Shown here: piece after piece, positions 1-60,987 of the stretch
How the letters are laid out: each line of letters begins with the position of its first letter
How positions within the stretch are numbered: the stretch's first letter is position 1
Assembly: GCA_025963715.1 (NCBI GenBank)
Contig: JAOQAG010000047.1
Location: forward strand, 1-60,987
DNA: 60,987 nucleotides
Direction: 5' to 3'
From: Bacteroidota bacterium
GTDB lineage: Bacteria; Bacteroidota; Bacteroidia; 2-12-FULL-35-15
Translations under genes and position numbers: made by a program
The notes under the pieces: model-generated
The model's database searches: none
What the model saw: the letters and a program-made list of their open reading frames with translations, nothing else
What the model was told of the DNA's origin: nothing

Positions 1-85
1 CGAGGGCTTTTCGCCCGAAGCAATCTCATTGTAGTTTTATACTCTGGTGTGAGATTGCTTCGGGCGAAAAGCCCTCGCAATGACG
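1..85. repeat. Family 4 inverted repeat, copy 1 (cut by window start)
   Basis: Two arms of about 30 bases, CGAGGGCTTTTCGCCCGAAG (1-20) continuing into caatctca, and their reverse complement ending at about 80, surround a loop of about 20 bases. The element should begin a few bases earlier (TCATTG is seen before it in the second copy), so the window starts inside it. A second copy lies at 49896-50030 in the trp operon, where the right arm carries a 32-base insert. The stem could fold in RNA on either strand. No gene is visible in bases 1-164. Confidence 0.85.
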
Positions 86-164
86 TTCTTAAAGCAAATT
101 CTTTTTTTATGGTACCAAGTTCAGGATATTCAATAAAAATTAACTTTGATAAAAAATATATAAA

Positions 165-1238
165 ATGGATTTGTTTTTTAAAGATCTTAAAGTAGTAGAA
201 CTGGCAAATGTACTGGCCGGTCCGGCGGTGGGAATGTTTTTTTCGGAGCTGGGCGCTGATGTAGTTAAAATTGAAAACAAGCTTACCGGCGGTGATGTTA
301 CCCGCAGCTGGAAATTATCCTGCGAAGATCCTGCTGCTGAAATTTCAGCCTATTATGCATCCGTAAACTGGAATAAAAAAAGCGTGTTCATCGACATGAA
401 CATTTCCGAAGAAAAACAACAGGTGTACGAATTGCTTAAAAATGCGGAGATCGTGATCAGCAATTATAAACTCGGCGATGATACAAAGCTGGGAATGGAT
501 TACGAAAGCATAAAAAAAATAAACCCGGCCATCATTTATGCAAGCATCACCGGTTTTGGCGCTGCCATCAAACGCACCGCGTACGACCTTGTATTACAGG
601 CCGAAACAGGCTTTATGCACATGAACGGCACGCCCGAAAGCGGCCCTGTAAAAATGCCGGTGGCACTCATCGATCTCCTGGCGGCGCATCAGCTGAAAGA
701 AGGAATTTTAATTGCAATGATCAAAAAATTAAAAACCGGCGAAGGTTCGCATGTCAGCGTTTCGTTGTATGATTCGGCCGTAGCATCGCTTGCCAACCAG
801 GCCAGCAACTGGTTAATGGCCGGTGCCGATCCGCAGCCTATCGGATCACTGCATCCCAACATTGCGCCTTATGGAGAATTATTTACTACTGCCGATCAAA
901 AAAAAATGGTGCTGGCTGTTGGCAATAACAAACAATTTGAACAGTTGTGTACAATTCTGAATTGTACAGCACTGATCACCGATCAAAAATTCAGTACCAA
1001 TACCAGCCGGGTAAAAAACAGGGCAGAATTACATGCGTTGCTCCTTCCTTTTTTTCAACATTCGGATTCAAAAACACTGATGGAGCAATTGATAAAAAAA
1101 GATGTTCCTGCAGGAATTATTCAATCACTTAAAGAAGTATTTGAAAATGAATCTGCAAAAAAACTGATCCATACCCAAAAGAACGAAAATGGCAGTTTAT
1201 CTGTAAACGTGCGCACAGCGGTTTTTGATCTGAAATAG
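165..1238 (+). CDS. CaiB/BaiF family (family III) CoA-transferase
   Basis: Moves coenzyme A between carboxylic acids in the cytoplasm; the substrate cannot be told from sequence. The 357-residue protein opens with DLKVVELANVLAGP, the usual N-terminal strand and loop of the family, followed by ELGADVVKIE. A YDLVLQAETG motif around residue 140 carries the Asp (D141) that matches the catalytic Asp position of family III enzymes. It is somewhat shorter than the usual ~400 residues, with a compact C-terminal part. It starts at an ATG after an A-rich leader. It stands alone: upstream is repeat DNA and downstream a gene with its own promoter. Formyl-CoA, 2-methylacyl-CoA racemase-type or carnitine-type activity are all possible. 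Confidence 0.88.
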   Translation: MDLFFKDLKVVELANVLAGPAVGMFFSELGADVVKIENKLTGGDVTRSWKLSCEDPAAEISAYYASVNWNKKSVFIDMNISEEKQQVYELLKNAEIVISNYKLGDDTKLGMDYESIKKINPAIIYASITGFGAAIKRTAYDLVLQAETGFMHMNGTPESGPVKMPVALIDLLAAHQLKEGILIAMIKKLKTGEGSHVSVSLYDSAVASLANQASNWLMAGADPQPIGSLHPNIAPYGELFTTADQKKMVLAVGNNKQFEQLCTILNCTALITDQKFSTNTSRVKNRAELHALLLPFFQHSDSKTLMEQLIKKDVPAGIIQSLKEVFENESAKKLIHTQKNENGSLSVNVRTAVFDLK

Positions 1239-1301
1239 CAGTACACAGGATCACGGAAAACCGTGAATTTAACCATCTGATTACAAATAGTTTACCTCAC
1301 A

Positions 1302-1334
1302 TTTGGTAGAACTGGATATTTTTTTATATTTTTG
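1302..1334 (+). promoter_or_regulatory. Bacteroidota-type promoter (-33 TTTG, -7 TATTTTTG)
   Basis: TTTG at 1302-1305 and TATTTTTG at 1327-1334 match the Bacteroidota consensus TTTG / TAnnTTTG, with 21 bases between. The predicted transcript start, near 1340, argues for the ATG at 1367 and against the GTG at 1334, which lies inside the -7 box. Confidence 0.7.
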
Positions 1335-1366
1335 TGCATCTTAATCAAGCTTTAAGAGCTACTTAC

Positions 1367-2326
1367 ATGAATAAAAAATTACTACTCGCACTCTTATTGA
1401 TCTTACCAATGCTTGCTTCTGCCCAATACAGAAAGCCCAAGTATAAAAAAGCAAATAACTTTTCAACCAAAAATAAAGTTCGCAGGGAATACATCATTGG
1501 TTTTGGAGCAGCTAACTTTTTAGGCGAATTGGGTGGCGCCAACCAGATTGGAACCCACTTTGTAAAAGATTTCGAATTTTCTGCTACCCGCCCCTCAGCT
1601 CAGCTTGGGATCCGCTATAAATTTGCAAAACGTTTTGCCGTAAAAGGTGGATTTTATTACCAGCTGCTGAACGGGAATGATAACCTTACCAAAGAACCTT
1701 ACCGCCATAACCGTAACCTGAGCTTCCGCTCCAATATCCTTGAATTATCGGTGCAGGGGGAATTATATATTACAAAAGAACAGCAAGGCCACCGTTACAA
1801 GATCAAAAATGCAAAAGGGATCAAAAATTATGATTTTCAGGCGTATTTATTTGTTGGTGTTGGCGGTTTTTATTACAATCCTCAAACTAAATACCATGGT
1901 AACTGGGTAAACCTGCAGCCGCTAAGCACCGAAGGTGAAGGATTACCGGGCGGAGCAAAAAAATATTCGAGAGTAAGCGTTTGTATCCCATACGGAATTG
2001 GTGTGAAATACAGCATTAATAAAGACTGGTCAGTAGGGCTTGAAGCCGGGATCCGCAAAACATTTACAGATTATATTGATGATGTAAGCAGTGTTTATTA
2101 CGACAATGCAAAATTAGCTGCTGCAAAAGGCCCAACGGCTGCTGCTGTTGCCGATCCATCATTGAACAGGTATCCTGCCGAATTAGGCGGCGATGCAACA
2201 GGTGCATGGCAAAGTGCTGCCGGTCAGCAACGCGGCGATACAAAATACAAAGATGCATACATGTTCCTGAATGTAACAGTTGCCTATAAAGTTCCATTCA
2301 AACGCAGAACACGCTCTAAATTCTAA
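1367..2326 (+). CDS. DUF6089-like outer membrane beta-barrel protein
   Basis: Predicted outer-membrane protein of 319 residues. A clear signal peptide (MNKKLLLALLLILPMLASAQ) is followed by a Lys-rich stretch and alternating hydrophobic/polar strands typical of a small beta-barrel. The segment PYGIGVKYSINKDWSVGLE, followed by RKTFTDYIDDVSSVYYD, is the conserved C-terminal signature I associate with DUF6089 proteins of Bacteroidota. An Ala/Gly-rich loop (about residues 240-295) precedes the last strand. ATG 1367 is chosen because the signal peptide starts there and a promoter lies just upstream. Family membership is from memory; a function beyond outer-membrane location is unknown. Confidence 0.82.
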   Translation: MNKKLLLALLLILPMLASAQYRKPKYKKANNFSTKNKVRREYIIGFGAANFLGELGGANQIGTHFVKDFEFSATRPSAQLGIRYKFAKRFAVKGGFYYQLLNGNDNLTKEPYRHNRNLSFRSNILELSVQGELYITKEQQGHRYKIKNAKGIKNYDFQAYLFVGVGGFYYNPQTKYHGNWVNLQPLSTEGEGLPGGAKKYSRVSVCIPYGIGVKYSINKDWSVGLEAGIRKTFTDYIDDVSSVYYDNAKLAAAKGPTAAAVADPSLNRYPAELGGDATGAWQSAAGQQRGDTKYKDAYMFLNVTVAYKVPFKRRTRSKF

Positions 2327-2330
2327 ATCC

Positions 2331-2780
2331 TTGAAATCAGATTCAATAACGATCACTGAGCCTCAAACTACACAACAGTTTGAGGCTTATTATTTACTGC
2401 GTTACCAGGTGTTGCGCCAGCCCTGGAACCAGCCTCCGGGATCGGAAAAAGATAATGACGAAGCCAGCTCCGATCACGCTATGGCCTGTGATCAAAACAA
2501 TACCGTGCTGGGTGTTTGCCGCCTGCAGATGAATTCCGCTACCGAAGCGCAATTGCGTTACATGGGCGTTAAAACGGATACACAGGGATTGGGGATCGGA
2601 AAAAAATTAATTACCTACATGGAGCAAAAAGCGCTGCAAAAAGGCGCGGAGAAAATGATCTTGCAGGCACGTGAAAATGCAGTGGATTTTTATACCAAAT
2701 GCGGTTATACGATCGTAGAAAAAAGTTATTTGATGTGGGGACAGATCCAGCATTACCTGATGGAGAAAGCATTACGTTAA
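2331..2780 (+). CDS. GNAT family N-acetyltransferase
   Basis: Predicted acetyl-CoA-dependent acetyltransferase of about 149 residues, substrate unknown. The acetyl-CoA loop is QGLGIGKKLI, followed by a helix and ARENAVDFYTKCGYTIVEK, the usual motif B region. The early YYLLRYQVLRQPW resembles ElaA-like GNATs. No ATG is available: an upstream TTG (2280) would overlap the preceding gene by 47 bases, whereas TTG 2331 lies 4 bases after its stop and begins directly before the first strand, so I prefer 2331. It is probably translated from the same transcript as the beta-barrel gene. Its end overlaps the convergent VTT gene by 4 bases. Confidence 0.85.
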   Translation: MKSDSITITEPQTTQQFEAYYLLRYQVLRQPWNQPPGSEKDNDEASSDHAMACDQNNTVLGVCRLQMNSATEAQLRYMGVKTDTQGLGIGKKLITYMEQKALQKGAEKMILQARENAVDFYTKCGYTIVEKSYLMWGQIQHYLMEKALR

Positions 2781-3397
2781 GCCCGGCTTTGCTCCTTTGA
2801 CTTTTTATTCCAGATGTCAAATTTCAGCTGAAATTTCTTTTTCTGCAATAATGTTCTCCAATCTATAAAAAGGAGTGCAAATATAAGCACCAGTCCCAAT
2901 ACAAGCCCTAGTATGGATTTCCAGGAAACGACGCCATGAATGAGCTCAGCAGTATTTTTTGCCGCATAATCTCCCATAAATACAGCTGCAGTATCGCTTG
3001 CAAATTTCCCGATGGTAAATGCCGGGATGATGTAAAGTGGTTTCATTTTCGCCATTCCGCTCGCTAAGAACAATGGCGTGGTAGGCAATGGCAGCAACGA
3101 ATATGTTAAGATTGCCAGCTGGCTTTTCCAGCCTTTTTGCTTCAGCTTATCACCCAGGAATTGCACATCTTCATTTTTTGCTTTGTTGAAGATCCTGCCG
3201 GATAATTTTGGAATATACAATGTAAGTATAAAACGCCCGAGAATAGAGCCTGCAACGCCGATGACGATTACCAGCCAGATGTTGAGATCATACCTGATCT
3301 GCAAAAAGATCATCACTGTAAAGGCGGGTGGAAAAGGGAACGGGACAACGTCCACCAGCATGGCGCCAATAAAAACAACCAGGTATTTTGTCCACAT
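2777..3397 (-). CDS. VTT/DedA-type (SNARE-associated-like) membrane protein
   Basis: Integral inner-membrane protein of 206 residues with about five hydrophobic segments. The stretch PFPFPPAFTVMIFLQIRY near the N terminus and YSLLPLPTTPLFLASGMAKM in the middle, with conserved prolines and glycine in a re-entrant-loop pattern, match the VTT domain found in DedA/TMEM41/VMP1 relatives, which are linked to lipid scrambling or transport. The C-terminal tail is basic (KKKFQLKF, NKKSKEQSRA). It is a lone gene on the minus strand, with its stop overlapping the convergent GNAT gene. The transported lipid is not inferable. Confidence 0.75.
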   Translation of the reverse strand: MWTKYLVVFIGAMLVDVVPFPFPPAFTVMIFLQIRYDLNIWLVIVIGVAGSILGRFILTLYIPKLSGRIFNKAKNEDVQFLGDKLKQKGWKSQLAILTYSLLPLPTTPLFLASGMAKMKPLYIIPAFTIGKFASDTAAVFMGDYAAKNTAELIHGVVSWKSILGLVLGLVLIFALLFIDWRTLLQKKKFQLKFDIWNKKSKEQSRA

Positions 3398-3507
3398 AAA
3401 ATCAGTATTTATAAGCGATCAGCCCAAAACCAACTACCTGATCAATACCTGCTTTTGTAAAAAATATGCCAGTGGTTTTTATCGCAATAATTGAGCAAAA
3501 AAACGAA

Positions 3508-3549
3508 GCTCTGCGATCTGCGCGCCTTCTTTGCGCCCTTTGCGGTTAA
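3508..3549. repeat. Family 6 repeat (CGCAAAG type)
   Basis: GCTCTGCGATCTGCGCGCCT followed by TCTTTGCGCCCTTTGCGGT is the reverse complement of the element at 15798-15835, with further relatives at 7392-7418, 15978-16014 and 54500-54541. It fills the 157-base gap between the DinB gene end and the VTT gene start. Confidence 0.8.
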
Positions 3550-3554
3550 TGTAG

Positions 3555-4034
3555 CTACAATACCCAGGCTTGTGTGGTTCCCAGCTCCACATGTCCGTTC
3601 ATTTTCAAATACAGGAACAATTGCATGCGGTACGATGCCAGCCATTTAACCGGCGCATTCATAATGGCAGCACTCAATACCATTTTTTCTTTCCAGGGCA
3701 GTTCCACTTCTTTCGTCAGCAGATCTTCTTCAGTTATAGTCGCCATCACTTTCCGGATCGTTGCTTTTTGCTCTTCCAGGCGTTCTTCAAAATTTGCGAT
3801 GGTCACCGTTTTATTGTAATCACGGATCTTTTCGCGCATTTCGGGTGTCAGGTCTTCTGTAAACCAGCGCATCATCATGGAACCGACCCCGGCAACGTAT
3901 TGCATCAGCTCGTGCGTACTGCGTGCTTTTTCAAACGGACGGTAATCCAGATCGTTTTCTTTGATCACTACCGAAAGGCGTTTCAATAATTCAATTTCAC
4001 GCTCAAGGCTGAAAAGTAAGTGGTCTTTATACAT
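3555..4034 (-). CDS. DinB-like four-helix-bundle protein
   Basis: A 159-residue soluble protein predicted to form the DinB/YfiT four-helix bundle: LEREIELLKRLSVVIKENDLDYRPFEKARSTHELMQYVAG gives helix 1, the turn, and the start of helix 2. Family members are putative metal-dependent enzymes such as thiol transferases. The usual three metal-binding histidines are not all obvious here; only one in STHELMQ and one near the C terminus (NGHVEL) are seen, so enzymatic activity is uncertain. It starts at an ATG directly downstream of family 2 repeats. The window holds two other DinB relatives (15241-15741, 40834-41355). Confidence 0.75.
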   Translation of the reverse strand: MYKDHLLFSLEREIELLKRLSVVIKENDLDYRPFEKARSTHELMQYVAGVGSMMMRWFTEDLTPEMREKIRDYNKTVTIANFEERLEEQKATIRKVMATITEEDLLTKEVELPWKEKMVLSAAIMNAPVKWLASYRMQLFLYLKMNGHVELGTTQAWVL

Positions 4035-4321
4035 ATCTACTAAATACTAATTTTTACTAATATACTAATCTGTGTGTCTACTAAATACCAATGAATACGA
4101 ATATACCAATCTGTGTATTCGCTGTGTTAATTATGGAAATGCATTTTCACTATTCTTTTGTCATCCCGGGCGCCGACCCGGGATCTGTTAATTAAATACT
4201 GCAACCATTTATGAGATCCCGGGTCAGGCCCGGGATGACAGTTTAAAAGGGAATTACTTTGAATTAAACACAGCATCTGCACACAGCAAACTTTAAACTT
4301 TTGAACTTTAAACTTTGAACT
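4035..4321. repeat. Intergenic mosaic: families 2, 2, 3 and 1
   Basis: The gap holds, in order, two copies of the family 2 unit (4035-4120, CTACTAAATACCAAT ... CTGTGT), a complete family 3 pair (4160-4241, TCATCCCGGGCGCCGACCCG and the inverted half ATCCCGGGTCAGGCCCGGGA), and a family 1 element (4271-4321) in minus orientation that contains the stop codon of the next minus-strand gene. No other gene is seen. Confidence 0.85.
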
Positions 4322-4850
4322 GCTTTTTTAAAAACTTATACAACGCTTCCGCATCGGCCTGTTCCAGCTGAAAACCAAATTTTATTTCTTTGCCGTAATA
4401 ATCAAATGCCAGGCGCTCCCCTGTTACCGACCAATAGGAATTACTCATATTATCGGCAAACGAATTTTCCTTTGGTACCAATATGCGCAGGTCTTTTATA
4501 AAATCAAATTCATACGTTCTGACCTTTCCTTTTCCAGCCACATCTCTTTTGTAAAGCAATTTATTTTCTCTCAGCTTGATCTTTTCCACACCGTATTTGC
4601 GCCACATGTACGCTTTAAAAAGTACATATTCAAAATAAGCCCAAAACGCCAGCCATACCATCATTGCTGCTTTTGTATTCTGATCCTGCAATATAAAAAA
4701 CTGGGTCATGATAATGATCCCGCTTACCGACCAGAGAAAAAGGCAGGCAAACAACAGGTTGTTTTTCAGTTTGTCCGCAAGTGCTACAATAACGATGCTT
4801 ACCTCATTATCACTGCGTTTTATGCTGATCTGCTTACCGATATATTCCAT
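4308..4850 (-). CDS. Hypothetical two-TM membrane protein
   Basis: Unrecognised 180-residue protein. After a polar N terminus (MEYIGKQISIKRSDNEVSIV) there are two adjacent hydrophobic segments at about residues 33-53 and 60-85, then a soluble C-terminal half (VEKIKLRENKLLYKRDV ... YEFDFIKDLRILVP ...) that alternates short strands in the manner of bacterial PH-like domains (YcxB/YdbS type). The last residues, KKQFKV and the TAA stop, are encoded by a family 1 repeat, so the native C terminus may have been replaced by repeat DNA. It is divergent from the potassium channel gene. Confidence 0.65.
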   Translation of the reverse strand: MEYIGKQISIKRSDNEVSIVIVALADKLKNNLLFACLFLWSVSGIIIMTQFFILQDQNTKAAMMVWLAFWAYFEYVLFKAYMWRKYGVEKIKLRENKLLYKRDVAGKGKVRTYEFDFIKDLRILVPKENSFADNMSNSYWSVTGERLAFDYYGKEIKFGFQLEQADAEALYKFLKKQFKV

Positions 4851-4889
4851 TCCTGATTTTAAATTTCCAGCAAAATTATCAATTAATTC

Positions 4890-4897
4890 TATATTTG
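4890..4897 (+). promoter_or_regulatory. -7 box TATATTTG for the potassium channel gene
   Basis: TATATTTG matches TAnnTTTG, 40 bases before the ATG at 4938. I do not see a convincing -33 TTTG at the expected distance. Confidence 0.5.
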
Positions 4898-4937
4898 TTA
4901 CCGATTAAAGATCAAACATCTACGGAAGTAAAAAAAC

Positions 4938-5885
4938 ATGGCAACTTTAAAAACAAAAAAGGCAGAGAATGAATTGGGATTTGGTACAAAAACCTCTTCC
5001 CAGCGGATGCGCCTGATCAACAAGGATGGCTCGTTCAACATCGACCGGATCGAATTATCGCGCTGGAATTCCACCAGCATTTATCATGCACTGATCACCA
5101 TGTCGTGGCGCAAATTCAACTCTACAGTAGTGCTTTATTTTATCATCATCAATTTATTTTTTGCAGCCTGTTATGATATTGCCGGAATGCAGGGATTACG
5201 TGGTGATGAGGCCGTTACGCAGGTTGATAAATTTATGGAAGCATTTTTTTTCAGTACACAAACCTTTAGCACCGTGGGTTTTGGAAGATTAAGCCCCGGC
5301 AATAATTTAACAAGTTCCATTGCTGCCATCGAATCGCTGGTGGGTTTATTGGGATTTGCATTGGCCACAGGCTTGCTGTACGGACGTTTTTCCCGCCCTG
5401 TTGCACATATTTTATTCAGCAGAAACGCCATCATTGCACCTTTCCGGGAAGGAAAAGCATTCCAGTTCCGCCTTGCAAACAAAATGCGCAACAGCCAGAT
5501 CACCGATATTCATTGCAGCCTTACAATTGCAAAGATTGAAATGGAGAATGGTGTTCCGGTCAGACGGTTCCGGCCGCTGGAACTGGAAGTAAAAAATATT
5601 ATTTTCTTTCCCATGACCTGGACCATCAATCACCTGATCGATGAAAACAGCCCGATGTACGGCATGTCTGAAAAAGAGCTCATTGAAGCAGATGCCGAAT
5701 TTATGATCTCGCTCAGCGGCTTTGACGATACATTTGCACAAACAGTGAGCAAGCGGCATTCCTACACTTACGGGGAATTGGTTTACGGTGCCAAATGGAT
5801 CAGCGTATTCAGCCAGAACGAGCGCGGACAAACCTCGCAGGATCTGAACAAGATCAGTATGTATGAAGTGGTTCCGTTTCCTTAG
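4938..5885 (+). CDS. Inward-rectifier (KirBac-type) potassium channel
   Basis: Tetrameric inner-membrane potassium channel subunit, 315 residues. Transmembrane helix 1 is at about residues 63-80 (STVVLYFIIINLFFAACYD), the pore helix and selectivity filter TVGFG at about 112-116 (FSTQTFSTVGFGRLSPG), and helix 2 at about 126-148. The remaining ~165 residues form the cytoplasmic immunoglobulin-like domain typical of Kir channels (FRLANKMRNSQITDIHCSL, then DENSPMYGMSEKEL). GFG rather than GYG is common in bacterial Kir proteins. The start ATG is preceded by a -7 box. It is monocistronic. The gating ligand is unknown; KirBac channels respond to lipids and pH. Confidence 0.93.
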   Translation: MATLKTKKAENELGFGTKTSSQRMRLINKDGSFNIDRIELSRWNSTSIYHALITMSWRKFNSTVVLYFIIINLFFAACYDIAGMQGLRGDEAVTQVDKFMEAFFFSTQTFSTVGFGRLSPGNNLTSSIAAIESLVGLLGFALATGLLYGRFSRPVAHILFSRNAIIAPFREGKAFQFRLANKMRNSQITDIHCSLTIAKIEMENGVPVRRFRPLELEVKNIIFFPMTWTINHLIDENSPMYGMSEKELIEADAEFMISLSGFDDTFAQTVSKRHSYTYGELVYGAKWISVFSQNERGQTSQDLNKISMYEVVPFP

Positions 5886-6113
5886 TACAGATAACGAACA
5901 GGAACGAATTTACGAATCTGTGTATCTACTATCTGTGTATCTACTAAATACTAATTAATACCAATATACTAATCTGTGCGTAATTAAGGAGTGTTAATTA
6001 TTTGTCCGTTCTATTTCCTTTACTGTCATCCCGGGCCTGACCCGGGATGACAGCGTTGAAGGGAGATTGTCAAATACAACATCTGCGCACAGCAAACTTT
6101 TAACTTTAAACTT
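5885..6113. repeat. Intergenic mosaic: family 2 (empty form), half family 3, family 1
   Basis: Between two convergent genes lie TACAGATAACGAACAGGAAC (5886-5905), an empty form of the unit that elsewhere carries a 23-base insert; family 2 units (5920-5980); one palindromic family 3 half (6024-6053); and a minus-oriented family 1 element (6079-6113) whose first bases are the stop codon of the transpeptidase gene. Confidence 0.85.
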
Positions 6114-6861
6114 AATTTACAACATACTTCCCCTGCTTATCCACACTTATTTTCGGAAGCTGTTTTTTGTTTTCAAAATAATCATAACCGGTTTTTAAAT
6201 TTTTCCAGAAAGCCAGTACAGCCGGATTGTTTGCATATTCCTTGTTTAAAAACGCCATTCCTTTTTCATCCATTTTACCCGGAAAAATAGAAATGGGAAT
6301 TGTTGTCTGTCCATTGTTGCGCGCTTCTACCGCCATGATGTACACTTCCTTGATACAATCGTCCGTAATGGGAATGCAGCCAATGCTCAGGCAGTTCCCA
6401 TGGATCATAATATCGCCGCCCAAATTACCTTTACCGATTATTTTATCGCTGGCATTTGGATAACTCACACCCAGCGATAAATGATAACTGCTGTACGGAT
6501 TAAAAACGGCTACATTATAAAAACCTTCCGGCACCTGTCCGTCGCCCTGCTGCCGTTTTGGCCCCAGCGTGCCCGAATAATAACAAATAGCATACGTTTT
6601 AAAAAGCTTGTATTGATTTTCCTTTTTCGAGCGGAGCCATACTTCCACCAGCTTATCGTTTTTTAATACACGGATAAACAGCTCAAAATTAGCAGCATCA
6701 ATTCCTTTTTTCTCCATTTCGGATTTTAAACCGCTCCATTTTTCGGCATAAGCCGCCTGAACACGTGCTGCTTTTTGCTGCTCTGTTTTAAAACTCTGAG
6801 CATAACCGAATGCACCAATAAAAGCACATAAAATAAGTACAAGAAACGTCCGTTTAAACAT
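6112..6861 (-). CDS. L,D-transpeptidase (YkuD domain, YafK-like), exported
   Basis: Periplasmic cross-linking or editing enzyme of peptidoglycan, 249 residues. A signal peptide MFKRTFLVLILCAFIGAFGYAQS is present. The catalytic signature is HGNCLSIGCIPITDD (His154, Cys162), the usual HG..xSxGC form of YkuD domains, here in the YafK-like context with FNPYSSYHLSLGVSYPN before it. It starts at an ATG. The stop codon TAA is the first three bases of a family 1 repeat. It is divergent from the FtsB-like gene. Exact activity (3-3 cross-links, or detaching lipoprotein as in some YafK relatives) cannot be told. Confidence 0.88.
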   Translation of the reverse strand: MFKRTFLVLILCAFIGAFGYAQSFKTEQQKAARVQAAYAEKWSGLKSEMEKKGIDAANFELFIRVLKNDKLVEVWLRSKKENQYKLFKTYAICYYSGTLGPKRQQGDGQVPEGFYNVAVFNPYSSYHLSLGVSYPNASDKIIGKGNLGGDIMIHGNCLSIGCIPITDDCIKEVYIMAVEARNNGQTTIPISIFPGKMDEKGMAFLNKEYANNPAVLAFWKNLKTGYDYFENKKQLPKISVDKQGKYVVN

Positions 6862-6922
6862 AATGTTAATTATTAAGTTGATAAGTCGATTTTTACAGAC
6901 TACTAAACGCAGAAAACACGCT

Positions 6923-6930
6923 TAAATTTG
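6923..6930 (+). promoter_or_regulatory. -7 box TAAATTTG for the FtsB/DivIC-like gene
   Basis: TAAATTTG matches TAnnTTTG. Its last base is also the first base of an upstream GTG that would extend the reading frame, so that longer start is unlikely and GTG 6951 is preferred. Confidence 0.55.
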
Positions 6931-6950
6931 TGCTAAATTATTCTATTCAG

Positions 6951-7247
6951 GTGAAAAAAGTAATATCCGTATTAAAAAATAAATATTTGCTTACGCTGAT
7001 CGCACTTACCGTGTGGGTTGTTTTTTTTGATAAAAATGATCTGAGGACCCAGGTCGACCTGCGCAAACAGGTAAAACAGCTACAGGAAGAGCGCAATTAT
7101 TATGCGCATGAGATCGCAGGTATTACTTCCGATATCCGCGAATTAAATACCAATCCGAAGACACTCGAAAAATTTGCACGCGAAAAATACCTGATGAAAC
7201 GCGATGATGAAGATATTTTTGTGATCGTGACGGATAGTACTAAATAA
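6951..7247 (+). CDS. FtsB/DivIC-like septum formation initiator
   Basis: Small bitopic division protein of about 98 residues. It has a short cytoplasmic N terminus (MKKVISVLKNK), one transmembrane helix (YLLTLIALTVWVVFF), and then a coiled coil (DLRTQVDLRKQVKQLQEERNYYAHEIAG) ending in the family motif TLEKFAREKYLMKRDDEDIF. In the divisome such proteins bridge FtsL and FtsQ/DivIB. GTG 6951 is chosen because the -7 box at 6923-6930 would remove the longer start. The stop codon is embedded in a family 1 repeat. Confidence 0.85.
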   Translation: MKKVISVLKNKYLLTLIALTVWVVFFDKNDLRTQVDLRKQVKQLQEERNYYAHEIAGITSDIRELNTNPKTLEKFAREKYLMKRDDEDIFVIVTDSTK

Positions 7248-7421
7248 GTTCAAAGTTTAAAGTTCAAAAGTTCAAAGTTTGCTGTGTATGCTCCTTCGGA
7301 GCGTTTTTTACCACTAAGGCACTGAGAAAAAAACGAGAAAAAAAATAAAGAATTGTTGCCGGGTGTTGCTCCTCCGGAGCGATTTTTTTGCCACGAAGAC
7401 GCGAAGGCGCAAAGAAGGTTA
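7245..7421. repeat. Intergenic mosaic: family 1, GGAGC hairpins, family 6-like units
   Basis: A plus-oriented family 1 element (7245-7290) starts at the stop codon. It is followed by GCTCCTTCGGAGC plus a T-run (7290-7309), CCACTAAGGCACTGAG, a second GCTCCTCCGGAGC hairpin with T-run (7368-7389), and CACGAAGACGCGAAGGCGCA. The same order (family 1, CTCCTTCGGAGCG, ACCACTTAGGCACTAAG) recurs at 21768-21870. The remaining bases to 7530 hold nothing I recognise. Confidence 0.8.
7289..7309 (+). terminator. Hairpin plus T-run after the FtsB-like gene
   Basis: GCTCC-TTC-GGAGC followed by GTTTTTT is a short intrinsic-terminator-like hairpin 42 bases after the stop codon. It is also part of the repeat mosaic, so a terminator role is inferred. 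Confidence 0.5.
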
Positions 7422-7530
7422 AAAGATTTTATCTTTCTAAAAATGATTGGTCACACGCATTAAAATTTGTTGCTTTTCTATAGCATGCAGTACGGGCAAC
7501 ACAACTCCAAACCCAAAACTTCCTTAAACT

Positions 7531-8520
7531 CTAAACATTTTTAAAAAGGCTCATCAATTCCTGCGCTGCTTTATACGATGTGATCGTGCCTTTTTTCAAT
7601 GATTCGATATAACCGGCATACGCATTTTTCACGTTGGGATTTGTAAAAAATAGCGTTTTGATATTTTCGCTGATCGTTTCCTCCATCCAGTATACCGCCT
7701 GATTTTTGCGTTTTTCAACGAAATAATTATTCAGCTCCGTATGCAGCTTGTAACGTTCGATCATTTTCCAGACATCCGCCATTCCCAGCCCTGTTAATGA
7801 TGAACAGATGCTTGTATCCGGGATCCAGCCTGCTGCATGAGGTGGTAATAAATGCATGGCACGCTTGTATTCCGCTGCCGCGAGTTTTGCTTTGTCACCG
7901 TTTTGTCCGTCGGCTTTGGTGATTACCAATGCATCCGCCATTTCCATGATACCGCGTTTGATCCCTTGTAATTCATCTCCTGCACCGGATAACATCAGCA
8001 GTAAAAAGAAATCCACCATGGAATGCACTGCCGTTTCCGATTGCCCTACTCCTACCGTTTCCACGATGATGGTATCAAATCCTGCGGCTTCACACAAATA
8101 TATTGTTTCGCGGGTTTTGCGCGCCACACCGCCCAATGACTGACTGGAAGGTGAGGGACGGATAAATGCATTCGGGTGAACCGATAATTTTTCCATGCGC
8201 GTTTTATCACCCAAAATACTGCCTTTCGAAATAGAGCTGGTAGGATCGATGGCTAAAACAGCGATCTTTTTTTTATGTTCATCGGCTAAATAAATTCCGA
8301 ATTTTTCGATGAAGGAGCTTTTACCAACTCCGGGAACACCGGTGATACCAATACGGATAGAGCGTCCTGTTAATGGCAAACATTTTTCAATGATCTGCTC
8401 TGCCAATTCCTGGTGCGTCGGTAATGTGCTTTCAATTAACGTAATGGCTTTGCCCAAAATGGCAATATCGCCATGTTGAATACCGCTTACATACTCGTTA
8501 ACTGAAAGTTTGTTTACCAT
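7531..8520 (-). CDS. meaB: Methylmalonyl-CoA mutase-associated GTPase MeaB (ArgK family)
   Basis: G3E-family P-loop GTPase, 329 residues from ATG 8520, that protects and reloads B12-dependent methylmalonyl-CoA mutase. The Walker A motif ITGVPGVGKSS lies at about residues 59-69. It is followed by AVLAIDPTSSISKGSILGDKTRM, the Mg-binding VETVGVGQSE, and the base-recognition VITKADG. An upstream extension (MLFFCAFCGEKI) is rejected because it is encoded by CACAAAAGGCAC repeat-like DNA and family members begin near MVNKLSVNEY. It lies downstream of the two mutase subunits on the same strand, with a GxxExxY gene in between, which supports the assignment. Confidence 0.93.
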   Translation of the reverse strand: MVNKLSVNEYVSGIQHGDIAILGKAITLIESTLPTHQELAEQIIEKCLPLTGRSIRIGITGVPGVGKSSFIEKFGIYLADEHKKKIAVLAIDPTSSISKGSILGDKTRMEKLSVHPNAFIRPSPSSQSLGGVARKTRETIYLCEAAGFDTIIVETVGVGQSETAVHSMVDFFLLLMLSGAGDELQGIKRGIMEMADALVITKADGQNGDKAKLAAAEYKRAMHLLPPHAAGWIPDTSICSSLTGLGMADVWKMIERYKLHTELNNYFVEKRKNQAVYWMEETISENIKTLFFTNPNVKNAYAGYIESLKKGTITSYKAAQELMSLFKNV

Positions 8521-8597
8521 AATTTTTTCACCACAAAAGGCACAAAAGAAAAGCAAAAGAGGTTTAACTATTCTATGTTTCCTGATTTCTTAATTAT

Positions 8598-9011
8598 TTA
8601 TTCGGGCAATCTCCTAAAAAAATCATTCACATACGTTTTTTGCCCCTCTCTGTACAAATTAATACAATTAAAATTGAACAAAATTCCTTTTGGTGCGTTC
8701 AGCAATTTCATGTACGTCATTAATTGTGCTTCATGAATTGGCAGAGTACTTTCTACCGATTTCAATTCTATCACAATACTATCTTCAACATAAAAATCGC
8801 ATCTTAAGCTGGTTTCAATTTCAAGATCTTTATACTCAACTGCAACTACCATTTCAGAAACAAAATCAATGTCTCTTAACTGTAATTCATGCTTCAGGCA
8901 TTGATGATAAACATGCTCAAGCAAACCCGGACCTAAAGCTTTATGCACTTCAATGGCTGCTCCGTTAATTTGATACGTAAGATCCTTTAAAGAGGATTTC
9001 GTTAATAACAT
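8598..9011 (-). CDS. GxxExxY protein (PD-(D/E)XK nuclease-like)
   Basis: A 137-residue protein of the GxxExxY family, common in Bacteroidota and of unknown function. The name-giving motif is seen in GPGLLEHVYHQCL at about residues 27-39. The later RCDFYVEDSIVIELKSVESL-like stretch (D, then E-L-K; here RCDFYVEDSIVIELKSVES) has the D...ExK spacing of the PD-(D/E)XK nuclease fold. It separates meaB from the mutase large-subunit gene on the same strand, and such genes often sit as strays between housekeeping genes. It starts at ATG 9011; bases 9012-9214 upstream hold no recognisable gene. Confidence 0.85.
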   Translation of the reverse strand: MLLTKSSLKDLTYQINGAAIEVHKALGPGLLEHVYHQCLKHELQLRDIDFVSEMVVAVEYKDLEIETSLRCDFYVEDSIVIELKSVESTLPIHEAQLMTYMKLLNAPKGILFNFNCINLYREGQKTYVNDFFRRLPE

Positions 9012-9214
9012 ACAATATAGTTTTTATTATTTCAACACTTATTTCCAATCCCACAACTTATTTGTTACTAACACCAGTAGGGCTTTTCCCACCTCAATTC
9101 TCTTACGTTTTGTGCGATAATTTATTTATATCAATTTATACAATTCAAACACAGAAACAAACCCGACCTTAAATTTTCTTTTGTTCCTTTTGTGGTGAAT
9201 GTACACAGGTTGTT

Positions 9215-11338
9215 TTATCTGGCGATTAATTTGTTCAAAATATCCTGTGCTGCCACCGAGATGACCGTTCCCGGCCCAAAAATAGCGCTCACACCGGCTT
9301 CATATAAAAACTCATAATCCTTCGAAGGGATCACACCGCCTGCAATCACCATAATATCACCGCGGTTGAATTTTTTCAGTTCCGCGATCACACTTGGCAC
9401 CAGGGTTTTATGTCCGGCTGCTAAGCTGGAAACGCCCAGGATGTGCACATCGTTTTCCACTGCTTGCTTAGCCGCTTCATAAGGCGTTTGAAACAGTGGC
9501 CCAATGTCCACATCAAATCCCATATCCGCAAAACTTGTTGAAATAACTTTGGCACCGCGGTCGTGCCCGTCCTGTCCCATTTTCGCAATCATGATGCGTG
9601 GCCTGCGGCCTTCCAGCGCGGCAAATTCATCCGCAAGCTGACGTGCTTTTTCAAAGTTTTTATCCATAGCAATTTCGGATGAGTATACACCTGCAATCGA
9701 GCGTATTGTAGCCTGGTAACGCCCGAATACTTTTTCACAGGCCATAGAGATCTCGCCAAGTGAAGCACGCTTCCGCGCTGCATCCACTGCCAGCTCCAGC
9801 AAATTTCCTTTTCCGGTACGGCAGCATTCCGTGATCGCATCCAATGCAGCATCCACTTCCGGCTGGTTCCGTTCGGCTTTTAATTTATTCAAACGTTCTA
9901 TTTGCGAATCGCGCACTTTTGTATTGTCCACTTCCAGCGTATCGATCGGGTCTTGTTTTTCAGCGCGGTACATGTTCACGCCCACAATAATATCTTTTCC
10001 GCTATCGATGCGTGCCTGTTTTTTTGCCGCCGCTTCCTCGATGCGCATTTTCGGTAAGCCGGTTTCAATCGCTTTAGCCATGCCGCCCAATTTTTCCACT
10101 TCCTCTATCAGCCCCCAGGCTTTATGCACCAGTTCATTGGTTAAATATTCCACGTAATACGAACCACCCCAGGGATCAACTGTTTTACAAATGTTATTTT
10201 CCAGCTGCAAACACAATTGTGTATTCCGCGCAATGCGTGCCGAAAAATCGCTCGGTAATGCAATCGCTTCATCCAATGCATTGGTATGCAAGCTTTGTGT
10301 ATGCCCCAATGCCGCTGCCATGGCTTCAATGTTGGTACGCGCAACATTGTTGTACGGATCCTGTTCGGTAAGGCTCCAGCCCGATGTCTGGCAATGCGTG
10401 CGCAATGCAAGCGATTTACTGCTCTTCGGATTGAACTGTTTTACGATCTTCGCCCACAACATTCGTCCGGCACGCATCTTTGCAATTTCCATAAAATGGT
10501 TCATGCCAATGGCCCAGAAAAATGACAAGCGCGGTGCAAACTGGTCGATGTCCATCCCGGTTTTTAAACCCGTGCGGATGTATTCCAAACCGTCCGCCAA
10601 TGTATACGCCAGCTCAAGATCCGCCGTAGCGCCTGCTTCCTGCAAGTGATAACCGGAGATACTGATGGAATTGAATTTAGGCATGTATTTCGACATGTAT
10701 TCAAAAATATCCGCGATGATCTGCATCGACGGTTCAGGCGGATACACGTACGTGTTGCGCACCATAAATTCTTTTAAAATATCATTCTGGATCGTTCCAG
10801 TGAGCTTTTCTTTTGATACGCCCTGCTCTTCCGCTGCCACAATATAAAATGCAAGGATCGGTAATACTGCGCCATTCATCGTCATGGAAACCGACATCAC
10901 ATCCAGCGGGATCTGGTCGAACAATATTTTCATATCCAAAATGGAATCGATTGCTACACCGGCTTTTCCAACATCGCCCACCACACGCTCGTGATCGCTG
11001 TCGTATCCGCGATGCGTTGCCAGGTCGAATGCAACCGATAATCCTTTTTGTCCGGCCGCTAAATTCCGGCGGTAAAATGCATTTGATTCTTCCGCTGTTG
11101 AAAATCCCGCATACTGGCGGATCGTCCAGGGATTGATCGCATACATGGTGGAATACGGGCCGCGTAAATACGGCGGTAATCCGGCTGCGTAGCGCAAATG
11201 TTCGAATTCTTTTACATCATCAAATGTATAATTGTCTTTGATCTCAATTTGTTCGGCCGACTTAAATAATTCAGAACCGGCAGCTTTCGTTTTTGGCGAA
11301 ACCGAGCGGTACGGAATGGATGTAAAATCTTTTTTCAT
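9215..11338 (-). CDS. scpA: Methylmalonyl-CoA mutase, large (alpha) subunit
   Basis: Catalytic, adenosylcobalamin-binding subunit that interconverts (R)-methylmalonyl-CoA and succinyl-CoA. It has 707 residues from ATG 11338. The N-terminal half carries the TIM-barrel mutase domain ([50 protein letters not shown]). The C-terminal ~130 residues are a B12-binding domain with the DXHXXG motif in [10 protein letters not shown] at about residue 590, plus GVSSLAAGH and AGGVIP. Full length for the family. The small-subunit gene lies upstream on the same strand, 219 bases away across repeat DNA. The symbol could equally be mutB/mcmA2. Confidence 0.95.
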
Positions 11339-11394
11339 ATAAGTGATAAACTTTTCTGCGTTATGAAACACAGTAAATTATATATACTTCCTAA

Positions 11395-11580
11395 TTAACA
11401 GATCCCGTGTCAGGCCCGGGATGACAGACTATTTATTGATTTGTTTCCAACACTGAGATTCGTAAAATTCGTTTTGTTCGTGATCCGTACTCAAACACAG
11501 ATTTGTTATTCGTTTAAATTAGTTATTCGCTGATTCACACACAGCAAACTTTGAACTTTAAACTTTTGAACTTTGAACCA
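11395..11580. repeat. Intergenic mosaic: half family 3, family 2 fragments, family 1
   Basis: Between the mutase subunit genes lie one family 3 half (11398-11427, GATCCCGTGTCAGGCCCGGG), degenerate family 2 sequence (11456-11536, GATTCGTAAAATTCGTTTTG ...), and a family 1 element (11537-11579) in minus orientation that contains the stop codon of the small-subunit gene. Confidence 0.8.
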
Positions 11581-12970
11581 ATCTTTCCTTCTCATTCTTC
11601 ACCGACAATCTACTTTCATCCAAAGGCTCCACGGTTTTCCCTTTTGCCTCCTCATTCCCCCACACCACTGAATCAGCAACACTTTTTTTATCTTCTTTTA
11701 GATTCGGAAATTTATTAGTTCCTATTAATACTTCTTTTCCGGCATCAAAATCGGCCTGCTCCTTTGCTGCAAATGCTTTTATTGTTGATTGAATGTTTCC
11801 TTTTTCAATACAGGAGATCAAGCCTCCGTTTTTTTCAATTTCTGTGAAATATGTCCATGCTTTTTGAGCCAGCTGCTCGGTTAATTCCTCAATAAAATAA
11901 GTACCGGCAGCAGCATCTGCAATTTTATCAAAATAGCTTTCTGATTTTAAGATCAGCTGAATGTTACGTGATAAACGATCGGAAAAGGGATTTGCATCCG
12001 TATAAGCGGCATCAAATGCTTTTACTGATAAGCTGTTGCAACCGCCGATTGTAGCAGCCATGGCTTCGGTGGTAGCGCGCAATAAATTGTTGTGTGCATC
12101 AAAAACGGTTAAATTCCGGAACGATGTTTCGGCGTGAATGTATATTTCCGAATCAATTTTATATTCTTCAAACAACAGCGCCATCACTTTGCGGTAGGCT
12201 CTCAGCTTCGCAATTTCAAAAAAGTAATCGGGCCCGACTGCAACATTTAATTGAATTTTATTTTTCAATGCCCCCGGTTTTACACCGGTATCCAGCAATC
12301 GGCTCAGATACTCATTTGCATGTGCCAGCGCGCAACCGATTTCGTAACCCTGCGGAGCGCCCGCATTCTGGTATACATAAGAATTAATGTTAATGGTCCG
12401 GAATGAATTTTTATCGGAAAATAATCCGATCACTTTTTTTATTTCCGCTTCTATACCTTCCCAATTCCCGGTTTTTAAAAGCGCTGCAATTCCATCTGCA
12501 TTAATGCTCAAATTTAAATGTGCAGCGTCTATATTTTGAGAAGTAAGATAACTGTTCAGCACATTCGCAAATGCTACGGCATCAGCTTTTACAACAAACT
12601 GTACGGCAATGTATTCGATCTTAATTTCATTCAGCAACACTTGTAAATTTACAGTAGAAGAAATATGCAAGACCAATGCAGAAGCACCATTATTCAATGC
12701 ATTCAACGCTTGTTTATTGGCTTCTTTTTCAGAAATTACCGTTATTTCTTCACACACATCCCAATCGGCATGACTGAAAAGAGGCCTGCGCTCGTTATAT
12801 TTGGTAAGATCTTCGAGCGTGTAGAACGGGTTTACCCTGATCCCGTCGGCAGTGGTATATTTTAGTTTTTCATCAAAATTTTCCCCTTTCAGGTCTTTCA
12901 CCACTTGCTGGATCCATTGTTCGGCACTGACCGGTGGAAATTCTTCAAATAATTTTCTTTTTTCTTCCAT
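11558..12970 (-). CDS. mutA: Methylmalonyl-CoA mutase, small (beta) subunit
   Basis: Non-catalytic partner of the large subunit, 470 residues, with only the mutase TIM-barrel domain. It starts MEEKRKLFEEFPPVSAEQWIQQV and contains YENAGAPQGYEIGCALAHANEYL-type barrel sequence (here YQNAGAPQGYEIGCALAHA), and FFEIAKLRAYRKVMALLFEEY. A C-terminal B12-binding domain is absent, as in the short small subunits of many Bacteroidota. The last residues, LVQSSKV, and the TAA stop are encoded by a family 1 repeat, so the terminus may be a replacement. It is the first mutase gene of the locus in transcription order. Confidence 0.9.
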   Translation of the reverse strand: MEEKRKLFEEFPPVSAEQWIQQVVKDLKGENFDEKLKYTTADGIRVNPFYTLEDLTKYNERRPLFSHADWDVCEEITVISEKEANKQALNALNNGASALVLHISSTVNLQVLLNEIKIEYIAVQFVVKADAVAFANVLNSYLTSQNIDAAHLNLSINADGIAALLKTGNWEGIEAEIKKVIGLFSDKNSFRTININSYVYQNAGAPQGYEIGCALAHANEYLSRLLDTGVKPGALKNKIQLNVAVGPDYFFEIAKLRAYRKVMALLFEEYKIDSEIYIHAETSFRNLTVFDAHNNLLRATTEAMAATIGGCNSLSVKAFDAAYTDANPFSDRLSRNIQLILKSESYFDKIADAAAGTYFIEELTEQLAQKAWTYFTEIEKNGGLISCIEKGNIQSTIKAFAAKEQADFDAGKEVLIGTNKFPNLKEDKKSVADSVVWGNEEAKGKTVEPLDESRLSVKNEKERLVQSSKV

Positions 12971-13016
12971 TCTTAAACAACAATTCTTTTTTCAGCCTTC
13001 GTTTTATTCAATTTAT

Positions 13017-13538
13017 TTAAAATTCTTTCCCGATTTCTTTTTTGATCAGGTCGATCGCCGTTTTTGTAGGCAATTCCGTTAATTGTGAGGATACCGCAAT
13101 GATCGTCTGCGCCAGCTCCATGCCGGTTGCGTCCGGACTTAAACGCGTGGAAGCCACATTGATAAGCTTAATTGTTTCTTCTTTTGCTTTAATAACCGCA
13201 TCCCAGGCTTTGTTGCTCATGTAGATCTGCTGCGACAGGTTATGCTCAAATTCATTGCGGATGGTTTTCAGCAATTCGCCCTGAAAAATGGCTGCACTGG
13301 TGTTTTTATTGGCACGCATTACCATGCTGCCTGGGTTGATCCGTTCCAGGAACAATACCACACGCTCGTATGCCTGCAACCTTATCGGCGTTAACATCGT
13401 CTGATTAGCAAGCTTCAGGTCCAGCGTTTTTTTCCGGCTCTCATGATCAAGGAAATTTTTCACTAAGTAATAAGTCGTCAAAAACACTATTCCGGCAGGC
13501 AGAATAATTTTTACTATTTCAAAAGTTCCGTCTAGCAT
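13017..13538 (-). CDS. Hypothetical protein with one N-terminal TM helix
   Basis: Unrecognised 173-residue protein. One hydrophobic helix (IVKIILPAGIVFLTTYYLV, about residues 8-27) is followed by a soluble, largely helical domain: RLQAYERVVLFLERINPGSM, then LLKTIRNEFEHNLSQQIYMS, then IKAKEETIKLINVASTRL. The topology suggests a single-pass membrane-anchored helical domain. It lies 46 bases upstream of the mutase small subunit on the same strand and could be cotranscribed with it; whether the functions are linked is unknown. Similar short proteins beside mutase genes are familiar to me from Bacteroidota, but I cannot name the family. Confidence 0.7.
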   Translation of the reverse strand: MLDGTFEIVKIILPAGIVFLTTYYLVKNFLDHESRKKTLDLKLANQTMLTPIRLQAYERVVLFLERINPGSMVMRANKNTSAAIFQGELLKTIRNEFEHNLSQQIYMSNKAWDAVIKAKEETIKLINVASTRLSPDATGMELAQTIIAVSSQLTELPTKTAIDLIKKEIGKEF

Positions 13539-13742
13539 AATCTTATTTTTTTAGTTTAGAGAGTAATTGTTTTGTTAAATAGATGGCTTAAATATCGTAA
13601 TTTTTTTAGTACTATTTTTATTGTCCGTATCATATTGCTAAAATGAGTGCTACCAATCAGAATTTTAATTAAACTTGTAGTATTAAACAAACAAGTATTG
13701 CTACTTTTAAATACAAAACATTTTTAAACCACAAATCTTTCA

Positions 13743-15221
13743 ATGAAAAAAATTTATCTGTCCGCGCTCATCCTTCTTTGTCATTTCGCATCCTTTGCAA
13801 CACACATTGTTGGTGGAGACATTACCGTAAAACATCTGTCCGGGAACAGCTTTGAAGTTACCCTTCACTTTTTCAGGGATTGCCTGAGCGGTACTGCCGG
13901 ATTTGATGATCCGATCACACTGGGCGTATATGATAAAACAACCAATGCTGAAGCATTCCAGTTTACCATGCCACTGGGTACCACGCAAGTACTGGCGCTG
14001 GGCGATTCCTGCTTTACACCTACCGGTTTGTGCGTAGAACAAGGCACTTACGTGAGCACCATCACGATCCCAAACAATCCAAATGGTTATTACATTAGCT
14101 GGCAACGCTGCTGCAGGAATAATATTATCCAGAATATTTCGGCTCCCGGTGCAGCCGGAATGGTTTTTTATGCCGAGATCCCGAATCCTGCATTAGGTGA
14201 TTCTTCTCCGGTATTTGGTTCTTACCCAAACGCTTACATGTGTAATTCACAACCGAACATCCAGGATTTTTCGGCAAATGATACCGATGGCGATTCGCTT
14301 GCATACTCGCTGGTAACGCCGCTTAACGGGAATGCAACTTCTGCCGATCCTGTTCCTTTGCCATCTTCCGGCGCTTATTCAAGCATCACCTGGATATCGC
14401 CCTACAGCGCCAGCAACATGATCGGCGGTTCACCGGCCATGTCCATTGATGCGCATACCGGGATCTTAACAGCTAACCCGAACGCGCTTGGTGTGTATGT
14501 ATTTGCAGTGCTGGTGGAAGAATTCAGAGGCGGTGTAAAAATCGGGGAAGTGCGCCGCGACATTCAATACAAAGTAATTGTTTGCAACACCAACCAACCG
14601 CCTGTATTCAGCGCTCCTACTACTCTTTCGTATACGCTCGTGGCCGGAGATTCGGTTTGTATTCCCATTATGGCAACGGATATCAACAACGACTGGGTGG
14701 GATTAAGCGGTTCGTCCGAATTATTCACCAACCCTGCAACCAGCGGCTATACTTATTTTGCGCCGGACAGTGCTATTGGTACGGTTCAATCCTCCATTTG
14801 TTTTCAATCCACCTGTGAGCAGATCCGTGATACACCCTACCGCGCTACGTTTTACGCACGCGATTATTCCTGTTACGGAACCAATGTTGTTCCCATAAGC
14901 GTTGATATTAAAGTGCTCTCGCCGCTTGAAGGGAACATCAGCTCGCTGATCCCAAATGTATTTACACCGAACAACGACGGCAAAAATGATTTTTTCAAAG
15001 TAAATGCAGATCACATCAACAATTGTTTTGATAAGTTTGACATTAACATATACAACCGCTGGGGCGAGCTGCTGTTCCATTCCGAAGATTTTCATTACAA
15101 ATGGGATGGAAAAAACACAAAAGGAAAAGTAATGCCGGACGGTGATTATTTTTACATCATCGAAGGTAATTTTAAATCAAAAACATTCAATTACAAAGGA
15201 ACCGTTCAGATCATCCGATAA
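13743..15221 (+). CDS. Surface protein with gliding-motility-type (T9SS type B) C-terminal domain
   Basis: Secreted protein of 492 residues. The signal peptide MKKIYLSALILLCHFASFA is followed directly by THIVGGDITVKHLSGNSFEVTL, an N-terminal signature of a large Bacteroidota surface-protein group. The Cys-rich ISWQRCCRNN, DTDGDSLAYSL repeats and Ig/cadherin-like strands follow. The last ~85 residues (IPNVFTPNNDGKNDFFKV, FDINIYNRWGELLF, DGDYFYIIEG) are the CHU_C/type B sorting domain that directs export by the type IX secretion system. PorT, a component of that system, is encoded at 19134. The role may be adhesion or gliding; the ligand is unknown. Confidence 0.9.
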   Translation: MKKIYLSALILLCHFASFATHIVGGDITVKHLSGNSFEVTLHFFRDCLSGTAGFDDPITLGVYDKTTNAEAFQFTMPLGTTQVLALGDSCFTPTGLCVEQGTYVSTITIPNNPNGYYISWQRCCRNNIIQNISAPGAAGMVFYAEIPNPALGDSSPVFGSYPNAYMCNSQPNIQDFSANDTDGDSLAYSLVTPLNGNATSADPVPLPSSGAYSSITWISPYSASNMIGGSPAMSIDAHTGILTANPNALGVYVFAVLVEEFRGGVKIGEVRRDIQYKVIVCNTNQPPVFSAPTTLSYTLVAGDSVCIPIMATDINNDWVGLSGSSELFTNPATSGYTYFAPDSAIGTVQSSICFQSTCEQIRDTPYRATFYARDYSCYGTNVVPISVDIKVLSPLEGNISSLIPNVFTPNNDGKNDFFKVNADHINNCFDKFDINIYNRWGELLFHSEDFHYKWDGKNTKGKVMPDGDYFYIIEGNFKSKTFNYKGTVQIIR

Positions 15222-15240
15222 CTAAAAAACAAAGAATTTT

Positions 15241-15741
15241 ATGTACAGAAAAATTGAAGATTTCATCACCGATTGGAGCTACGAAAGTGAATCGACATTA
15301 AAAATGCTGAAAAACATTTCGACGGAAGCATTGAACAAAAAAGACAATGAAAACGTGCGCAGCATTGCCCGTTTAACCTGGCACATCACCATCACTATGA
15401 GTGAAATGCTGGGTAAAGCTGGTTTAAGCGTAACCGGACCGGATGAACACAGCCATCCGCCTGCAAAAATTGAAGAGATCATTTCGGCATACGAAAGCTC
15501 TGCCAAATCGGTAACGGAACAAGTGAAAAAAAACTGGACCGATGCTGCCTTAGCGGAAGAAGTAAACATGTACGGCGAAAACTGGAAAAAAGGAACGGTT
15601 TTGGCCATCCTGATCCGCCACCAGGCACATCACCGCGGGCAATTAACGGTATTGATGCGTCATGCAGGGTTAAAAGTTCCGGGCGTGTACGGCCCTTCAA
15701 AAGAAGAATGGGCGGTTTTTAATATGCCAGCTGCGGAGTAA
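15241..15741 (+). CDS. DinB family protein
   Basis: A 166-residue DinB/YfiT-like four-helix bundle, putatively a metal-dependent hydrolase or thiol transferase. Candidate metal-ligand histidines are seen in RLTWHITITMSEML (His near residue 43) and in LIRHQAHHRGQLTVLMRHAG near residue 130, the usual third-helix HxxxHRGQ pattern. It begins 19 bases after the surface-protein gene and is probably cotranscribed with it. Its stop codon is embedded in a family 1 repeat (TAAGTTCAAAG). Confidence 0.85.
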   Translation: MYRKIEDFITDWSYESESTLKMLKNISTEALNKKDNENVRSIARLTWHITITMSEMLGKAGLSVTGPDEHSHPPAKIEEIISAYESSAKSVTEQVKKNWTDAALAEEVNMYGENWKKGTVLAILIRHQAHHRGQLTVLMRHAGLKVPGVYGPSKEEWAVFNMPAAE

Positions 15742-16062
15742 GTTCAAAGTTTAAAGTTCAAAGTTCAAAGTTTGCTGTGCGCAGATGCGGAGGTAAACTT
15801 AACCGCAAAGGGCGCTAAGAAGGCGCAGAGATCGCAAAAGATATTACTTTCTAAAAAAATCCCGTCCACCGCACCGCAGTTGGCGGGATTTTTTTATCAG
15901 AAAAATTTGCACAAACATGATCTGACACCCGCCTTTTGATTCTTTTGTTTTCTTTTGTGGTTCAAAACACACAGCTCCGCGTTCTTTGCGCCTCCTCCGC
16001 GCCCTCTGCGGTAAAATACACACACAGATTAGTATATTCGTATTAATTGGTATTTAGTAGAT
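15739..16062. repeat. Intergenic mosaic: families 1, 6, terminator, 6, 2
   Basis: The 373-base gap contains a plus-oriented family 1 element starting at the stop codon (15739-15788); family 6 (15798-15840, AACCGCAAAGGGCGCTAAGA); a terminator hairpin (15852-15897); TTCTTTTGTTTTCTTTTGTG (15941-15960); a second, inverted family 6 unit (15978-16014); and a family 2 unit (16019-16062, CACACAGATTAGTATATTCG ... GGTATTTAGTAG). Confidence 0.85.
15852..15897 (+). terminator. Intrinsic terminator
   Basis: AAAAAATCCCG at 15853-15863 pairs with CGGGATTTTTTT at 15886-15897, with further pairing of CCA with TGG inside; a T-run follows. It lies 110 bases after the DinB gene and would end the 13743-15741 transcript. 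Confidence 0.75.
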
Positions 16063-16090
16063 ATTAACAACAATTAAATAACAATTTTAT

Positions 16091-16098
16091 TAGCTTTG
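16091..16098 (+). promoter_or_regulatory. -7 box TAGCTTTG for the aminotransferase gene
   Basis: TAGCTTTG matches TAnnTTTG, 16 bases before the ATG at 16115, just downstream of a family 2 repeat. No clear -33 TTTG is seen. Confidence 0.5.
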
Positions 16099-16114
16099 TG
16101 CTTCTCTAAACTAA

Positions 16115-17314
16115 ATGGATATGCATAAATTATCAGATAGAATAAATAACCTTGCAGAATCACAAACGTTAGCAATGACGAAGAAGAGCCGTGAGCTTCA
16201 GGCACAGGGCAAAGATATTATCAATCTCAGTATCGGTGAACCCGATTTTAACACGCCTGATTTTATTAAAGAAGCGGCAAAAAAAGCGATCGATAACAAC
16301 ATTACCCGCTATACTCCGGTACCGGGAATTTTAGAGCTTCGTAAAGCCATTTCCGCAAAATTTAAACGCGATAATAATTTAGAGTATAACTTCGACCAGA
16401 TTGTAGTTTCTACCGGTGCAAAACAATCCATCGCCAATGTGATCTTAAGCATGATCAATCCCGGCGACGAAGTTCTTGTACCAATCCCTTACTGGGTAAG
16501 CTATATCGAAACGATCAAGCTGGCAGAAGGTATTCCGGTGACCATTCCCACCACCATCGATTCCAATTTCAAGATCAGTCCTGAACAATTGAAAAAAGCG
16601 ATCACGTCAAAAACAAGAATGATCGTGTTCAGCACACCCTGCAACCCCAGCGGATCGGTGTATACAAAAGACGAATTAAAAGCACTGGCGGATGTGATCA
16701 TCCAGTATCCTGATTTATATGTGATCTCCGACGAAATATATGAATACATTAATTTTGGCGGCAAGCACGAAAGTCTGGCACAATTCGATTTTATGTACGA
16801 GCGCGTAATCACGGTTAACGGCGTTTCCAAAGGATATGCCATGACCGGCTGGCGCATTGGCTACATCGGTGCACCGAAATGGATTGCCGATGCCTGCGAA
16901 AAAATGCAGGGACAATTTACATCTGCAGCAAGCTCTATCGCACAAATGGCAGCCATGGAAGCGGTAAAAGCAGATCAGTCGGTAACATTTGAAATGCGCG
17001 ATGCATTCCACAAACGCCGCGATCTGGTGCTGAATTTAATGAAAGAAATTCCGGGGATGAAAACCAACATTCCGGACGGCGCATTTTATATTTTCCCGGA
17101 TATTTCTTATTATTTCGGAAAATCATACGGCGATGTTCACATCAAAAATTCGACGGACCTTACCATGTTCATTCTTGCAGAAGGTAATGTAGCATTGGTT
17201 TCCGGCGATGCATTCGGAGATGATAACTGCATCCGTTTTTCGTATGCTACTTCCGAAGCATTGCTGATCGAATCTGTAAAACGTATAAAAGAAGCACTCG
17301 CAAAATTGAAATAA
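16115..17314 (+). CDS. aspC: Aspartate aminotransferase-like class I/II PLP aminotransferase
   Basis: Cytoplasmic PLP enzyme of 399 residues, probably aspartate:2-oxoglutarate aminotransferase (subgroup Ib). It starts KLSDRINNLAESQTLAMTKK and carries INLSIGEPDFNTP, VSTGAKQSIAN (phosphate-binding loop), FSTPCNPSGSVYT, SDEIYEYINF, and the Schiff-base lysine in VNGVSKGYAMTGWRIGY. The C terminus has the arginine region DNCIRFSYATSEALLIESV. Length is normal for the family. The heptose kinase gene follows after 14 bases, so the two may be cotranscribed. The symbol is by family resemblance; substrate breadth is uncertain. Confidence 0.9.
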   Translation: MDMHKLSDRINNLAESQTLAMTKKSRELQAQGKDIINLSIGEPDFNTPDFIKEAAKKAIDNNITRYTPVPGILELRKAISAKFKRDNNLEYNFDQIVVSTGAKQSIANVILSMINPGDEVLVPIPYWVSYIETIKLAEGIPVTIPTTIDSNFKISPEQLKKAITSKTRMIVFSTPCNPSGSVYTKDELKALADVIIQYPDLYVISDEIYEYINFGGKHESLAQFDFMYERVITVNGVSKGYAMTGWRIGYIGAPKWIADACEKMQGQFTSAASSIAQMAAMEAVKADQSVTFEMRDAFHKRRDLVLNLMKEIPGMKTNIPDGAFYIFPDISYYFGKSYGDVHIKNSTDLTMFILAEGNVALVSGDAFGDDNCIRFSYATSEALLIESVKRIKEALAKLK

Positions 17315-17328
17315 TAATTTCAAAGCAA

Positions 17329-18318
17329 ATGGCGGATATACAAGATATTTTTAAATCGTTCAGCAAGCTGAATGTCCTCATTATCGGGGATGTGATGATC
17401 GATGCTTACATGTGGGGGAATGTAAACCGCATTTCGCCGGAAGCACCCGTTCCGATTGTTGCTGTAAATAAAAAAGAAAACCGGCTGGGCGGCGCTGCCA
17501 ATGTAGCATTGAACATACAGGCAATGGGCGCAACGGCCTTGTTGTGCGCTGTGATCGGCGATGATGAAGGAGGGAAAACATTCCTGGACCTGCTCAAAAA
17601 ACAAAAGCTTTCTGCCGCCGGAATTATCAAAAGCAAAGCGCGTGTTACTACTGTAAAAACAAGGATCATAGGCGGTAATCATCAGATGCTGCGTGTGGAT
17701 GAAGAAATAGAAACTCCTGTTGGTGCTGCTGATACCGCTGCATTATTCGGGTTTATAAAAAAATTAGTAGCGGATAAAAAAGTGGATGTGATTATTTTTG
17801 AAGATTACGACAAAGGCTGTATCACACCGGAATTTATAAAAAGTGTGGTAGCGCTTGCGAAACAAAAAAACATCCCGACTGTTGTAGATCCTAAGAAGAA
17901 GAATTTTATGGCTTACACTGGTGTCACGCTGTTTAAGCCGAATTTGAAAGAGCTGAAAGAAGGATTAAAAATCGAATTCGACAGCAATAACATCAGGGAA
18001 TTATCGGCAGTGACCGACAAATTCCTGAAAAAACAAAACATAGACAGTGCGCTCATTACCCTTTCGGAGAAAGGCGTGTACATCAATACTAAAAAAACAA
18101 AAACGCTGATTCCCGCGCATTTGCGTGATATTACAGATGTTTCGGGCGCAGGCGATACCGTAGTGAGCATTGCAGCATTGTGCCTTGCCAAACAATTACC
18201 GGCCGATACCACTGCAAAACTGGCCAACCTTGCAGGCGGGCTTGTTTGTGAAAAAGTGGGCGTTGTGCCAATCGATAAAAGCGAACTGCTTCGGGAAGCG
18301 CTTCGTTTAAAGATCTGA
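17329..18318 (+). CDS. rfaE1: D-glycero-beta-D-manno-heptose-7-phosphate kinase (RfaE1/HldA domain)
   Basis: PfkB-family sugar kinase, 329 residues, that makes the 1,7-bisphosphate on the route to ADP-heptose for lipopolysaccharide core. Seen are VLIIGDVMIDAYMWG, the RISPEAPVPIV motif typical of RfaE, GGAANVALNIQAMGA, VVDPKKKNF, and the catalytic DVSGAGDTVVSIAAL. It is a single kinase domain; the nucleotidyltransferase half of bifunctional HldE is not fused and not in the window. It lies 14 bases after the aminotransferase and 44 bases before menG. Confidence 0.9.
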   Translation: MADIQDIFKSFSKLNVLIIGDVMIDAYMWGNVNRISPEAPVPIVAVNKKENRLGGAANVALNIQAMGATALLCAVIGDDEGGKTFLDLLKKQKLSAAGIIKSKARVTTVKTRIIGGNHQMLRVDEEIETPVGAADTAALFGFIKKLVADKKVDVIIFEDYDKGCITPEFIKSVVALAKQKNIPTVVDPKKKNFMAYTGVTLFKPNLKELKEGLKIEFDSNNIRELSAVTDKFLKKQNIDSALITLSEKGVYINTKKTKTLIPAHLRDITDVSGAGDTVVSIAALCLAKQLPADTTAKLANLAGGLVCEKVGVVPIDKSELLREALRLKI

Positions 18319-18362
18319 TCATTTTGCATTTATAATTCAACATTTATAATTTATAATTCCCT

Positions 18363-19088
18363 TTGTCAACTGTAACTCCCTATAAAGATTCTGCTAACAG
18401 CAAAAAAGAACAGGTTGCAACCATGTTCAACAACATTGCTCCCAAATACGATTTCCTGAACCAGTTGCTTTCACTGGGGATTCACAAAGGCTGGAGAAGA
18501 AAATCCATCCATTTATTACAGGCGCAGCAACCAAAAAAAATCCTGGATATTGCTACCGGCACCGGCGATTTTGCCATCGAAGCCATGAAGCTGAATCCCG
18601 ATAAAATAGTTGGGGTAGACATTTCGGAAGGAATGCTAAAGCTGGGTGTTGAAAAAGTAAACAAGCTGGGCTTAAGCAATAAAATTGAATTAAAGCTGGG
18701 CGATTCGGAAAGCCTGCCTTTCAGCGATAACAGCTTTGATGCGATCACCGTGGGTTTTGGCGTGCGCAATTTTGAAAATCTGGATAAAGGTATTTCCGAT
18801 ATTTACCGGGTATTAACTAAAAATGGAGCGCTGGTGGTGCTCGAATTTTCGAAACCGCGTAAATTCCCGATCAAACAATTGTATAAATTTTATTCCCGTT
18901 TCATTACGCCTGCCATTGGGAAGCTTTTTTCAAAAGACAGCTCGGCTTACTCCTATCTACCCGAATCGGTAAATGCATTCCCGGATGGAGAAGATTTTTT
19001 AAACGTCCTGAAAAAGGCAGGTTTTACCTCAACAACGGCCAAACCGGTCACATTTGGGATCGCCACCATTTATTTTGCAAAAAAATAA
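18363..19088 (+). CDS. ubiE: Demethylmenaquinone methyltransferase (MenG/UbiE)
   Basis: SAM-dependent C-methyltransferase that completes menaquinone synthesis, 241 residues. It contains [29 protein letters not shown], the SAM motif [47 protein letters not shown] and VLEFSKPR, all diagnostic. It starts at TTG 18363; the conserved TPYKDS...KKEQVATMF begins just after it, so a later ATG would cut conserved sequence. The porT gene follows, an arrangement familiar in Bacteroidota. Menaquinone fits the respiratory chain of this phylum. Confidence 0.95.
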
Positions 19089-19090
19089 AA

Positions 19091-19098
19091 TATCTTTG
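19091..19098 (+). promoter_or_regulatory. -7 box TATCTTTG for porT
   Basis: TATCTTTG matches TAnnTTTG exactly and begins 2 bases after the ubiE stop codon, 36 bases before the porT TTG start, so porT can be transcribed independently of ubiE. Confidence 0.55.
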
Positions 19099-19133
19099 TA
19101 AATAAAACGTTCTAATTCGCTAATCAATCCTTT

Positions 19134-19850
19134 TTGAAAACAGTTTTAAAATACGTACTCGCACTCTTCATTACCCTTGTCTCCTTTCATGTAAAGGCGC
19201 AGGACGGCGGTCAGCGGGGCAACCTGGCTAATTATTACGACGAAAAGCTGCATTTTGGCTTTACCATCGGTGTAAATCGCACCAACTTCCAGATCCAGTC
19301 TGCGGAGCATTTTGAGCGTTTCGACAGTTTAAAATGGGTGCATTCCAGCCCAAAATTCGGTTTTAACCTTGGGATCGTTTCCGAATTAAGGCTTCAGAAA
19401 TACATTACCCTGCGTTTTGTTCCCAATTTATCCTTTGCAGAGCGCAATCTCGAATATTATTTCGAAGGCCACGATACCATCGTCCGCAAAAAATCAATCG
19501 AATCCACCTTCATTAATTTTCCACTCGATTTAAAATTACGCTCCAAGCGATTGGGTAATTTCGGCGCTTACCTTTTAGGCGGCGGCGGTTACAGCCTCGA
19601 TTTGGCATCCAAACGGAAAGTACAAAATACCAGCGGCACCGATGCGATCGTAAAACTGAAACGGGATGATTTTTCCTATGAATTTGGCGCCGGAGCCGAA
19701 TTTTATTTGCAATATTTCAAATTCGCCATTGAAGGAAAACTCAGCATGGGTACAAAAAATTTACTCATAAAAGACAATACCATTTATTCGAATTCAATTG
19801 ATAAGCTCAATTCAAAGATCTTTTTGATCTCGATCACGTTCGAAGGATAG
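19134..19850 (+). CDS. porT: PorT-family outer membrane protein (type IX secretion)
   Basis: Outer-membrane beta-barrel protein of 238 residues needed for type IX secretion in Bacteroidota. The signal peptide (MKTVLKYVLALFITLVSFHVKAQ) starts at TTG 19134. The mature part has HFGFTIGVNRTNFQIQ, GIVSELRLQKYITLRFVPNL, FINFPLDLKLRSKRLGNFGA and YLLGGGGYSLDLASK, the pattern of PorT barrels. The position directly after ubiE supports the call. Two likely substrates of the system are encoded in the window (13743-15221, 35950-36912). Confidence 0.88.
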   Translation: MKTVLKYVLALFITLVSFHVKAQDGGQRGNLANYYDEKLHFGFTIGVNRTNFQIQSAEHFERFDSLKWVHSSPKFGFNLGIVSELRLQKYITLRFVPNLSFAERNLEYYFEGHDTIVRKKSIESTFINFPLDLKLRSKRLGNFGAYLLGGGGYSLDLASKRKVQNTSGTDAIVKLKRDDFSYEFGAGAEFYLQYFKFAIEGKLSMGTKNLLIKDNTIYSNSIDKLNSKIFLISITFEG

Positions 19851-19852
19851 TT

Positions 19853-20141
19853 ATCTACTAATTACGAATAAATACCAATATACCAATCTGTGTGAAGGCA
19901 ATATTTAATTTTAATCAAAACATTTCTACGAAGCTGTTATCCCCTGCCTGACGCGGGATCTCATAAATGCTTGCAGTATTTAAATTAACAGGTTTATTTT
20001 TTAACAAACACAGCAAACTTTAAACTAATAGTTTGTTACACATAGATTCGTTTTTCGTTTTTGTTCCTGCCCGAATTGTTCAGGCGGGCGTTATCTGTAC
20101 TCAGCAAACTTTAAACTTTCTAACTTTAAACTTTGAACTTA
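19853..20141. repeat. Intergenic mosaic: families 2, 3, 1, filled 23-bp insert, family 1
   Basis: The 340-base gap holds a family 2 unit (19853-19894), a degenerate family 3 half (19936-19970), a short family 1 piece (20008-20024), an inverted family 2 relative carrying the 23-base palindrome-like insert (20066-20088, CCTGCCCGAATTGTTCAGGC and on), and a family 1 element in minus orientation (20101-20140). No gene is visible, and the minus-oriented family 1 pieces have no minus-strand gene to their right, unlike most copies. Confidence 0.8.
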
Positions 20142-20190
20142 TTTATAATTTAGCATTTCCTACACTGCACGATAAACACGTGCCTGCAAA

Positions 20191-21780
20191 ATGAAAAACG
20201 AACTCAATCTGGTTGTTTCTCCCGAAGAAGCAGCAAACGAAATCCGCATCAAAGAAATTGCTGCAAAACAGCTTTTTACTTCTCCCGAAAATATCACTTT
20301 TTTTAAAGTTTTAAAACGCTCTGTTGATGCGCGTTCCCGCAATATTAAGATCAACCTGCGGATAGAAATTTACATCAATGAAACGCCACCACAGGCGACG
20401 GATTATACTTTTCATGCGCCAAATGCAAGTACCAAACAACCTGTAATTGTAGTCGGTGCCGGTCCGGCCGGATTGTTTGCAGCGCTGCAGCTGATCGAAA
20501 ATGGCTTAAAACCTATTGTGATCGAGCGTGGAAAAGATGTAAAGAGCCGGAGGCGCGACTTAGCAGCCATCAACAAAGAACACATCGTTAACCCGCATTC
20601 CAATTACTGTTTTGGTGAAGGCGGAGCAGGAACCTACAGCGACGGAAAATTATACACCCGTTCCACCAAGCGCGGTGATGTGAACAAAGTATTAGAGCTG
20701 TTTGTTGGCCACGGTGCCGACGAAAATATCCTGGTAGAAGCGCACCCGCACATTGGCACCAACAAGCTTCCGAAGATCATCCAGGCCATGCGCCAAACAA
20801 TTATTGATCATGGCGGCGAGGTACATTTCGAAACGCATGTGATCGATTTTATTATAAAAAACAATGCTGTAAAAGGTGTTGTTTGCAATGATCTGAAAAA
20901 CAATACCACGCTTGAATTTACCGCTGATAATGTGATCCTGGCAACAGGCCACAGCGCCCGCGATATTTTTGAGCTGCTGCATAAAAAAAACATTTTAATA
21001 GAAGGCAAAACCTTTGCGATGGGCGTACGTGTGGAACATCCGCAGGCATTGATCGATTCGTTGCAATACCATTGCACTATGAACGATGTGGAGAAAAAAC
21101 GCGATTACCTTCCCGCAGCATCTTATAGTTTGGTACACCAGGCAATGGGCCGCGGTGTGTATTCCTTTTGCATGTGCCCGGGCGGTATTATTGCGCCCTG
21201 TGCCACATCTCCCGGCGAGGTGGTTACCAACGGCTGGTCGCCTTCCAAACGCAACAATCCTTTTGCCAATTCCGGGATCGTTGTCACGATAGAACCCGAA
21301 GATTATCATAAATACGCACAACAACACGGTCCCTTAGCGGGATTGCGCTATCAACAGGCATTGGAGCAAATGGCTTTTATGGCAGGCGGTGGCACACAAA
21401 CCGCACCGGCACAGCGCTTGCAGGATTTTGTAAGCAGTAAATTATCTTCTTCCCTACCCGATGTTTCTTATCAGCCGGGAATAAGTTCGGCCCCGCTACA
21501 TTCACTGTTGCCTGCCGAGATTGGCAAACGACTGCAAATGGGTTTTAAAGAATTTGGAAATAAAATGCGCGGCTATTTAAGCAACGATGCGGTAATTGTA
21601 GGTGTGGAATCCCGCACATCCTCACCGGTACGCATTCCGCGCGATACTGAAACATTGCAACATCCCCAGATCAAAGGTTTGTATCCCTGTGCCGAAGGTG
21701 CCGGGTACGCCGGAGGAATTGTTTCAGCTGCTATCGACGGACAAAAATGTGCGAACGCTATACATCAGTTTAAAGTTTAA
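20191..21780 (+). CDS. FAD-dependent oxidoreductase (COG2509-like flavoprotein)
   Basis: A 529-residue flavoprotein of unknown substrate. A ~75-residue N-terminal domain (LNLVVSPEEAANEIRIKEIA ... ARSRNIKINLRIEIYI) precedes the dinucleotide-binding motif VIVVGAGPAGLFAALQLIENG at about residues 86-106. Further motifs are VIERGKDVKSRRRDLAAI, YCFGEGGAGTYSDGKLYT, ATGHSARDIFELL, and the C-terminal FAD motif GLYPCAEGAGYAGGIVSAAIDG. This domain set is found in a widespread group annotated as FAD-dependent dehydrogenases. It starts at an ATG. The last residues QFKV and the stop codon lie in a family 1 repeat. Confidence 0.88.
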   Translation: MKNELNLVVSPEEAANEIRIKEIAAKQLFTSPENITFFKVLKRSVDARSRNIKINLRIEIYINETPPQATDYTFHAPNASTKQPVIVVGAGPAGLFAALQLIENGLKPIVIERGKDVKSRRRDLAAINKEHIVNPHSNYCFGEGGAGTYSDGKLYTRSTKRGDVNKVLELFVGHGADENILVEAHPHIGTNKLPKIIQAMRQTIIDHGGEVHFETHVIDFIIKNNAVKGVVCNDLKNNTTLEFTADNVILATGHSARDIFELLHKKNILIEGKTFAMGVRVEHPQALIDSLQYHCTMNDVEKKRDYLPAASYSLVHQAMGRGVYSFCMCPGGIIAPCATSPGEVVTNGWSPSKRNNPFANSGIVVTIEPEDYHKYAQQHGPLAGLRYQQALEQMAFMAGGGTQTAPAQRLQDFVSSKLSSSLPDVSYQPGISSAPLHSLLPAEIGKRLQMGFKEFGNKMRGYLSNDAVIVGVESRTSSPVRIPRDTETLQHPQIKGLYPCAEGAGYAGGIVSAAIDGQKCANAIHQFKV

Positions 21781-22198
21781 AGTTCAAAAGTTTAAAGTTT
21801 GTTGTACGCGGATGCTGTGTGACTCCTTCGGAGCGATTTTACCACTTAGGCACTAAGAAAGCACTAAGAAGAAAAAAAGAAAAGGAGTTTTTGCTGCTCC
21901 GCAGGCACGTTGTCCTCCGCAGGCGCGAGTGTCCCACTCGTGCCAAACTATTTGATGGCATCCTGCCATCTGCAGCATTGCTTACACACAGATTCGTAGT
22001 TTCGCTCCTGTTCGTTATTTGTAATCCACACAGGTGCGTTGTCCCACTCGTGCCAGACTATTTGATGGCATCCTGCCATCTGCACAGTTTAAACACAGAT
22101 CCACTTCACCTTTTATACTCTTTTGTGATCTTTTGTCGTTCAAATAAACACAGTACCGCACAGATTGGTACATTAGTATAAATTGGTATTTAGTAGCG
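21768..22198. repeat. Dense repeat mosaic, including a 45-bp direct repeat pair
   Basis: Almost the whole 460-base gap is repeat sequence: family 1 containing the upstream stop codon (21768-21814), a CTCCTTCGGAGCG hairpin (21823-21835), ACCACTTAGGCACTAAG (21841-21857), GGCGCGAGTGTCCCACTCGT (21922-21941), a 45-base direct repeat (21930-21974 and 22040-22084, one mismatch) with an internal GATGGCATCCTGCCATC hairpin, an empty family 2 relative (21985-22030), and a family 2 unit (22146-22198). No gene is convincing here. Confidence 0.85.
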
Positions 22199-22209
22199 GT
22201 ACTATTTAC

Positions 22210-22217
22210 TATCTTTG
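22210..22217 (+). promoter_or_regulatory. -7 box TATCTTTG for the YvlD-like gene
   Basis: TATCTTTG matches TAnnTTTG, 23 bases before ATG 22240. A TTGG lies 24 bases upstream, slightly too far for a good -33. Confidence 0.5.
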
Positions 22218-22239
22218 CAAAATATTAAACCCATTACCA

Positions 22240-22605
22240 ATGAAATTTATCCTCCAACTCATCATCTCAACACTTGCTGTATTAATTACAGCTTATTTGT
22301 TGCCGCACGTAAGCATCGAAGGAAACAGTTTTTTTATCGCATTAGTGGTTGCCGCCGTGCTTTCCTTTTTAAATGCAGTGGTAAAACCCATTATGATCCT
22401 TTTAACCATTCCGGTAACTATTTTCTCGTTCGGATTGTTTTTACTGGTCATCAATGCGTTCATCATTGAATTTGCATCCTACCTGGTAAAAGGGTTCCGG
22501 GTCGATGGTTTCTGGTGGGCCTTATTGTTCAGCCTCATCCTGTCGCTGGTAACTTCCATCCTGGACGGGATCAAAGGAAAAGACGAAAATAATCAACAGA
22601 ATTAA
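22240..22605 (+). CDS. Phage-holin-family (YvlD-like, superfamily IV) membrane protein
   Basis: Small integral membrane protein of 121 residues with four hydrophobic segments: MKFILQLIISTLAVLITAYLLPHVSI, FFIALVVAAVLSFLNAVVKPIMILL, IPVTIFSFGLFLLVINAFIIEFASYLV, and FWWALLFSLILSLVTSILDGI. The order and the NAVVKPI motif match the chromosomal YvlD/holin IV family, whose members are not phage lysis proteins as far as is known. ATG 22240 is supported by the promoter box upstream. The CvfB-like gene follows after 45 bases. Confidence 0.85.
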   Translation: MKFILQLIISTLAVLITAYLLPHVSIEGNSFFIALVVAAVLSFLNAVVKPIMILLTIPVTIFSFGLFLLVINAFIIEFASYLVKGFRVDGFWWALLFSLILSLVTSILDGIKGKDENNQQN

Positions 22606-22650
22606 AGCATACGATCACATACACATCATTCACTTAATACATTACAAAAA

Positions 22651-23481
22651 TTGATACAAGTAGGAACCTATAACGAATTGGAAGTTATTAAATTAATGGA
22701 TTTTGGTATTTACCTGGGCGATGGTACCGTGGAAATACTAATGCCTGCAAAATGGGTTCCGGCCGATACCAAAGTAGGCGATGTAATGGATGTATTTGTG
22801 TTCAGGGATTCGGATGACCGGCTGATTGCAACCACCATCAAACCTTTTGCCGTTGCCGGTGAATTTGCTTTCCTGGAAGTGCAGCAAGCCAATAACATTG
22901 GCGCTTTCCTTGATTGGGGAATGGAAAAAAATCTGTTAGTTCCTTTCCGCGAACAACCCATAAAATTACTGGAAGGCAAAAGCTACGTGGTATATGTGTA
23001 TGTGGATGATGATACTAACCGCATGGTAGCAAGCGCCAAACTGAACAAATTCATCGAACACGAAAATGTAAAATTAAAAGCCGGTGATATTGTGGACCTG
23101 CTGATCTTTTCTGAAACAGACAAAGGCTTCAACGCTATCATCAATGATACGTACGCAGGTTTGATCTACCGCAACGAGATCTTTGAAAGCATCCGCATCG
23201 GCGATCGCATGAAGGGATTTGTAAAACAAGTGCGCGAAGACGAAAAGATTGATTTAAGCCTGCAAAAAAGCGGCTACGAGCTGGTGGACGATGTAAAATG
23301 GCGGATCTTAAAATTACTGAAAGAGAAAAACGGATTTTTGCCTTTACACGATGGCAGCTCACCCGATGAAATAAAAAACGCTTTACAGATCAGCAAAAAA
23401 GCATTTAAAAAAGCGGTAGGCGCTTTATATAAAGAACAATTAGTAAAGCTTACGGAGAAGGGCGTTCAATTGATCAGATAG
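22651..23481 (+). CDS. S1-domain RNA-binding protein (CvfB-like)
   Basis: Cytoplasmic 276-residue protein with repeated S1/OB-type beta-barrels and a winged-helix end. Seen are GTYNELEVIKLMDFGIYLGDG (first S1-like domain), FAFLEVQQANNIGAFLDWGMEKNLLVPF (second), a third in GLIYRNEIFESIRIGDRMKGFVKQVREDEKIDLSL, and a C-terminal winged helix (LHDGSSPDEIKNALQISKKAFKKAVGAL). This matches CvfB, a conserved virulence and RNA-binding factor in Firmicutes, and its Bacteroidota relatives. It starts at TTG 22651; no ATG fits as well. Confidence 0.88.
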   Translation: MIQVGTYNELEVIKLMDFGIYLGDGTVEILMPAKWVPADTKVGDVMDVFVFRDSDDRLIATTIKPFAVAGEFAFLEVQQANNIGAFLDWGMEKNLLVPFREQPIKLLEGKSYVVYVYVDDDTNRMVASAKLNKFIEHENVKLKAGDIVDLLIFSETDKGFNAIINDTYAGLIYRNEIFESIRIGDRMKGFVKQVREDEKIDLSLQKSGYELVDDVKWRILKLLKEKNGFLPLHDGSSPDEIKNALQISKKAFKKAVGALYKEQLVKLTEKGVQLIR

Positions 23482-23514
23482 AATCAAGACACAAGATTCA
23501 AGAGCCAAAAGGAA

Positions 23515-23628
23515 GCCACAGATTCACAGATTTTTAGTTGTTAAAACTATTTCTCAGATTGAATCGCAAAGCGATTTTTAGCTTTGTGTAATTCCTTTTT
23601 TAATTTTTCAATCTGTGAATCTGTGGCA
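23515..23628. repeat. Family 5 long inverted repeat, copy 1
   Basis: GCCACAGATTCACAGATTTT at 23515-23534 has its reverse complement (AATCTGTGAATCTGTGGC) at 23609-23626, with a ~75-base loop. A second copy lies at 52958-53073. Short ATCAAGA/TCTTGAAT pieces flank it on both sides (23482-23505, 23656-23682) as an outer imperfect inverted repeat. It lies between two convergent genes. Confidence 0.85.
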
Positions 23629-23684
23629 AATTAACACGCAACATTCACATAGCATTCTTGATTCTTATATCTTGAATCTTGCCT

Positions 23685-24158
23685 CTACAAATGATGATAC
23701 GGTTCATTCTTCAAAATCGTCATTGCCCTGTACACCTGTTCCACAAAAAACAAACGCACCATCTGATGCGAAAACGTCATTTTTGAAAGCGAGATCTTTC
23801 CGTTCGCGCGTTTGTACACTTCTTCCGAAAAACCATACGGACCGCCAACTACAAACACTAAATTTTTAATTCCGGAATTCATTTGCTGCTGTATAAATTC
23901 CGAAAAACCAACAGAATTATACTCTTTCCCGTTTTCATCCAGCAAAATTAATTTATCGGAACTTTGAATATTTTTGAAAAGCAACTCCCCTTCTCTTTGT
24001 TTCTGCTGCTCAATGCTCAATGCTTTTGTGTTTTTTAAAGCAGGAATTACAATCGTTTCAAAAGAAGCATAATGTTTCAGGCGCTGCTCATAAACAGTAC
24101 AGCCTTTTATAATATAATCGTCCTCGGTTTTACCGTTAAGGATCAGCGTAATTTTCAT
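23685..24158 (-). CDS. rlmH: 23S rRNA (pseudouridine1915-N3)-methyltransferase RlmH
   Basis: SPOUT-class methyltransferase of 157 residues that modifies helix 69 of 23S rRNA in assembled ribosomes. The trefoil-knot motifs are clear: LILLDENGKEYNSVGFSEFI, LVFVVGGPYGFSEEVYKRAN and the C-terminal MTFSHQMVRLFFVEQVYRAM, followed by NEPYHH. Length is normal. It starts at an ATG 6 bases after the stop of the preceding minus-strand gene, so the pair is cotranscribed. Confidence 0.96.
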   Translation of the reverse strand: MKITLILNGKTEDDYIIKGCTVYEQRLKHYASFETIVIPALKNTKALSIEQQKQREGELLFKNIQSSDKLILLDENGKEYNSVGFSEFIQQQMNSGIKNLVFVVGGPYGFSEEVYKRANGKISLSKMTFSHQMVRLFFVEQVYRAMTILKNEPYHHL

Positions 24159-24164
24159 GATTTT

Positions 24165-25004
24165 TTATCTGGATGAAACACTGTCCAGTTGTCCGCTGTC
24201 AGCAGTAAATGAAAGCACCTGGTAACAATCAACCGGCTTACCGTCAACAGTAGCCGCTTGCCATTTTTGCGGCATTTTATTGACAATGGCCAACACCTGG
24301 TTAGCATACGTTGCCATGTCGCCTTTACCATTGGTTACAATTTCAAAATTTCCGGCTTTGCCATCACATGTTACCACAAACGCAATTGATACACGAAAGA
24401 TCATTTGCGTGGCTTTGGGATCCGTTAAAGGATGCGCGGCAAAATATTTTTTTAATTCATCCGGTCCACCGGCAAAAGTAGGATTTGTTGCCGGTTTTGG
24501 TTTTTCTCCCAGTTTTTCTCTCACTAAAAAATCATCAACCGAATACATGGTCGTTGTACACGGCGTTACTTTCAATACACTGTCGGCCGGAAAAAGAATT
24601 ACTTTCGGAAGATCGTCAACCGTTTTAAATAAAAATCCCGCAATTGCTTTTGGTTGCTCAAATTCAGCGGCAGAAAAATAAAGCGTGATCTTTTCTTTCT
24701 TTTGCTCAAATGTGAGAACAACCTGCGTCAGGCCTTCGTTCTTTTTGTAATTGAATTGCATGTCGCCAATGTGTATCCGGTCTCCATCAGCAGTTTTTAA
24801 GCTGTTCAAGTATGCCCCGATCGCTTTATCATCAGAACCAATTTTGATGGGATTTTTCTGTTCAAAACCATAGGTTTTATCCGTTGAAACTTCCGTTAGT
24901 TTCATAAACCGCTTGTCTTTGTCAAGATAATCCTGGCTGAATGCGGGAGTAGAAAACAGTGCGATAAAAAAGATCGCAATGAATGTGTTTTTTAGTGTGG
25001 TCAT
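24165..25004 (-). CDS. Secreted protein with TonB-like C-terminal domain
   Basis: Exported protein of 279 residues, function unknown. The signal peptide is MTTLKNTFIAIFFIALFSTPAFSQ. A middle region (about residues 25-170) has no motif I recognise. The C-terminal part (GGPDELKKYFAAHPLTDPKA, then IAFVVTCDGKAGNFEIV, then MPQKWQAATVDGKPVDCYQVLSF) resembles the TonB C-terminal fold found in many Bacteroidota periplasmic proteins. It lacks an N-terminal TM anchor or Pro-rich linker, so it is unlikely to be an energy-transducing TonB. It lies just upstream of rlmH in one transcript. Confidence 0.75.
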   Translation of the reverse strand: MTTLKNTFIAIFFIALFSTPAFSQDYLDKDKRFMKLTEVSTDKTYGFEQKNPIKIGSDDKAIGAYLNSLKTADGDRIHIGDMQFNYKKNEGLTQVVLTFEQKKEKITLYFSAAEFEQPKAIAGFLFKTVDDLPKVILFPADSVLKVTPCTTTMYSVDDFLVREKLGEKPKPATNPTFAGGPDELKKYFAAHPLTDPKATQMIFRVSIAFVVTCDGKAGNFEIVTNGKGDMATYANQVLAIVNKMPQKWQAATVDGKPVDCYQVLSFTADSGQLDSVSSR

Positions 25005-25202
25005 CGTGTTAATTTTATATCGTTTTTAAAGGAATTAAATATAATACTATTTCAGTTCTTAACTGAATTAAAATCCGCAGGGCAATATTTTAGAAGAGAT
25101 ATGTATTTATCAATGGAAATAACTAAATTTACCTCCGGACAACTATAAAAACGGACGGTAAAAACGGCTTAATTATTGCAATTACAGAGCAAAATTCATA
25201 CA

Positions 25203-25598
25203 ATGAAAACAAAATCGGCTATCCTTTTATTCATCATTTGCATTGCATCGCTTGCTTTTAATAAAGCCGATGTGATCGATGATATAACAGGCGCCATCCG
25301 TTCCGGCAATCCCAAAAACATCTCTAAATTTTTTATTGACAACATCGACCTGAAAGTAATTGAACAGGAAGATGTATACAGCAAAGAACAGGCGGAAATG
25401 ATCCTTAAAGATTTTTTCAGCAAACACCCTGTAAAATCCTATACTGTAGCGCACAAAAGCGATCCGAAGAACGGTTCACAATACGTGATCGGGACGCTGG
25501 AAACGGCAAACGGTAAATTCAGAACTTACTTTTTAATTAAAACGGTGGGCTCCCAAAGCCTTATCCAGCTATTCAGAATTGAAACCGAGAATGAGTAA
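25203..25598 (+). CDS. DUF4783 exported protein
   Basis: A 131-residue secreted protein of the Bacteroidota DUF4783 family, function unknown. The signal peptide is MKTKSAILLFIICIASLAFN. The mature part reads DVIDDITGAIRSGNPKNISKFF, EDVYSKEQAEMILKDFFSKHPVKSY and QYVIGTLETANGKFRTYFLIK, a cystatin/NTF2-like arrangement. ATG 25203 starts the signal peptide. Its last eight bases overlap the start of nadC (ATGAGTAA), so translation is probably coupled. Linkage to nadC is something I recall from other Bacteroidota. Confidence 0.85.
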   Translation: MKTKSAILLFIICIASLAFNKADVIDDITGAIRSGNPKNISKFFIDNIDLKVIEQEDVYSKEQAEMILKDFFSKHPVKSYTVAHKSDPKNGSQYVIGTLETANGKFRTYFLIKTVGSQSLIQLFRIETENE

Positions 25599-26460
25599 AA
25601 AACTGATCCCCGAACGTCTTTATCATTTTGATGTACACCAATTCATTGCCTCGGCATTAGCCGAAGATACCGGCGATGGCGATCACACTTCACTTGCCTG
25701 TATTCCTGCTTCCGCGAAAGGAAAAGCACGCTTGCTGGTAAAAGAAAACGGGGTTCTTGCCGGTGTGGAGCTGGCCATCGAAATTTTCAAAGCGGTGGAT
25801 CCGGCACTCAAAACAAAAGTATTTATAAAAGACGGCAGCGCCATAAAAACAGGCGATGTAGTACTTACCGTTGAAGGAAAATCACAATCCATATTGCTGG
25901 CCGAACGCCTGGTGCTTAACTGCATGCAGCGCATGAGCGGCATTGCTACCAAAACAAATTATTTAGTAAGCCTTTGCAAAGGCACCAAAACAAAAGTGAT
26001 CGATACCCGCAAAACCACACCTAATTTCCGCGGACTCGAAAAATGGGCGGTGATCCTTGGCGGCGGCGCTAACCACCGCATTGGATTGTATGACATGATC
26101 CTGATCAAAGACAATCACATTGATTATGCAGGCGGCATTCCGCAAGCAATTGCTGCAGCAAATAATTACCTGAAAGCAAAAAAGAAAAAGCTTAAAATTG
26201 AGATCGAAACGCGAAATTTAGAAGAAGTAAAACAAGTGCTTTCTGTTGGAAAAGTGAACCGCATCATGCTGGATAATTTCAGCATTGCGGATCTAAAAAA
26301 AGCCCTTAAGCTGATTGGTGGAAAATACGAAACGGAAGCATCCGGCGGTATTACCGAAAAAAATATTGCCGCGTATGCCAGATGCGGCGTTGATTTTATT
26401 TCAGTCGGCGCGCTTACACATCACATCAAAAGCCTGGACCTGAGCCTGAAAGCAATCTAA
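25591..26460 (+). CDS. nadC: Nicotinate-nucleotide pyrophosphorylase (carboxylating)
   Basis: Quinolinate phosphoribosyltransferase, which makes nicotinate mononucleotide in de novo NAD synthesis; 289 residues from ATG 25591. Seen are ALAEDTGDGDHTSLACI, LNCMQRMSGIATKTNYLV, the signature TRKTTPNFRGLEKWAV, NHRIGLYDMILIKDNHI, IEIETRNLEEV, IMLDNFSI and EASGGITEKNI. Full length. The start overlaps the DUF4783 stop by 8 bases, and the YihY gene begins one base after its stop, so the three genes form one operon. nadA and nadB are not in the window. Confidence 0.96.
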   Translation: MSKKLIPERLYHFDVHQFIASALAEDTGDGDHTSLACIPASAKGKARLLVKENGVLAGVELAIEIFKAVDPALKTKVFIKDGSAIKTGDVVLTVEGKSQSILLAERLVLNCMQRMSGIATKTNYLVSLCKGTKTKVIDTRKTTPNFRGLEKWAVILGGGANHRIGLYDMILIKDNHIDYAGGIPQAIAAANNYLKAKKKKLKIEIETRNLEEVKQVLSVGKVNRIMLDNFSIADLKKALKLIGGKYETEASGGITEKNIAAYARCGVDFISVGALTHHIKSLDLSLKAI

Positions 26461-26461
26461 G

Positions 26462-27397
26462 ATGGAGCGCAGAAACATAAAGCGTATTATAAGGCTGAAG
26501 CCGCTTTACAAAATGGTAAAAACCAGTAGAAAGCTGGTATTACCGGGTTTTGAAGGTTTGTCGCTTTACATTGTTTCCAAATTTTTTATCAAAAGCGTGC
26601 GCAACGGAATGGTCAATATCCGCGCATCATCGCTGGCATTCAGCTTTTTTCTGGCACTGTTCCCTACCATCATCTTTTTATTTACGCTGATTCCCTACAT
26701 CCCGATCCACGATTTCCAGCACTACGTCTTTACCCAACTGCAAAGCATCATGCCAAAATCAGCGTTTGAAGCTACTGAAGACACCATCATGGACATCATT
26801 AACAAACCCAGGAAAGGCTTATTGTCAGTGGGTTTTATTTCGGCGCTTTATTTCTCAACGAATGGTTTTAATGCCATGATCAATGCCTTTAACGAAACAT
26901 ACCACGAGATCGAAACCCGCGGAAAACTTCACCAACGGCTCATTTCCCTTTACATGCTTTTTATAACAGCGCTATTGATGGCCGTTTCCACCACGCTGCT
27001 GATCGGAACGGAATACCTGTTCAGTTATTTGTTCCACAGCCACAAAGTGCTGTATTACCTGATCTCGGTGCTGAAATGGATCATCCTGGCGGCACTGTTC
27101 TACTCCATCATTTCCTTCAATTATTTTTTAGGCCCGAAACGGAAAAAAGGCTGGAGTTTTTTCTCGGCAGGCTCCATGTTTGCTACCGTCCTGATCATTG
27201 CAGCAACAATCGGATTTACGTATTACGTGAATAATTTCGGGAAATACAACAAGCTGTACGGCTCTATCGGTACACTCATCGTGATCATGATGCTGATCTA
27301 TATCAACTCACTGATCCTGTTATTGGGATTTGACCTCAATGCGAGCATCCAGAGCGCTAAGAAACAACGCGACTGGTATCAACGGGTAAAATCTTAA
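26462..27397 (+). CDS. YihY/BrkB family inner-membrane protein
   Basis: Polytopic inner-membrane protein of 311 residues with about six hydrophobic segments. Signature stretches are NGMVNIRASSLAFSFFLALFPTIIFLFTLIPYIP, STNGFNAMINAFNETYHEIETRGKLHQR and FTYYVNNFGKYNKLYGSIGTLIVIMMLIYINSLILLLGFDLNA, all typical of the family once annotated as ribonuclease BN or virulence factor BrkB. Its molecular role is unclear. The ATG begins one base after the nadC stop, so it is cotranscribed. The basic N terminus (RRNIKRIIRLKPLYK) lies in the cytoplasm. Confidence 0.9.
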   Translation: MERRNIKRIIRLKPLYKMVKTSRKLVLPGFEGLSLYIVSKFFIKSVRNGMVNIRASSLAFSFFLALFPTIIFLFTLIPYIPIHDFQHYVFTQLQSIMPKSAFEATEDTIMDIINKPRKGLLSVGFISALYFSTNGFNAMINAFNETYHEIETRGKLHQRLISLYMLFITALLMAVSTTLLIGTEYLFSYLFHSHKVLYYLISVLKWIILAALFYSIISFNYFLGPKRKKGWSFFSAGSMFATVLIIAATIGFTYYVNNFGKYNKLYGSIGTLIVIMMLIYINSLILLLGFDLNASIQSAKKQRDWYQRVKS

Positions 27398-27725
27398 ATA
27401 ATCACCCATTGTTATCTTAAATAATGAATTGAAATAGTACGTACGTTTCTCAAACATTCTGCTGCCACTTTGTAAAAATAATAGAATACTCATTCTGCAG
27501 ACTCTTTCGGCCTGTCCAGTAATAGCGGGAATGAGCGGTAGAAAAATTATAGCTACGAAGAAGTCAAGCGGATCCGCGAAATTAACCGCGGTTTTCCTGT
27601 AGCGCCAGCGGAAGGAAAAATTACCTTACAGGCCTGAAAAGGTTTTTGTTACTTTTTGCCTTCAAAAAGTAAAAACATAAATTTTTTTACGCAAACTCTA
27701 TTGGATAAAAGACGGCCATTAAACC
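27398..27725. other. Intergenic gap without recognised gene
   Basis: 328 bases between two convergent genes. I see no repeat family, no terminator with a good T-run and no reading frame of note. The right part contains CTTTTTGCCTTCAAAAAG (27652-27669), a small hairpin that could end transcription on both sides. Confidence 0.5.
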
Positions 27726-28496
27726 TTAAATAAGCTCCTGCTCATCCTTCTCAGCCGCCTCTTTTTTCCTTTTCTCTTCCTTCCTCCGCATACGGATGTT
27801 CAGCAACTCTACAAACAGTGAGAAAGCAATGGAAACGTAAATGATCGTTTTATCGACATGCTCGTGAAAAGCTTCCAAAATCAGCACCACGCCTATCATT
27901 AACAAAAACGAAAGCGCCAATACTTTAATGGTTGGATTTTCATTGATAAAATCACTCACTTTTCCTGAAAAGGCGATCATGATCATCATGGCAATGATCA
28001 CGGCAGCGATCATGATCAGCAGGTTGTTCACCAATCCTACTGCGGTTAATATGGAATCAAAGGAAAATACAATATCGATCAGCACGATCTGCGTTACAAT
28101 GCCGTTGAAGGTTACTTTGTTCACATTTATTCCATCTTCTTCATTTCCCTGCACTTTGTTGTGCAGTTCCACCGTGGTTTTATAAAGCAGGAATACGCCA
28201 CCGGCAAACAGGATCAGGTCGCGGCCGGTAACGCCAAACTCAGCAATCATAAACAAAGGATCGCGTAATCCTGCGATCCAGGAAATACTGAACAAAAGCA
28301 ATACACGCATGATCAGCGCCAGCATCAAACCAATGGTACGCGCCTTTCCCTGGCTGTTTTTGGGAAGTTTCCCCGATACAATAGAGATAAATATAATATT
28401 ATCGATACCGAGTACAATTTCCAACACCGATAATGTGAGTAAACTGATGAGGGAAGCAAATGTAAACAGCTCGTGAAAATCCTTCGCTAGGTGCAT
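27726..28496 (-). CDS. TerC family integral membrane protein
   Basis: Polytopic membrane protein of 256 residues with about seven hydrophobic helices, related to TerC/Alx, proteins linked to tellurite resistance, manganese export and redox or pH response. The family signature LSVLEIVLGIDNIIFISIVSGKLP contains the conserved E, D and N, and a second copy of the acidic motif is in IVLIDIVFSFDSILTAVGLV. The C-terminal tail is highly charged (RMRRKEEKRKKEAAEKDEQELI). ATG 28496 is chosen over TTG 28514 because the latter lies within the promoter box. Monocistronic. Confidence 0.9.
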   Translation of the reverse strand: MHLAKDFHELFTFASLISLLTLSVLEIVLGIDNIIFISIVSGKLPKNSQGKARTIGLMLALIMRVLLLFSISWIAGLRDPLFMIAEFGVTGRDLILFAGGVFLLYKTTVELHNKVQGNEEDGINVNKVTFNGIVTQIVLIDIVFSFDSILTAVGLVNNLLIMIAAVIIAMMIMIAFSGKVSDFINENPTIKVLALSFLLMIGVVLILEAFHEHVDKTIIYVSIAFSLFVELLNIRMRRKEEKRKKEAAEKDEQELI

Positions 28497-28511
28497 AAAA
28501 ATAGTTTTTTG

Positions 28512-28519
28512 CAAAAATA
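28512..28519 (-). promoter_or_regulatory. -7 box TATTTTTG for the TerC gene
   Basis: On the minus strand this reads TATTTTTG, matching TAnnTTTG, 15 bases before ATG 28496. It overlaps the alternative TTG start at 28514, which it argues against. Confidence 0.5.
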
Positions 28520-28567
28520 CGGAGATTTTTCAAAGAAGTAAATTAAAAATTTTATCACTGATAATCA

Positions 28568-28621
28568 AATACTTAGTATTCGTTTTGAAAAATATTTAGT
28601 ACTATGTGATACAAGGTACTA
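28568..28621 (+). promoter_or_regulatory. Candidate PadR operator (inverted repeats)
   Basis: Three related sites precede the padR promoter. AATACTTAGTATT (28568-28580) is a perfect 6-bp inverted repeat around one base. TAGTACTA (28597-28604) is a perfect palindrome, and its TAGTAC pairs with GTACTA at 28616-28621 across 13 bases. They lie where -35 region contacts would be made, as expected for autorepression by the downstream PadR protein. Confidence 0.5.
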
Positions 28622-28632
28622 CTTTTTGTATA

Positions 28633-28640
28633 TATCTTTG
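28633..28640 (+). promoter_or_regulatory. -7 box TATCTTTG for padR
   Basis: TATCTTTG matches TAnnTTTG, 12 bases downstream of the candidate operator and 79 bases before ATG 28719, giving a leader of roughly 70 bases. Confidence 0.55.
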
Positions 28641-28718
28641 CAATGTCAATTTGTAGGTATAACCTGTAACAAAAACGACATATTGGTATCTAACATTAAA
28701 ACTGTAAAATTTAAACAC

Positions 28719-29048
28719 ATGAATATCGAAAACACAAAGGCGCAGATGAAAAAGGGTGTTCTTGAGTTTTGTATTCTATCCATTCTTTCGGGCGGCGAAA
28801 ATTATCCTTCCGAAATTATCGAGAAAATGAAAGAAGCAAAACTTATTGTTGTGGAAGGAACCCTGTATCCCCTGCTGATGCGCTTAAAAAATGACGGGCT
28901 GCTAAATTACCGCTGGGAAGAATCCACTTCCGGGCCACCGCGCAAATATTACAAATTAACGCCTGTAGGCGAGCAATTTTTAAAAGAGCTGGAAACTACC
29001 TGGAATGAGCTGGTAGAAGCAGTAAGAAAAACAACCAGCAACAATTAA
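28719..29048 (+). CDS. PadR family transcriptional regulator
   Basis: A 109-residue winged-helix repressor. It starts MNIENTKAQMKKGVLEFCILSILSGGENYPSEIIEKM (helix-turn-helix), followed by VVEGTLYPLLMRLKNDGLLNYRWEES (recognition helix), then SGPPRKYYKLTPVGEQFLKEL (the wing, with the PRKYY motif of the family). The C-terminal helix is short, as in PadR subfamily 2. ATG 28719 is chosen because a promoter box lies 79 bases upstream and the longer frame (from 28626) crosses it. The PspC-domain gene follows after 47 bases and is the likely target, with autoregulation. Confidence 0.92.
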   Translation: MNIENTKAQMKKGVLEFCILSILSGGENYPSEIIEKMKEAKLIVVEGTLYPLLMRLKNDGLLNYRWEESTSGPPRKYYKLTPVGEQFLKELETTWNELVEAVRKTTSNN

Positions 29049-29095
29049 GCACCGGAAACTAAACAAAGACAAACAACATTTAAAAATAGAAGAAA

Positions 29096-30805
29096 ATGAA
29101 TCGTACAATCACCATGAACTTAAGCGGCATCATCTTTCACATTGAAGAAGATGCATACGATAAGCTGAATAAATACCTCACGACGATCCGGAGCTATTTC
29201 AAAGATTCGGACGGAAGAGACGAAATTATGAGCGATATCGAATCGCGGATTGCCGAAATGCTGCAGGAAAAAGTGAGCAAAACCAAGCAGGCTGTACTGA
29301 TGATGGATGTGGAAAGCGTAATTGCAGTAATGGGTAAACCTGAAGATTTTGCAGGCGATGCAGAACCGTCACAAAATACAAATACAAACGGTGCAACTGC
29401 TGAAAATGCAACACACCAGCAAACCAAAAGAAGGCGCTTGTTCCGCGACCCGGACGACAAAATGGTAGGAGGTGTTTGCTCCGGGATCGCACATTATTTT
29501 GATTTCGACCCGATCTGGCTGCGTGCTGCATTTGCGATCAGTTTTTTTGTTTTCGGCTCCGGTTTTTTATTGTATATGATCCTCATGATCATTATGCCGA
29601 AAGCGAAAACCATTGCTGAAAAATTAGAAATGCGCGGCGAAAAAGTGGATATCAATAACATCGGAAAAGCCGTAAATGAAGAGTTTGATGATCTTAAAAA
29701 ACGAATGAAAAATTTTGGCAGCGAGATCGGATCCAAAGAAACCAAAGAACGTGTACGCTCTTCTGCCCGCCAGGCAACTGAATTTGCAGGCGATGTACTC
29801 GGCCACATGGCCAGGGTCTTTGGAAAAATATTTGCTGTGTTCCTTGTATTCTTTGGCGTGGTGCTGATGGTGGTGTTACTTGCTACTATTTTTGGAAGAG
29901 GTACCATCTCCATTTTTAATTCATCGGTAAACAATGTACATTTTTCATTGTATGAATTCTGTGCCGCTGCCGTACCTAACGGAATTCCGATAGAATTAAT
30001 TGTTACGGGCTTAATCCTGTTCGTCGGAGTTCCTTTATTATCGATCATCTACAGAGGGATCAAACATTTATTCGGCATCAAAGAAAAGAACAGGATCGTG
30101 AAGTATACTGCTAACATTCTTTGGCTGATCGGTGTTGCCATCATGATCTACATCGGCTGCATGGTAGGTACCGATTTTAATGAAGAAACGGTAATGAAAC
30201 AGGATGTGGCCATTCAGCAGCCATTGCACAATACGCTTTACCTGGATATGAAACCCACAACGGAAGATGACATTGAGCTGACTTACAATCACAACCGCCA
30301 TTTTTACCTGGGTAACTGGTCCATGATGTCGAAGGATGATGAAAATTTCCGCCTGGGTTACCCCGAATTAACAATTGTGCCGGCAGAAGGCATTAACTAC
30401 GAACTGGTGGTGATCAAATCCGCATACGGACATGATAAAAAAGAAGCGGCCTATCGTGCAAAAAATATTGAGTACGTTGTGACGCAAACCGATTCCACCA
30501 TTTTATTCAATAGTTATTACGATATAAAAACGGGTGATAAATTACGTGCGCAGGATTTAAAAGTGCTGTTGAAAGTTCCGGTTGGAAAGATCGTGTTCCT
30601 GAGCAAACGCATGGAAAAGATCATTTACAACATCGATAATGTAACGAATACGTATGATGGAGATATGGTAAACCGCAGGTGGATCATGACAGTAAAAGGC
30701 TTGCAGTGCGTGGATTGTAACGGGCTGGAAAGAACGGCTTCACAAATGGAAGACAGCCTTGTGCCGCCACCGCCGCCATTGCCTCCAGGACAAAAAAGAT
30801 TATAA
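29096..30805 (+). CDS. PspC domain-containing envelope-stress-like membrane protein
   Basis: Inner-membrane protein of 569 residues. The N-terminal ~90 residues (IIFHIEEDAYDKLNKYLTTI, RDEIMSDIESRIAEML, DVESVIAVMGKPEDF) resemble the cytoplasmic HAAS-like domain found beside PadR genes. The PspC domain is at about 112-170 (FRDPDDKMVGGVCSGIAHYFDFDPIWLRAAFAI). Three more hydrophobic segments follow at about 240-265, 295-320 and 340-360. The ~200-residue C-terminal part is probably extracytoplasmic and ends in PPPPPLPPGQKRL. It pairs with padR. By family it may sense or answer envelope stress; the signal is unknown. Confidence 0.85.
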   Translation: MNRTITMNLSGIIFHIEEDAYDKLNKYLTTIRSYFKDSDGRDEIMSDIESRIAEMLQEKVSKTKQAVLMMDVESVIAVMGKPEDFAGDAEPSQNTNTNGATAENATHQQTKRRRLFRDPDDKMVGGVCSGIAHYFDFDPIWLRAAFAISFFVFGSGFLLYMILMIIMPKAKTIAEKLEMRGEKVDINNIGKAVNEEFDDLKKRMKNFGSEIGSKETKERVRSSARQATEFAGDVLGHMARVFGKIFAVFLVFFGVVLMVVLLATIFGRGTISIFNSSVNNVHFSLYEFCAAAVPNGIPIELIVTGLILFVGVPLLSIIYRGIKHLFGIKEKNRIVKYTANILWLIGVAIMIYIGCMVGTDFNEETVMKQDVAIQQPLHNTLYLDMKPTTEDDIELTYNHNRHFYLGNWSMMSKDDENFRLGYPELTIVPAEGINYELVVIKSAYGHDKKEAAYRAKNIEYVVTQTDSTILFNSYYDIKTGDKLRAQDLKVLLKVPVGKIVFLSKRMEKIIYNIDNVTNTYDGDMVNRRWIMTVKGLQCVDCNGLERTASQMEDSLVPPPPPLPPGQKRL

Positions 30806-30887
30806 AAAAATTGCATGTCTTGTAACTTTCAGTTCATGAGTCCGTCAAGAGTGCAAAGAATTTAAAAATATAAAAAACAACATCCCC

Positions 30888-31211
30888 ATGAAAAAATTAA
30901 TCACATTAACAATCGCGCTGGTACTTGGATTCACGCTTTCATCCTTTGCAGGAAACGGAACATCGATCCATACCTTAATTACAAGAACAATAAAAGTTCC
31001 GGAACAATTAAAGAATCAAAAACTGGATGAAAAAGTAGATGTACAATTTACGATCGGGCAAAACGGAACGGCTTCGATAGTGGATGTAAAAACGGAAAAT
31101 CCGGAATTAAAAAAATACATCATCCAGCAATTCAGCACTATAAATTTCAATGAAGCAACTGACAAACAACAAGTTACCTATTTTATTGCAATTAATTTTA
31201 AAGTGCTGTAA
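30888..31211 (+). CDS. Small secreted TonB-C-like protein
   Basis: A 107-residue exported protein. The signal peptide MKKLITLTIALVLGFTLSSFAG is followed by a compact domain with VPEQLKNQKLDEKVDVQFTIGQNGTASIVDVKTENPELKKYIIQQFSTINF. The VDVQFTIGQNGTASIVDVK stretch matches the beta-hairpin of TonB C-terminal domains common in small Bacteroidota periplasmic proteins. It starts at an ATG 82 bases after the PspC gene and could share its transcript. Function unknown. Confidence 0.75.
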   Translation: MKKLITLTIALVLGFTLSSFAGNGTSIHTLITRTIKVPEQLKNQKLDEKVDVQFTIGQNGTASIVDVKTENPELKKYIIQQFSTINFNEATDKQQVTYFIAINFKVL

Positions 31212-31265
31212 CTTTTGGAACAGTCGGGCGTTATATGCTCAAACACATTAAAAAAATCCCACCGC

Positions 31266-31339
31266 AGAAGGGCTGTAAAAAGGTTCGTGCAAAAAACTGA
31301 GGAGTGAGTTCGTAGCATTTCTCACTCCTCAGCCCTTCT
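31266..31339. other. Structured intergenic element (nested inverted repeat)
   Basis: AGAAGGG (31266-31272) pairs with CCCTTCT (31333-31339) and, inside, CTGAGGAGTGAG (31297-31308) pairs perfectly with CTCACTCCTCAG (31321-31332). It lies just upstream of a terminator. It could be a 3'-UTR structure of the 30888 gene or an independent small RNA ending at that terminator. Confidence 0.6.
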
Positions 31340-31348
31340 CAAAATGGT

Positions 31349-31381
31349 AAAAAACCGATCGGTAAAAGGATCGGTTTTTTT
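31349..31381 (+). terminator. Intrinsic terminator
   Basis: AAAAACCGATC (31350-31360) pairs with GATCGGTTTTTT (31369-31380), giving a stem flanked by A- and T-runs. It would end transcription of the padR/PspC unit and of the structured element before it. Confidence 0.8.
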
Positions 31382-31422
31382 GTGCGTTTAACATACTACA
31401 AACCTTAACCACTTTTATTAAT

Positions 31423-31539
31423 AAACAGATCCCGTGTCAGGCACGGGATGACAGTTAAAAATAAAATTGTACTCCTTAACAAGCATAGCAATCACACAGA
31501 TTCGTATATTAGTATTGATTGGTATTTAGTAGATTCACA
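31423..31539. repeat. Half family 3 and family 2 repeats
   Basis: A family 3 half (31427-31454, GATCCCGTGTCAGGCACGGG then ATGACAG) and a family 2 unit (31493-31539, CACACAGATTCGTATATTAG ... GGTATTTAGTAG) fill the gap before the first of two paralogous genes. A reading frame from 31448 runs through this repeat DNA and is not taken as coding before ATG 31574. Confidence 0.8.
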
Positions 31540-31573
31540 ATTTTCCGTATATTCGTTCAAACGCAAACAGGGA

Positions 31574-32254
31574 ATGAAACGCACCTTTTTACTGATCTTA
31601 TTTTTAGCGCTTTTTTTCAATGCCAGCTCTCAGGACAGCATTGTTAAAAAAAACGGACAAACGCTGATCGCGAAAGTGCTGGAGATTGGAACTTCTGAAA
31701 TAAAATACAAGCGGAATGACATTCCGGATGGCCCGGTTTACATTGAACTAAAATCCAATATTGAACGGATCAGCTTTGCAAATGGCGTGAAAGAAATTTT
31801 CAAAGATGAACCCGCCGCGCCTGTTCCGGTGTCACCTCCCGTCCTCTCCTATTATGTGATCCCGCAAATGAACAATAAAATTGAAAATTACGGCAATATG
31901 TATACCTATCATCACAATAAAATAAGTGAACGGCAGTTGTACGATATGTTGAATTCCACTCACGATAAAAAAATAAAGAGCCTGGTTGATGATGCAAAAA
32001 ATGCAAAAATAGCCCAGTACATTGGTTTTGGGGCTATTCCATTTGGGATCCTTGGATATTATTATTTTTTAAGAGGAACAGGCGAAGCAGACTTTGGCGG
32101 GCAATCCAATAACAGCGTAAATGGCTCTGGAATTGTTGCTGCCGGATTTTGTATTGCAGTAGCAATTTCCTGTCCTATTGCATCCGGCATTTTCAAGTTT
32201 AAAAAAATGAAATACAACCGCGCAGCAATTGCATTATACAACGAAAAGTTTTAA
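31574..32254 (+). CDS. Secreted/membrane protein, tandem paralogue 1
   Basis: Unrecognised 226-residue protein. The signal peptide is MKRTFLLILFLALFFNASSQ. A small N-terminal domain (DSIVKKNGQTLIAKVLEIGTSEIKYKR ... YIELKSNIERISFANGVKEIF) of a kind found at the start of many Bacteroidota exported proteins is followed by a Pro-rich linker (EPAAPVPVSPPVL) and a C-terminal part with two hydrophobic stretches (YIGFGAIPFGILGYYYFL and GIVAAGFCIAVAISCPIASGIF), ending RAAIALYNEKF. ATG 31574 starts the signal peptide. The next gene, 5 bases on, is a clear paralogue with the same layout. Confidence 0.75.
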   Translation: MKRTFLLILFLALFFNASSQDSIVKKNGQTLIAKVLEIGTSEIKYKRNDIPDGPVYIELKSNIERISFANGVKEIFKDEPAAPVPVSPPVLSYYVIPQMNNKIENYGNMYTYHHNKISERQLYDMLNSTHDKKIKSLVDDAKNAKIAQYIGFGAIPFGILGYYYFLRGTGEADFGGQSNNSVNGSGIVAAGFCIAVAISCPIASGIFKFKKMKYNRAAIALYNEKF

Positions 32255-32259
32255 CACCT

Positions 32260-32952
32260 ATGAAAAACCTGTTTACACTTATTGCATTTACTTTTTTGAT
32301 CGGCACCATTCATGCCCAGGACAGTATTTTTAAAACAAACGGCAATGTGGTGGCTGCAAAAATACTGGAGATCAGCAGTACCGAGATCAAATATAAAAAG
32401 TATCAATTTTTGGACGGCCCTACTTATGTAGAAAACAAAACTAGCATCAGATCAATAAAATATTCCAACGGCTTAAAAGAAGATTTTGCTCCCGCACCTG
32501 CGCCACAAGCGGTACAAACACCGCAAACAATTGCGCCGCCAACCGAAACCGGCGCGGATTATTATTCAAAACAAAACGATACTTACAAACAAACCAAACT
32601 GGAATACAGCGGGACCTATTTTTTATATAACAACAGGAAAATGGGTGAGAACACAGCGCACAGCATGCTCCTGCAAACAAAGGACAAAGACATTATTAAT
32701 CTTGTACAACAATCAAAAGATGCGCATGCACTTAAATTTGTGGGTTTTGGTGCTATTCCTTTAGGGATTGGCGCGCTTTATTTTTTAGCACAAAGCATTT
32801 CTTACACCAATAACGTTAATTCTGCCAAGCTGGCTACCAGCGGCCTTTGCCTGATCGGCGCCATTGCCTGCCCTATTGTATCCGGGATCTACAGCAAAAA
32901 AAGGCGAATATACAACCAGGAAGCCGTGAAGCTTTACAACGAACGCTATTAG
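32260..32952 (+). CDS. Secreted/membrane protein, tandem paralogue 2
   Basis: Unrecognised 230-residue protein, paralogous to the preceding gene. The signal peptide is MKNLFTLIAFTFLIGTIHAQ. DSIFKTNGNVVAAKILEISSTEIKYKKYQFLDGPTYVE is followed by a Pro/Ala/Thr-rich linker (APAPAPQAVQTPQTIAPPTE), then FVGFGAIPLGIGALYFLAQ and GLCLIGAIACPIVSGIY, ending QEAVKLYNERY. The ends of both proteins align without gaps in their last 15 residues, so they come from a duplication. They are translated from one transcript. A paired role in the envelope is inferred only from topology. Confidence 0.75.
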   Translation: MKNLFTLIAFTFLIGTIHAQDSIFKTNGNVVAAKILEISSTEIKYKKYQFLDGPTYVENKTSIRSIKYSNGLKEDFAPAPAPQAVQTPQTIAPPTETGADYYSKQNDTYKQTKLEYSGTYFLYNNRKMGENTAHSMLLQTKDKDIINLVQQSKDAHALKFVGFGAIPLGIGALYFLAQSISYTNNVNSAKLATSGLCLIGAIACPIVSGIYSKKRRIYNQEAVKLYNERY

Positions 32953-33318
32953 TACGGATACAGATAACGCCCGCCTGAACTATTCGGGCAGGAACAGGAA
33001 CGAATTTTACGAATCTGTATGGATACGAATTACAAATAAATACGAATTTACAAATCTGTATTTCCTGTGTAATGTATAATTGAAAATGGGTTTCTTCTTT
33101 CATACTGTCATCCCGGGCCTCACCCGAATCCATTAATTAAGAACGATGAATATCCTGCTAACATTTGAGAGATCCCGGGTCAGGCCCGGGATGACAGTTT
33201 TTTTTATAGTGATTTTATTAAAGTAAACATTCAGTATTACACAAATTAGTACATTAGTACAAATTGGTATTTAGTAGATACACAGATTCGTAGTTTCGCT
33301 TCTGTTCGCTATCTGTAC
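32953..33318. repeat. Intergenic mosaic with filled 23-bp insert, families 2 and 3
   Basis: The 458-base gap holds TACAGATAACG (32959-32969), the 23-base insert (32970-32992), the remainder of the interrupted unit (AACAGGAACGAATTTTACGA, from 32993), a family 2 relative (33020-33062), a complete but degraded family 3 pair (33105-33197), and family 2 plus an empty form of the interrupted unit (33239-33318). No gene is seen. Confidence 0.85.
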
Positions 33319-33363
33319 CAACAAAATAATATAAACCCTGTTATTTTTACACGTACAAATACT

Positions 33364-33371
33364 TATATTTG
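33364..33371 (+). promoter_or_regulatory. -7 box TATATTTG for the E1 dehydrogenase gene
   Basis: TATATTTG matches TAnnTTTG, 39 bases before ATG 33411. No good -33 TTTG is visible at the expected place. Confidence 0.5.
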
Positions 33372-33410
33372 TAAAAATAGAATCTCAAATCCCCTTTATA
33401 TTTTATACGT

Positions 33411-35846
33411 ATGTCAAAATCAGGAGAAACAATTCCGGCAGAAGAAAAACAAACTTTTTCGAAAGATGAATTTGTAAACATCGTAATGAATGATTTTCGA
33501 ATTGCAAATGAAAGTCGCGAAGCCAGCTTAATGGGCCGCCGTGAAGTACTGACAGGAAAAGCCAAATTCGGAATTTTTGGTGATGGCAAAGAAATTGCGC
33601 AATTGGCAATGGCAAAGGCTTTCCGTGATGGTGATTTCCGATCGGGTTATTACCGCGATCAAACATTTATGTTTGCTACCGGCAATTTAACATTGCAGGA
33701 ATGGTTTGCCGGATTGTACGGCCATACCGACATTGACCTGGAGCCAATGAGCGCCGGACGCCAGATGGGTGGCCACTTTGGCACACGCAGCTTAAACGCG
33801 GATGGCAGCTGGAAAGATCTCACAAAAATGAAAAATTCATCCCCGGATATTTCACCAACCGGTGGACAAATGCCGCGTTTGCTTGGGCTGGCAATGGCAT
33901 CCAAACATTTTAAATTAAACCCGGCATTGCAAAGCGGCAAATTTCAATCATTTTCCAATAAAGGAAATGAGATTGCCTTTGGTACCATTGGCGATGCCAG
34001 CACTTCAGAAGGATTGTTCTGGGAAACCATTAATGCAGCAGGTGTGATGCAGATCCCGATGCTGGTTTCCGTTTGGGATGACGGACATGGAATTTCCGTT
34101 CCTAAAAAATACCAGACAACCAAAGAAAGCATTTCCGAAATTTTAAAAGGTTTTCAGCGCGAAAAAGGCGGAAACGGCTACGAGATGTTCCGTACCAAAG
34201 GCTGGGATTATGCACATCTGTGCGAAACATACGAAAAAGCATCGCGCGTTTGCAGGGAAGAACATGTACCTGTGCTCATCCACGTGGAGGAAGTAACACA
34301 ACCGCAGGGACACAGTACTTCCGGATCGCACGAGCGTTACAAATCCAAAGAACGCCTGCAGTGGGAAAATGATTTTGACGGCATTAAAAAAATGCGTGAA
34401 TGGATCCTTTCCAATAAAATTGCAACAGAAAACGAATTGGCAGAGATCGAAGAAAATGCCAAAAAAGTAGTGCGCGAAGCAAAAGCTGCTGCATGGACTG
34501 CGTATTTAACACCGATCAAAAATGAACGTACAGAAGCCATTGCAATGCTCAACAACATTGCTGCGGCTTCTGAAAATAAAGTGTTCATCGAAAAAATAAC
34601 AGGCGAGCTGAACGGTATTTTAGAGCCGATCCGCAAAGATATTTTAGTAGCTGTAAAAAAAGTATTGCGCATGACGCGTGCCGAAAATATTGCTGCTAAA
34701 AATCCGCTGATCAACTGGCTGAACGAATCGAAAATGGCGAATCACGATCGTTACAGCTCTTATCTGCAAAGCGAATCGGGCATGAATGTACTGAGCGTAA
34801 AAACAGAAAATGCAGCGTATGCAGGCGAAGCAAAACAAGTGGACGGACGCGAATTATTACGTGAGAATTTTGATGCCATCCTTGCAAAATATCCTGAAGT
34901 GGTGATCTTCGGAGAAGACAGTGGAAAGATCGGTGGTGTGAACCAGGGATTGGAAGGCTTGCAGGATAAATACGGCGAGATCCGCGTGTTTGATACCGGC
35001 ATCCGTGAAGCGACGATCATGGGACAAGCGATCGGCTTAGCTATGCGCGGTTTACGCCCGATCGCCGAAATTCAGTATTTGGATTATTTGCTGTATGCAT
35101 TGCAGATCATGAGCGATGATTTGGCAACCGTGCAATACCGGACCAAAGGCGGACAAAAAGCACCGGTGATCATCCGTACACGCGGCCATCGGTTGGAAGG
35201 TATCTGGCACAGCGGTTCCCCGATGGGAATGATCATCAATTCCATCCGCGGAATTCATGTATGTGTGCCCCGTAATATGACGCAGGCTGCAGGTTTTTAC
35301 AATACTTTATTATCGGCAGATGAACCGGCATTGGTGATCGAGCCATTGAACGGTTACCGTTTAAAAGAACAATTGCCAACCAATTTAGGAGAATATAAAG
35401 TGCCGCTGGGGGTTACGGAAACAATCAACGAAGGAAGCGATGTAACGCTGGTTACTTACGGATCGTGCTGCAGGATTGCAATGGAGGCTGTAAAACAATT
35501 AGCGGAAGCAGATATTTCGGTGGAAGTAATTGATGTGCAAACGTTGTTACCATTCGATTTAAGCCATTCGATCGTGGGATCGTTGAAAAAAACAAACCGT
35601 TTGATCGTGCTGGACGAAGATGTACCGGGTGGTGCAAGCGCTTACATCCTGCAAAAAGTACTGGAGGAACAAGGCGGATACAAACATTTGGATTCGGAGC
35701 CGCGTACACTTGCAGCAAAAGAACACCGCCCTGCTTATGGCTCTGATGGTGATTATTTCAGTAAACCAAGTGCGGATGATATGTATGATGCAGTATATGA
35801 AATGATGCATGAAACCAATCCTTCGAAATTCCCAAGGATCTATTAA
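33411..35846 (+). CDS. Branched-chain 2-oxoacid dehydrogenase E1, alpha-beta fusion
   Basis: Thiamine-diphosphate E1 component of 811 residues, alpha and beta subunits in one chain, probably decarboxylating the 2-oxoacids of Val, Leu and Ile. The alpha half (about 1-400) has RDGDFRSGYYRDQTFMFATG and the ThDP site GDASTSEGLFWETINAAGVM with WDDGHGISVP. The beta half (about 465-811) has VDGRELLRENFDAILAKYPEVVIFGEDSG, GLAMRGLRPIAEIQYLDYLLYALQI, GHRLEGIWHSGSPMG and LIVLDEDVPGGASAYI. Full length for the fused form seen in Bacteroidota. E2 and E3 genes are not in the window. It fits metabolically with the methylmalonyl-CoA mutase locus. Promoter upstream, terminator downstream: monocistronic. Confidence 0.9.
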   Translation: MSKSGETIPAEEKQTFSKDEFVNIVMNDFRIANESREASLMGRREVLTGKAKFGIFGDGKEIAQLAMAKAFRDGDFRSGYYRDQTFMFATGNLTLQEWFAGLYGHTDIDLEPMSAGRQMGGHFGTRSLNADGSWKDLTKMKNSSPDISPTGGQMPRLLGLAMASKHFKLNPALQSGKFQSFSNKGNEIAFGTIGDASTSEGLFWETINAAGVMQIPMLVSVWDDGHGISVPKKYQTTKESISEILKGFQREKGGNGYEMFRTKGWDYAHLCETYEKASRVCREEHVPVLIHVEEVTQPQGHSTSGSHERYKSKERLQWENDFDGIKKMREWILSNKIATENELAEIEENAKKVVREAKAAAWTAYLTPIKNERTEAIAMLNNIAAASENKVFIEKITGELNGILEPIRKDILVAVKKVLRMTRAENIAAKNPLINWLNESKMANHDRYSSYLQSESGMNVLSVKTENAAYAGEAKQVDGRELLRENFDAILAKYPEVVIFGEDSGKIGGVNQGLEGLQDKYGEIRVFDTGIREATIMGQAIGLAMRGLRPIAEIQYLDYLLYALQIMSDDLATVQYRTKGGQKAPVIIRTRGHRLEGIWHSGSPMGMIINSIRGIHVCVPRNMTQAAGFYNTLLSADEPALVIEPLNGYRLKEQLPTNLGEYKVPLGVTETINEGSDVTLVTYGSCCRIAMEAVKQLAEADISVEVIDVQTLLPFDLSHSIVGSLKKTNRLIVLDEDVPGGASAYILQKVLEEQGGYKHLDSEPRTLAAKEHRPAYGSDGDYFSKPSADDMYDAVYEMMHETNPSKFPRIY

Positions 35847-35851
35847 TAAAA

Positions 35852-35892
35852 TAAAAAAGCCTGTAACAGATTAATGTTACAGGCTTTTTTAT
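35852..35892 (+). terminator. Intrinsic terminator after the E1 gene
   Basis: AAAAAAGCCTGTAACA pairs with TGTTACAGGCTTTTTT around a 6-base loop, a strong hairpin with A- and T-runs, 6 bases after the stop codon. Confidence 0.92.
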
Positions 35893-35949
35893 AACACGCT
35901 TTTTGTTCTTATTAAAAATCATCCCCGTCATTAATTAAAACAAAAGCCT

Positions 35950-36912
35950 ATGAAAAAAATTCTACTTATTTTATTTGCATTCATTCTTACCGGCACGCTG
36001 GCAATTGCCCAGTCTGCATCCTGGGTCAATCCCGGCGCTACCTGGAATTACCAATGGTGGACAAACAGTTCCGCAGGAAATGATAAGATCCAATACACGC
36101 ATGATACCGTTATTGGCGGACAATCCTGCCAGGTACTAAAAACAACACGTTATTTTTATGGAGTGACAGGGCCGGGCAGCCCAATCAGTTTTTGGTATTC
36201 ACAGGTACTTCCTAACCAGTATACTTATGCAAACGGCGATACTGTATTTTACAGAACCAGCAGTGGAAATTTTCATGTACTGTATAATTTTGGTGCAGTA
36301 ACCGGTGATACCTGGGACCTTGGCGTTGATACCAACTCTTTATACTGCTCCCGTTCCATCATCAAAGTGGACAGTACATTTTCTTTGCTTGTCGGTGTGC
36401 ATACGCACAGGGTACTGTATACGCATGATTCATCCAGTGCTTCGGAAGGATTAAATGTAATTGGCGACCTTACCCGTCGTCGTCCAAAGATCGTCGAGAA
36501 TATTGGCAGTATGGAATATCTCTTTCCTGCAATCCGCAACTGTGATTCAACTGTGGTCGTTGATTATTACATGTTTTCATTCTCCTGCTTCAGTGATGGT
36601 TTTAACGATTATTCCGTTGTGGCTCCCGGCGAATGTGAAAACCCTTTTCATGTAGGCATTGCAGAACATGAAAGCGGAGTTGCATTTACACTTTATCCCA
36701 ACCCTGCCGAAAATAACATCACGGTGAGCGTAGCAAATTCATACGGGTTAAAAGTGAATATTTATAATGCTCTTGGCGAGATGGTGTTTTCTGAAATTCC
36801 GAAAGATGCCACATTTAATATCGACATCGGTCGTTTTAATTCCGGCATTTATTTGATTTCCATCGAAGACAAAACCGGAAAAAAAGAAGTAAAGCGTTTT
36901 GTGAAAAATTAG
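35950..36912 (+). CDS. Secreted protein with T9SS type A sorting domain
   Basis: Exported protein of 320 residues. The signal peptide is MKKILLILFAFILTGTLAIAQ. The body begins SASWVNPGATWNYQWWTNSSAGND and is rich in aromatic and beta-strand residues, with no enzymatic motif I recognise. The last ~75 residues are a type A sorting domain: FTLYPNPAENNITVSV, KVNIYNALGEMVF, FNIDIGRFNSGIYLISIEDKTGKKEVKRFVKN. It should be exported by the type IX system (PorT at 19134) and attached to the surface or released. It stands between two terminators. Confidence 0.88.
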   Translation: MKKILLILFAFILTGTLAIAQSASWVNPGATWNYQWWTNSSAGNDKIQYTHDTVIGGQSCQVLKTTRYFYGVTGPGSPISFWYSQVLPNQYTYANGDTVFYRTSSGNFHVLYNFGAVTGDTWDLGVDTNSLYCSRSIIKVDSTFSLLVGVHTHRVLYTHDSSSASEGLNVIGDLTRRRPKIVENIGSMEYLFPAIRNCDSTVVVDYYMFSFSCFSDGFNDYSVVAPGECENPFHVGIAEHESGVAFTLYPNPAENNITVSVANSYGLKVNIYNALGEMVFSEIPKDATFNIDIGRFNSGIYLISIEDKTGKKEVKRFVKN

Positions 36913-36928
36913 TACAATATATTTTATT

Positions 36929-36967
36929 GGCACACCTGTTTTTATAAAGCAGGTGTGCTTTTTTTTT
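36929..36967 (+). terminator. Intrinsic terminator
   Basis: GCACACCTG (36930-36938) pairs with CAGGTGTGC (36950-36958) around an 11-base loop, followed by a run of nine or more T. It ends the type A surface-protein transcript and sits 14 bases before the murQ start. Confidence 0.92.
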
Positions 36968-36981
36968 AATAATTTTAAAGA

Positions 36982-37791
36982 ATGAAAAGAACAACGGAAT
37001 CCGACTCTAATTATACGTCACTCGAAAAAATGAGTGTGCGCCAATTGCTTACCAACATTAACAAAGAAGACCAAACCGTTCCGTTCGCGATAGAAAAAGT
37101 AATTCCAAAAATTGAAAAATTTGTTACGGTAATTGTAAAACAAATGCAGGCTGGCGGACGTTTATTTTACATGGGTGCAGGCACCAGCGGCCGCCTCGGA
37201 ATTGTAGATGCAAGTGAATGTCCGCCTACGTACGGCGTTCCGCAAGGCATGGTGATCGGGATCATTGCAGGTGGTGATAAAGCGATCCGTAAAGCGGTAG
37301 AATTTGCGGAAGACGATACCGAACAGGGCTGGAAAGATCTGAAAGCACATAAGATCAATTCAAAAGACGTGGTGATCGGCATTGCAGCATCAGGCTCTAC
37401 ACCTTACGTGATTGGCGCATTGGAGGCTTGCAATAAAAACAATATTACAACGGGATGCATCGTTTGCAACAAAGGAAGCAACGTTGCTAAAACGGCAAAA
37501 CATAAAATTGAAGCGGTGGTTGGGCCTGAGTTTGTAACCGGCAGCACCCGCATGAAATCGGGTACGGCGCAAAAGCTGGTACTGAACATGATCTCTACTT
37601 CCGTGATGATAAAACTCGGTCGTGTAAAGGGAAACAAGATGGTGGACATGCAGCTGAGCAACAACAAACTGGTGGACCGTGGCACAAATATGGTGATGAA
37701 TGAATTGAATATTCCGTATAAAAAAGCAAATGAATTATTGCTGAAATACGGCAGTGTGAGGAAGGCTGTGGAAAGTCAGAAAAAGAAATAG
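36982..37791 (+). CDS. murQ: N-acetylmuramic acid 6-phosphate etherase
   Basis: Cytoplasmic SIS-domain lyase, 269 residues, that splits the D-lactyl ether of MurNAc-6-P to give GlcNAc-6-P in cell-wall recycling. It reads MSVRQLLTNINKEDQTVPFAIEKVIPKIEKF, then RLFYMGAGTSGRLGIVDASECPPTYG (catalytic Glu region), IGIAASGSTPYVIGALEA, TGSTRMKSGTAQKLVLNMIST and the C-terminal helical end typical of MurQ. It is slightly shorter than the ~300-residue E. coli enzyme, as is usual in Bacteroidota. No anmK or PTS gene is nearby. Confidence 0.94.
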   Translation: MKRTTESDSNYTSLEKMSVRQLLTNINKEDQTVPFAIEKVIPKIEKFVTVIVKQMQAGGRLFYMGAGTSGRLGIVDASECPPTYGVPQGMVIGIIAGGDKAIRKAVEFAEDDTEQGWKDLKAHKINSKDVVIGIAASGSTPYVIGALEACNKNNITTGCIVCNKGSNVAKTAKHKIEAVVGPEFVTGSTRMKSGTAQKLVLNMISTSVMIKLGRVKGNKMVDMQLSNNKLVDRGTNMVMNELNIPYKKANELLLKYGSVRKAVESQKKK

Positions 37792-37944
37792 ACAGTCCGC
37801 AGTCGACAAAAAGAAAAAGTAAAAAATAGACAATTAAAAAAAATTAAAAATTTACGAATCAGTGATCTAAAGTATCACGCGGCGTTTTGACAAAAGTTAT
37901 AAAAACACAGATTTGTAAATTCGTATAGATTAGTTATCAGTAAC

Positions 37945-38511
37945 ATGCAGGATCTAGAACCTTTTTATAACTGGCGGCATTTGTACATTGCATCGGAAGA
38001 TGAGCGTTCTCCGTTTTACGAGCGCGGGTACAGTGAGTTTGAATATACCAACTCCATTTACAATTATGCTATTCATCCCCAATGGGATGATATCGACTCC
38101 CCTACTCTTTACATCAAGATCCTGTTTGTGGATTATGACCTGGGCTTTGCCATCATCGAGCTGATTGGCGAATGGAATGATTGCATCAACAACGATATCA
38201 TGACGCTGAAACGCGACATTATTGAAAAGATCATGGAATATGGTGTAAATAAATTTATACTGATCGGTGAGAATGTCCTGAATTTCCATTATTCAGATGA
38301 TTGTTATTACGAAGAATGGTTTGAGGAAGTGGAAGATGGCTGGATCGCTTTTTTGAATTTCCGCGACCATGTACTGAAAGAATTTAACCAGGCCAACATT
38401 GATTATTACATTGTTTCGGGTGGCAAACTCAATGATGTTGCCTGGCGGACTTCTACTCCATTGCAGCTTTTTGAAAAAGTGGATGCGTATGTGCAGAAAC
38501 GCTTAACTTAA
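37945..38511 (+). CDS. Conserved hypothetical acidic protein
   Basis: Unrecognised soluble protein of 188 residues, very rich in Asp, Glu, Tyr and Trp. It begins MQDLEPFYNWRHLYIASEDERSPF and has YTNSIYNYAIHPQWDDIDSPTLYIKILF, then IIEKIMEYGVNKFILIGENVLNFH and VEDGWIAFLNFRDHVL, then a C-terminal YYIVSGGKLNDVAWRTSTP. The alternation suggests an alpha/beta fold. There is no signal peptide or membrane helix. It starts at an ATG just after a family 2-like repeat and ends 4 bases before a family 1 element. I recall similar proteins only from Bacteroidota. Confidence 0.7.
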   Translation: MQDLEPFYNWRHLYIASEDERSPFYERGYSEFEYTNSIYNYAIHPQWDDIDSPTLYIKILFVDYDLGFAIIELIGEWNDCINNDIMTLKRDIIEKIMEYGVNKFILIGENVLNFHYSDDCYYEEWFEEVEDGWIAFLNFRDHVLKEFNQANIDYYIVSGGKLNDVAWRTSTPLQLFEKVDAYVQKRLT

Positions 38512-38515
38512 ATTA

Positions 38516-38870
38516 GTTTAAAGTTTAAAGTTCAAAAGTTTAAAGTTTGCTGTATGCTAAAAAAAGTTCAAGGTTCAAGGTTCAAGGTTCAAGGTTTTGC
38601 TGTACGCAGATGCGGTGTTTAATCGGAGACTGGTTTTCCTCTGTACTGTCATCCCGGGCCTGACCCGGGATCTGTTAATTAAAAACTCTTAACAGATTCT
38701 GCAAACATTTATGAGATCCCGGGTCAGGCCCGGGATGACTGCTTCGAAGGGAGATTGGAAATAAATAAAAACATAGGCATTTGCATACATCAAAACTTTA
38801 AACTTTCCAAATTGAACTTCTTTACACAGCATCTGCGCAAAGCTAACTTTGAACCTTGAACTTTGAACTA
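38516..38870. repeat. Intergenic mosaic: family 1 x2, family 3 pair, family 1 x2 inverted
   Basis: The 412-base gap between convergent genes is nearly mirror-symmetric: two plus-oriented family 1 elements (38516-38557, 38565-38613), a complete family 3 inverted pair (38644-38740), then two minus-oriented family 1 elements (38778-38820, 38824-38870). Each family 1 pair points with the gene it follows. Confidence 0.88.
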
Positions 38871-38871
38871 A

Positions 38872-38906
38872 TAAAAAAAGCTCCCGAAGTACTCAGGAGC
38901 TTTTGA
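38872..38906 (-). terminator. Intrinsic terminator of the usp gene
   Basis: On the minus strand AAAAGCTCC pairs with GGAGCTTTT around an 11-base loop, followed by more T. It lies 18 bases after the stop of the universal stress protein gene. Confidence 0.85.
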
Positions 38907-38923
38907 TTTATAATAATGTATTT

Positions 38924-39745
38924 TTAGTACGGAGTAAAAGAGCTTGTATCTTTTCTTTCCATCGGGCGGTAGCTTAATACCGGGATGGTACTTTCGTTGA
39001 TGATGCGTTGTGCAACGGTTCCGATAAAGAATTCGCGCATGCTCAATTCCGCTTTTGTCATGATCAGGATCAGATCGGCATCCACTTCCTGGCCGTAATC
39101 AAGGATCATTTGAGGAACATCGCTTCCACGCAGGGTTTTGATAGTACAACGTACATTCTCGTCTTTAATATATTTCCAAACCTGGTTGGAATAAGAGATC
39201 AGTTTGTTCTCTGCTTCTTCGTTGGTTTGTGTTAAAATGGAGATCACACGGATATCGGCATTGAATAATTTCGCCAGTTCGATCGCTTTATTTACTTTTT
39301 CGCGGGTTTCTTTTGTTAGATCCAGCGGTAAAAGAATCGTTTTGCATCCGTCGCGGTGAACTTTACCACGGATAGTAATTACAGGATGTTTGGATTCACG
39401 CACCATTTTAAAGGCATTTTGCCCGATAATTTTACTCAGCGTGATCTTGGAAGATAAGCCGATCATTACGAACATAGGACTTAATACATCTGCTACTTTA
39501 TTGATCTCTTCGTACACATTTCCTTTTCTCACCATTGTCTCCACCGGAACGCCTGCTTTGGCAGAAGTTTCTTTGGCCAGCTCATCCAGCTTTTTTTGTG
39601 CAAAAGGAGGATTTCCTTCGTCAACGCTTAATAATACAATTTTGGAATTTGTTAACCGCGCCAGGTTGTAAGATTGTCCTAACGCTATGATTGTCTGCTC
39701 AGTAGAATCAATTGGAACTAAAATAGATGGTGTTGGATTTGACAT
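38924..39745 (-). CDS. Universal stress protein, two-domain
   Basis: Cytoplasmic 273-residue protein built from two UspA-like domains. The first starts SILVPIDSTEQTIIALGQSYNLARLTNSKIVLLSV; the second starts KTILLPLDLTKETREKVNKAIELAKLFNADIRVISI. The ATP-binding G2xG9xGS motif is not intact in either domain, so nucleotide binding is doubtful. It is monocistronic with its own promoter box and terminator. Family members help survive stress or respond to respiration changes; the specific role is unknown. Confidence 0.9.
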   Translation of the reverse strand: MSNPTPSILVPIDSTEQTIIALGQSYNLARLTNSKIVLLSVDEGNPPFAQKKLDELAKETSAKAGVPVETMVRKGNVYEEINKVADVLSPMFVMIGLSSKITLSKIIGQNAFKMVRESKHPVITIRGKVHRDGCKTILLPLDLTKETREKVNKAIELAKLFNADIRVISILTQTNEEAENKLISYSNQVWKYIKDENVRCTIKTLRGSDVPQMILDYGQEVDADLILIMTKAELSMREFFIGTVAQRIINESTIPVLSYRPMERKDTSSFTPY

Positions 39746-39765
39746 AATTTAGTGTTTAATTTTTG

Positions 39766-39773
39766 CAAAAATA
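39766..39773 (-). promoter_or_regulatory. -7 box TATTTTTG for the usp gene
   Basis: On the minus strand this reads TATTTTTG, 20 bases before the ATG at 39745. No clear -33 TTTG is seen. Confidence 0.5.
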
Positions 39774-39995
39774 GGAAAAATAGTTCGCATTTTAAACATT
39801 TAGCCATAAAATTAAGTTATTCATCTGCCCAAACTGCCAGTCAATAGAATCTGAAAACAAGCACTTTAGGCAAAAAATAATGCAGAATAGTTTGTTAAAT
39901 CAATCCTTTTTAGTACTTTCGCCATCCCAAAATGAATTGGGAATAATTATTAATCAGTCTGACTTCGAGCAAGCCGGACATAAAAACTAAAAAAA

Positions 39996-40535
39996 ATGCC
40001 AGTAAAAATCAGATTACAACGCCATGGTAAAAAAGCTGCTGCTTTCTTCCACATTGTAATTGCGGATGGTCGTGCACCTCGTGATGGAAAGTTCATTGAG
40101 AAAATTGGTACGTACAACCCAACTACAAATCCTGCAACTATTTTAATCGACAACGAAAAAGCGTTGACTTGGTTAAGCAAAGGTGCTCAACCGACAGATA
40201 CTTGTCGCGCGATCCTTTCTTACAAAGGAATTTTGTACAGAAATCACTTACAAGGTGGTGTTACAAAAGGTGCTTTGACACAAGAACAGGCAGATGCCAA
40301 ATTTGATAAATGGGTAGCTGACAAAGAAACAAAAGTAGAAGGTAAAGTAAGCAAATTAGATAACGCTAAAAAAGACGCTTACAAAAACCGCATGAATGCT
40401 GAAACTGTTGCGAAAGCTGCAAAAGCAGAAAAAGTTGCTGCTAAAAATACGCCTCCTCCTGCTGTTGAAGAAACAGCTGCACCGGAAGCTCCTGCTGCGG
40501 AAGCAACAGAAACAACACCAGAAGCAGAAGCATAA
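39996..40535 (+). CDS. rpsP: 30S ribosomal protein S16 with long C-terminal tail
   Basis: Small-subunit ribosomal protein, 179 residues. The N-terminal ~80 residues are canonical (PVKIRLQRHGKKAAAFFHIVIADGRAPRDGKFIEKIGTYNP). The remaining ~100 residues form a charged tail (KWVADKETKVEGKVSKLDNAKKDAYKNRM) ending in a Pro/Ala/Glu-rich stretch (EETAAPEAPAAEATETTPEAEA). Such tails are known for S16 in Bacteroidota. A terminator follows at 40555. The normal neighbour rimM is displaced by an intervening DinB-type gene. Confidence 0.97.
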   Translation: MPVKIRLQRHGKKAAAFFHIVIADGRAPRDGKFIEKIGTYNPTTNPATILIDNEKALTWLSKGAQPTDTCRAILSYKGILYRNHLQGGVTKGALTQEQADAKFDKWVADKETKVEGKVSKLDNAKKDAYKNRMNAETVAKAAKAEKVAAKNTPPPAVEETAAPEAPAAEATETTPEAEA

Positions 40536-40554
40536 TTATTGCTTTCTTATAATT

Positions 40555-40592
40555 AACAAACAGGCATTCTTCGATGAAGGATGCCTGTTTTG
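40555..40592 (+). terminator. Intrinsic terminator after rpsP
   Basis: AACAAACAGGCATTCTTC pairs imperfectly with GAAGGATGCCTGTTTTGTTT around a 4-base loop, 20 bases after the stop. It separates rpsP from rimM transcription at least in part. Confidence 0.85.
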
Positions 40593-40602
40593 TTTACATT
40601 AT

Positions 40603-40785
40603 AGTTCAAAGTTTAAAGTTCAAAAGTTTAAAGTTTGCCGGGCGCAGATGTTAAACCGGTTCAAAGTTCAAGGTTTAAAGTTTTGCTGTGCGCAGATGCC
40701 ATGTTTCTTAACTGGTAAAGCAACTCCGATAGGCTGCTCTCCTTTCGGAGTCGTCATCCCGGGCCTGACCCGGGATCTCATAAAT
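40603..40785. repeat. Family 1 x2 and half family 3
   Basis: Two plus-oriented family 1 elements (40603-40650 and 40659-40700), a CTCCTTTCGGAGTC hairpin (40739-40752) and a family 3 half (40753-40785) lie downstream of the rpsP terminator. Confidence 0.85.
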
Positions 40786-40833
40786 AGTTGAGCAAGGTCA
40801 ATTTTAAATGAACAGTATTTGAAGAGTCAACTC

Positions 40834-41355
40834 ATGGAAAATTTAAAATATCCTTACGGAAAATTTGAATATGGTAAAACATATTCCGGTGCTGACACAA
40901 AGGAACACATCAAAGCAATTGAAGCATTACCGGCCGTTTTAAATGCACTGGCTGCACAATTAACGGAACAACAGCTGGAGCAAAGTTACCGTCCGGGCGG
41001 ATGGAATGCAAGGCAGATCATTCATCACATTGCCGACAGCCATTCCAATGCCCTGATCCGCGTAAAGCTGGCGCTAACGGAAAATGCACCGGTAATAAAA
41101 CCTTATGACCAGGATGCCTGGAGCGACCTGGCGGATGCAAAACAAATGCCGGTACGCGCTTCATTACTGATGATCGAAGGGATTCACGAACGCTGGACAT
41201 TTTTGTTAAAGAACATGAACGAAAATGATTTTAAGAAAAAATACATTCATCCGGAATACAACCGCGAATTTCAGCTGGATGAATTTGTGGCGCTGTATGC
41301 ATGGCATGGTAAACAGCATTGCGGACATTTACAACTTATTTTAAATCAGCAGTAA
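40834..41355 (+). CDS. DinB/YfiT-like putative metal-dependent hydrolase
   Basis: A 173-residue four-helix-bundle protein. The sequence MENLKYPYGKFEYGKTYSG, YRPGGWNARQIIHHIADSHSNALIRVKLAL and VALYAWHGKQHCGHLQLIL carries the three metal-ligand His positions of YfiT/bacillithiol transferase-like proteins (HHIADSH and HxxxHCGH). ATG 40834 is preferred over TTG 40819. It lies between rpsP and rimM, with rimM starting 3 bases after its stop. The thiol cofactor and substrate in this organism are unknown. Confidence 0.9.
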   Translation: MENLKYPYGKFEYGKTYSGADTKEHIKAIEALPAVLNALAAQLTEQQLEQSYRPGGWNARQIIHHIADSHSNALIRVKLALTENAPVIKPYDQDAWSDLADAKQMPVRASLLMIEGIHERWTFLLKNMNENDFKKKYIHPEYNREFQLDEFVALYAWHGKQHCGHLQLILNQQ

Positions 41356-41358
41356 CTT

Positions 41359-41910
41359 ATGAATAAAAACGAATGTTTTAACCTGGGATATATCTCAAAA
41401 ACCGTAGGGAATAAAGGCGAATTGCTGTTGATCCTGGATGTGGACGATGTAAAGCGTTATCAAAAGCTGGAATCGGTGTTTGTGGAGATCAACAAAGAGC
41501 TGGTGCCTTTTTTTATCACAAGGATCGAGATCCGGGACAACGGTGCCAGGGTGACTTTTGATGGCGTTGATACCACCCAGAAAGCAGAAGAGATCACACG
41601 TACATCGTTGTATCTGCCGCTGAGTTTTTTACCGCCTTTAAAAGGGAAAAAATTCTATTTCCACGAAGTACTGGGCTTTACAGCAACGGATAAAACATAC
41701 GGAATGCTGGGTACGATCGAGAATGTGCTGGATTACCCGACGCAGGCGCTTTTCCAGATCAAAAAGGATAAAACGGAAATTTTAATTCCCGTGAAGGACG
41801 AATTTATCATCGCCATTAACCGCGAAACAAAAACGGTGGAGCTGGATGCACCGGAAGGATTGATCGATGTTTATTTAAATCCACAGCCGGATGAGCCCGA
41901 AAATGAATAA
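41359..41910 (+). CDS. rimM: Ribosome maturation factor RimM
   Basis: 16S rRNA processing factor, 183 residues, that binds S19 in the 30S head. It starts ECFNLGYISKTVGNKGELLLILDVDD (the GxI.K..G..GE family motif), followed by a PRC-barrel (FYFHEVLGFTATDKTYGMLGTIENVLDYPTQALFQI, then EILIPVKDEFIIAINRETKTVEL). Full length. It begins 3 bases after the DinB-type gene. The usual next gene trmD is not present; trmN6 follows after 82 bases. Confidence 0.95.
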   Translation: MNKNECFNLGYISKTVGNKGELLLILDVDDVKRYQKLESVFVEINKELVPFFITRIEIRDNGARVTFDGVDTTQKAEEITRTSLYLPLSFLPPLKGKKFYFHEVLGFTATDKTYGMLGTIENVLDYPTQALFQIKKDKTEILIPVKDEFIIAINRETKTVELDAPEGLIDVYLNPQPDEPENE

Positions 41911-41992
41911 ATTGCTTTTTCAAATAAATTAGTCTAATTTTAGTACAGAATTTAAAAGACATATTATTGTTTTTAATTGGCAATGACAGCTT

Positions 41993-42706
41993 ATGCCCAA
42001 CCATGAATTTGTTTTTAAACAATTCAAAATAAACCAGGACAAGTGTGCTATGAAAGTAGGCACGGACGCTGTCTTACTAGGATCATGGGTGAATACGGCC
42101 AACGCCGAATCAATACTCGATATAGGCACCGGCACAGGCATTATCGCACTGATGCTGGCACAAAAATCCAACGCAATTATTGATGCCATTGATATTGATA
42201 ACAATGCATTTATCCAGGCAACGGAAAATGTAGCTGACTGTAAATGGAAAAATCACATTCGCGTTCACCACGTTTCCTTACAACATTTTGCCACTATTCC
42301 CAACCGCAAATACGATCTGATCGTTAGCAATCCTCCTTATTTTATTGATTCCTCAAAAGCATCGGAAGAATCGCGCAGCAATGCACGCCACACGGATCAA
42401 CTGCCGTATGTGGATCTATTGAAAGGCGTATTGCAATTATTAAACGCAGGCGGGAAATTTTATGTGATATTACCAACCAAGGAAAGCGAGCAATTCCGCG
42501 ATATTGCCGAGGAGCACAAATTATTTCTGACCAAGCTGACGCGTGTAGTAACACGTACCGACAAACCTGAAAAACGCTGGCTGATGCGTTTTGAATTTAC
42601 CCGTAAATCATTTTCCGAAGATTCCATCATCATTGAAGCGGATGAGCGGCATTCCTATACCGATGCATATAAGGAGCTGACAAAGGATTATTACCTGAAT
42701 TTTTAA
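41993..42706 (+). CDS. trmN6: tRNA1(Val) adenine-37 N6-methyltransferase-like protein
   Basis: SAM-dependent methyltransferase of 237 residues related to YfiC/TrmN6, which methylates A37 of tRNA-Val. The SAM motif is ILDIGTGTGIIALMLAQ, followed by IDAIDIDNNAFIQA and the catalytic NPPY motif in LIVSNPPYFIDSSKAS. The N terminus MPNHEFVFKQFKINQDKCAMKVGTDAVLLGSW is also diagnostic (substrate clamp and cofactor region). ATG start. It is probably cotranscribed with rimM. The exact tRNA target in Bacteroidota is inferred. Confidence 0.92.
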   Translation: MPNHEFVFKQFKINQDKCAMKVGTDAVLLGSWVNTANAESILDIGTGTGIIALMLAQKSNAIIDAIDIDNNAFIQATENVADCKWKNHIRVHHVSLQHFATIPNRKYDLIVSNPPYFIDSSKASEESRSNARHTDQLPYVDLLKGVLQLLNAGGKFYVILPTKESEQFRDIAEEHKLFLTKLTRVVTRTDKPEKRWLMRFEFTRKSFSEDSIIIEADERHSYTDAYKELTKDYYLNF

Positions 42707-43045
42707 GGTTTTACCACTAATGCACTAAGGACACAAAGAGAAAAAGAAGAAGAAAGATCTTTCTTTTTAACCGTTATTCCGGGATAACCGTTTCGAAAAA
42801 AATTTAAATGAGTATCGGCAACTTTGCACCAACAAACACTCCTTTGATAGATTTGTAACCAATCAAATCATAATTTTCAATCATAAGCGCCACAGGCGAT
42901 CTTTTTTACATCATAAAAATCATTTTTGATCTGCGTTCCTATACACAGCATCGTTTTTGAGTGTCTGTTTCATTTATCAGCCTGATTGTTTTTTTAAATG
43001 GTATAAACTTTCCGATTTCATTAAAATTTAATCTACCAATTAAAA
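42707..43045. other. Intergenic gap with possible gene remnant
   Basis: The 339-base gap between convergent genes starts with a family 6-like piece (ACCACTAATGCACTAAGG, 42713-42730). On the minus strand a short open stretch (42804-42902) would encode 33 codons ending GYKSIKGVFVGAKLPILI and a TAA stop, which reads like the end of a real protein; nothing upstream of it is open. The rest shows nothing I recognise. Confidence 0.4.
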
Positions 43046-45145
43046 TCACACCCTGATCCCGATCACCAAAATATCATCTACCTGCTCCAAATTCCCTTTC
43101 CACTCCTCTATCGATTGATCCAGAATTTTATGCTGCTCTTCCATTGGCTGATCACAAATGGAAAGCAATAATTCCTGCAGCGGTTTGTATTTGAATTTTT
43201 TGCCCTTGTTTCCACCAAACTGATCGGCATAACCATCCGTAAAAATATAGATCACATCGCCTTTTTGTAAGCTGATCTTATTATTTGTAAACGGAACAAT
43301 TTCCTCCGAATCCATAAAAGCGCCTACCGGTTGTTTGTCGGCTTTGTATTCTGTTAATTTTCCATTGCGCAACAGCCACAGCGGATTGTACGCTCCTGCA
43401 TACTGCAATGTATTGTTTTCAAGATCAAAAGAGCATACGGCAATGTCCATCCCGTCTTTTAACGCGGTTTCATCGTTTTTCTGCCGCAGCATCCTGTTCA
43501 GGCTTTTGCGCATTTCGTTTAGCACGATGCCGGGCTGTGTAATGCCATGTTCGATCACAGCTTCGTTGAGCAGGCTATACGCCACAAACGACATGAATGC
43601 TCCCGGAACACCGTGCCCTGTACAATCAATAGCAGCTACAATGGTTTCTTTGCCCCATTGTTCCATCCAGAAAAAATCGCCGCTCACAATGTCTTTTGGC
43701 TTGTACAATACAAAGGATTGCGGCAACACTTTTTTCTGCATTTCCATGGAAGGCAGGATCGCCTGCTGGATGCGCTTTGCGTAATGAATACTATCGGTAA
43801 TGTCTTTATTTTTTTCTTCTACAATGTGTTTTTGTACCGCGATCAGCTCATTCTTTTCTTCCAGCTGCTCGTTGGCTTTTTGTTTGATGCGGTAATTCCG
43901 GAACATCGCAAATGTAAGCACCACGGCCAATGCAACCAGAATCAGTAAAAAGTTCTGCGACCGTTTGCGGTTATTGATCTCGGATTGCTGCGCCGTAATT
44001 TGCTGTTCCTGCTTTTCGGATTCAAACTTTGCCGACATTTCATTTACCAGCTTGTTGCTTTCCTGGTTGAGCAGGGAATCCATGGCAGCATGGTATTTTT
44101 TGTAATACTCAAACGCATTTTTATAATCGCCTTGCTCGCTGTTTAATTTCGACATCGACAAATACGGATTCTTCAGCTGTTCGTAAGAATGGATCTTTTC
44201 GCCCAGCTCAATGGAATGCTTCAACTGTTTTTCAGCTTCCGGATAATTTTTCATTTCCAGGTATACGCTGCCGATCTCGTTATAGGAATCAGAAAATTCA
44301 CGATCGTTGTTCTCGTTCGTTTGCATCCGGTATTTCAGCGATAAATTATAATAGTCAAGCGCTTTCTGATATTCTTTTTGCCGCAAATAAATATTACCCA
44401 TGTTGGAATAAGAAGTCGATAAACCATAAATATCTTTCAGCTCTTCTTTTATTACAATGGATTTCATGTAATAATCCGTTGCAATAGCCGTATCGCCGTT
44501 TTCCATGTATGCCGCACCAATATTATTCAGGATCCAGGACACATATTTTTTCTCACCCAAATGCTGCATGATGTCCATCGCCAGCTGATCATACTTGATC
44601 GATAATTTGAATTTATGCAAATCGCTGTACACATTTCCCAATCCCATTTCCGAGCAGGCAATGGCAAAACTATCGGATGTTTGTTCACGTAAATTCAGCG
44701 CGATCATGTAATTATTCAGTGCTTTGTCCGATAATCCTTTTGCCCAATAGGCATTCCCAAGTCCTTGGTAACCCGCAGCCTTATTAGCAATATCGTTGGC
44801 ACGATCAAAATACGGGATCGACTGCCGGTAACAAATAATGGCAGAATCAAAGCTGCTGCGGTTGTCTTTTGCTTTTCCTTCCATGAGGATTGCGAAACCG
44901 ATGCCTTTATCAAAATCAAGTTTGGTTGCCAGCTCCTTTGCTTTTGCAATATAAACCGTTGCCTTTTTCTGATCGGAAAGGTTCAGGTATTGATTGGCCA
45001 GTTGATTGTAAATGTTTACCTGCTGCGTATCCGCAGCGGATGAAATCAAACGCATCAGCGAATCAATTTTTGATTGCTGCGCAAATAATGAAGCGGAAAT
45101 AGAACATAAAAAAAACAGGAAGAGTAGCTTTCTTGTAAATTTCAT
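43046..45145 (-). CDS. TPR repeat membrane protein with SpoIIE-type PP2C phosphatase domain
   Basis: Signalling phosphatase of 699 residues. The N-terminal signal peptide MKFTRKLLFLFFLCSISASLFAQ suggests an exported sensor part with about seven tetratricopeptide repeats (residues ~45-370; for example AAGYQGLGNAYWAKGLSDKA and TSYSNMGNIYLRQKEYQKALDYY). A coiled coil and one TM helix (NFLLILVALAVVLTFAMF, about 395-415) follow. The cytoplasmic SpoIIE domain (about 470-699) carries SGDFFWMEQWGKETIVAAIDCTGHGVPGAFMS and IFTDGYADQFGG with the metal-binding Asp residues. Such proteins are common in Bacteroidota and probably dephosphorylate an anti-sigma antagonist or similar. No partner gene is adjacent. 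Confidence 0.93.
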   Translation of the reverse strand: MKFTRKLLFLFFLCSISASLFAQQSKIDSLMRLISSAADTQQVNIYNQLANQYLNLSDQKKATVYIAKAKELATKLDFDKGIGFAILMEGKAKDNRSSFDSAIICYRQSIPYFDRANDIANKAAGYQGLGNAYWAKGLSDKALNNYMIALNLREQTSDSFAIACSEMGLGNVYSDLHKFKLSIKYDQLAMDIMQHLGEKKYVSWILNNIGAAYMENGDTAIATDYYMKSIVIKEELKDIYGLSTSYSNMGNIYLRQKEYQKALDYYNLSLKYRMQTNENNDREFSDSYNEIGSVYLEMKNYPEAEKQLKHSIELGEKIHSYEQLKNPYLSMSKLNSEQGDYKNAFEYYKKYHAAMDSLLNQESNKLVNEMSAKFESEKQEQQITAQQSEINNRKRSQNFLLILVALAVVLTFAMFRNYRIKQKANEQLEEKNELIAVQKHIVEEKNKDITDSIHYAKRIQQAILPSMEMQKKVLPQSFVLYKPKDIVSGDFFWMEQWGKETIVAAIDCTGHGVPGAFMSFVAYSLLNEAVIEHGITQPGIVLNEMRKSLNRMLRQKNDETALKDGMDIAVCSFDLENNTLQYAGAYNPLWLLRNGKLTEYKADKQPVGAFMDSEEIVPFTNNKISLQKGDVIYIFTDGYADQFGGNKGKKFKYKPLQELLLSICDQPMEEQHKILDQSIEEWKGNLEQVDDILVIGIRV

Positions 45146-45148
45146 ACA

Positions 45149-45961
45149 ACGTGATAATTTGTATAAATTTAGTTAAGTTCGGGGAAGGTGCAAGGATTTC
45201 AGCATATTTTTTTGCGGTTAATGTTGTCAGACTTTTCAGCACGAAGTTTATTCGAAGAGCTAAACTTTATAAACGACAAAATTGCTTGCGGGGCAGGATC
45301 CCCAAATGCCGTCCGACTTGTGTTAGCTGCTAATGTTCTGGCTTTCGTACCATTCCATCGCTTTTTCTTCTGTCTGTTTAATAAAGTCATTCTTTGCTGA
45401 ATTATATTCGTTGCCGTCCCGCCAGTCCAAAGTGCTTAAATGAATTTTTATTTTCTCATATTCGTTTTTAATATCCGGATGTTTTCTCACATATTCTCTG
45501 AATGAAATGTGCCTGATCCAATGATATGAATTGTGTTCCAGTATATGAATATGAGCTAATTTGTATTCATTTAATTCATTAGGCACATCGTCATTTTCGT
45601 AATACACCGTTGGTATAACTATTTTTTCAGGTTTTGCCTTTAGTTTAACAAAGAAACGTCTATAAGGCATAATCGAATTATATTTTTCATAAAATATATA
45701 GTCGTTACCGGTCAATGGTTTTACAGTTTTGTCAAGCTGGTTTTGGTTCGAAATTCCCACAAGAATGTCAATGATAGGTTTTGCTGTCAGGTCAAAAATG
45801 GAAGTACTACCAATATGTTCAATTACCGGATTTAAAAATTTCAAGTGGCGTTTAAGATCGTTCTCAATATCATTGTAAACATTTTCCCAGTCAGGATTAT
45901 ATTTTTCAAGTTGGATTTTCATGTCTTACAGTTGCAGCTAACTTACTTATATACGTGATAA
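45149..45961. mobile_element. Possible single-gene insertion cassette carrying grpB-like gene
   Basis: The GrpB-like gene is closely bracketed by a 9-bp inverted repeat: GTTAGCTGC at 45322-45330 overlaps its stop codon and GCAGCTAAC at 45934-45942 lies 11 bases before its start. Further out, the 9-base direct repeat ACGTGATAA occurs at 45149-45157 and 45953-45961, as a target duplication might. No recombinase is encoded. The inverted-repeat ends and the single gene look like a cassette, but I cannot assign it to a known element. Confidence 0.4.
45323..45922 (-). CDS. GrpB family protein (UPF0157, nucleotidyltransferase-like)
   Basis: A 199-residue protein of the GrpB/UPF0157 family, with the nucleotidyltransferase-like fold. 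It reads KIQLEKYNPDWENVYNDIENDLKRHL, IEHIGSTSIFDLTAKPIIDILVG (the GST and D-x-D equivalents), PYRRFFVKLKAK, AHIHILEHNSYHWIRHISFREYVRKHPDIKNEYEKIK and ends in EKAMEWYESQNISS. The family is often found in mobile cassettes and resistance contexts; the substrate is unknown. Its immediate surroundings carry inverted and direct repeats (see the cassette entry), and it stands apart from both neighbours. Confidence 0.9.
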   Translation of the reverse strand: MKIQLEKYNPDWENVYNDIENDLKRHLKFLNPVIEHIGSTSIFDLTAKPIIDILVGISNQNQLDKTVKPLTGNDYIFYEKYNSIMPYRRFFVKLKAKPEKIVIPTVYYENDDVPNELNEYKLAHIHILEHNSYHWIRHISFREYVRKHPDIKNEYEKIKIHLSTLDWRDGNEYNSAKNDFIKQTEEKAMEWYESQNISS

Positions 45962-46063
45962 AACTACACAAAATTACAAATACATGCAGGCTTAGTGTAT
46001 GTTTGTCAGGCATTATTTTTATAAAATCAAACAATATAATCTCATCAATTATTAAACGTGATC

Positions 46064-46328
46064 CGCACAGCAAACTTTGAACTTGCTTCTAATTGGCAGA
46101 TCCCGGGTCAAGCCCGGGATGACAACACGGAGTGTAATGGGTCTCCGTTTTTAACAAAAGTAGCATCCGTATACAGCAAAACTTTAAACCAGCTATTTGT
46201 ACAGCTTATACGCAGATTCTTTGTCATCCTGAGCTTGTCGAAGGACGTTCCTGTTCCTGCTCGAATCGTTCAGGCGGGCGTTATCCGTACAGCAAACTTT
46301 AAACTTTCAAACTTTGAACTTTAAACTT
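46064..46328. repeat. Intergenic mosaic: families 1, 3, widespread GTCATCCTGAG, filled 23-bp insert, 1
   Basis: Elements in order: a family 1 piece (46064-46084), a family 3 half (46097-46123), another family 1 piece (46163-46190), TTTGTCATCCTGAGCTTGTC (46220-46239), an unrelated intergenic repeat I recall from many bacterial genomes, the 23-base insert (46256-46278) in its unit, and a family 1 element (46289-46328) that holds the stop of aroF. Bases 45962-46063 show nothing recognisable. Confidence 0.82.
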
Positions 46329-47300
46329 CTTCACCAGCATTTCGCTTTCCATAAAATTCAATGTTTGTTGTCCGTCGCTGGTGGCTTCTTCCGGTTTTTC
46401 ATGCACTTCGTAAATCACACCATCTGCTCCGGCAATCATTGCTGCCAACGCAATCAGGGGCACATGCTCACGAATGCCAATCCCGTGAGACGGATCCGCG
46501 ATTACCGGCAAATGCGTTTTTTCTTTTAAGATCGGGATCGCGTTGATATCAAATGTATTGCGATAAGCGGTTTCATAACTGCGGATGCCGCGTTCACACA
46601 ACATCAGCTTTTCATTCCCGTTCGAAAAAATATATTCTGCTGATTGCAGCAATTCATCAATCGTTCCGCTCATTCCACGTTTGATCAATACCGCTTTGTC
46701 CACTTTTCCCAATTCATCCAGCAAATTAAAATTCTGCGAATTGCGTGCGCCCACCTGGAATACATCCACGTAATCATGCATTTCCGAGATCTGCGATACC
46801 TGCATCACTTCCGTGATGATCTTGATTCCGTTGGCACGACAAACCTTGTGAAACATTTTTAATCCATCGATACCCATTCCGCGGAAAGCGTAGGGCGAGC
46901 TGCGCGGTTTAAAAACGCCGCCCCGCATGATCTTAATATTGTTTTCCAGTAAATGCGCAACAATTTTTTCTACCTGCTCTTCGCTTTCAATGCTGCAGGG
47001 ACCCGCCATCAATGCAAAATTTCCATCGCCGATGGTTACGCCGTCGCCCAGGTCAATAGATGAATCAGTGGTTTTCCATTTGCGTGATACCAGCTTGTAC
47101 GCATCCGAAACGCGGTGTACATCTTCCACTCCGGGCAAGCTGCCGATCAGGCGGATGTCGAATTCATTTTTACCAATGCAAACAAGGTAATTTCCTTTTT
47201 GTGTTTTTACTTCGGTGGTTTTATAACCGATCGTTTCCAGTGCAGCATAAATTTTTGCTTTGTCGGCAACTGTAATTTTATGTTCGAGCTGAATGATCAT
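46299..47300 (-). CDS. aroF: 3-deoxy-7-phosphoheptulonate synthase (DAHP synthase, type I-beta)
   Basis: First enzyme of the shikimate pathway, 333 residues. An N-terminal ferredoxin-like domain ([20 protein letters not shown] ... IRLIGSLPGVEDVHRVS), which binds Phe/Tyr in type I-beta enzymes, precedes the TIM barrel. Seen are MAGPCSIESEEQ, RGGVFKPRSSPYAFRGMG, VGARNSQNFNLL, VLIKRGMSGTIDELL, LCERGIRSYE and VIADPSHGIG. It is the last gene of the trp operon, with ATGA overlap with trpA, so the operon supplies both ends of the pathway. The C-terminal KFKVQSLKV and the stop lie in a family 1 repeat. Confidence 0.95.
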   Translation of the reverse strand: MIIQLEHKITVADKAKIYAALETIGYKTTEVKTQKGNYLVCIGKNEFDIRLIGSLPGVEDVHRVSDAYKLVSRKWKTTDSSIDLGDGVTIGDGNFALMAGPCSIESEEQVEKIVAHLLENNIKIMRGGVFKPRSSPYAFRGMGIDGLKMFHKVCRANGIKIITEVMQVSQISEMHDYVDVFQVGARNSQNFNLLDELGKVDKAVLIKRGMSGTIDELLQSAEYIFSNGNEKLMLCERGIRSYETAYRNTFDINAIPILKEKTHLPVIADPSHGIGIREHVPLIALAAMIAGADGVIYEVHEKPEEATSDGQQTLNFMESEMLVKKFKVQSLKV

Positions 47301-48085
47301 GGTTTATTTTTTATGCGGTTCACAAATGAAGAAATACTTTTTTTAAGATCAATGGAATGATCCAGTTCTTTTATAAAAGCGCTGCCAATAATGGCGCCAC
47401 TGGCATAATTACAGGCGTTCGCAAATGATTGCTGATCCGAAATCCCAAAACCAATGAGCAATGGATTTTTTAATTGCATGGATTGGATGCGTTTAAAATA
47501 TTTTTCCTGCGCTATTTTTTCTTCATCGGAACTGGTAGCGCCGGTAGTGCTGGAAGATGAAACCACATAAATAAAACTATTAGAATGTTCATCAATGAAG
47601 CGGATGCGCGCTTCGGAGGTTTGCGGTGTGATCAGGAAAATAGTTGCCAGATCGTATTTTTCAAAAATAGTTTTGTATTCATCCACATATTCCTGCAAAG
47701 GCAGATCGGGAATGATCACGCCGGAAATACCCAGCCATGCTGCATCTTTGCAAAATTTTTCCAAACCGTATTGCAAAACAGGATTGAGATACCCCATCAG
47801 CAGGCAGCTTGCTTTTATACTTACCAGCGATTGATCCGACAATTGTTCGAAAAGTAATTTGATGCTCATGCCATTCTCCAGCGCTTTTTCGCTGCTGCGC
47901 TGGATCGTTGGCCCATCGGCAAGCGGATCCGAAAACGGCATTCCGATCTCGATCATGTCCACACCTGCATTTTCCAATTCGCGGATAATGATTTTTGTAT
48001 CATCCAACTTCGGGAAACCGGCAGTAAAATAAACCGAAAGAATATCTTCCTGCTTGTTCCTGAATAATTTATTGAGCTTGTTCAT
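47297..48085 (-). CDS. trpA: Tryptophan synthase alpha chain
   Basis: Cleaves indole-3-glycerol phosphate to indole and glyceraldehyde-3-phosphate; 262 residues. Motifs include [35 protein letters not shown] (with the catalytic Glu), [12 protein letters not shown] (catalytic Asp), [10 protein letters not shown] and LIGFGISD. Its start overlaps the end of trpB by 17 bases and its stop overlaps aroF by 4 bases, so all three are translationally coupled. It works as an alpha2beta2 complex with TrpB. Confidence 0.97.
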
Positions 48086-49256
48086 TGAATTTTATATACG
48101 TCGCTAAGTCTTTATCTCCCCTCCCCGACAGGTTTATGACGATCACGTCTTCTTTTTTTGCATTCAGTTTTTCCAGGTAAGCCAGGGCATGTGCGCTTTC
48201 CAGGGCAGGAATGATCCCTTCCAGTTTACATAATAAATACGCTGCTTTTAATGCTTCTTCATCGGTAATGCTTCCGAATTGTGCGCGGCCGCTTTCAAAT
48301 AAATGTGCGTGCTGCGGCCCGACTCCCGGATAATCCAGTCCGGCAGAAATGCTGTATGGCTCAATGATCTGACCATCTTCCGTTTGCATCAATAACGTTT
48401 TACTTCCGTGGATGATGCCGGGTTTCCCCAACACACTGGTTGCAGCGGAATGTCCGCTCTCAATACCTTTTCCGGCTGCTTCCGCCGCAATGAGTTTTAC
48501 ATCTTTATTATCTAAATAATGATAAAATGCACCGGCAGCATTGCTTCCCCCGCCCACACAAGCGATCACGTAATCAGGGTTTTCATTTCCTGTTTTTTCC
48601 TTCAGCTGTTTTTTTATTTCTTCACTGATCACGCTCTGGAAACGCGCCACCATATCGGGATACGGATGCGGCCCAACCACGGAACCAATGATGTAATAGG
48701 TATCCACAGGGTTGTTGATCCAGTCGCGGATCGCTTCATTGGTAGCATCTTTCAGCGTTCTGCTGCCGCTGGTTGCCGGGATCACTTTGGCTCCCAGTAA
48801 TTTCATGCGCGCTACATTCGGCGCCTGGCGCTCCATGTCCACTTCGCCCATGTACACAATGCATGTTAATCCCATAAGCGCGCACACAGTTGCGGTTGCT
48901 ACGCCATGCTGACCGGCACCGGTTTCGGCAATGATGCGGGTTTTACCCAAACGTTTTGCCAGTAAAATTTGTCCGAGCGTGTTGTTGATCTTGTGCGCTC
49001 CGGTATGGTTCAGATCTTCCCTTTTCAGGTAAATTTTTGTGTTGTAATGTTCCGAAAGCCGTTCCGCGTAATACAATGGCGACGGGCGTCCTACGTAATC
49101 GCGCAACAATCCCTTCAATTCATTTTGAAAAGATTTTTCGTACATAATATCCAAATATTTCTCACGCAATTCTTCCACATTCGGATACAGCATTTCAGGA
49201 ATAAAAGCCCCGCCAAAATTTCCGTAATATCCTTTTTCGTTCACCTGGTAGCTCAT
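48069..49256 (-). CDS. trpB: Tryptophan synthase beta chain
   Basis: PLP enzyme of 395 residues that joins indole and serine to tryptophan. It contains [21 protein letters not shown], the Schiff-base lysine in [37 protein letters not shown] (phosphate loop), [14 protein letters not shown], and NLSGRGDKD. Full length, class TrpB1. Its ATG overlaps the trpF stop by one base (TAATG). Confidence 0.98.
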
Positions 49257-49861
49257 TAGCGGATGTTGTTTCTGATCTGGATTATTTTTATAATGTCTTT
49301 GTAACCGGGTTTTATTTCAGCTCTGCTATTTACATCGATGGCGTGAATTTTTAAATTCATTTTTGAAACCGCCCTGAATTTTTCAATATCCATTCCACCT
49401 GCTAAAAAATAAGGAACTTCATTGTCGTATTTTTCCAGGATGCTCCAGTCAAAAGGTTTTCCGCTGCCACCGTAGGTTTCTGTTTTATAATCGAATAAAA
49501 AATAAGTGCAGCTTTTTTTATACCCGTTCAATGTATTTAAATCAAATGTTTCATCCACACCGATTGCTTTGATCACTTTTGTGAATGCGGCAATTTGCGC
49601 ACAAAATTCCGGCGTTTCGTCTCCGTGCAATTGCACAAAATTTAGTTTGTATTTATTTACTTTTTCAGAAATGGATTCTGCGGAAGCGTTGACAAAAACA
49701 CCCACTTTATTAATATTTCCGGCAATTTCGGGCATGATAAAATTTTCTCCAACGTAACGTTTCGACTGCTCATAAAAAATAAATCCCATGTAATCCGGGT
49801 TGAGTTCCGCTACCTGCTTAATGTTATCGGGATATTTTAACCCGCATACTTTTAGTTTCAT
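49256..49861 (-). CDS. trpF: Phosphoribosylanthranilate isomerase
   Basis: TIM-barrel isomerase of 201 residues. Motifs: [16 protein letters not shown] (catalytic Cys), [54 protein letters not shown] (catalytic Asp) and [11 protein letters not shown], with [18 protein letters not shown] near the end. Typical length. It begins 191 bases after the GNAT gene; that gap contains the family 4 hairpin, the only large break inside the operon. Confidence 0.95.
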
Positions 49862-49895
49862 TCTATTAATTTTTATCGAAAAAGGTTCATTAACG

Positions 49896-50030
49896 CGTCA
49901 TTGCGAGGGCTTTTCGCCCGAAGCAATCTCATTATGGCTTTATATTCTGGTGTTAGATTGCTTCGGGCGAAAAGCCCTGTGCCACCGCTAAAGCTATGGC
50001 GACACGCGGTCGCAATGACGTTCTTAAAAT
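49896..50030. repeat. Family 4 inverted repeat, copy 2, inside the trp operon
   Basis: TCATTGCGAGGGCTTTTCGC (49899-49918) and the rest of the arm pair with TTGCTTCGGGCGAAAAGCCC (49958-49977); unlike copy 1 at 1-85, the right arm is interrupted by 32 extra bases (49979-50010) before CGCAATGACG resumes. It lies between the GNAT gene and trpF and would form a strong hairpin in the trp mRNA. Confidence 0.88.
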
Positions 50031-50064
50031 AATTTATTTTTACCAGTACAAAATTTTTAAATAC

Positions 50065-50556
50065 TTATTTAATTTTTTTGATCATGATAAAATCGTTCAT
50101 AAAATAATTATTTCCAATGTCAAAATCAGCCACATCTTTGATCACAAAACCATTTTTAAAATAAAAATTAATGGCAATGTAATTCTTCCGGTTTACCGTC
50201 AGTTCAATGGTTTCAAGCGCTGGCAATGATTGCTCGATGTATTTTAAAAATTTACTTCCCACTCCTTTTGCCTGCTCCTGCTGATCGACATAAAATTTAT
50301 GTAAAAAATATTTTTTGTTATCCGTTGTACTGACGGAAATGTAACCGGCAGGTACTTTATCGACATATACCAGCGTAAATTGATTTCCCTCTTCCACCTG
50401 TTTTAACAGGCTTTGCTCGGAATACATTTTATCGAGCATGTAGTCGATCTGCTCCATCGTGATGATGGTGATGTAATGTTTCCGCCAGATCTTTTCTGCC
50501 AGTGCGGCAATGATCTTAAAATCGGATCGTTCAGCTTTTTTGTACGTAATGTTCAT
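50065..50556 (-). CDS. GNAT family N-acetyltransferase inside the trp operon
   Basis: Predicted acetyltransferase of 163 residues; substrate unknown. It reads MNITYKKAERSDFKIIAALAEKIWRKHY, VPAGYISVSTTDNKKYFLHKFYVDQQEQAKGVGSKFLKYIEQSL (acetyl-CoA loop QEQAKGVGS) and ELTVNRKNYIAINFYFKNGFVIKDVADFDIGNNYFMNDFIM. It resembles the group with FYKKxGF, which includes polyamine acetyltransferase-like proteins. Its ATG lies 26 bases inside the 3' end of trpC, so it is coupled to trpC. It is not a known tryptophan enzyme. Confidence 0.9.
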   Translation of the reverse strand: MNITYKKAERSDFKIIAALAEKIWRKHYITIITMEQIDYMLDKMYSEQSLLKQVEEGNQFTLVYVDKVPAGYISVSTTDNKKYFLHKFYVDQQEQAKGVGSKFLKYIEQSLPALETIELTVNRKNYIAINFYFKNGFVIKDVADFDIGNNYFMNDFIMIKKIK

Positions 50557-51370
50557 TTTTATGCTTGATTAATGTAGTTGAAAATGCGTTAATTTCTTTG
50601 ATAAATGCGGCGCAGGCAATTTCCGGCCGTGGATGTTTCATAAATGTTTCGCCGATCAAAAAACCGTTGAAACCGGCTGCTTTCAATTCATGAATTATTT
50701 TTGCCGAACCGATCCCGCTTTCGGAAATTTTGATGAATTCGTTAGGAATTAAATCAACCAGGTTAAATGACTGCGAAATATTGACTGTAAAATCTTTCAA
50801 ATTGCGATTGTTCACGCCCACTGCCGTGATGTGTTCATTGATCGTATTTAATTCATCCTGATCGCGCACTTCCAGTAAAACTTCCAATCCAAATGATTTT
50901 GCCAATGCTGCGAATTGCTTTATTTGCTGTGTATCCAAAACATTCGCCAATAATAAAACAACATCGGCACCGATCGCTTTCGCTTCAATGATCTGATATT
51001 CATCGATCACAAAATCTTTGCGCAGGATGGGGCAATAATTAAATTTACGTGCTTCGGTAAGGTCTTCATTTTTACCGCCAAAAAATTCGGTATCCGTTAA
51101 AATGCTCAGCGCATTTGCTCCCGCCTGCATGTAGCCAATAGACGTGCGCTCCAACGAAGCATATTTATTAATGATGCCTTTTGAAGGCGATTTACGTTTG
51201 AATTCCGCAATGATCCCGGATGTATCTTCCCGCAATAAATATTTTTTAAAGGAAACTACCGGCGAATTAAAATAAACCGAGCGTTCGAGCAGCTTTACCG
51301 GGTAAAGGCTTTTGCGCTCTGCCACTTCTTTGTGTTTGTGTGCAATTATTTTATCGAGCAGGTTTTCCAT
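50531..51370 (-). CDS. trpC: Indole-3-glycerol phosphate synthase
   Basis: TIM-barrel enzyme of 279 residues that decarboxylates and closes the indole ring. It starts MENLLDKIIAHKHKEVAERKSL and contains IIAEFKRKSPSKGIINKYA (catalytic Lys), ALSILTDTEFFGG, LRKDFVIDEYQIIEAKAIGADVVLLL, GVNNRNLKDFTV, ISESGIGSA, FLIGETFMKHP. The ~25 C-terminal residues (INAFSTTLIKHKNEHYVQKS) run beyond the usual end and overlap the GNAT start. It overlaps trpD by one base. Confidence 0.96.
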   Translation of the reverse strand: MENLLDKIIAHKHKEVAERKSLYPVKLLERSVYFNSPVVSFKKYLLREDTSGIIAEFKRKSPSKGIINKYASLERTSIGYMQAGANALSILTDTEFFGGKNEDLTEARKFNYCPILRKDFVIDEYQIIEAKAIGADVVLLLANVLDTQQIKQFAALAKSFGLEVLLEVRDQDELNTINEHITAVGVNNRNLKDFTVNISQSFNLVDLIPNEFIKISESGIGSAKIIHELKAAGFNGFLIGETFMKHPRPEIACAAFIKEINAFSTTLIKHKNEHYVQKS

Positions 51371-52362
51371 TATTGATGTTGTAGAAGTGTTTTATAAACG
51401 TTCAATGCTTTTTTACTTTTGAGTGATTCGTTTGCCTGTGCGATGCAGTCAGTCAATGTTTGATCAGCGTTTACACAATTGATCGCAACAGCTGCGTTGA
51501 TAATCACGGCATTATTTTGTGCTGCTGTTCCGCTTCCATTCAACACATTTAAGAAGATCTTTGCGGCTTCATCTACTGTTGCACCGCCAAACAAATCGGC
51601 TTGCTGCAAGCGTGCAAAACCAACATCAGCCGGACTAACCAACTGTTTCTTATTTTTTGAGACCAGTTTAAAATCTGCGGTAAGCGATACTTCATCGTAA
51701 CCATCCAGCGAATGAACGATGCTATAATCTGTGGAAACATCCTGTAATAAATAGTTGTAGAGGCGCAGCATTTCCAAACTATACACACCCAGCAATTGAT
51801 ATTTCGGAAAACATGGATTCACAACCGGCCCTAATAAATTAAAGAACGTCCGTACAGCAAGCTCTTTCCGGATCGGTGCTACTTTTTTCATAGCAGGATG
51901 AAATAAAGGCGCATGCAAAAAACAAATGCCTGCTTTATCCAGTTGTTTTTGCAAAATTGCTTTTTCATTTGTGAATTTATACCCGATCGCATCCAGTACA
52001 TTGGACGAACCGCTTACCGCTGAAACGCCGTAGTTGCCATGTTTCGTTACGTTTATTCCCGCACCGGCCACTACAAAACAAGCAAGCGTGGAAATATTGA
52101 ACGTATCTTTTCCGTCGCCACCGGTTCCTACAATATCAATGGAATTGTCACTTTCAAATTCGGTTTTCAAACACATGTCCAGCATCGCATCGCGGAAGCC
52201 CGATAATTCTTCCACCGTAATGGCGCGCATTCCGTAAACCGACATGAACGCCGCTACCTGCACAGGATTGTACTTTTCCGAAGCAATGTTCAGCAATACT
52301 TCCTTTGCCTGTTCGCGCGAAAGCGACCGGTATTCAAATAAATTATTCAGCAGCACTTTCAT
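51370..52362 (-). CDS. trpD: Anthranilate phosphoribosyltransferase
   Basis: Transfers phosphoribosyl from PRPP to anthranilate; 330 residues. The PRPP motif is DIVGTGGDGKDTFNIST, followed by KHGNYGVSAVSGSSNVLDAIG, FLHAPLFHPAMKKVAPIRKELAVRTFFNLLGPVVNP and DGYDEVSLT. Full length. Its start overlaps the trpG stop by one base, and its own stop overlaps trpC, giving an unbroken coupled block. Confidence 0.97.
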   Translation of the reverse strand: MKVLLNNLFEYRSLSREQAKEVLLNIASEKYNPVQVAAFMSVYGMRAITVEELSGFRDAMLDMCLKTEFESDNSIDIVGTGGDGKDTFNISTLACFVVAGAGINVTKHGNYGVSAVSGSSNVLDAIGYKFTNEKAILQKQLDKAGICFLHAPLFHPAMKKVAPIRKELAVRTFFNLLGPVVNPCFPKYQLLGVYSLEMLRLYNYLLQDVSTDYSIVHSLDGYDEVSLTADFKLVSKNKKQLVSPADVGFARLQQADLFGGATVDEAAKIFLNVLNGSGTAAQNNAVIINAAVAINCVNADQTLTDCIAQANESLKSKKALNVYKTLLQHQ

Positions 52363-52928
52363 CAGCTATTTACCCAGTTTTTAATGATGGCTAATCCATG
52401 CTCCGTTAAAATACTTTCCGGGTGAAATTGTATCGCGTGCACATTGTATATTTTGTGTTTTAATGCCATGATGTGCCCGGCTGCATCCACAGCAGTGATC
52501 TCCAGACCAGCCGGAAAATTAACCGGATTTACCGCCCAGGAATGGTATCTTCCCACTTTAAAATGTTTTGGAATATTACTGAACAATACATCTTCTTTGA
52601 TCACGTCGATCGGTGTCGATAATCCGTGAAAAACGGTTTTCAGGTTTACTAACGAACCGCCAAACGCTTCTGCAATGGCCTGTTGCCCCAAACAAACACC
52701 CAGTATACTTTTCGTTGGTGCATACGTTTTTATTACTTCCAGTAAGATCCCCGCTTCGGAGGGAATTCCCGGACCGGGCGAAAGCAGGATCTTATCAAAA
52801 CGATCGATCTCCGCCAGCGAAATTTTATCGTTGCGATGCACTTCCACTTCTGCATCGCTTACCTTTTCGAGGTAATGCACAAGGTTGTAGGTGAAACTAT
52901 CGTAATTATCGAGTACTAAAATTTTCAT
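52362..52928 (-). CDS. trpG: Anthranilate synthase component II (glutamine amidotransferase)
   Basis: Class I glutaminase, 188 residues, that supplies ammonia to TrpE. The N terminus is MKILVLDNYDSFTYNLVHYLE, the oxyanion loop is LSPGPGIPSEAG, the nucleophile Cys is in GVCLGQQAIAEAFGG, and the His-Glu pair is in AIQFHPESILTEHG. It could also serve PabB, but its place in the operon points to anthranilate. It is separated from trpE by a 115-base family 5 hairpin. Confidence 0.96.
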   Translation of the reverse strand: MKILVLDNYDSFTYNLVHYLEKVSDAEVEVHRNDKISLAEIDRFDKILLSPGPGIPSEAGILLEVIKTYAPTKSILGVCLGQQAIAEAFGGSLVNLKTVFHGLSTPIDVIKEDVLFSNIPKHFKVGRYHSWAVNPVNFPAGLEITAVDAAGHIMALKHKIYNVHAIQFHPESILTEHGLAIIKNWVNS

Positions 52929-52957
52929 AGGATTATTTTTTTTGTGCTATTTTTTTT

Positions 52958-53073
52958 GCCACAGATTCACAGATTTTTTATAATTAATTTTATTACACAG
53001 ATTGCTAAATATTAATGGCTCTTTAAAATCTTTTTAATTATTTGTTTTAAAATTTAATCTGTGAATCTGTGGC
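52958..53073. repeat. Family 5 long inverted repeat, copy 2, between trpE and trpG
   Basis: GCCACAGATTCACAGATTTT at 52958-52977 and its reverse complement AATCTGTGAATCTGTGGC at 53056-53073 enclose an AT-rich loop of ~80 bases. The first copy is at 23515-23628. It starts 7 bases after the true end of trpE and ends 29 bases before trpG, so it is transcribed in the operon. Confidence 0.85.
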
Positions 53074-53080
53074 AACTCTT

Positions 53081-54485
53081 CTATATCATTTCCGCCATCA
53101 CCAGCGCTTTTTTTAACGCGGCCAGCTTATTATTCACTTCATTTAATTCGCTTTCCTCGTTGGATGATTCAACGATCCCGGCCCCCTGCCTGGTAAAATA
53201 AACAATTGTTTTTACTCAGGAACGAACGGATCATAATCGCATGGTTAAAATCGCCATTAAATCCCAAAAATCCAATACATCCGCCATAAAAACCGCGGTT
53301 TCCTTTTTCATAGGTATCGATCAGCTGCATGGCTTTGTATTTGGGTGCGCCGCTCAGCGTTCCGGCCGGAAATGTGTCGGCCACCACTTTTAACATGCTT
53401 CCTTTGTCTTTCAATTTTCCTTTTACATTGGATACCAGGTGGATCACATGCGAATAAAACTGGATCTCCCGGAAGGTCTCTATTTTTAGATCCGAGCAGC
53501 TTTTGCTGAGATCATTACGGGCCAGGTCCACCAACATCACATGTTCCGCGTTTTCTTTCACATCCGTTTTTAATTTTTCTGCCAGTAATACATCTGCTTC
53601 ATCATCGCCTGTACGGCGGAATGTGCCTGCAATGGGGTGAATGGCCGCTTCATTATTTTTTACCACCAGTTGCGCTTCGGGCGAAGAGCCAAATAATTTG
53701 AAATTCCCATAATCAAAATAAAATAAATACGGGGAAGGATTGATGGAGCGCAAAGCACGGTACACATTAAAATCGTCGCCGGTAAATGTTTGCGAAAATT
53801 CGCGGGAAAGCACCATCTGGAAAACATCTCCGCGCCTGCAATGCACCTTTGCCTGCGCAATCACGGAAAGAAATTCCGGGTCTGTAAAATTGGATTGCTC
53901 TGTATTTTTCAAACTGAATTTATAGGCCGGAAAATTTTTATTCCCGATCAGCGCTTCCACCTGTCCCAACAAATCATCAGTATTTCCTTCCGGAGAATGC
54001 TGAAAAATATACAGTTCGTTTTTAAAATGATCGATCACAATCACCAACTGATAAAGATGATAGACCAGATCCGGAATTTTTTTGCTTTCTTTTTTTGAAG
54101 CGTTGATCTCTATGTCTTCAAAATACCGTACCGCATCGTAGCTGATATAGCCAAACAAACCGTTGCTGATAAATTTCAGATCGCTTTTACCGGTTTCAAA
54201 TCGTTGGGTAAATGCTTTTAATTCGTCCGTAAGGCTGCATCCCGATATTTCTTTTAATGTAGACGTTCCATCCGGAAAGCTGCATTCTATTTTTTCATTT
54301 TCCAGCTTAATCCCGGCAATTGGCTTGCAGCAAATAAAGGAATAGCTGTTTTCATTGCCATGATAATCGGAGCTTTCGAGTAAAACGGAATTGGGAAATT
54401 TATCACGGAGCTTTAAATACAAACTCACCGGCGTGATCGTATCTGCTAAGAGTTTTTTGTGAGTTGTATTTAATTTGTAATTCAT
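53081..54485 (-). CDS. trpE: Anthranilate synthase component I, with apparent frameshift near the 3' end
   Basis: Chorismate-using subunit of anthranilate synthase. From ATG 54485 (MNYKLNTTHKKLLADTITPVSLYLKL) the frame carries SSDYHGNENSYSFICCKPIAGI, FQMVLSREFSQTF, PSPYLFYFDYGNFKLFGSSPEAQL, HPIAGTFRRTG, NAEHVMLVDLARNDLSKSC and GTLSGAPKYKAMQLID. It then stops at 53169 after FYQAGGRDR. A five-C run at 53182-53186 (GGGGG in the message) appears to be one base too long. With four, the frame continues as QAGAGIVESSNEESELNEVN and ends at a TAG at 53081, which is the normal TrpE end. The cause may be a sequencing error, a real mutation or programmed slippage. Confidence 0.93.
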
Positions 54486-54691
54486 TTTCTGTGTGTGTTT
54501 AACCGCAGAGAGTGCAAAGAAGGCGCAAAGCTCGCAGAGGATATTATTTTGTATTGCTTGCTGTGTGTATTGGTACACAGATTTTAAGGCAATTTTTATG
54601 ATAAAAAATGATCTTTTTTATTTATGGTTATTTATGATTTATACTGTCCTGGCTCTTGATTCTTAATTCTTGTTTCTCACTTTACTGCAAT
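54486..54691 (-). promoter_or_regulatory. trp mRNA leader between attenuator and trpE
   Basis: 206 bases between the attenuator terminator and the trpE start. It holds a family 6 repeat (54500-54541, AACCGCAGAGAGTGCAAAGA and on), a family 2-like scrap (TGTGTGTATTGGTACACAGA, 54562-54581), and TCTTGATTCTTAATTCTTG (54653-54671). No gene or second terminator is seen. Confidence 0.6.
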
Positions 54692-54729
54692 AAAAAACGC
54701 CCGTTCTGTATACAGAACGGGCGTTTTTT
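54692..54729 (-). terminator. Intrinsic terminator of the trp attenuator
   Basis: A perfect 38-base palindrome. On the minus strand AAAAAACGCCCGTTCTG pairs with CAGAACGGGCGTTTTTT, with a T-run at the 3' end. It lies 22 bases after the stop of the Trp-rich leader peptide and 206 bases before trpE, as expected for an attenuator. Confidence 0.93.
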
Positions 54730-54787
54730 AATATCGGGTATTATCAAATAATTAGCTTGCCGTTCTCTCAGAGTACGACCACCACCA
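54714..54787 (-). promoter_or_regulatory. Peptide-leader transcription attenuator of the trp operon
   Basis: Three alternative stems can be drawn on the minus strand. Segment 1 (CGTACTCT, 54778-54771, directly after the Trp codons) pairs with segment 2 (AGAGAACG, one mismatch). The AGAACGG of segment 2 (54766-54760) pairs exactly with CCGTTCT (54720-54714) of the terminator's 5' arm, which would break the terminator. Segments 3 and 4 form the terminator. A ribosome stalled on the three Trp codons (54787-54779) would cover segment 1 and favour 2:3 pairing, so low tryptophan would let transcription proceed. Confidence 0.85.
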
Positions 54788-54814
54788 GATGTTATTTAAT
54801 AATTGATTTTTCAT
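54752..54814 (-). CDS. trpL: trp operon leader peptide with three tandem Trp codons
   Basis: A 20-residue open frame from an ATG, MKNQLLNNIWWWSYSERTAS, with TGG TGG TGG at codons 10-12. It is about 20 bases behind a good promoter (54838-54870), and its stop lies 22 bases before a strong terminator. Tandem Trp codons plus a terminator ahead of trpE are the hallmarks of a regulatory leader peptide, whose product itself does nothing beyond making the ribosome pause. The symbol is by analogy with enterobacterial trpL; the sequence is not related. Confidence 0.9.
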   Translation of the reverse strand: MKNQLLNNIWWWSYSERTAS

Positions 54815-54837
54815 TTTCGTGTAATAAAATTTACGCA

Positions 54838-54870
54838 CAAAGATAAAGGCATAAAAATTCAAAAAGCAAA
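54838..54870 (-). promoter_or_regulatory. trp operon promoter (-33 TTTG, -7 TATCTTTG)
   Basis: On the minus strand TTTG (54870-54867) and TATCTTTG (54845-54838) are 21 bases apart, the same spacing as at 1302-1334. The transcript would start near 54832, about 18 bases before the leader peptide ATG. Confidence 0.8.
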
Positions 54871-54905
54871 TTATTTTTGTTTTAATTTTAAAACTGCTGA
54901 TTTCA

Positions 54906-56078
54906 CTAACGTTTCGAAGCCAAAAACAATTTTTCCAATTGCGCGGTGGTACTTTTCCAGTTAAAATTATCCACAGCAAAACGGTAGCCATTCAATGCGA
55001 TCGTGTTTGCTTTCTGCTCGTTCTGCAGCAATTCAATTACCTGCATGGCGTATTGTTGCGGGTTATCCGCCACCATGATCTGTTCGTTGTGTTTCGCACC
55101 CAGCGCATTGTTTGCCAATGCAGAAGTGATACACGGAATTTTCATCGCCATTGCTTCCAGTAATTTATTCTGCAAGCCAATACTGATCTGCATCGGTGCG
55201 ATGAGGATCTTTGATTTTGCATAATTCTCACGCACATCATCTACCCAGCCGCTCACGATCACACGCTCCGATTCCAGTTCTTTTACCTTATTGTTGGGCG
55301 ATGCACCGGAGATCAGCAAACGTACCTGCGGCATTTTACTCCAAACGTAGGGCATTATTTTTTCCACTAAATATTCCACGCTTTCTACATTCGGCGGATA
55401 ATTCATATTCCCGTTGAACAACAGATCAAATTCTTTTTTGCGTTCCATCGGTTTAAAATAATCCGCATCCACACCGTTCGGGATCACTGCTATCTGCTGC
55501 TTATCAGGATGCGGGATCAGATCACGGTCCTGTTTGCTGATGATGGTTTTATTATTAAAAAGTGAAAATATTTTGTTCTCGTATTTCAACAAGCGTTTGT
55601 ATTCCAGCGCTAAAAACGGTTTCATGTAAAACGGATCAGTTGCTTTCCTCCGCTCGATCCCTTTCGAGAATACATCCATGTAATCCAGTGTTTTTGGACA
55701 ACCGGAATATTTTTTTACATATTCGGATGTACGGATCAGCTGGCAATAAATATGATCGGGTTTGTGCTTTTGGATCAGTTCATCAACTTTTTTCTGTGCG
55801 CGCTTAAAATGGAAATAGCCTACCTGTAAAGGCAAGCCGTTGAAAAATGCTTTTATTAAATTTAAAAATACACGCTGCCTGGTCAGTGAAACCGTTGAAA
55901 AAGCAACACAGTATTTTTTTAATTCTTCTTTCGCTTTTTCATCAATGTCGCCTTCATTGATAGCAAACAAAATCACCTGGTTATTTTTCGAAAGCTCTTT
56001 GATCTGGTTGAACGCACGCAGCTTATCCCCTTTTTCAAGCGGATACGGCACACGTGATAATAGTACTAAAATTTTCAT
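54906..56078 (-). CDS. Glycosyltransferase (GT4-like), copy A
   Basis: GT-B fold glycosyltransferase of 390 residues, cytoplasmic or membrane-associated, probably in surface polysaccharide or glycolipid synthesis. It starts MKILVLLSRVPYPLEKGDKLRAFNQIKEL and has CPKTLDYMDVFSKG, AVIPNGVDADYF, LLFNGNMNYPPNVESVEYLVEKIMP, LLISGASP, VSGWVDD and the donor-binding LLEAMAMKIPCITSALANNAL. The layout resembles the sugar-transferase group TIGR03087. It follows the second glycosyltransferase after 26 bases. The promoter of the trp operon begins 36 bases beyond its stop without an evident terminator. Confidence 0.88.
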   Translation of the reverse strand: MKILVLLSRVPYPLEKGDKLRAFNQIKELSKNNQVILFAINEGDIDEKAKEELKKYCVAFSTVSLTRQRVFLNLIKAFFNGLPLQVGYFHFKRAQKKVDELIQKHKPDHIYCQLIRTSEYVKKYSGCPKTLDYMDVFSKGIERRKATDPFYMKPFLALEYKRLLKYENKIFSLFNNKTIISKQDRDLIPHPDKQQIAVIPNGVDADYFKPMERKKEFDLLFNGNMNYPPNVESVEYLVEKIMPYVWSKMPQVRLLISGASPNNKVKELESERVIVSGWVDDVRENYAKSKILIAPMQISIGLQNKLLEAMAMKIPCITSALANNALGAKHNEQIMVADNPQQYAMQVIELLQNEQKANTIALNGYRFAVDNFNWKSTTAQLEKLFLASKR

Positions 56079-56104
56079 TCGATCAAATTACGCATTAAAT
56101 ATAA

Positions 56105-57322
56105 TCAAGGATTTGTTACGCCGGTATGAAGGTTTTGATAAAATGAGGCCAATCGCCTGCAAATGTCGCTGTTGTTATAATTTTGCGCAGCTAACAATTT
56201 TGCAGCCTCCCCTGTTCCGTTCAAATGGTCCGGCGCTCCAACGTATGCGTTAACCGCGTTTACAAATCCGGCTGCATCAGTAGCGATCAGAATATTTTTA
56301 TTGTTTTCGCACTCAATTCCTTCGGCCCCGACCGGTGTGGTCACAATTGTTTTTCCCAATGCCATCCCTTCAATAATTTTCACCCGCATTCCGCCTCCGG
56401 ATAATAATGGCACCAGCATCAGGCCTTTTGAGCGGATGAACAGATGTGCATTTTCCACTTCGCCCACTACAATTACATTTGGTAAATTCAGCTTTTTAAA
56501 CTCATCGCTCATGCTTCTTCCGGCAAGGTAAAGTTTTAGTGTTGGATGTTGCTTGTGTATTTCTTTCCAGGCATGGTCCAGGAACCATTTTACGCCTTCC
56601 ACATTGGGCTGCCAGTCCATAGCGCCGATGTGAAAAACCGATGGATGTTCCGGCAGTATATTTTCTTCTGCACTGATCTTTTTCAGATCAATCCCAAATG
56701 GAATAACTTCAACCGGTTTATTTATTTTCTGATCAGTAAACCATTGCGCATCTTCTTTCGTAATGGCAGCAATGGCATCAAAGAAATTCAGAATTCCGGA
56801 TTCATATTTTTTCAAACGTTTTGCCAGTAAATTGTAATAGAGTTTTTCTGCTAAATTATCAGCAGTTGCAGCATTGCGTTCCCAGAGCTTGTGCTCCACA
56901 TTGTGTGCCCGCAATACAATTTTTGCGGTGGAATGCTTGCGGATCACATCGGTGTACATGCTTACATACAAACTCTCCAGCTGAATGATATCATAGGTTT
57001 CCTGCTTAAGTACTTCTATTATTTTTTCTTCAAATGCTTTGGAATAAAAACGAACGATGTTATACGATTCACTGGAAAATAAATTCAGCAGAGCAGGAAC
57101 GGGCTTTATAGCCGTATCAATAAACACCAGCTCGATGTTGGTTTGTGCGCGGTAATCAGCAGGTAAATCATTCAGCTCCACAAAATGTTTGGGGGTGGTG
57201 ATCGCCAGCACTTTCAATGTATGACCTTCATCGATCAGCCCCTGCGTAAGATTGTTCATGGCAATGCAACCGCCGTCTTTGGGGGGAAAAGGAGCTTTAT
57301 TACAGATCTGTAAAATTCTCAT
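56105..57322 (-). CDS. Glycosyltransferase (GT4-like), copy B
   Basis: GT-B fold glycosyltransferase of 405 residues, related in layout to copy A. Seen are MRILQICNKAPFPPKDGGCIAMNNLTQGLIDEGH, IVLRAHNVEHKLWER, AAITKEDAQWF, EVIPFGIDL, VFHIGAMDWQPNVEGVKWFLDHAW, LYLAGRSMSDEF, VVGEVEN, and the donor-site RVKIIEGMALGKTIVTTPVGAEGI. Its start abuts the LptF/G gene stop with no spacer, and copy A follows, so the three form one operon. Donor and acceptor sugars are unknown. Confidence 0.9.
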   Translation of the reverse strand: MRILQICNKAPFPPKDGGCIAMNNLTQGLIDEGHTLKVLAITTPKHFVELNDLPADYRAQTNIELVFIDTAIKPVPALLNLFSSESYNIVRFYSKAFEEKIIEVLKQETYDIIQLESLYVSMYTDVIRKHSTAKIVLRAHNVEHKLWERNAATADNLAEKLYYNLLAKRLKKYESGILNFFDAIAAITKEDAQWFTDQKINKPVEVIPFGIDLKKISAEENILPEHPSVFHIGAMDWQPNVEGVKWFLDHAWKEIHKQHPTLKLYLAGRSMSDEFKKLNLPNVIVVGEVENAHLFIRSKGLMLVPLLSGGGMRVKIIEGMALGKTIVTTPVGAEGIECENNKNILIATDAAGFVNAVNAYVGAPDHLNGTGEAAKLLAAQNYNNSDICRRLASFYQNLHTGVTNP

Positions 57323-58768
57323 CTAACTGTTTCCTGATTTTTTTGAAAAACGGTTCCCTATCTTTTTGAACCAGCCCAGGTAAGAGCTTGCATCAAACAG
57401 CGTACTATCGGCAGTAGCCTTGTACGTTAAAAAGATCCCGACCGGGAGCAATACAAAAGTGGCCATCCACATGCCTTCAAATACAGGAATGCTGCCTTCT
57501 TTTGCTAATTTTTCGCCGGTGATCGATAAAATATGAAAAATGATAAAAAAGATCACGGAGATCACCACCGGCATTCCCAGTCCGCCTTTACGGATGATAG
57601 CGCCCAATGGTGCACCGATAAAGAACAATACAAGGCAGGCAATGGATAACGTAAATTTCCGGTGCCATTCAATGTTGTATTTCAGCATGGAATAATAGTC
57701 GGCGTAATAATCGTTGTTTACCGATTCGGCGTAAGCTTTGGCGCTGCGGGCAATGTTGCTGGCCGTTTCCACGATGTTTATCTTCTCGGATTTCGGCAAT
57801 TTGGCAACGTAATCGGTAACAGAGATCGTGGATACTTTTTTACCGGAATCTGCTTTTGCCAGCAATTCGGTTGATTTATTATAATAGCTTTTGCGAAGCT
57901 GTTTTCCAAAATCTGTTTTACGCTTTTCTATTTTATAATTCAGCGAATCTACCGTTCCGTGCAACTGGGAAAGGTTCAGCATCTGGTAATTGTTTTTGAA
58001 CAGATCTTCGTTGGTACGCTGCATTTTAAATTGCGATAAATCGTAACGGATGGTACGCTCTACAAATTTATCCCTCACAAGCGGATGTGTCCGGGCATCT
58101 TTGGCATTATCCACCATATCCTTGTAACTCACGCCATTTTCGAGGTTGATCACCAGGAACATTTTATCAGCTGTTTCTTCCATTTTCCCTTTCTTCGCAT
58201 ACAACACCACGTTATTTCCCTGCATGGCGCTGTGATCGTAGATCAGCACATCGTGAAGCGTTTTCCCATCCTGTTCTTTTTTGCCAACACGCATGCTAAA
58301 GCCTTCTATGCTGTTGTTAAAAACACCATCTTTAAAAAGCAGCGCGGGTTTTGATTCACGGACATCATACAAGAGCGAACCCGCTTTTAAATTGGTACGC
58401 GGTAAAATGTTGTTGGAAAAATAAAATGCACTGATGGAAATCAGTACAATGGTCATTACCAGCGGCAGCATGATCCGCTGCAGCGATAAACCGGCACTTT
58501 TTAAAGCGGAAAGCTCAAAATGTTCACCGAGGTTACCAAAGGTCATTAAAGAAGAAAGCAAAATGGCCAGCGGCAGGGCCATTGGGATAGTGGTAAGCGA
58601 AAAATAAAAAAAGAGCTCTGATAATACGCCTGCTCCCAACCCTTTTCCTACAAAATCATCGATGTATTTAAAAATGAACATCATGAAAAACACAAACATC
58701 GCAATGAAAAAGGTCATCACAAACGGACCGATGTAGGATTTCAGGATGAACTTATGGAGGGTTTTCAT
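57323..58768 (-). CDS. LptF/LptG (YjgP/YjgQ) family permease
   Basis: Inner-membrane permease of 481 residues that in the Lpt system pulls lipopolysaccharide from the membrane into the periplasmic bridge. The N-terminal domain starts MKTLHKFILKSYIGPFVMTFFIAMFVFFMMFIFKYIDD with three TM helices to residue ~120. A periplasmic jellyroll (about 130-370, for example SLLYDVRESKPALLFKDGVFNNSIEGFSMRVGKK) and three C-terminal TM helices follow. It is longer than the usual 360-400 residues owing to an insert in the periplasmic part (IEKRKTDFGKQLRKSY ... EKINIVETASNIARS). It is first in an operon with two glycosyltransferases. LptF and LptG cannot be told apart. Confidence 0.93.
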   Translation of the reverse strand: MKTLHKFILKSYIGPFVMTFFIAMFVFFMMFIFKYIDDFVGKGLGAGVLSELFFYFSLTTIPMALPLAILLSSLMTFGNLGEHFELSALKSAGLSLQRIMLPLVMTIVLISISAFYFSNNILPRTNLKAGSLLYDVRESKPALLFKDGVFNNSIEGFSMRVGKKEQDGKTLHDVLIYDHSAMQGNNVVLYAKKGKMEETADKMFLVINLENGVSYKDMVDNAKDARTHPLVRDKFVERTIRYDLSQFKMQRTNEDLFKNNYQMLNLSQLHGTVDSLNYKIEKRKTDFGKQLRKSYYNKSTELLAKADSGKKVSTISVTDYVAKLPKSEKINIVETASNIARSAKAYAESVNNDYYADYYSMLKYNIEWHRKFTLSIACLVLFFIGAPLGAIIRKGGLGMPVVISVIFFIIFHILSITGEKLAKEGSIPVFEGMWMATFVLLPVGIFLTYKATADSTLFDASSYLGWFKKIGNRFSKKSGNS

Positions 58769-58775
58769 AGGCGGA

Positions 58776-58783
58776 CAAAGATA
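58776..58783 (-). promoter_or_regulatory. -7 box TATCTTTG for the LptF/G operon
   Basis: On the minus strand this reads TATCTTTG, matching TAnnTTTG, but lies only 7 bases before the ATG at 58768, so the message would be nearly leaderless. No -33 TTTG is seen. Confidence 0.45.
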
Positions 58784-58880
58784 AGAAAAGTACGCTACAT
58801 TTCTTCTAAAACGGCATTGCCGGATAAAAAATAAGCTGCACCTGTCCTCTAAAAACTATGCCACGAAACCGCGTCAATCC

Positions 58881-59522
58881 TTATTTTCTATTGATCAGCG
58901 AGCGGTTGAGCCAGGCTACCTGCGAACGTTGGATAAAAAAGAATACAAACAGCGTGGTCACTACGCCAATGAGGGATCCGGCATACACATCTTCCAGGAA
59001 ATGCTGTGATAGATAAATGCGGGAATAGCCCACTACCAAAGCAAGAAGAATGCAAGCCAGTTTTAATGTTTTGTTTTTGGTGATGAGCGCAACGGAAAGG
59101 TACAAGGCAAATGCACAGGTAGAATGCCCTGACGGAAAGCTATTGTAGAGGTAATTATCTACATTGGGAACAAAGTAAAGATCGTGAACGCCTTCAAAGA
59201 ATTTTTTCGGGCGAACGACATCCGAAAAAACAGTGTGTTTTAACGTTTGAGTGATCACAGCAGAAATTATATTGGAAAGCCCTACAACAATAGCCCAGCG
59301 ATACCGCACAGTGAGCAGGATCAACCCGGCAAGCACAGCGATAACACCATCTCCTAAAAAGGTAGCGTAATAAAAGAACACATCAAAAAAGGAATCGTGA
59401 AAGCTATTGAACTCCAGGTGAATGTTTCCTTTGGAATTGGCAATAAGCATACAGCCTCCTGCAATGAGGAACAGTACATACGGGATAAAAAATAAGAGAT
59501 TTGCCCTGATGATCGCTTTCAC
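58881..59522 (-). CDS. PAP2 family phosphatase
   Basis: Integral membrane phosphatase of 213 residues with about five or six TM helices. The three motifs of the PAP2 superfamily are visible: KHTVFSDVVRPKKFF, SFPSGHSTCAFAL (catalytic His) and GYSRIYLSQHFLEDVYAGSLIG. It could dephosphorylate undecaprenyl pyrophosphate, phosphatidic acid or phosphatidylglycerol phosphate. A -7 box overlaps the upstream TTG at 59543, so I place the start at GTG 59522 (VKAIIRANLLFFIPYV), directly before the first TM helix. Monocistronic. Confidence 0.9.
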   Translation of the reverse strand: MKAIIRANLLFFIPYVLFLIAGGCMLIANSKGNIHLEFNSFHDSFFDVFFYYATFLGDGVIAVLAGLILLTVRYRWAIVVGLSNIISAVITQTLKHTVFSDVVRPKKFFEGVHDLYFVPNVDNYLYNSFPSGHSTCAFALYLSVALITKNKTLKLACILLALVVGYSRIYLSQHFLEDVYAGSLIGVVTTLFVFFFIQRSQVAWLNRSLINRK

Positions 59523-59540
59523 ACCAATAAATTTATACTG

Positions 59541-59548
59541 CAAAAGTA
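59541..59548 (-). promoter_or_regulatory. -7 box TACTTTTG for the PAP2 gene
   Basis: On the minus strand this reads TACTTTTG, matching TAnnTTTG, 18 bases before GTG 59522; it contains the TTG at 59543 that would otherwise be the first start codon of the frame. Confidence 0.5.
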
Positions 59549-59562
59549 GCAGTAATATTTTA

Positions 59563-60684
59563 TTAATACGAGCCTATTACGTGCAGTAATTTGTTCACCT
59601 GGCTGTCCCACAGCAATCTGGATGTTTCCAGATCGGATCCTTCATCAGCAAAATCAATAATGATCAGGGAAGTATCGCCGGTAAGCTCATCCTTGTCAAT
59701 ACGGAATTCGAAATAAGTTCCTTCCGGTTTGTCCATCCACTGCATGCGCACGTATTTTTCGTCTTTAAAGCTCAGTAAGCGTGCTTTTTGCTCGCTTCCA
59801 TCCCAATAAAAGGTAAAAATTCCGTCACGAATGTTCACATCGTCGGCAAACCATTCGGAAAGGCCGCTTGGTGAAGTCAGGAATTCGTATAAAATACCGG
59901 CAGAAGTACGTACCACATATTCCAGCTCAAATTTACCTTTCGGTTCTTTTTTAGGAATAGCGGGCTTTTTACCTTCGGGAACAGCAACGGCAAGAGAAGC
60001 CATCGGGTTAACGAAAGTTTGTATGATCTTCGGCTTTTTCGGCTGAGATTGTTTCTTTTTTGTAGAACGGATGATCTCTTCGATCAGGGGATCATTTTCG
60101 ATGGAAGGTTCATCTTCATCATCTTTTGATTTTTTCCCTTTTTTGGACCTGCGCGGCGGTTTTACCTTTTCAGGTTTTGGCCCCTTTACTTCCACTGCTT
60201 TAATTGGCTTGGCAGCTGCTTTTACAGGTTTTTCCGGTTCTTTTTCCTTCGCGTTCTTTTTTGCTTTTTCAGGTGCTTTGGCAAGGGGTTTAGCCGGTGC
60301 TTTTACCACTTTTACAGGTTTTATCGTTTTTTTAGCAATTACTTTTTTAGCGGAAGATTTTTTTGCCGGAGCAACTTTCTTTACCACTTTTTTTACTGCT
60401 TTTTTTACAACCGGTTTTTTCGAAACTTTCTTTACTACAGAAGGTTTTGCAGCTTTCTTTACCACTTTTTTAGCACTCGCAGCTGCTTTTTTTATAATAG
60501 GTTTTTTGGACACAACTTTTTTAGCCGCCTTTTTGGCAACAACTTTTTTCGAAGGCTTTTCAGCTTTCTTTGGTTTACTAACTTTAACCGCTTTAGCTGG
60601 CTTCGCTTTTTTAGAGGAAACAGCCTTTTTTAAGGGTTTAACTGCCTTTTTAGCCGGTTTTTTACTTATTTGTTTCTTGCTCAT
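59563..60684 (-). CDS. START-like (AHSA1-type) protein with histone-H1-like Lys/Ala/Pro-rich tail
   Basis: A 373-residue protein of two very different parts. Residues 1-~185 are low-complexity and strongly basic, made of irregular KKAVKK, KPVVKK, AKKVV and KPAK repeats like bacterial histone-H1 homologues. A mixed-charge linker (KKSKDDEDEPSIENDPLIEEI) follows. Residues from ~250 are a START-like domain (KFELEYVVRTSAGILYEFLTSP, GLSEWFADDVNIRDG, FTFYWDGSEQKARLLSF, LLWDSQVNKLLHVIGSY) that in most Bacteroidota stands alone at ~125-130 residues. ATG 60684 begins the basic region. The tail could bind DNA or RNA; the START domain's ligand is unknown. Confidence 0.88.
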   Translation of the reverse strand: MSKKQISKKPAKKAVKPLKKAVSSKKAKPAKAVKVSKPKKAEKPSKKVVAKKAAKKVVSKKPIIKKAAASAKKVVKKAAKPSVVKKVSKKPVVKKAVKKVVKKVAPAKKSSAKKVIAKKTIKPVKVVKAPAKPLAKAPEKAKKNAKEKEPEKPVKAAAKPIKAVEVKGPKPEKVKPPRRSKKGKKSKDDEDEPSIENDPLIEEIIRSTKKKQSQPKKPKIIQTFVNPMASLAVAVPEGKKPAIPKKEPKGKFELEYVVRTSAGILYEFLTSPSGLSEWFADDVNIRDGIFTFYWDGSEQKARLLSFKDEKYVRMQWMDKPEGTYFEFRIDKDELTGDTSLIIIDFADEGSDLETSRLLWDSQVNKLLHVIGSY

Positions 60685-60797
60685 TTCTACATATTTACAA
60701 CAAAACTTACGCAATATATAAAAAAAATTTAATCAGTCAATAGCTATAAATCGTTAAAAATATTAAAATGTCCTTTTATATATGAAAAGATAAATAC

Positions 60798-60805
60798 TAT
60801 ATTTG
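60798..60805 (+). promoter_or_regulatory. -7 box TATATTTG before the tRNA region
   Basis: TATATTTG matches TAnnTTTG, 60 bases before the tRNA-like sequence at 60866. The stretch in between (GCGCCCTCAAATTATGAGCG ...) shows no gene. Confidence 0.5.
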
Positions 60806-60865
60806 CGCCCTCAAATTATGAGCGACGCGGCTCAAGTCATTGAACCGCCGGATTTATTCTAATAT

Positions 60866-60905
60866 GGCGAGGTAGCTCAGATGGTTAGAGCGCAGGATTC
60901 ATATC
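60866..60905 (+). pseudogene. 5' half of a tRNA(CAU) gene, truncated after the anticodon
   Basis: GGCGAGGTAGCTCAGATGGT and on to GATTCATA (60866-60903) has a normal acceptor 5' strand, D-arm and anticodon arm 5' half with anticodon CAT, as in an elongator tRNA-Met. After it the sequence departs: no complementary anticodon 3' strand, no T-arm and no CCTCGCC acceptor 3' strand are found in the following 60 bases. In its place is a TCCGCCCAGGCGGA hairpin (60904-60917). An identical 5' end begins again at 60970. Confidence 0.7.
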
Positions 60906-60969
60906 CGCCCAGGCGGACTCGGGTTCTTAGATATATAGTGACAATAAAAGTTCTTTTTAATTTTATAAT

Positions 60970-60987
60970 GGCGAGGTAGCTCAGATG
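60970..60987 (+). tRNA. tRNA(CAU) 5' end, cut by window end
   Basis: GGCGAGGTAGCTCAGATG repeats the first 18 bases of the truncated copy at 60866, preceded by ATAAT. It is probably the start of the intact tRNA-Met gene, but only the acceptor 5' strand and part of the D-arm are inside the window. Confidence 0.6.

Follow-up and report, generated by a model that had tools for sequence, protein, structure and literature searches.

Ribosome-mediated attenuators of the trp class carry tandem codons of the regulated amino acid in a short ORF ahead of its biosynthetic operon; their 2:3 and 3:4 pairings are mutually exclusive, a stem 1:2 overlaps the stall codons, and termination falls when the charging of tRNA-Trp falls. 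Leaders of this kind are already known, including in the Bacteroidetes. The Rfam family RF01692 (Bacteroid-trp) is named the "Bacteroidete tryptophan peptide leader RNA", and a table in Weinberg et al. 2010 lists it among motifs of the Bacteroidetes (PMC2864571). For F. psychrophilum, which belongs to the same phylum as the source of the DNA studied here and to another family, one passage in the literature states that leader peptide attenuation is strongly indicated ahead of amino-acid operons (PMC9723704), and a passage in a second report places a Bacteroid-Trp RNA, with a structure similar to that of the E. coli leader, upstream of the trp operon (PMC6414381). In Bacteroides thetaiotaomicron, short ORFs reminiscent of leader peptides are mentioned within long 5' UTRs (PMC7366714). 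A statement dating from 2010 has leader-peptide systems known only from Proteobacteria and Actinobacteria prior to the addition of Firmicutes (PMC2965389). Among open PubMed Central papers, none was found on the trp leader of the present lineage. A comparative paper of 2010 by Lopatovskaya and others, cited in PMC4833913, may cover the Bacteroidetes.

Anatomy and predicted switching of the leader

The element lies on the minus strand of the window, by which we mean the whole 60,987-nt stretch of Bacteroidota DNA that was analysed, and directly precedes a trp operon (Table 1).

Table 1. Coordinates of the leader elements and of the trp operon in the window
Feature	Position	Strand	Basis or remark
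Promoter-like boxes, Bacteroidota type	TTTG 54870-54867; 21-nt spacer; TATCTTTG 54845-54838	-	read from sequence
Transcription start	~54832	-	inferred
Leader peptide ORF, 20 codons, MKNQLLNNIWWWSYSERTAS*	54814-54752	-	ATG at 54814; TAA 54754-54752
Three tandem Trp codons (TGG, TGGTGGTGG), proposed stall site	54787-54779	-	
Protector hairpin 1:2 core, GUCGU.CUC-loop-GAG.ACGGC	54759..54779	-	-6.5 kcal/mol folded alone
Stem 1:2 outer A-T-rich part, 54803-54792 with 54751-54740	54740..54803	-	MFE fold
Segment 2, AGAACGG, antiterminator strand within leader ORF	54766-54760	-	
Segment 3, CCGTTCT, 7-nt complement of segment 2, in 5' arm of terminator	54720-54714	-	
Intrinsic terminator, perfect 19+19 palindrome (38 nt), six T at end	54729-54692	-	-26.2 kcal/mol
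trpE, first gene of the operon, ATG at 54485	53169..54485	-	NCBIfam TIGR00564 trpE_most, 396 bits, below the 517.7 cut-off
trpG, trpD, trpC, acetyltransferase-like ORF, trpF, trpB, trpA, in this order after trpE	47297..52928	-	

An earlier note on this DNA had described promoter-like boxes, a 20-residue leader with three consecutive Trp residues and a terminator palindrome, all of which were borne out base by base on the minus strand; both strands of its exact 7-nt antiterminator (AGAACGG/CCGTTCT) were likewise located as it had described them. The leader RNA spanning 54832-54690 has a minimum free energy (MFE) of -46.3 kcal/mol, against a mean of -22.0 (sd 3.3) for 200 dinucleotide shuffles, none of which was as good (z -7.3). 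When both strands of the 61-kb window are considered, its ORF is the sole ATG-started short ORF (5-45 codons) with WWW. Four further matches were returned over the window by a filter for a Trp pair plus a hairpin; their hairpins have energies of -10.5 to -13.4 versus -26.2 kcal/mol at the leader. The genome-wide count of TGGTGGTGG is uninformative, with 137 places versus 113 for the reversed pattern. A consensus scanner applied to 54480-54920 found neither a terminator nor a minus-strand promoter, the former because the T-run of the leader terminator lies wholly within the stem, and the latter because the housekeeping promoters of Bacteroidota have another consensus, namely TTTG/TAnnTTTG. At gathering thresholds, Rfam gave no match to a T-box or any other RNA family over the whole window, and none of eight leader peptides matched a Pfam or NCBIfam family, a search that has little power with peptides of 20-25 aa.

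Within the operon, trpG, trpD, trpC, trpB and trpA all score above the cut-off of an NCBIfam model, and trpF has NCBIfam matches below cut-off only. The acetyltransferase-like ORF (50065-50556), situated between trpC and trpF, has family matches that all fall below cut-off. The 205-nt spacer between the terminator and trpE (54486-54690) holds dispersed repeats, with matches at 43 other places in the genome, most of them to the trpE-proximal ~55 nt; the distance from the end of the terminator to trpE is only 15-26 nt in five congeners. The genome containing the window (98.48% complete) has no match to the HisG, IlvD and PDT (PheA) families at E<=0.001, families that were matched in 13, 14 and 14 of 14 control genomes, respectively; homoserine dehydrogenase is present. 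Judged by one gene per pathway, this organism keeps its trp operon, yet may not make His, Ile/Val and Phe by the usual routes.

Conservation among congeners, recurrence across the class and nascent folding support the interpretation put forward in the earlier note, and on this sequence-based evidence we consider the element to be, with a probability of about 0.93, a ribosome-mediated transcription attenuator of the trp operon. In the proposed mechanism, the leader would be transcribed from the putative start, with immediate translation of its short ORF. With ample charged tRNA-Trp, the presumed signal, the ribosome would reach the stop codon and cover segment 2, the 3' end of which lies 5 nt upstream of that codon; segment 3 would then pair with segment 4, and transcription would be expected to end near 54692. 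When charged tRNA-Trp is scarce, the ribosome would stall on the Trp codons and open stem 1:2, so that segment 2 could pair with segment 3 ahead of the synthesis of segment 4, upon which the terminator could not form and trpE would be transcribed. If the ribosome is absent, stem 1:2 would hide segment 2, with termination as the default outcome.

The folding alternatives required by this model were obtained when the nascent RNA was folded as it stands before segment 4 exists, with assumed ribosomes masking 11 or 13 nt that start with the first base of the codon in the A site. With no ribosome on the window leader, the 1:2 element forms (-18.0) and arm 3 is free; with the ribosome at W1, W2 or W3, a 2:3 hairpin of -12.1 kcal/mol appears (-11.7 in one of the six settings); and a ribosome at the stop codon leaves arm 3 unpaired. 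Folding with and without a blocked 5' part had been suggested in the earlier note, and the protecting 1:2 stem that it proposed forms both in the MFE structure and in nascent folding. At equilibrium, the complete leader favours the terminator even with a stalled ribosome, and therefore the outcome must depend on the order of synthesis. On the whole, the window leader combines a Trp-codon ORF in front of a trp operon with mutually exclusive 2:3 and 3:4 pairings, evident in both sequence and folding, and with a protector stem 1:2 that overlaps the stall codons. Across the 105 leaders of the class that pass the filter described below, arm 3 has a mean paired probability of 0.47 in the ribosome-free state, 0.70 with a stalled ribosome and 0.31 with one at the stop codon, and the value exceeds 0.5 in 99, 18 and 46 of the 105 in the stalled, stop-codon and ribosome-free states, respectively. 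The ribosome-free state is thus mixed in the class, and the protector stem is clear only in the genus of the window.

Conservation in the genus and fit of the segments between families

A search of the family, 36 genomes that all carry the label of one genus, recovered TrpE at E<=1e-60 in 8; a search at the level of the order returned the same 36 genomes. Judged by TrpE, the only protein sought, tryptophan synthesis may therefore have been lost in most of the genus. Among the good-quality genomes of the genus, 6 of 26 have it at this threshold. The same leader is present in five of the seven relatives of the window locus (L002, L003, L005, L006 and L007) and missing in L004; L008 lies at a contig edge and was left out beforehand, its contig beginning inside trpE. 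In L004, trpE begins 62 nt after the upstream ORF, and neither a Trp-run leader nor a terminator-like hairpin was found in the stretch read, which probably reflects a natural loss. WWW is thus kept in five of the six congeners with readable DNA upstream of trpE, and the peptides of these five conform to the pattern MKxQLLNNxWWWSYSxRTA.

Alignment of the six leaders (that of the window and those of the five congeners) shows that the three Trp codons are invariant in all six and that the 2:3 helix is paired in 97.6% of cells. Two pairs of this helix are changed one-sidedly to G-U, in three sequences each, and are kept as pairs; the number of such changes equals the shuffled expectation, and the helix accordingly displays conservation rather than covariation. 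The eight pairs of the hairpin 1:2 core do not vary in the six sequences, and this core is likewise conserved without covariation. The outer part of stem 1:2 is paired in 94.4% of cells, and only 66.7% of cells are paired in the poorly kept 4-pair helix that lies between this outer part and the core. The terminator shows both-sided changes in 4 of 18 pairs and is paired in 82.5% of cells, with an uneven alignment in the loop and tail. The earlier note had held that a lack of conservation of WWW or of the 2:3 pairing in relatives would speak against an attenuator, and both turned out to be conserved. It had also called for a search of relatives for WWW leaders and for covariation of the segments: the former were found, and for the latter the 2:3 helix, with its one-sided changes only, is uninformative within the genus.

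The conservation of the peptide bears on two other readings. The leader could act in trans as a small RNA or peptide in addition to its role in cis, as has been reported in a description of peTrpL of Sinorhizobium meliloti (PMC7298713). Attenuation would presumably release a short transcript available for such action, but cis pairing explains the conservation of the peptide, and we consider the additional trans role quite improbable. In the second reading, the nascent peptide itself would sense free tryptophan and arrest the ribosome in the manner of TnaC, with slow decoding of the Trp codons playing no part. The residues around the Trp run (SYSxRTA) are indeed conserved in the genus, which follows from their codons forming the 1:2 and 2:3 helices; between families, the peptides have little in common other than the Trp run and frequent Asn, and this reading appears to us slightly less credible still than a function in trans.

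The attenuator reading, by comparison, implies that the segment downstream of the Trp codons should match the terminator of its own leader, and such a match is seen across families. Duplex scores against shuffled segments provided a weak test, reaching p<=0.05 in only 51 of 105 leaders, and a swap test was devised after this result. In the latter, the post-Trp segment paired with its own terminator arm averages -13.3 kcal/mol, and permuted partners have a mean of -9.27 (sd 0.26), with -10.2 kcal/mol as the best of 2000 permutations. Own terminators were better than those of other families on average in all 27 of 27 families, which is the safer figure as related leaders are not independent. In the best duplexes, the placing of which is rough, the ORF contains the start of segment 2 in 90 of the 105 leaders and the whole of it in 44. 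The suggestion in the earlier note that the antiterminator strand is also coding, with the peptide and the RNA constrained together, hence describes a common arrangement in this set.

Distribution across the class and the phylum

For the class, TrpE was sought in 395 genomes and detected at E<=1e-60 in 124 of them, at 125 places; these places (30 loci and 95 regions) together with three congeners supplied 128 upstream regions. The filter demanded an ORF of 5-45 codons with WW or WxW, located within 450 nt of trpE and accompanied nearby by a terminator-like hairpin of -10 kcal/mol or better. It was passed by 105 of the 128 regions, as against 2 of 128 reverse complements and 0, 0 and 0 of 128 in three rounds of shuffling. 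This recurrence before trpE in the greater part of the class sample, against near-zero controls, together with the promoter-like boxes and conserved Trp-run ORF that separate the hairpin of the window from the same-strand glycosyltransferase gene upstream of it, leaves hardly any room for the view that the hairpin is a plain terminator of that gene, with the short ORF adjoining by chance.

The regions that fail the filter are of several kinds. In three (L074, L079 and L083), WWW and a hairpin missed by the filter were recognized by eye. In eight others (L086, L100, L101, L102, L106, L108, L114 and L116), inspection by eye places trpE directly after the end of trpB, and a match to RF01692 lies 1.26-1.46 kb upstream of trpE, a distance that fits the front of trpB; these matches before trpB are above cut-off in G382, G363, G139, G343, G106, G170 and G200, and below it in G400. 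Loss of the leader in these eight regions was considered and rejected, as trpE there simply follows trpB. Three regions at contig edges offer too little DNA, namely L017 (151 nt, without a leader), L021 (60 nt) and L129 (18 nt). A terminator, recognized partly by eye, is accompanied by only single or scattered Trp codons in L029, L038, L055, L110 and L119, and in L004, L056, L065 and L097 a Trp-run leader was not found upstream of trpE. With 105 regions counted by the filter, 3 by eye and 8 by the RF01692 match before trpB, 116 of 125 readable regions are accounted for. Three of the regions with single or scattered Trp codons (L029, L038 and L055, of family f23) share a similar short ORF before trpE that holds a single Trp codon and reads MKLWQxYxxPxPLLxxGMG; after it come a hairpin, CCCGGTTCC...GAATCGGGT, and a T-run, in part identified by eye.

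Residues and promoter boxes were counted in 125 regions, with L017, L021 and L129 left out. Three identical residues in a row within ATG-started ORFs are found for W in 70 of the 125 regions, for N in 12, and for any other residue in at most 4. Under a looser pair criterion (XX or XxX), the counts are 103 for W, 70 for N, 41 for L and 33 for S, the latter three being frequent because the same ORFs hold other residues too. Of 103 leader ATGs, 83 have the box TAnnTTTG no more than 70 nt upstream; among control stretches it occurs in 12 of 125.

A set of 80 named TrpE relatives, including Flavobacterium, Aquimarina, Pedobacter, Mucilaginibacter, Pontibacter, Roseivirga and others, overlaps with the class sample, in that L130, L131 and L132 repeat L003, L004 and L002, with possibly more repeats. 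Judging by these named relatives, the class is probably Bacteroidia. The filter was passed by 74 of the 80, and by 2 of 80 reverse-complement controls. The six failures comprise two loci at a contig edge (~100-170 nt), one with a single-Trp ORF and a terminator, and three with none. In a sample of the phylum, TrpE was detected in 210 of 247 genomes, and 40 regions outside the class, spread over families, were chosen among the places listed. The filter was passed by 26 of these 40 and by 0 of 40 reverse complements. None of the chosen regions pass in f79, f82, f84 (four regions), f85, f95, f97 and f104, and in f96 one of two does. In family f90 (L254-L261), also outside the class, a proline follows the Trp run (WWWP) in all eight of eight regions. 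Taken together, the surveys suggest that Trp-run attenuators are very common in the phylum.

Wider implications and comparison with described trp leaders

The above distribution raises the possibility that the trp peptide attenuator is ancestral and nearly universal across the Bacteroidota and several sister classes, with its helices rewritten by lineage and most of its members lying outside the existing RNA family model; this remains a tentative proposal, to which we assign somewhat less than an even chance. If true, leader RNAs would be sites of close coupling between transcription and translation in the whole of a phylum that is not known to rely on Shine-Dalgarno initiation. The Bacteroidota are not named in one paper's list of the phyla that it assigns to runaway transcription (PMC13323073). 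Since the same three-segment logic is realized with differing helices that fit their own terminators, the Bacteroidota constitute a large natural set for tests of coupling. The mechanism is a textbook one, and its Bacteroidetes version has already been catalogued; what is added here is the scale and the freedom of sequence, and the wider interest lies in the breadth of the leader and in the small share of it caught by the current family model.

The closest described system, RF01692, is like the window leader a Trp peptide leader RNA of the Bacteroidetes. It matched one of 20 loci submitted, L022, at 88.5 bits, a locus with a WWW-bearing leader and a terminator ahead of trpE; in contrast, the window leader scores 24.7 bits, below the cut-off of 49, and in a search of the 395 class genomes the genome of the window has no listed match. 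Only 17 of these 395 genomes have a match above cut-off and 26 at E<=1e-3, counts from which stricter filters lose some weak matches; set against the 105 of 128 regions in which a leader was read directly, the 17 of 395 suggest that the model misses many members. The E. coli trp leader shares with the window leader the succession of Trp codons and then stems 1:2, 2:3 and 3:4, and differs from it in having two Trp codons as opposed to three, and in placing segment 2 after the stop codon rather than inside the ORF; the score of the window leader against the corresponding model, RF00513 (Trp_leader), is 15.8 bits, below the cut-off of 41. The window leader works, on paper, like both RF01692 and RF00513, and lies outside both models as they are drawn.
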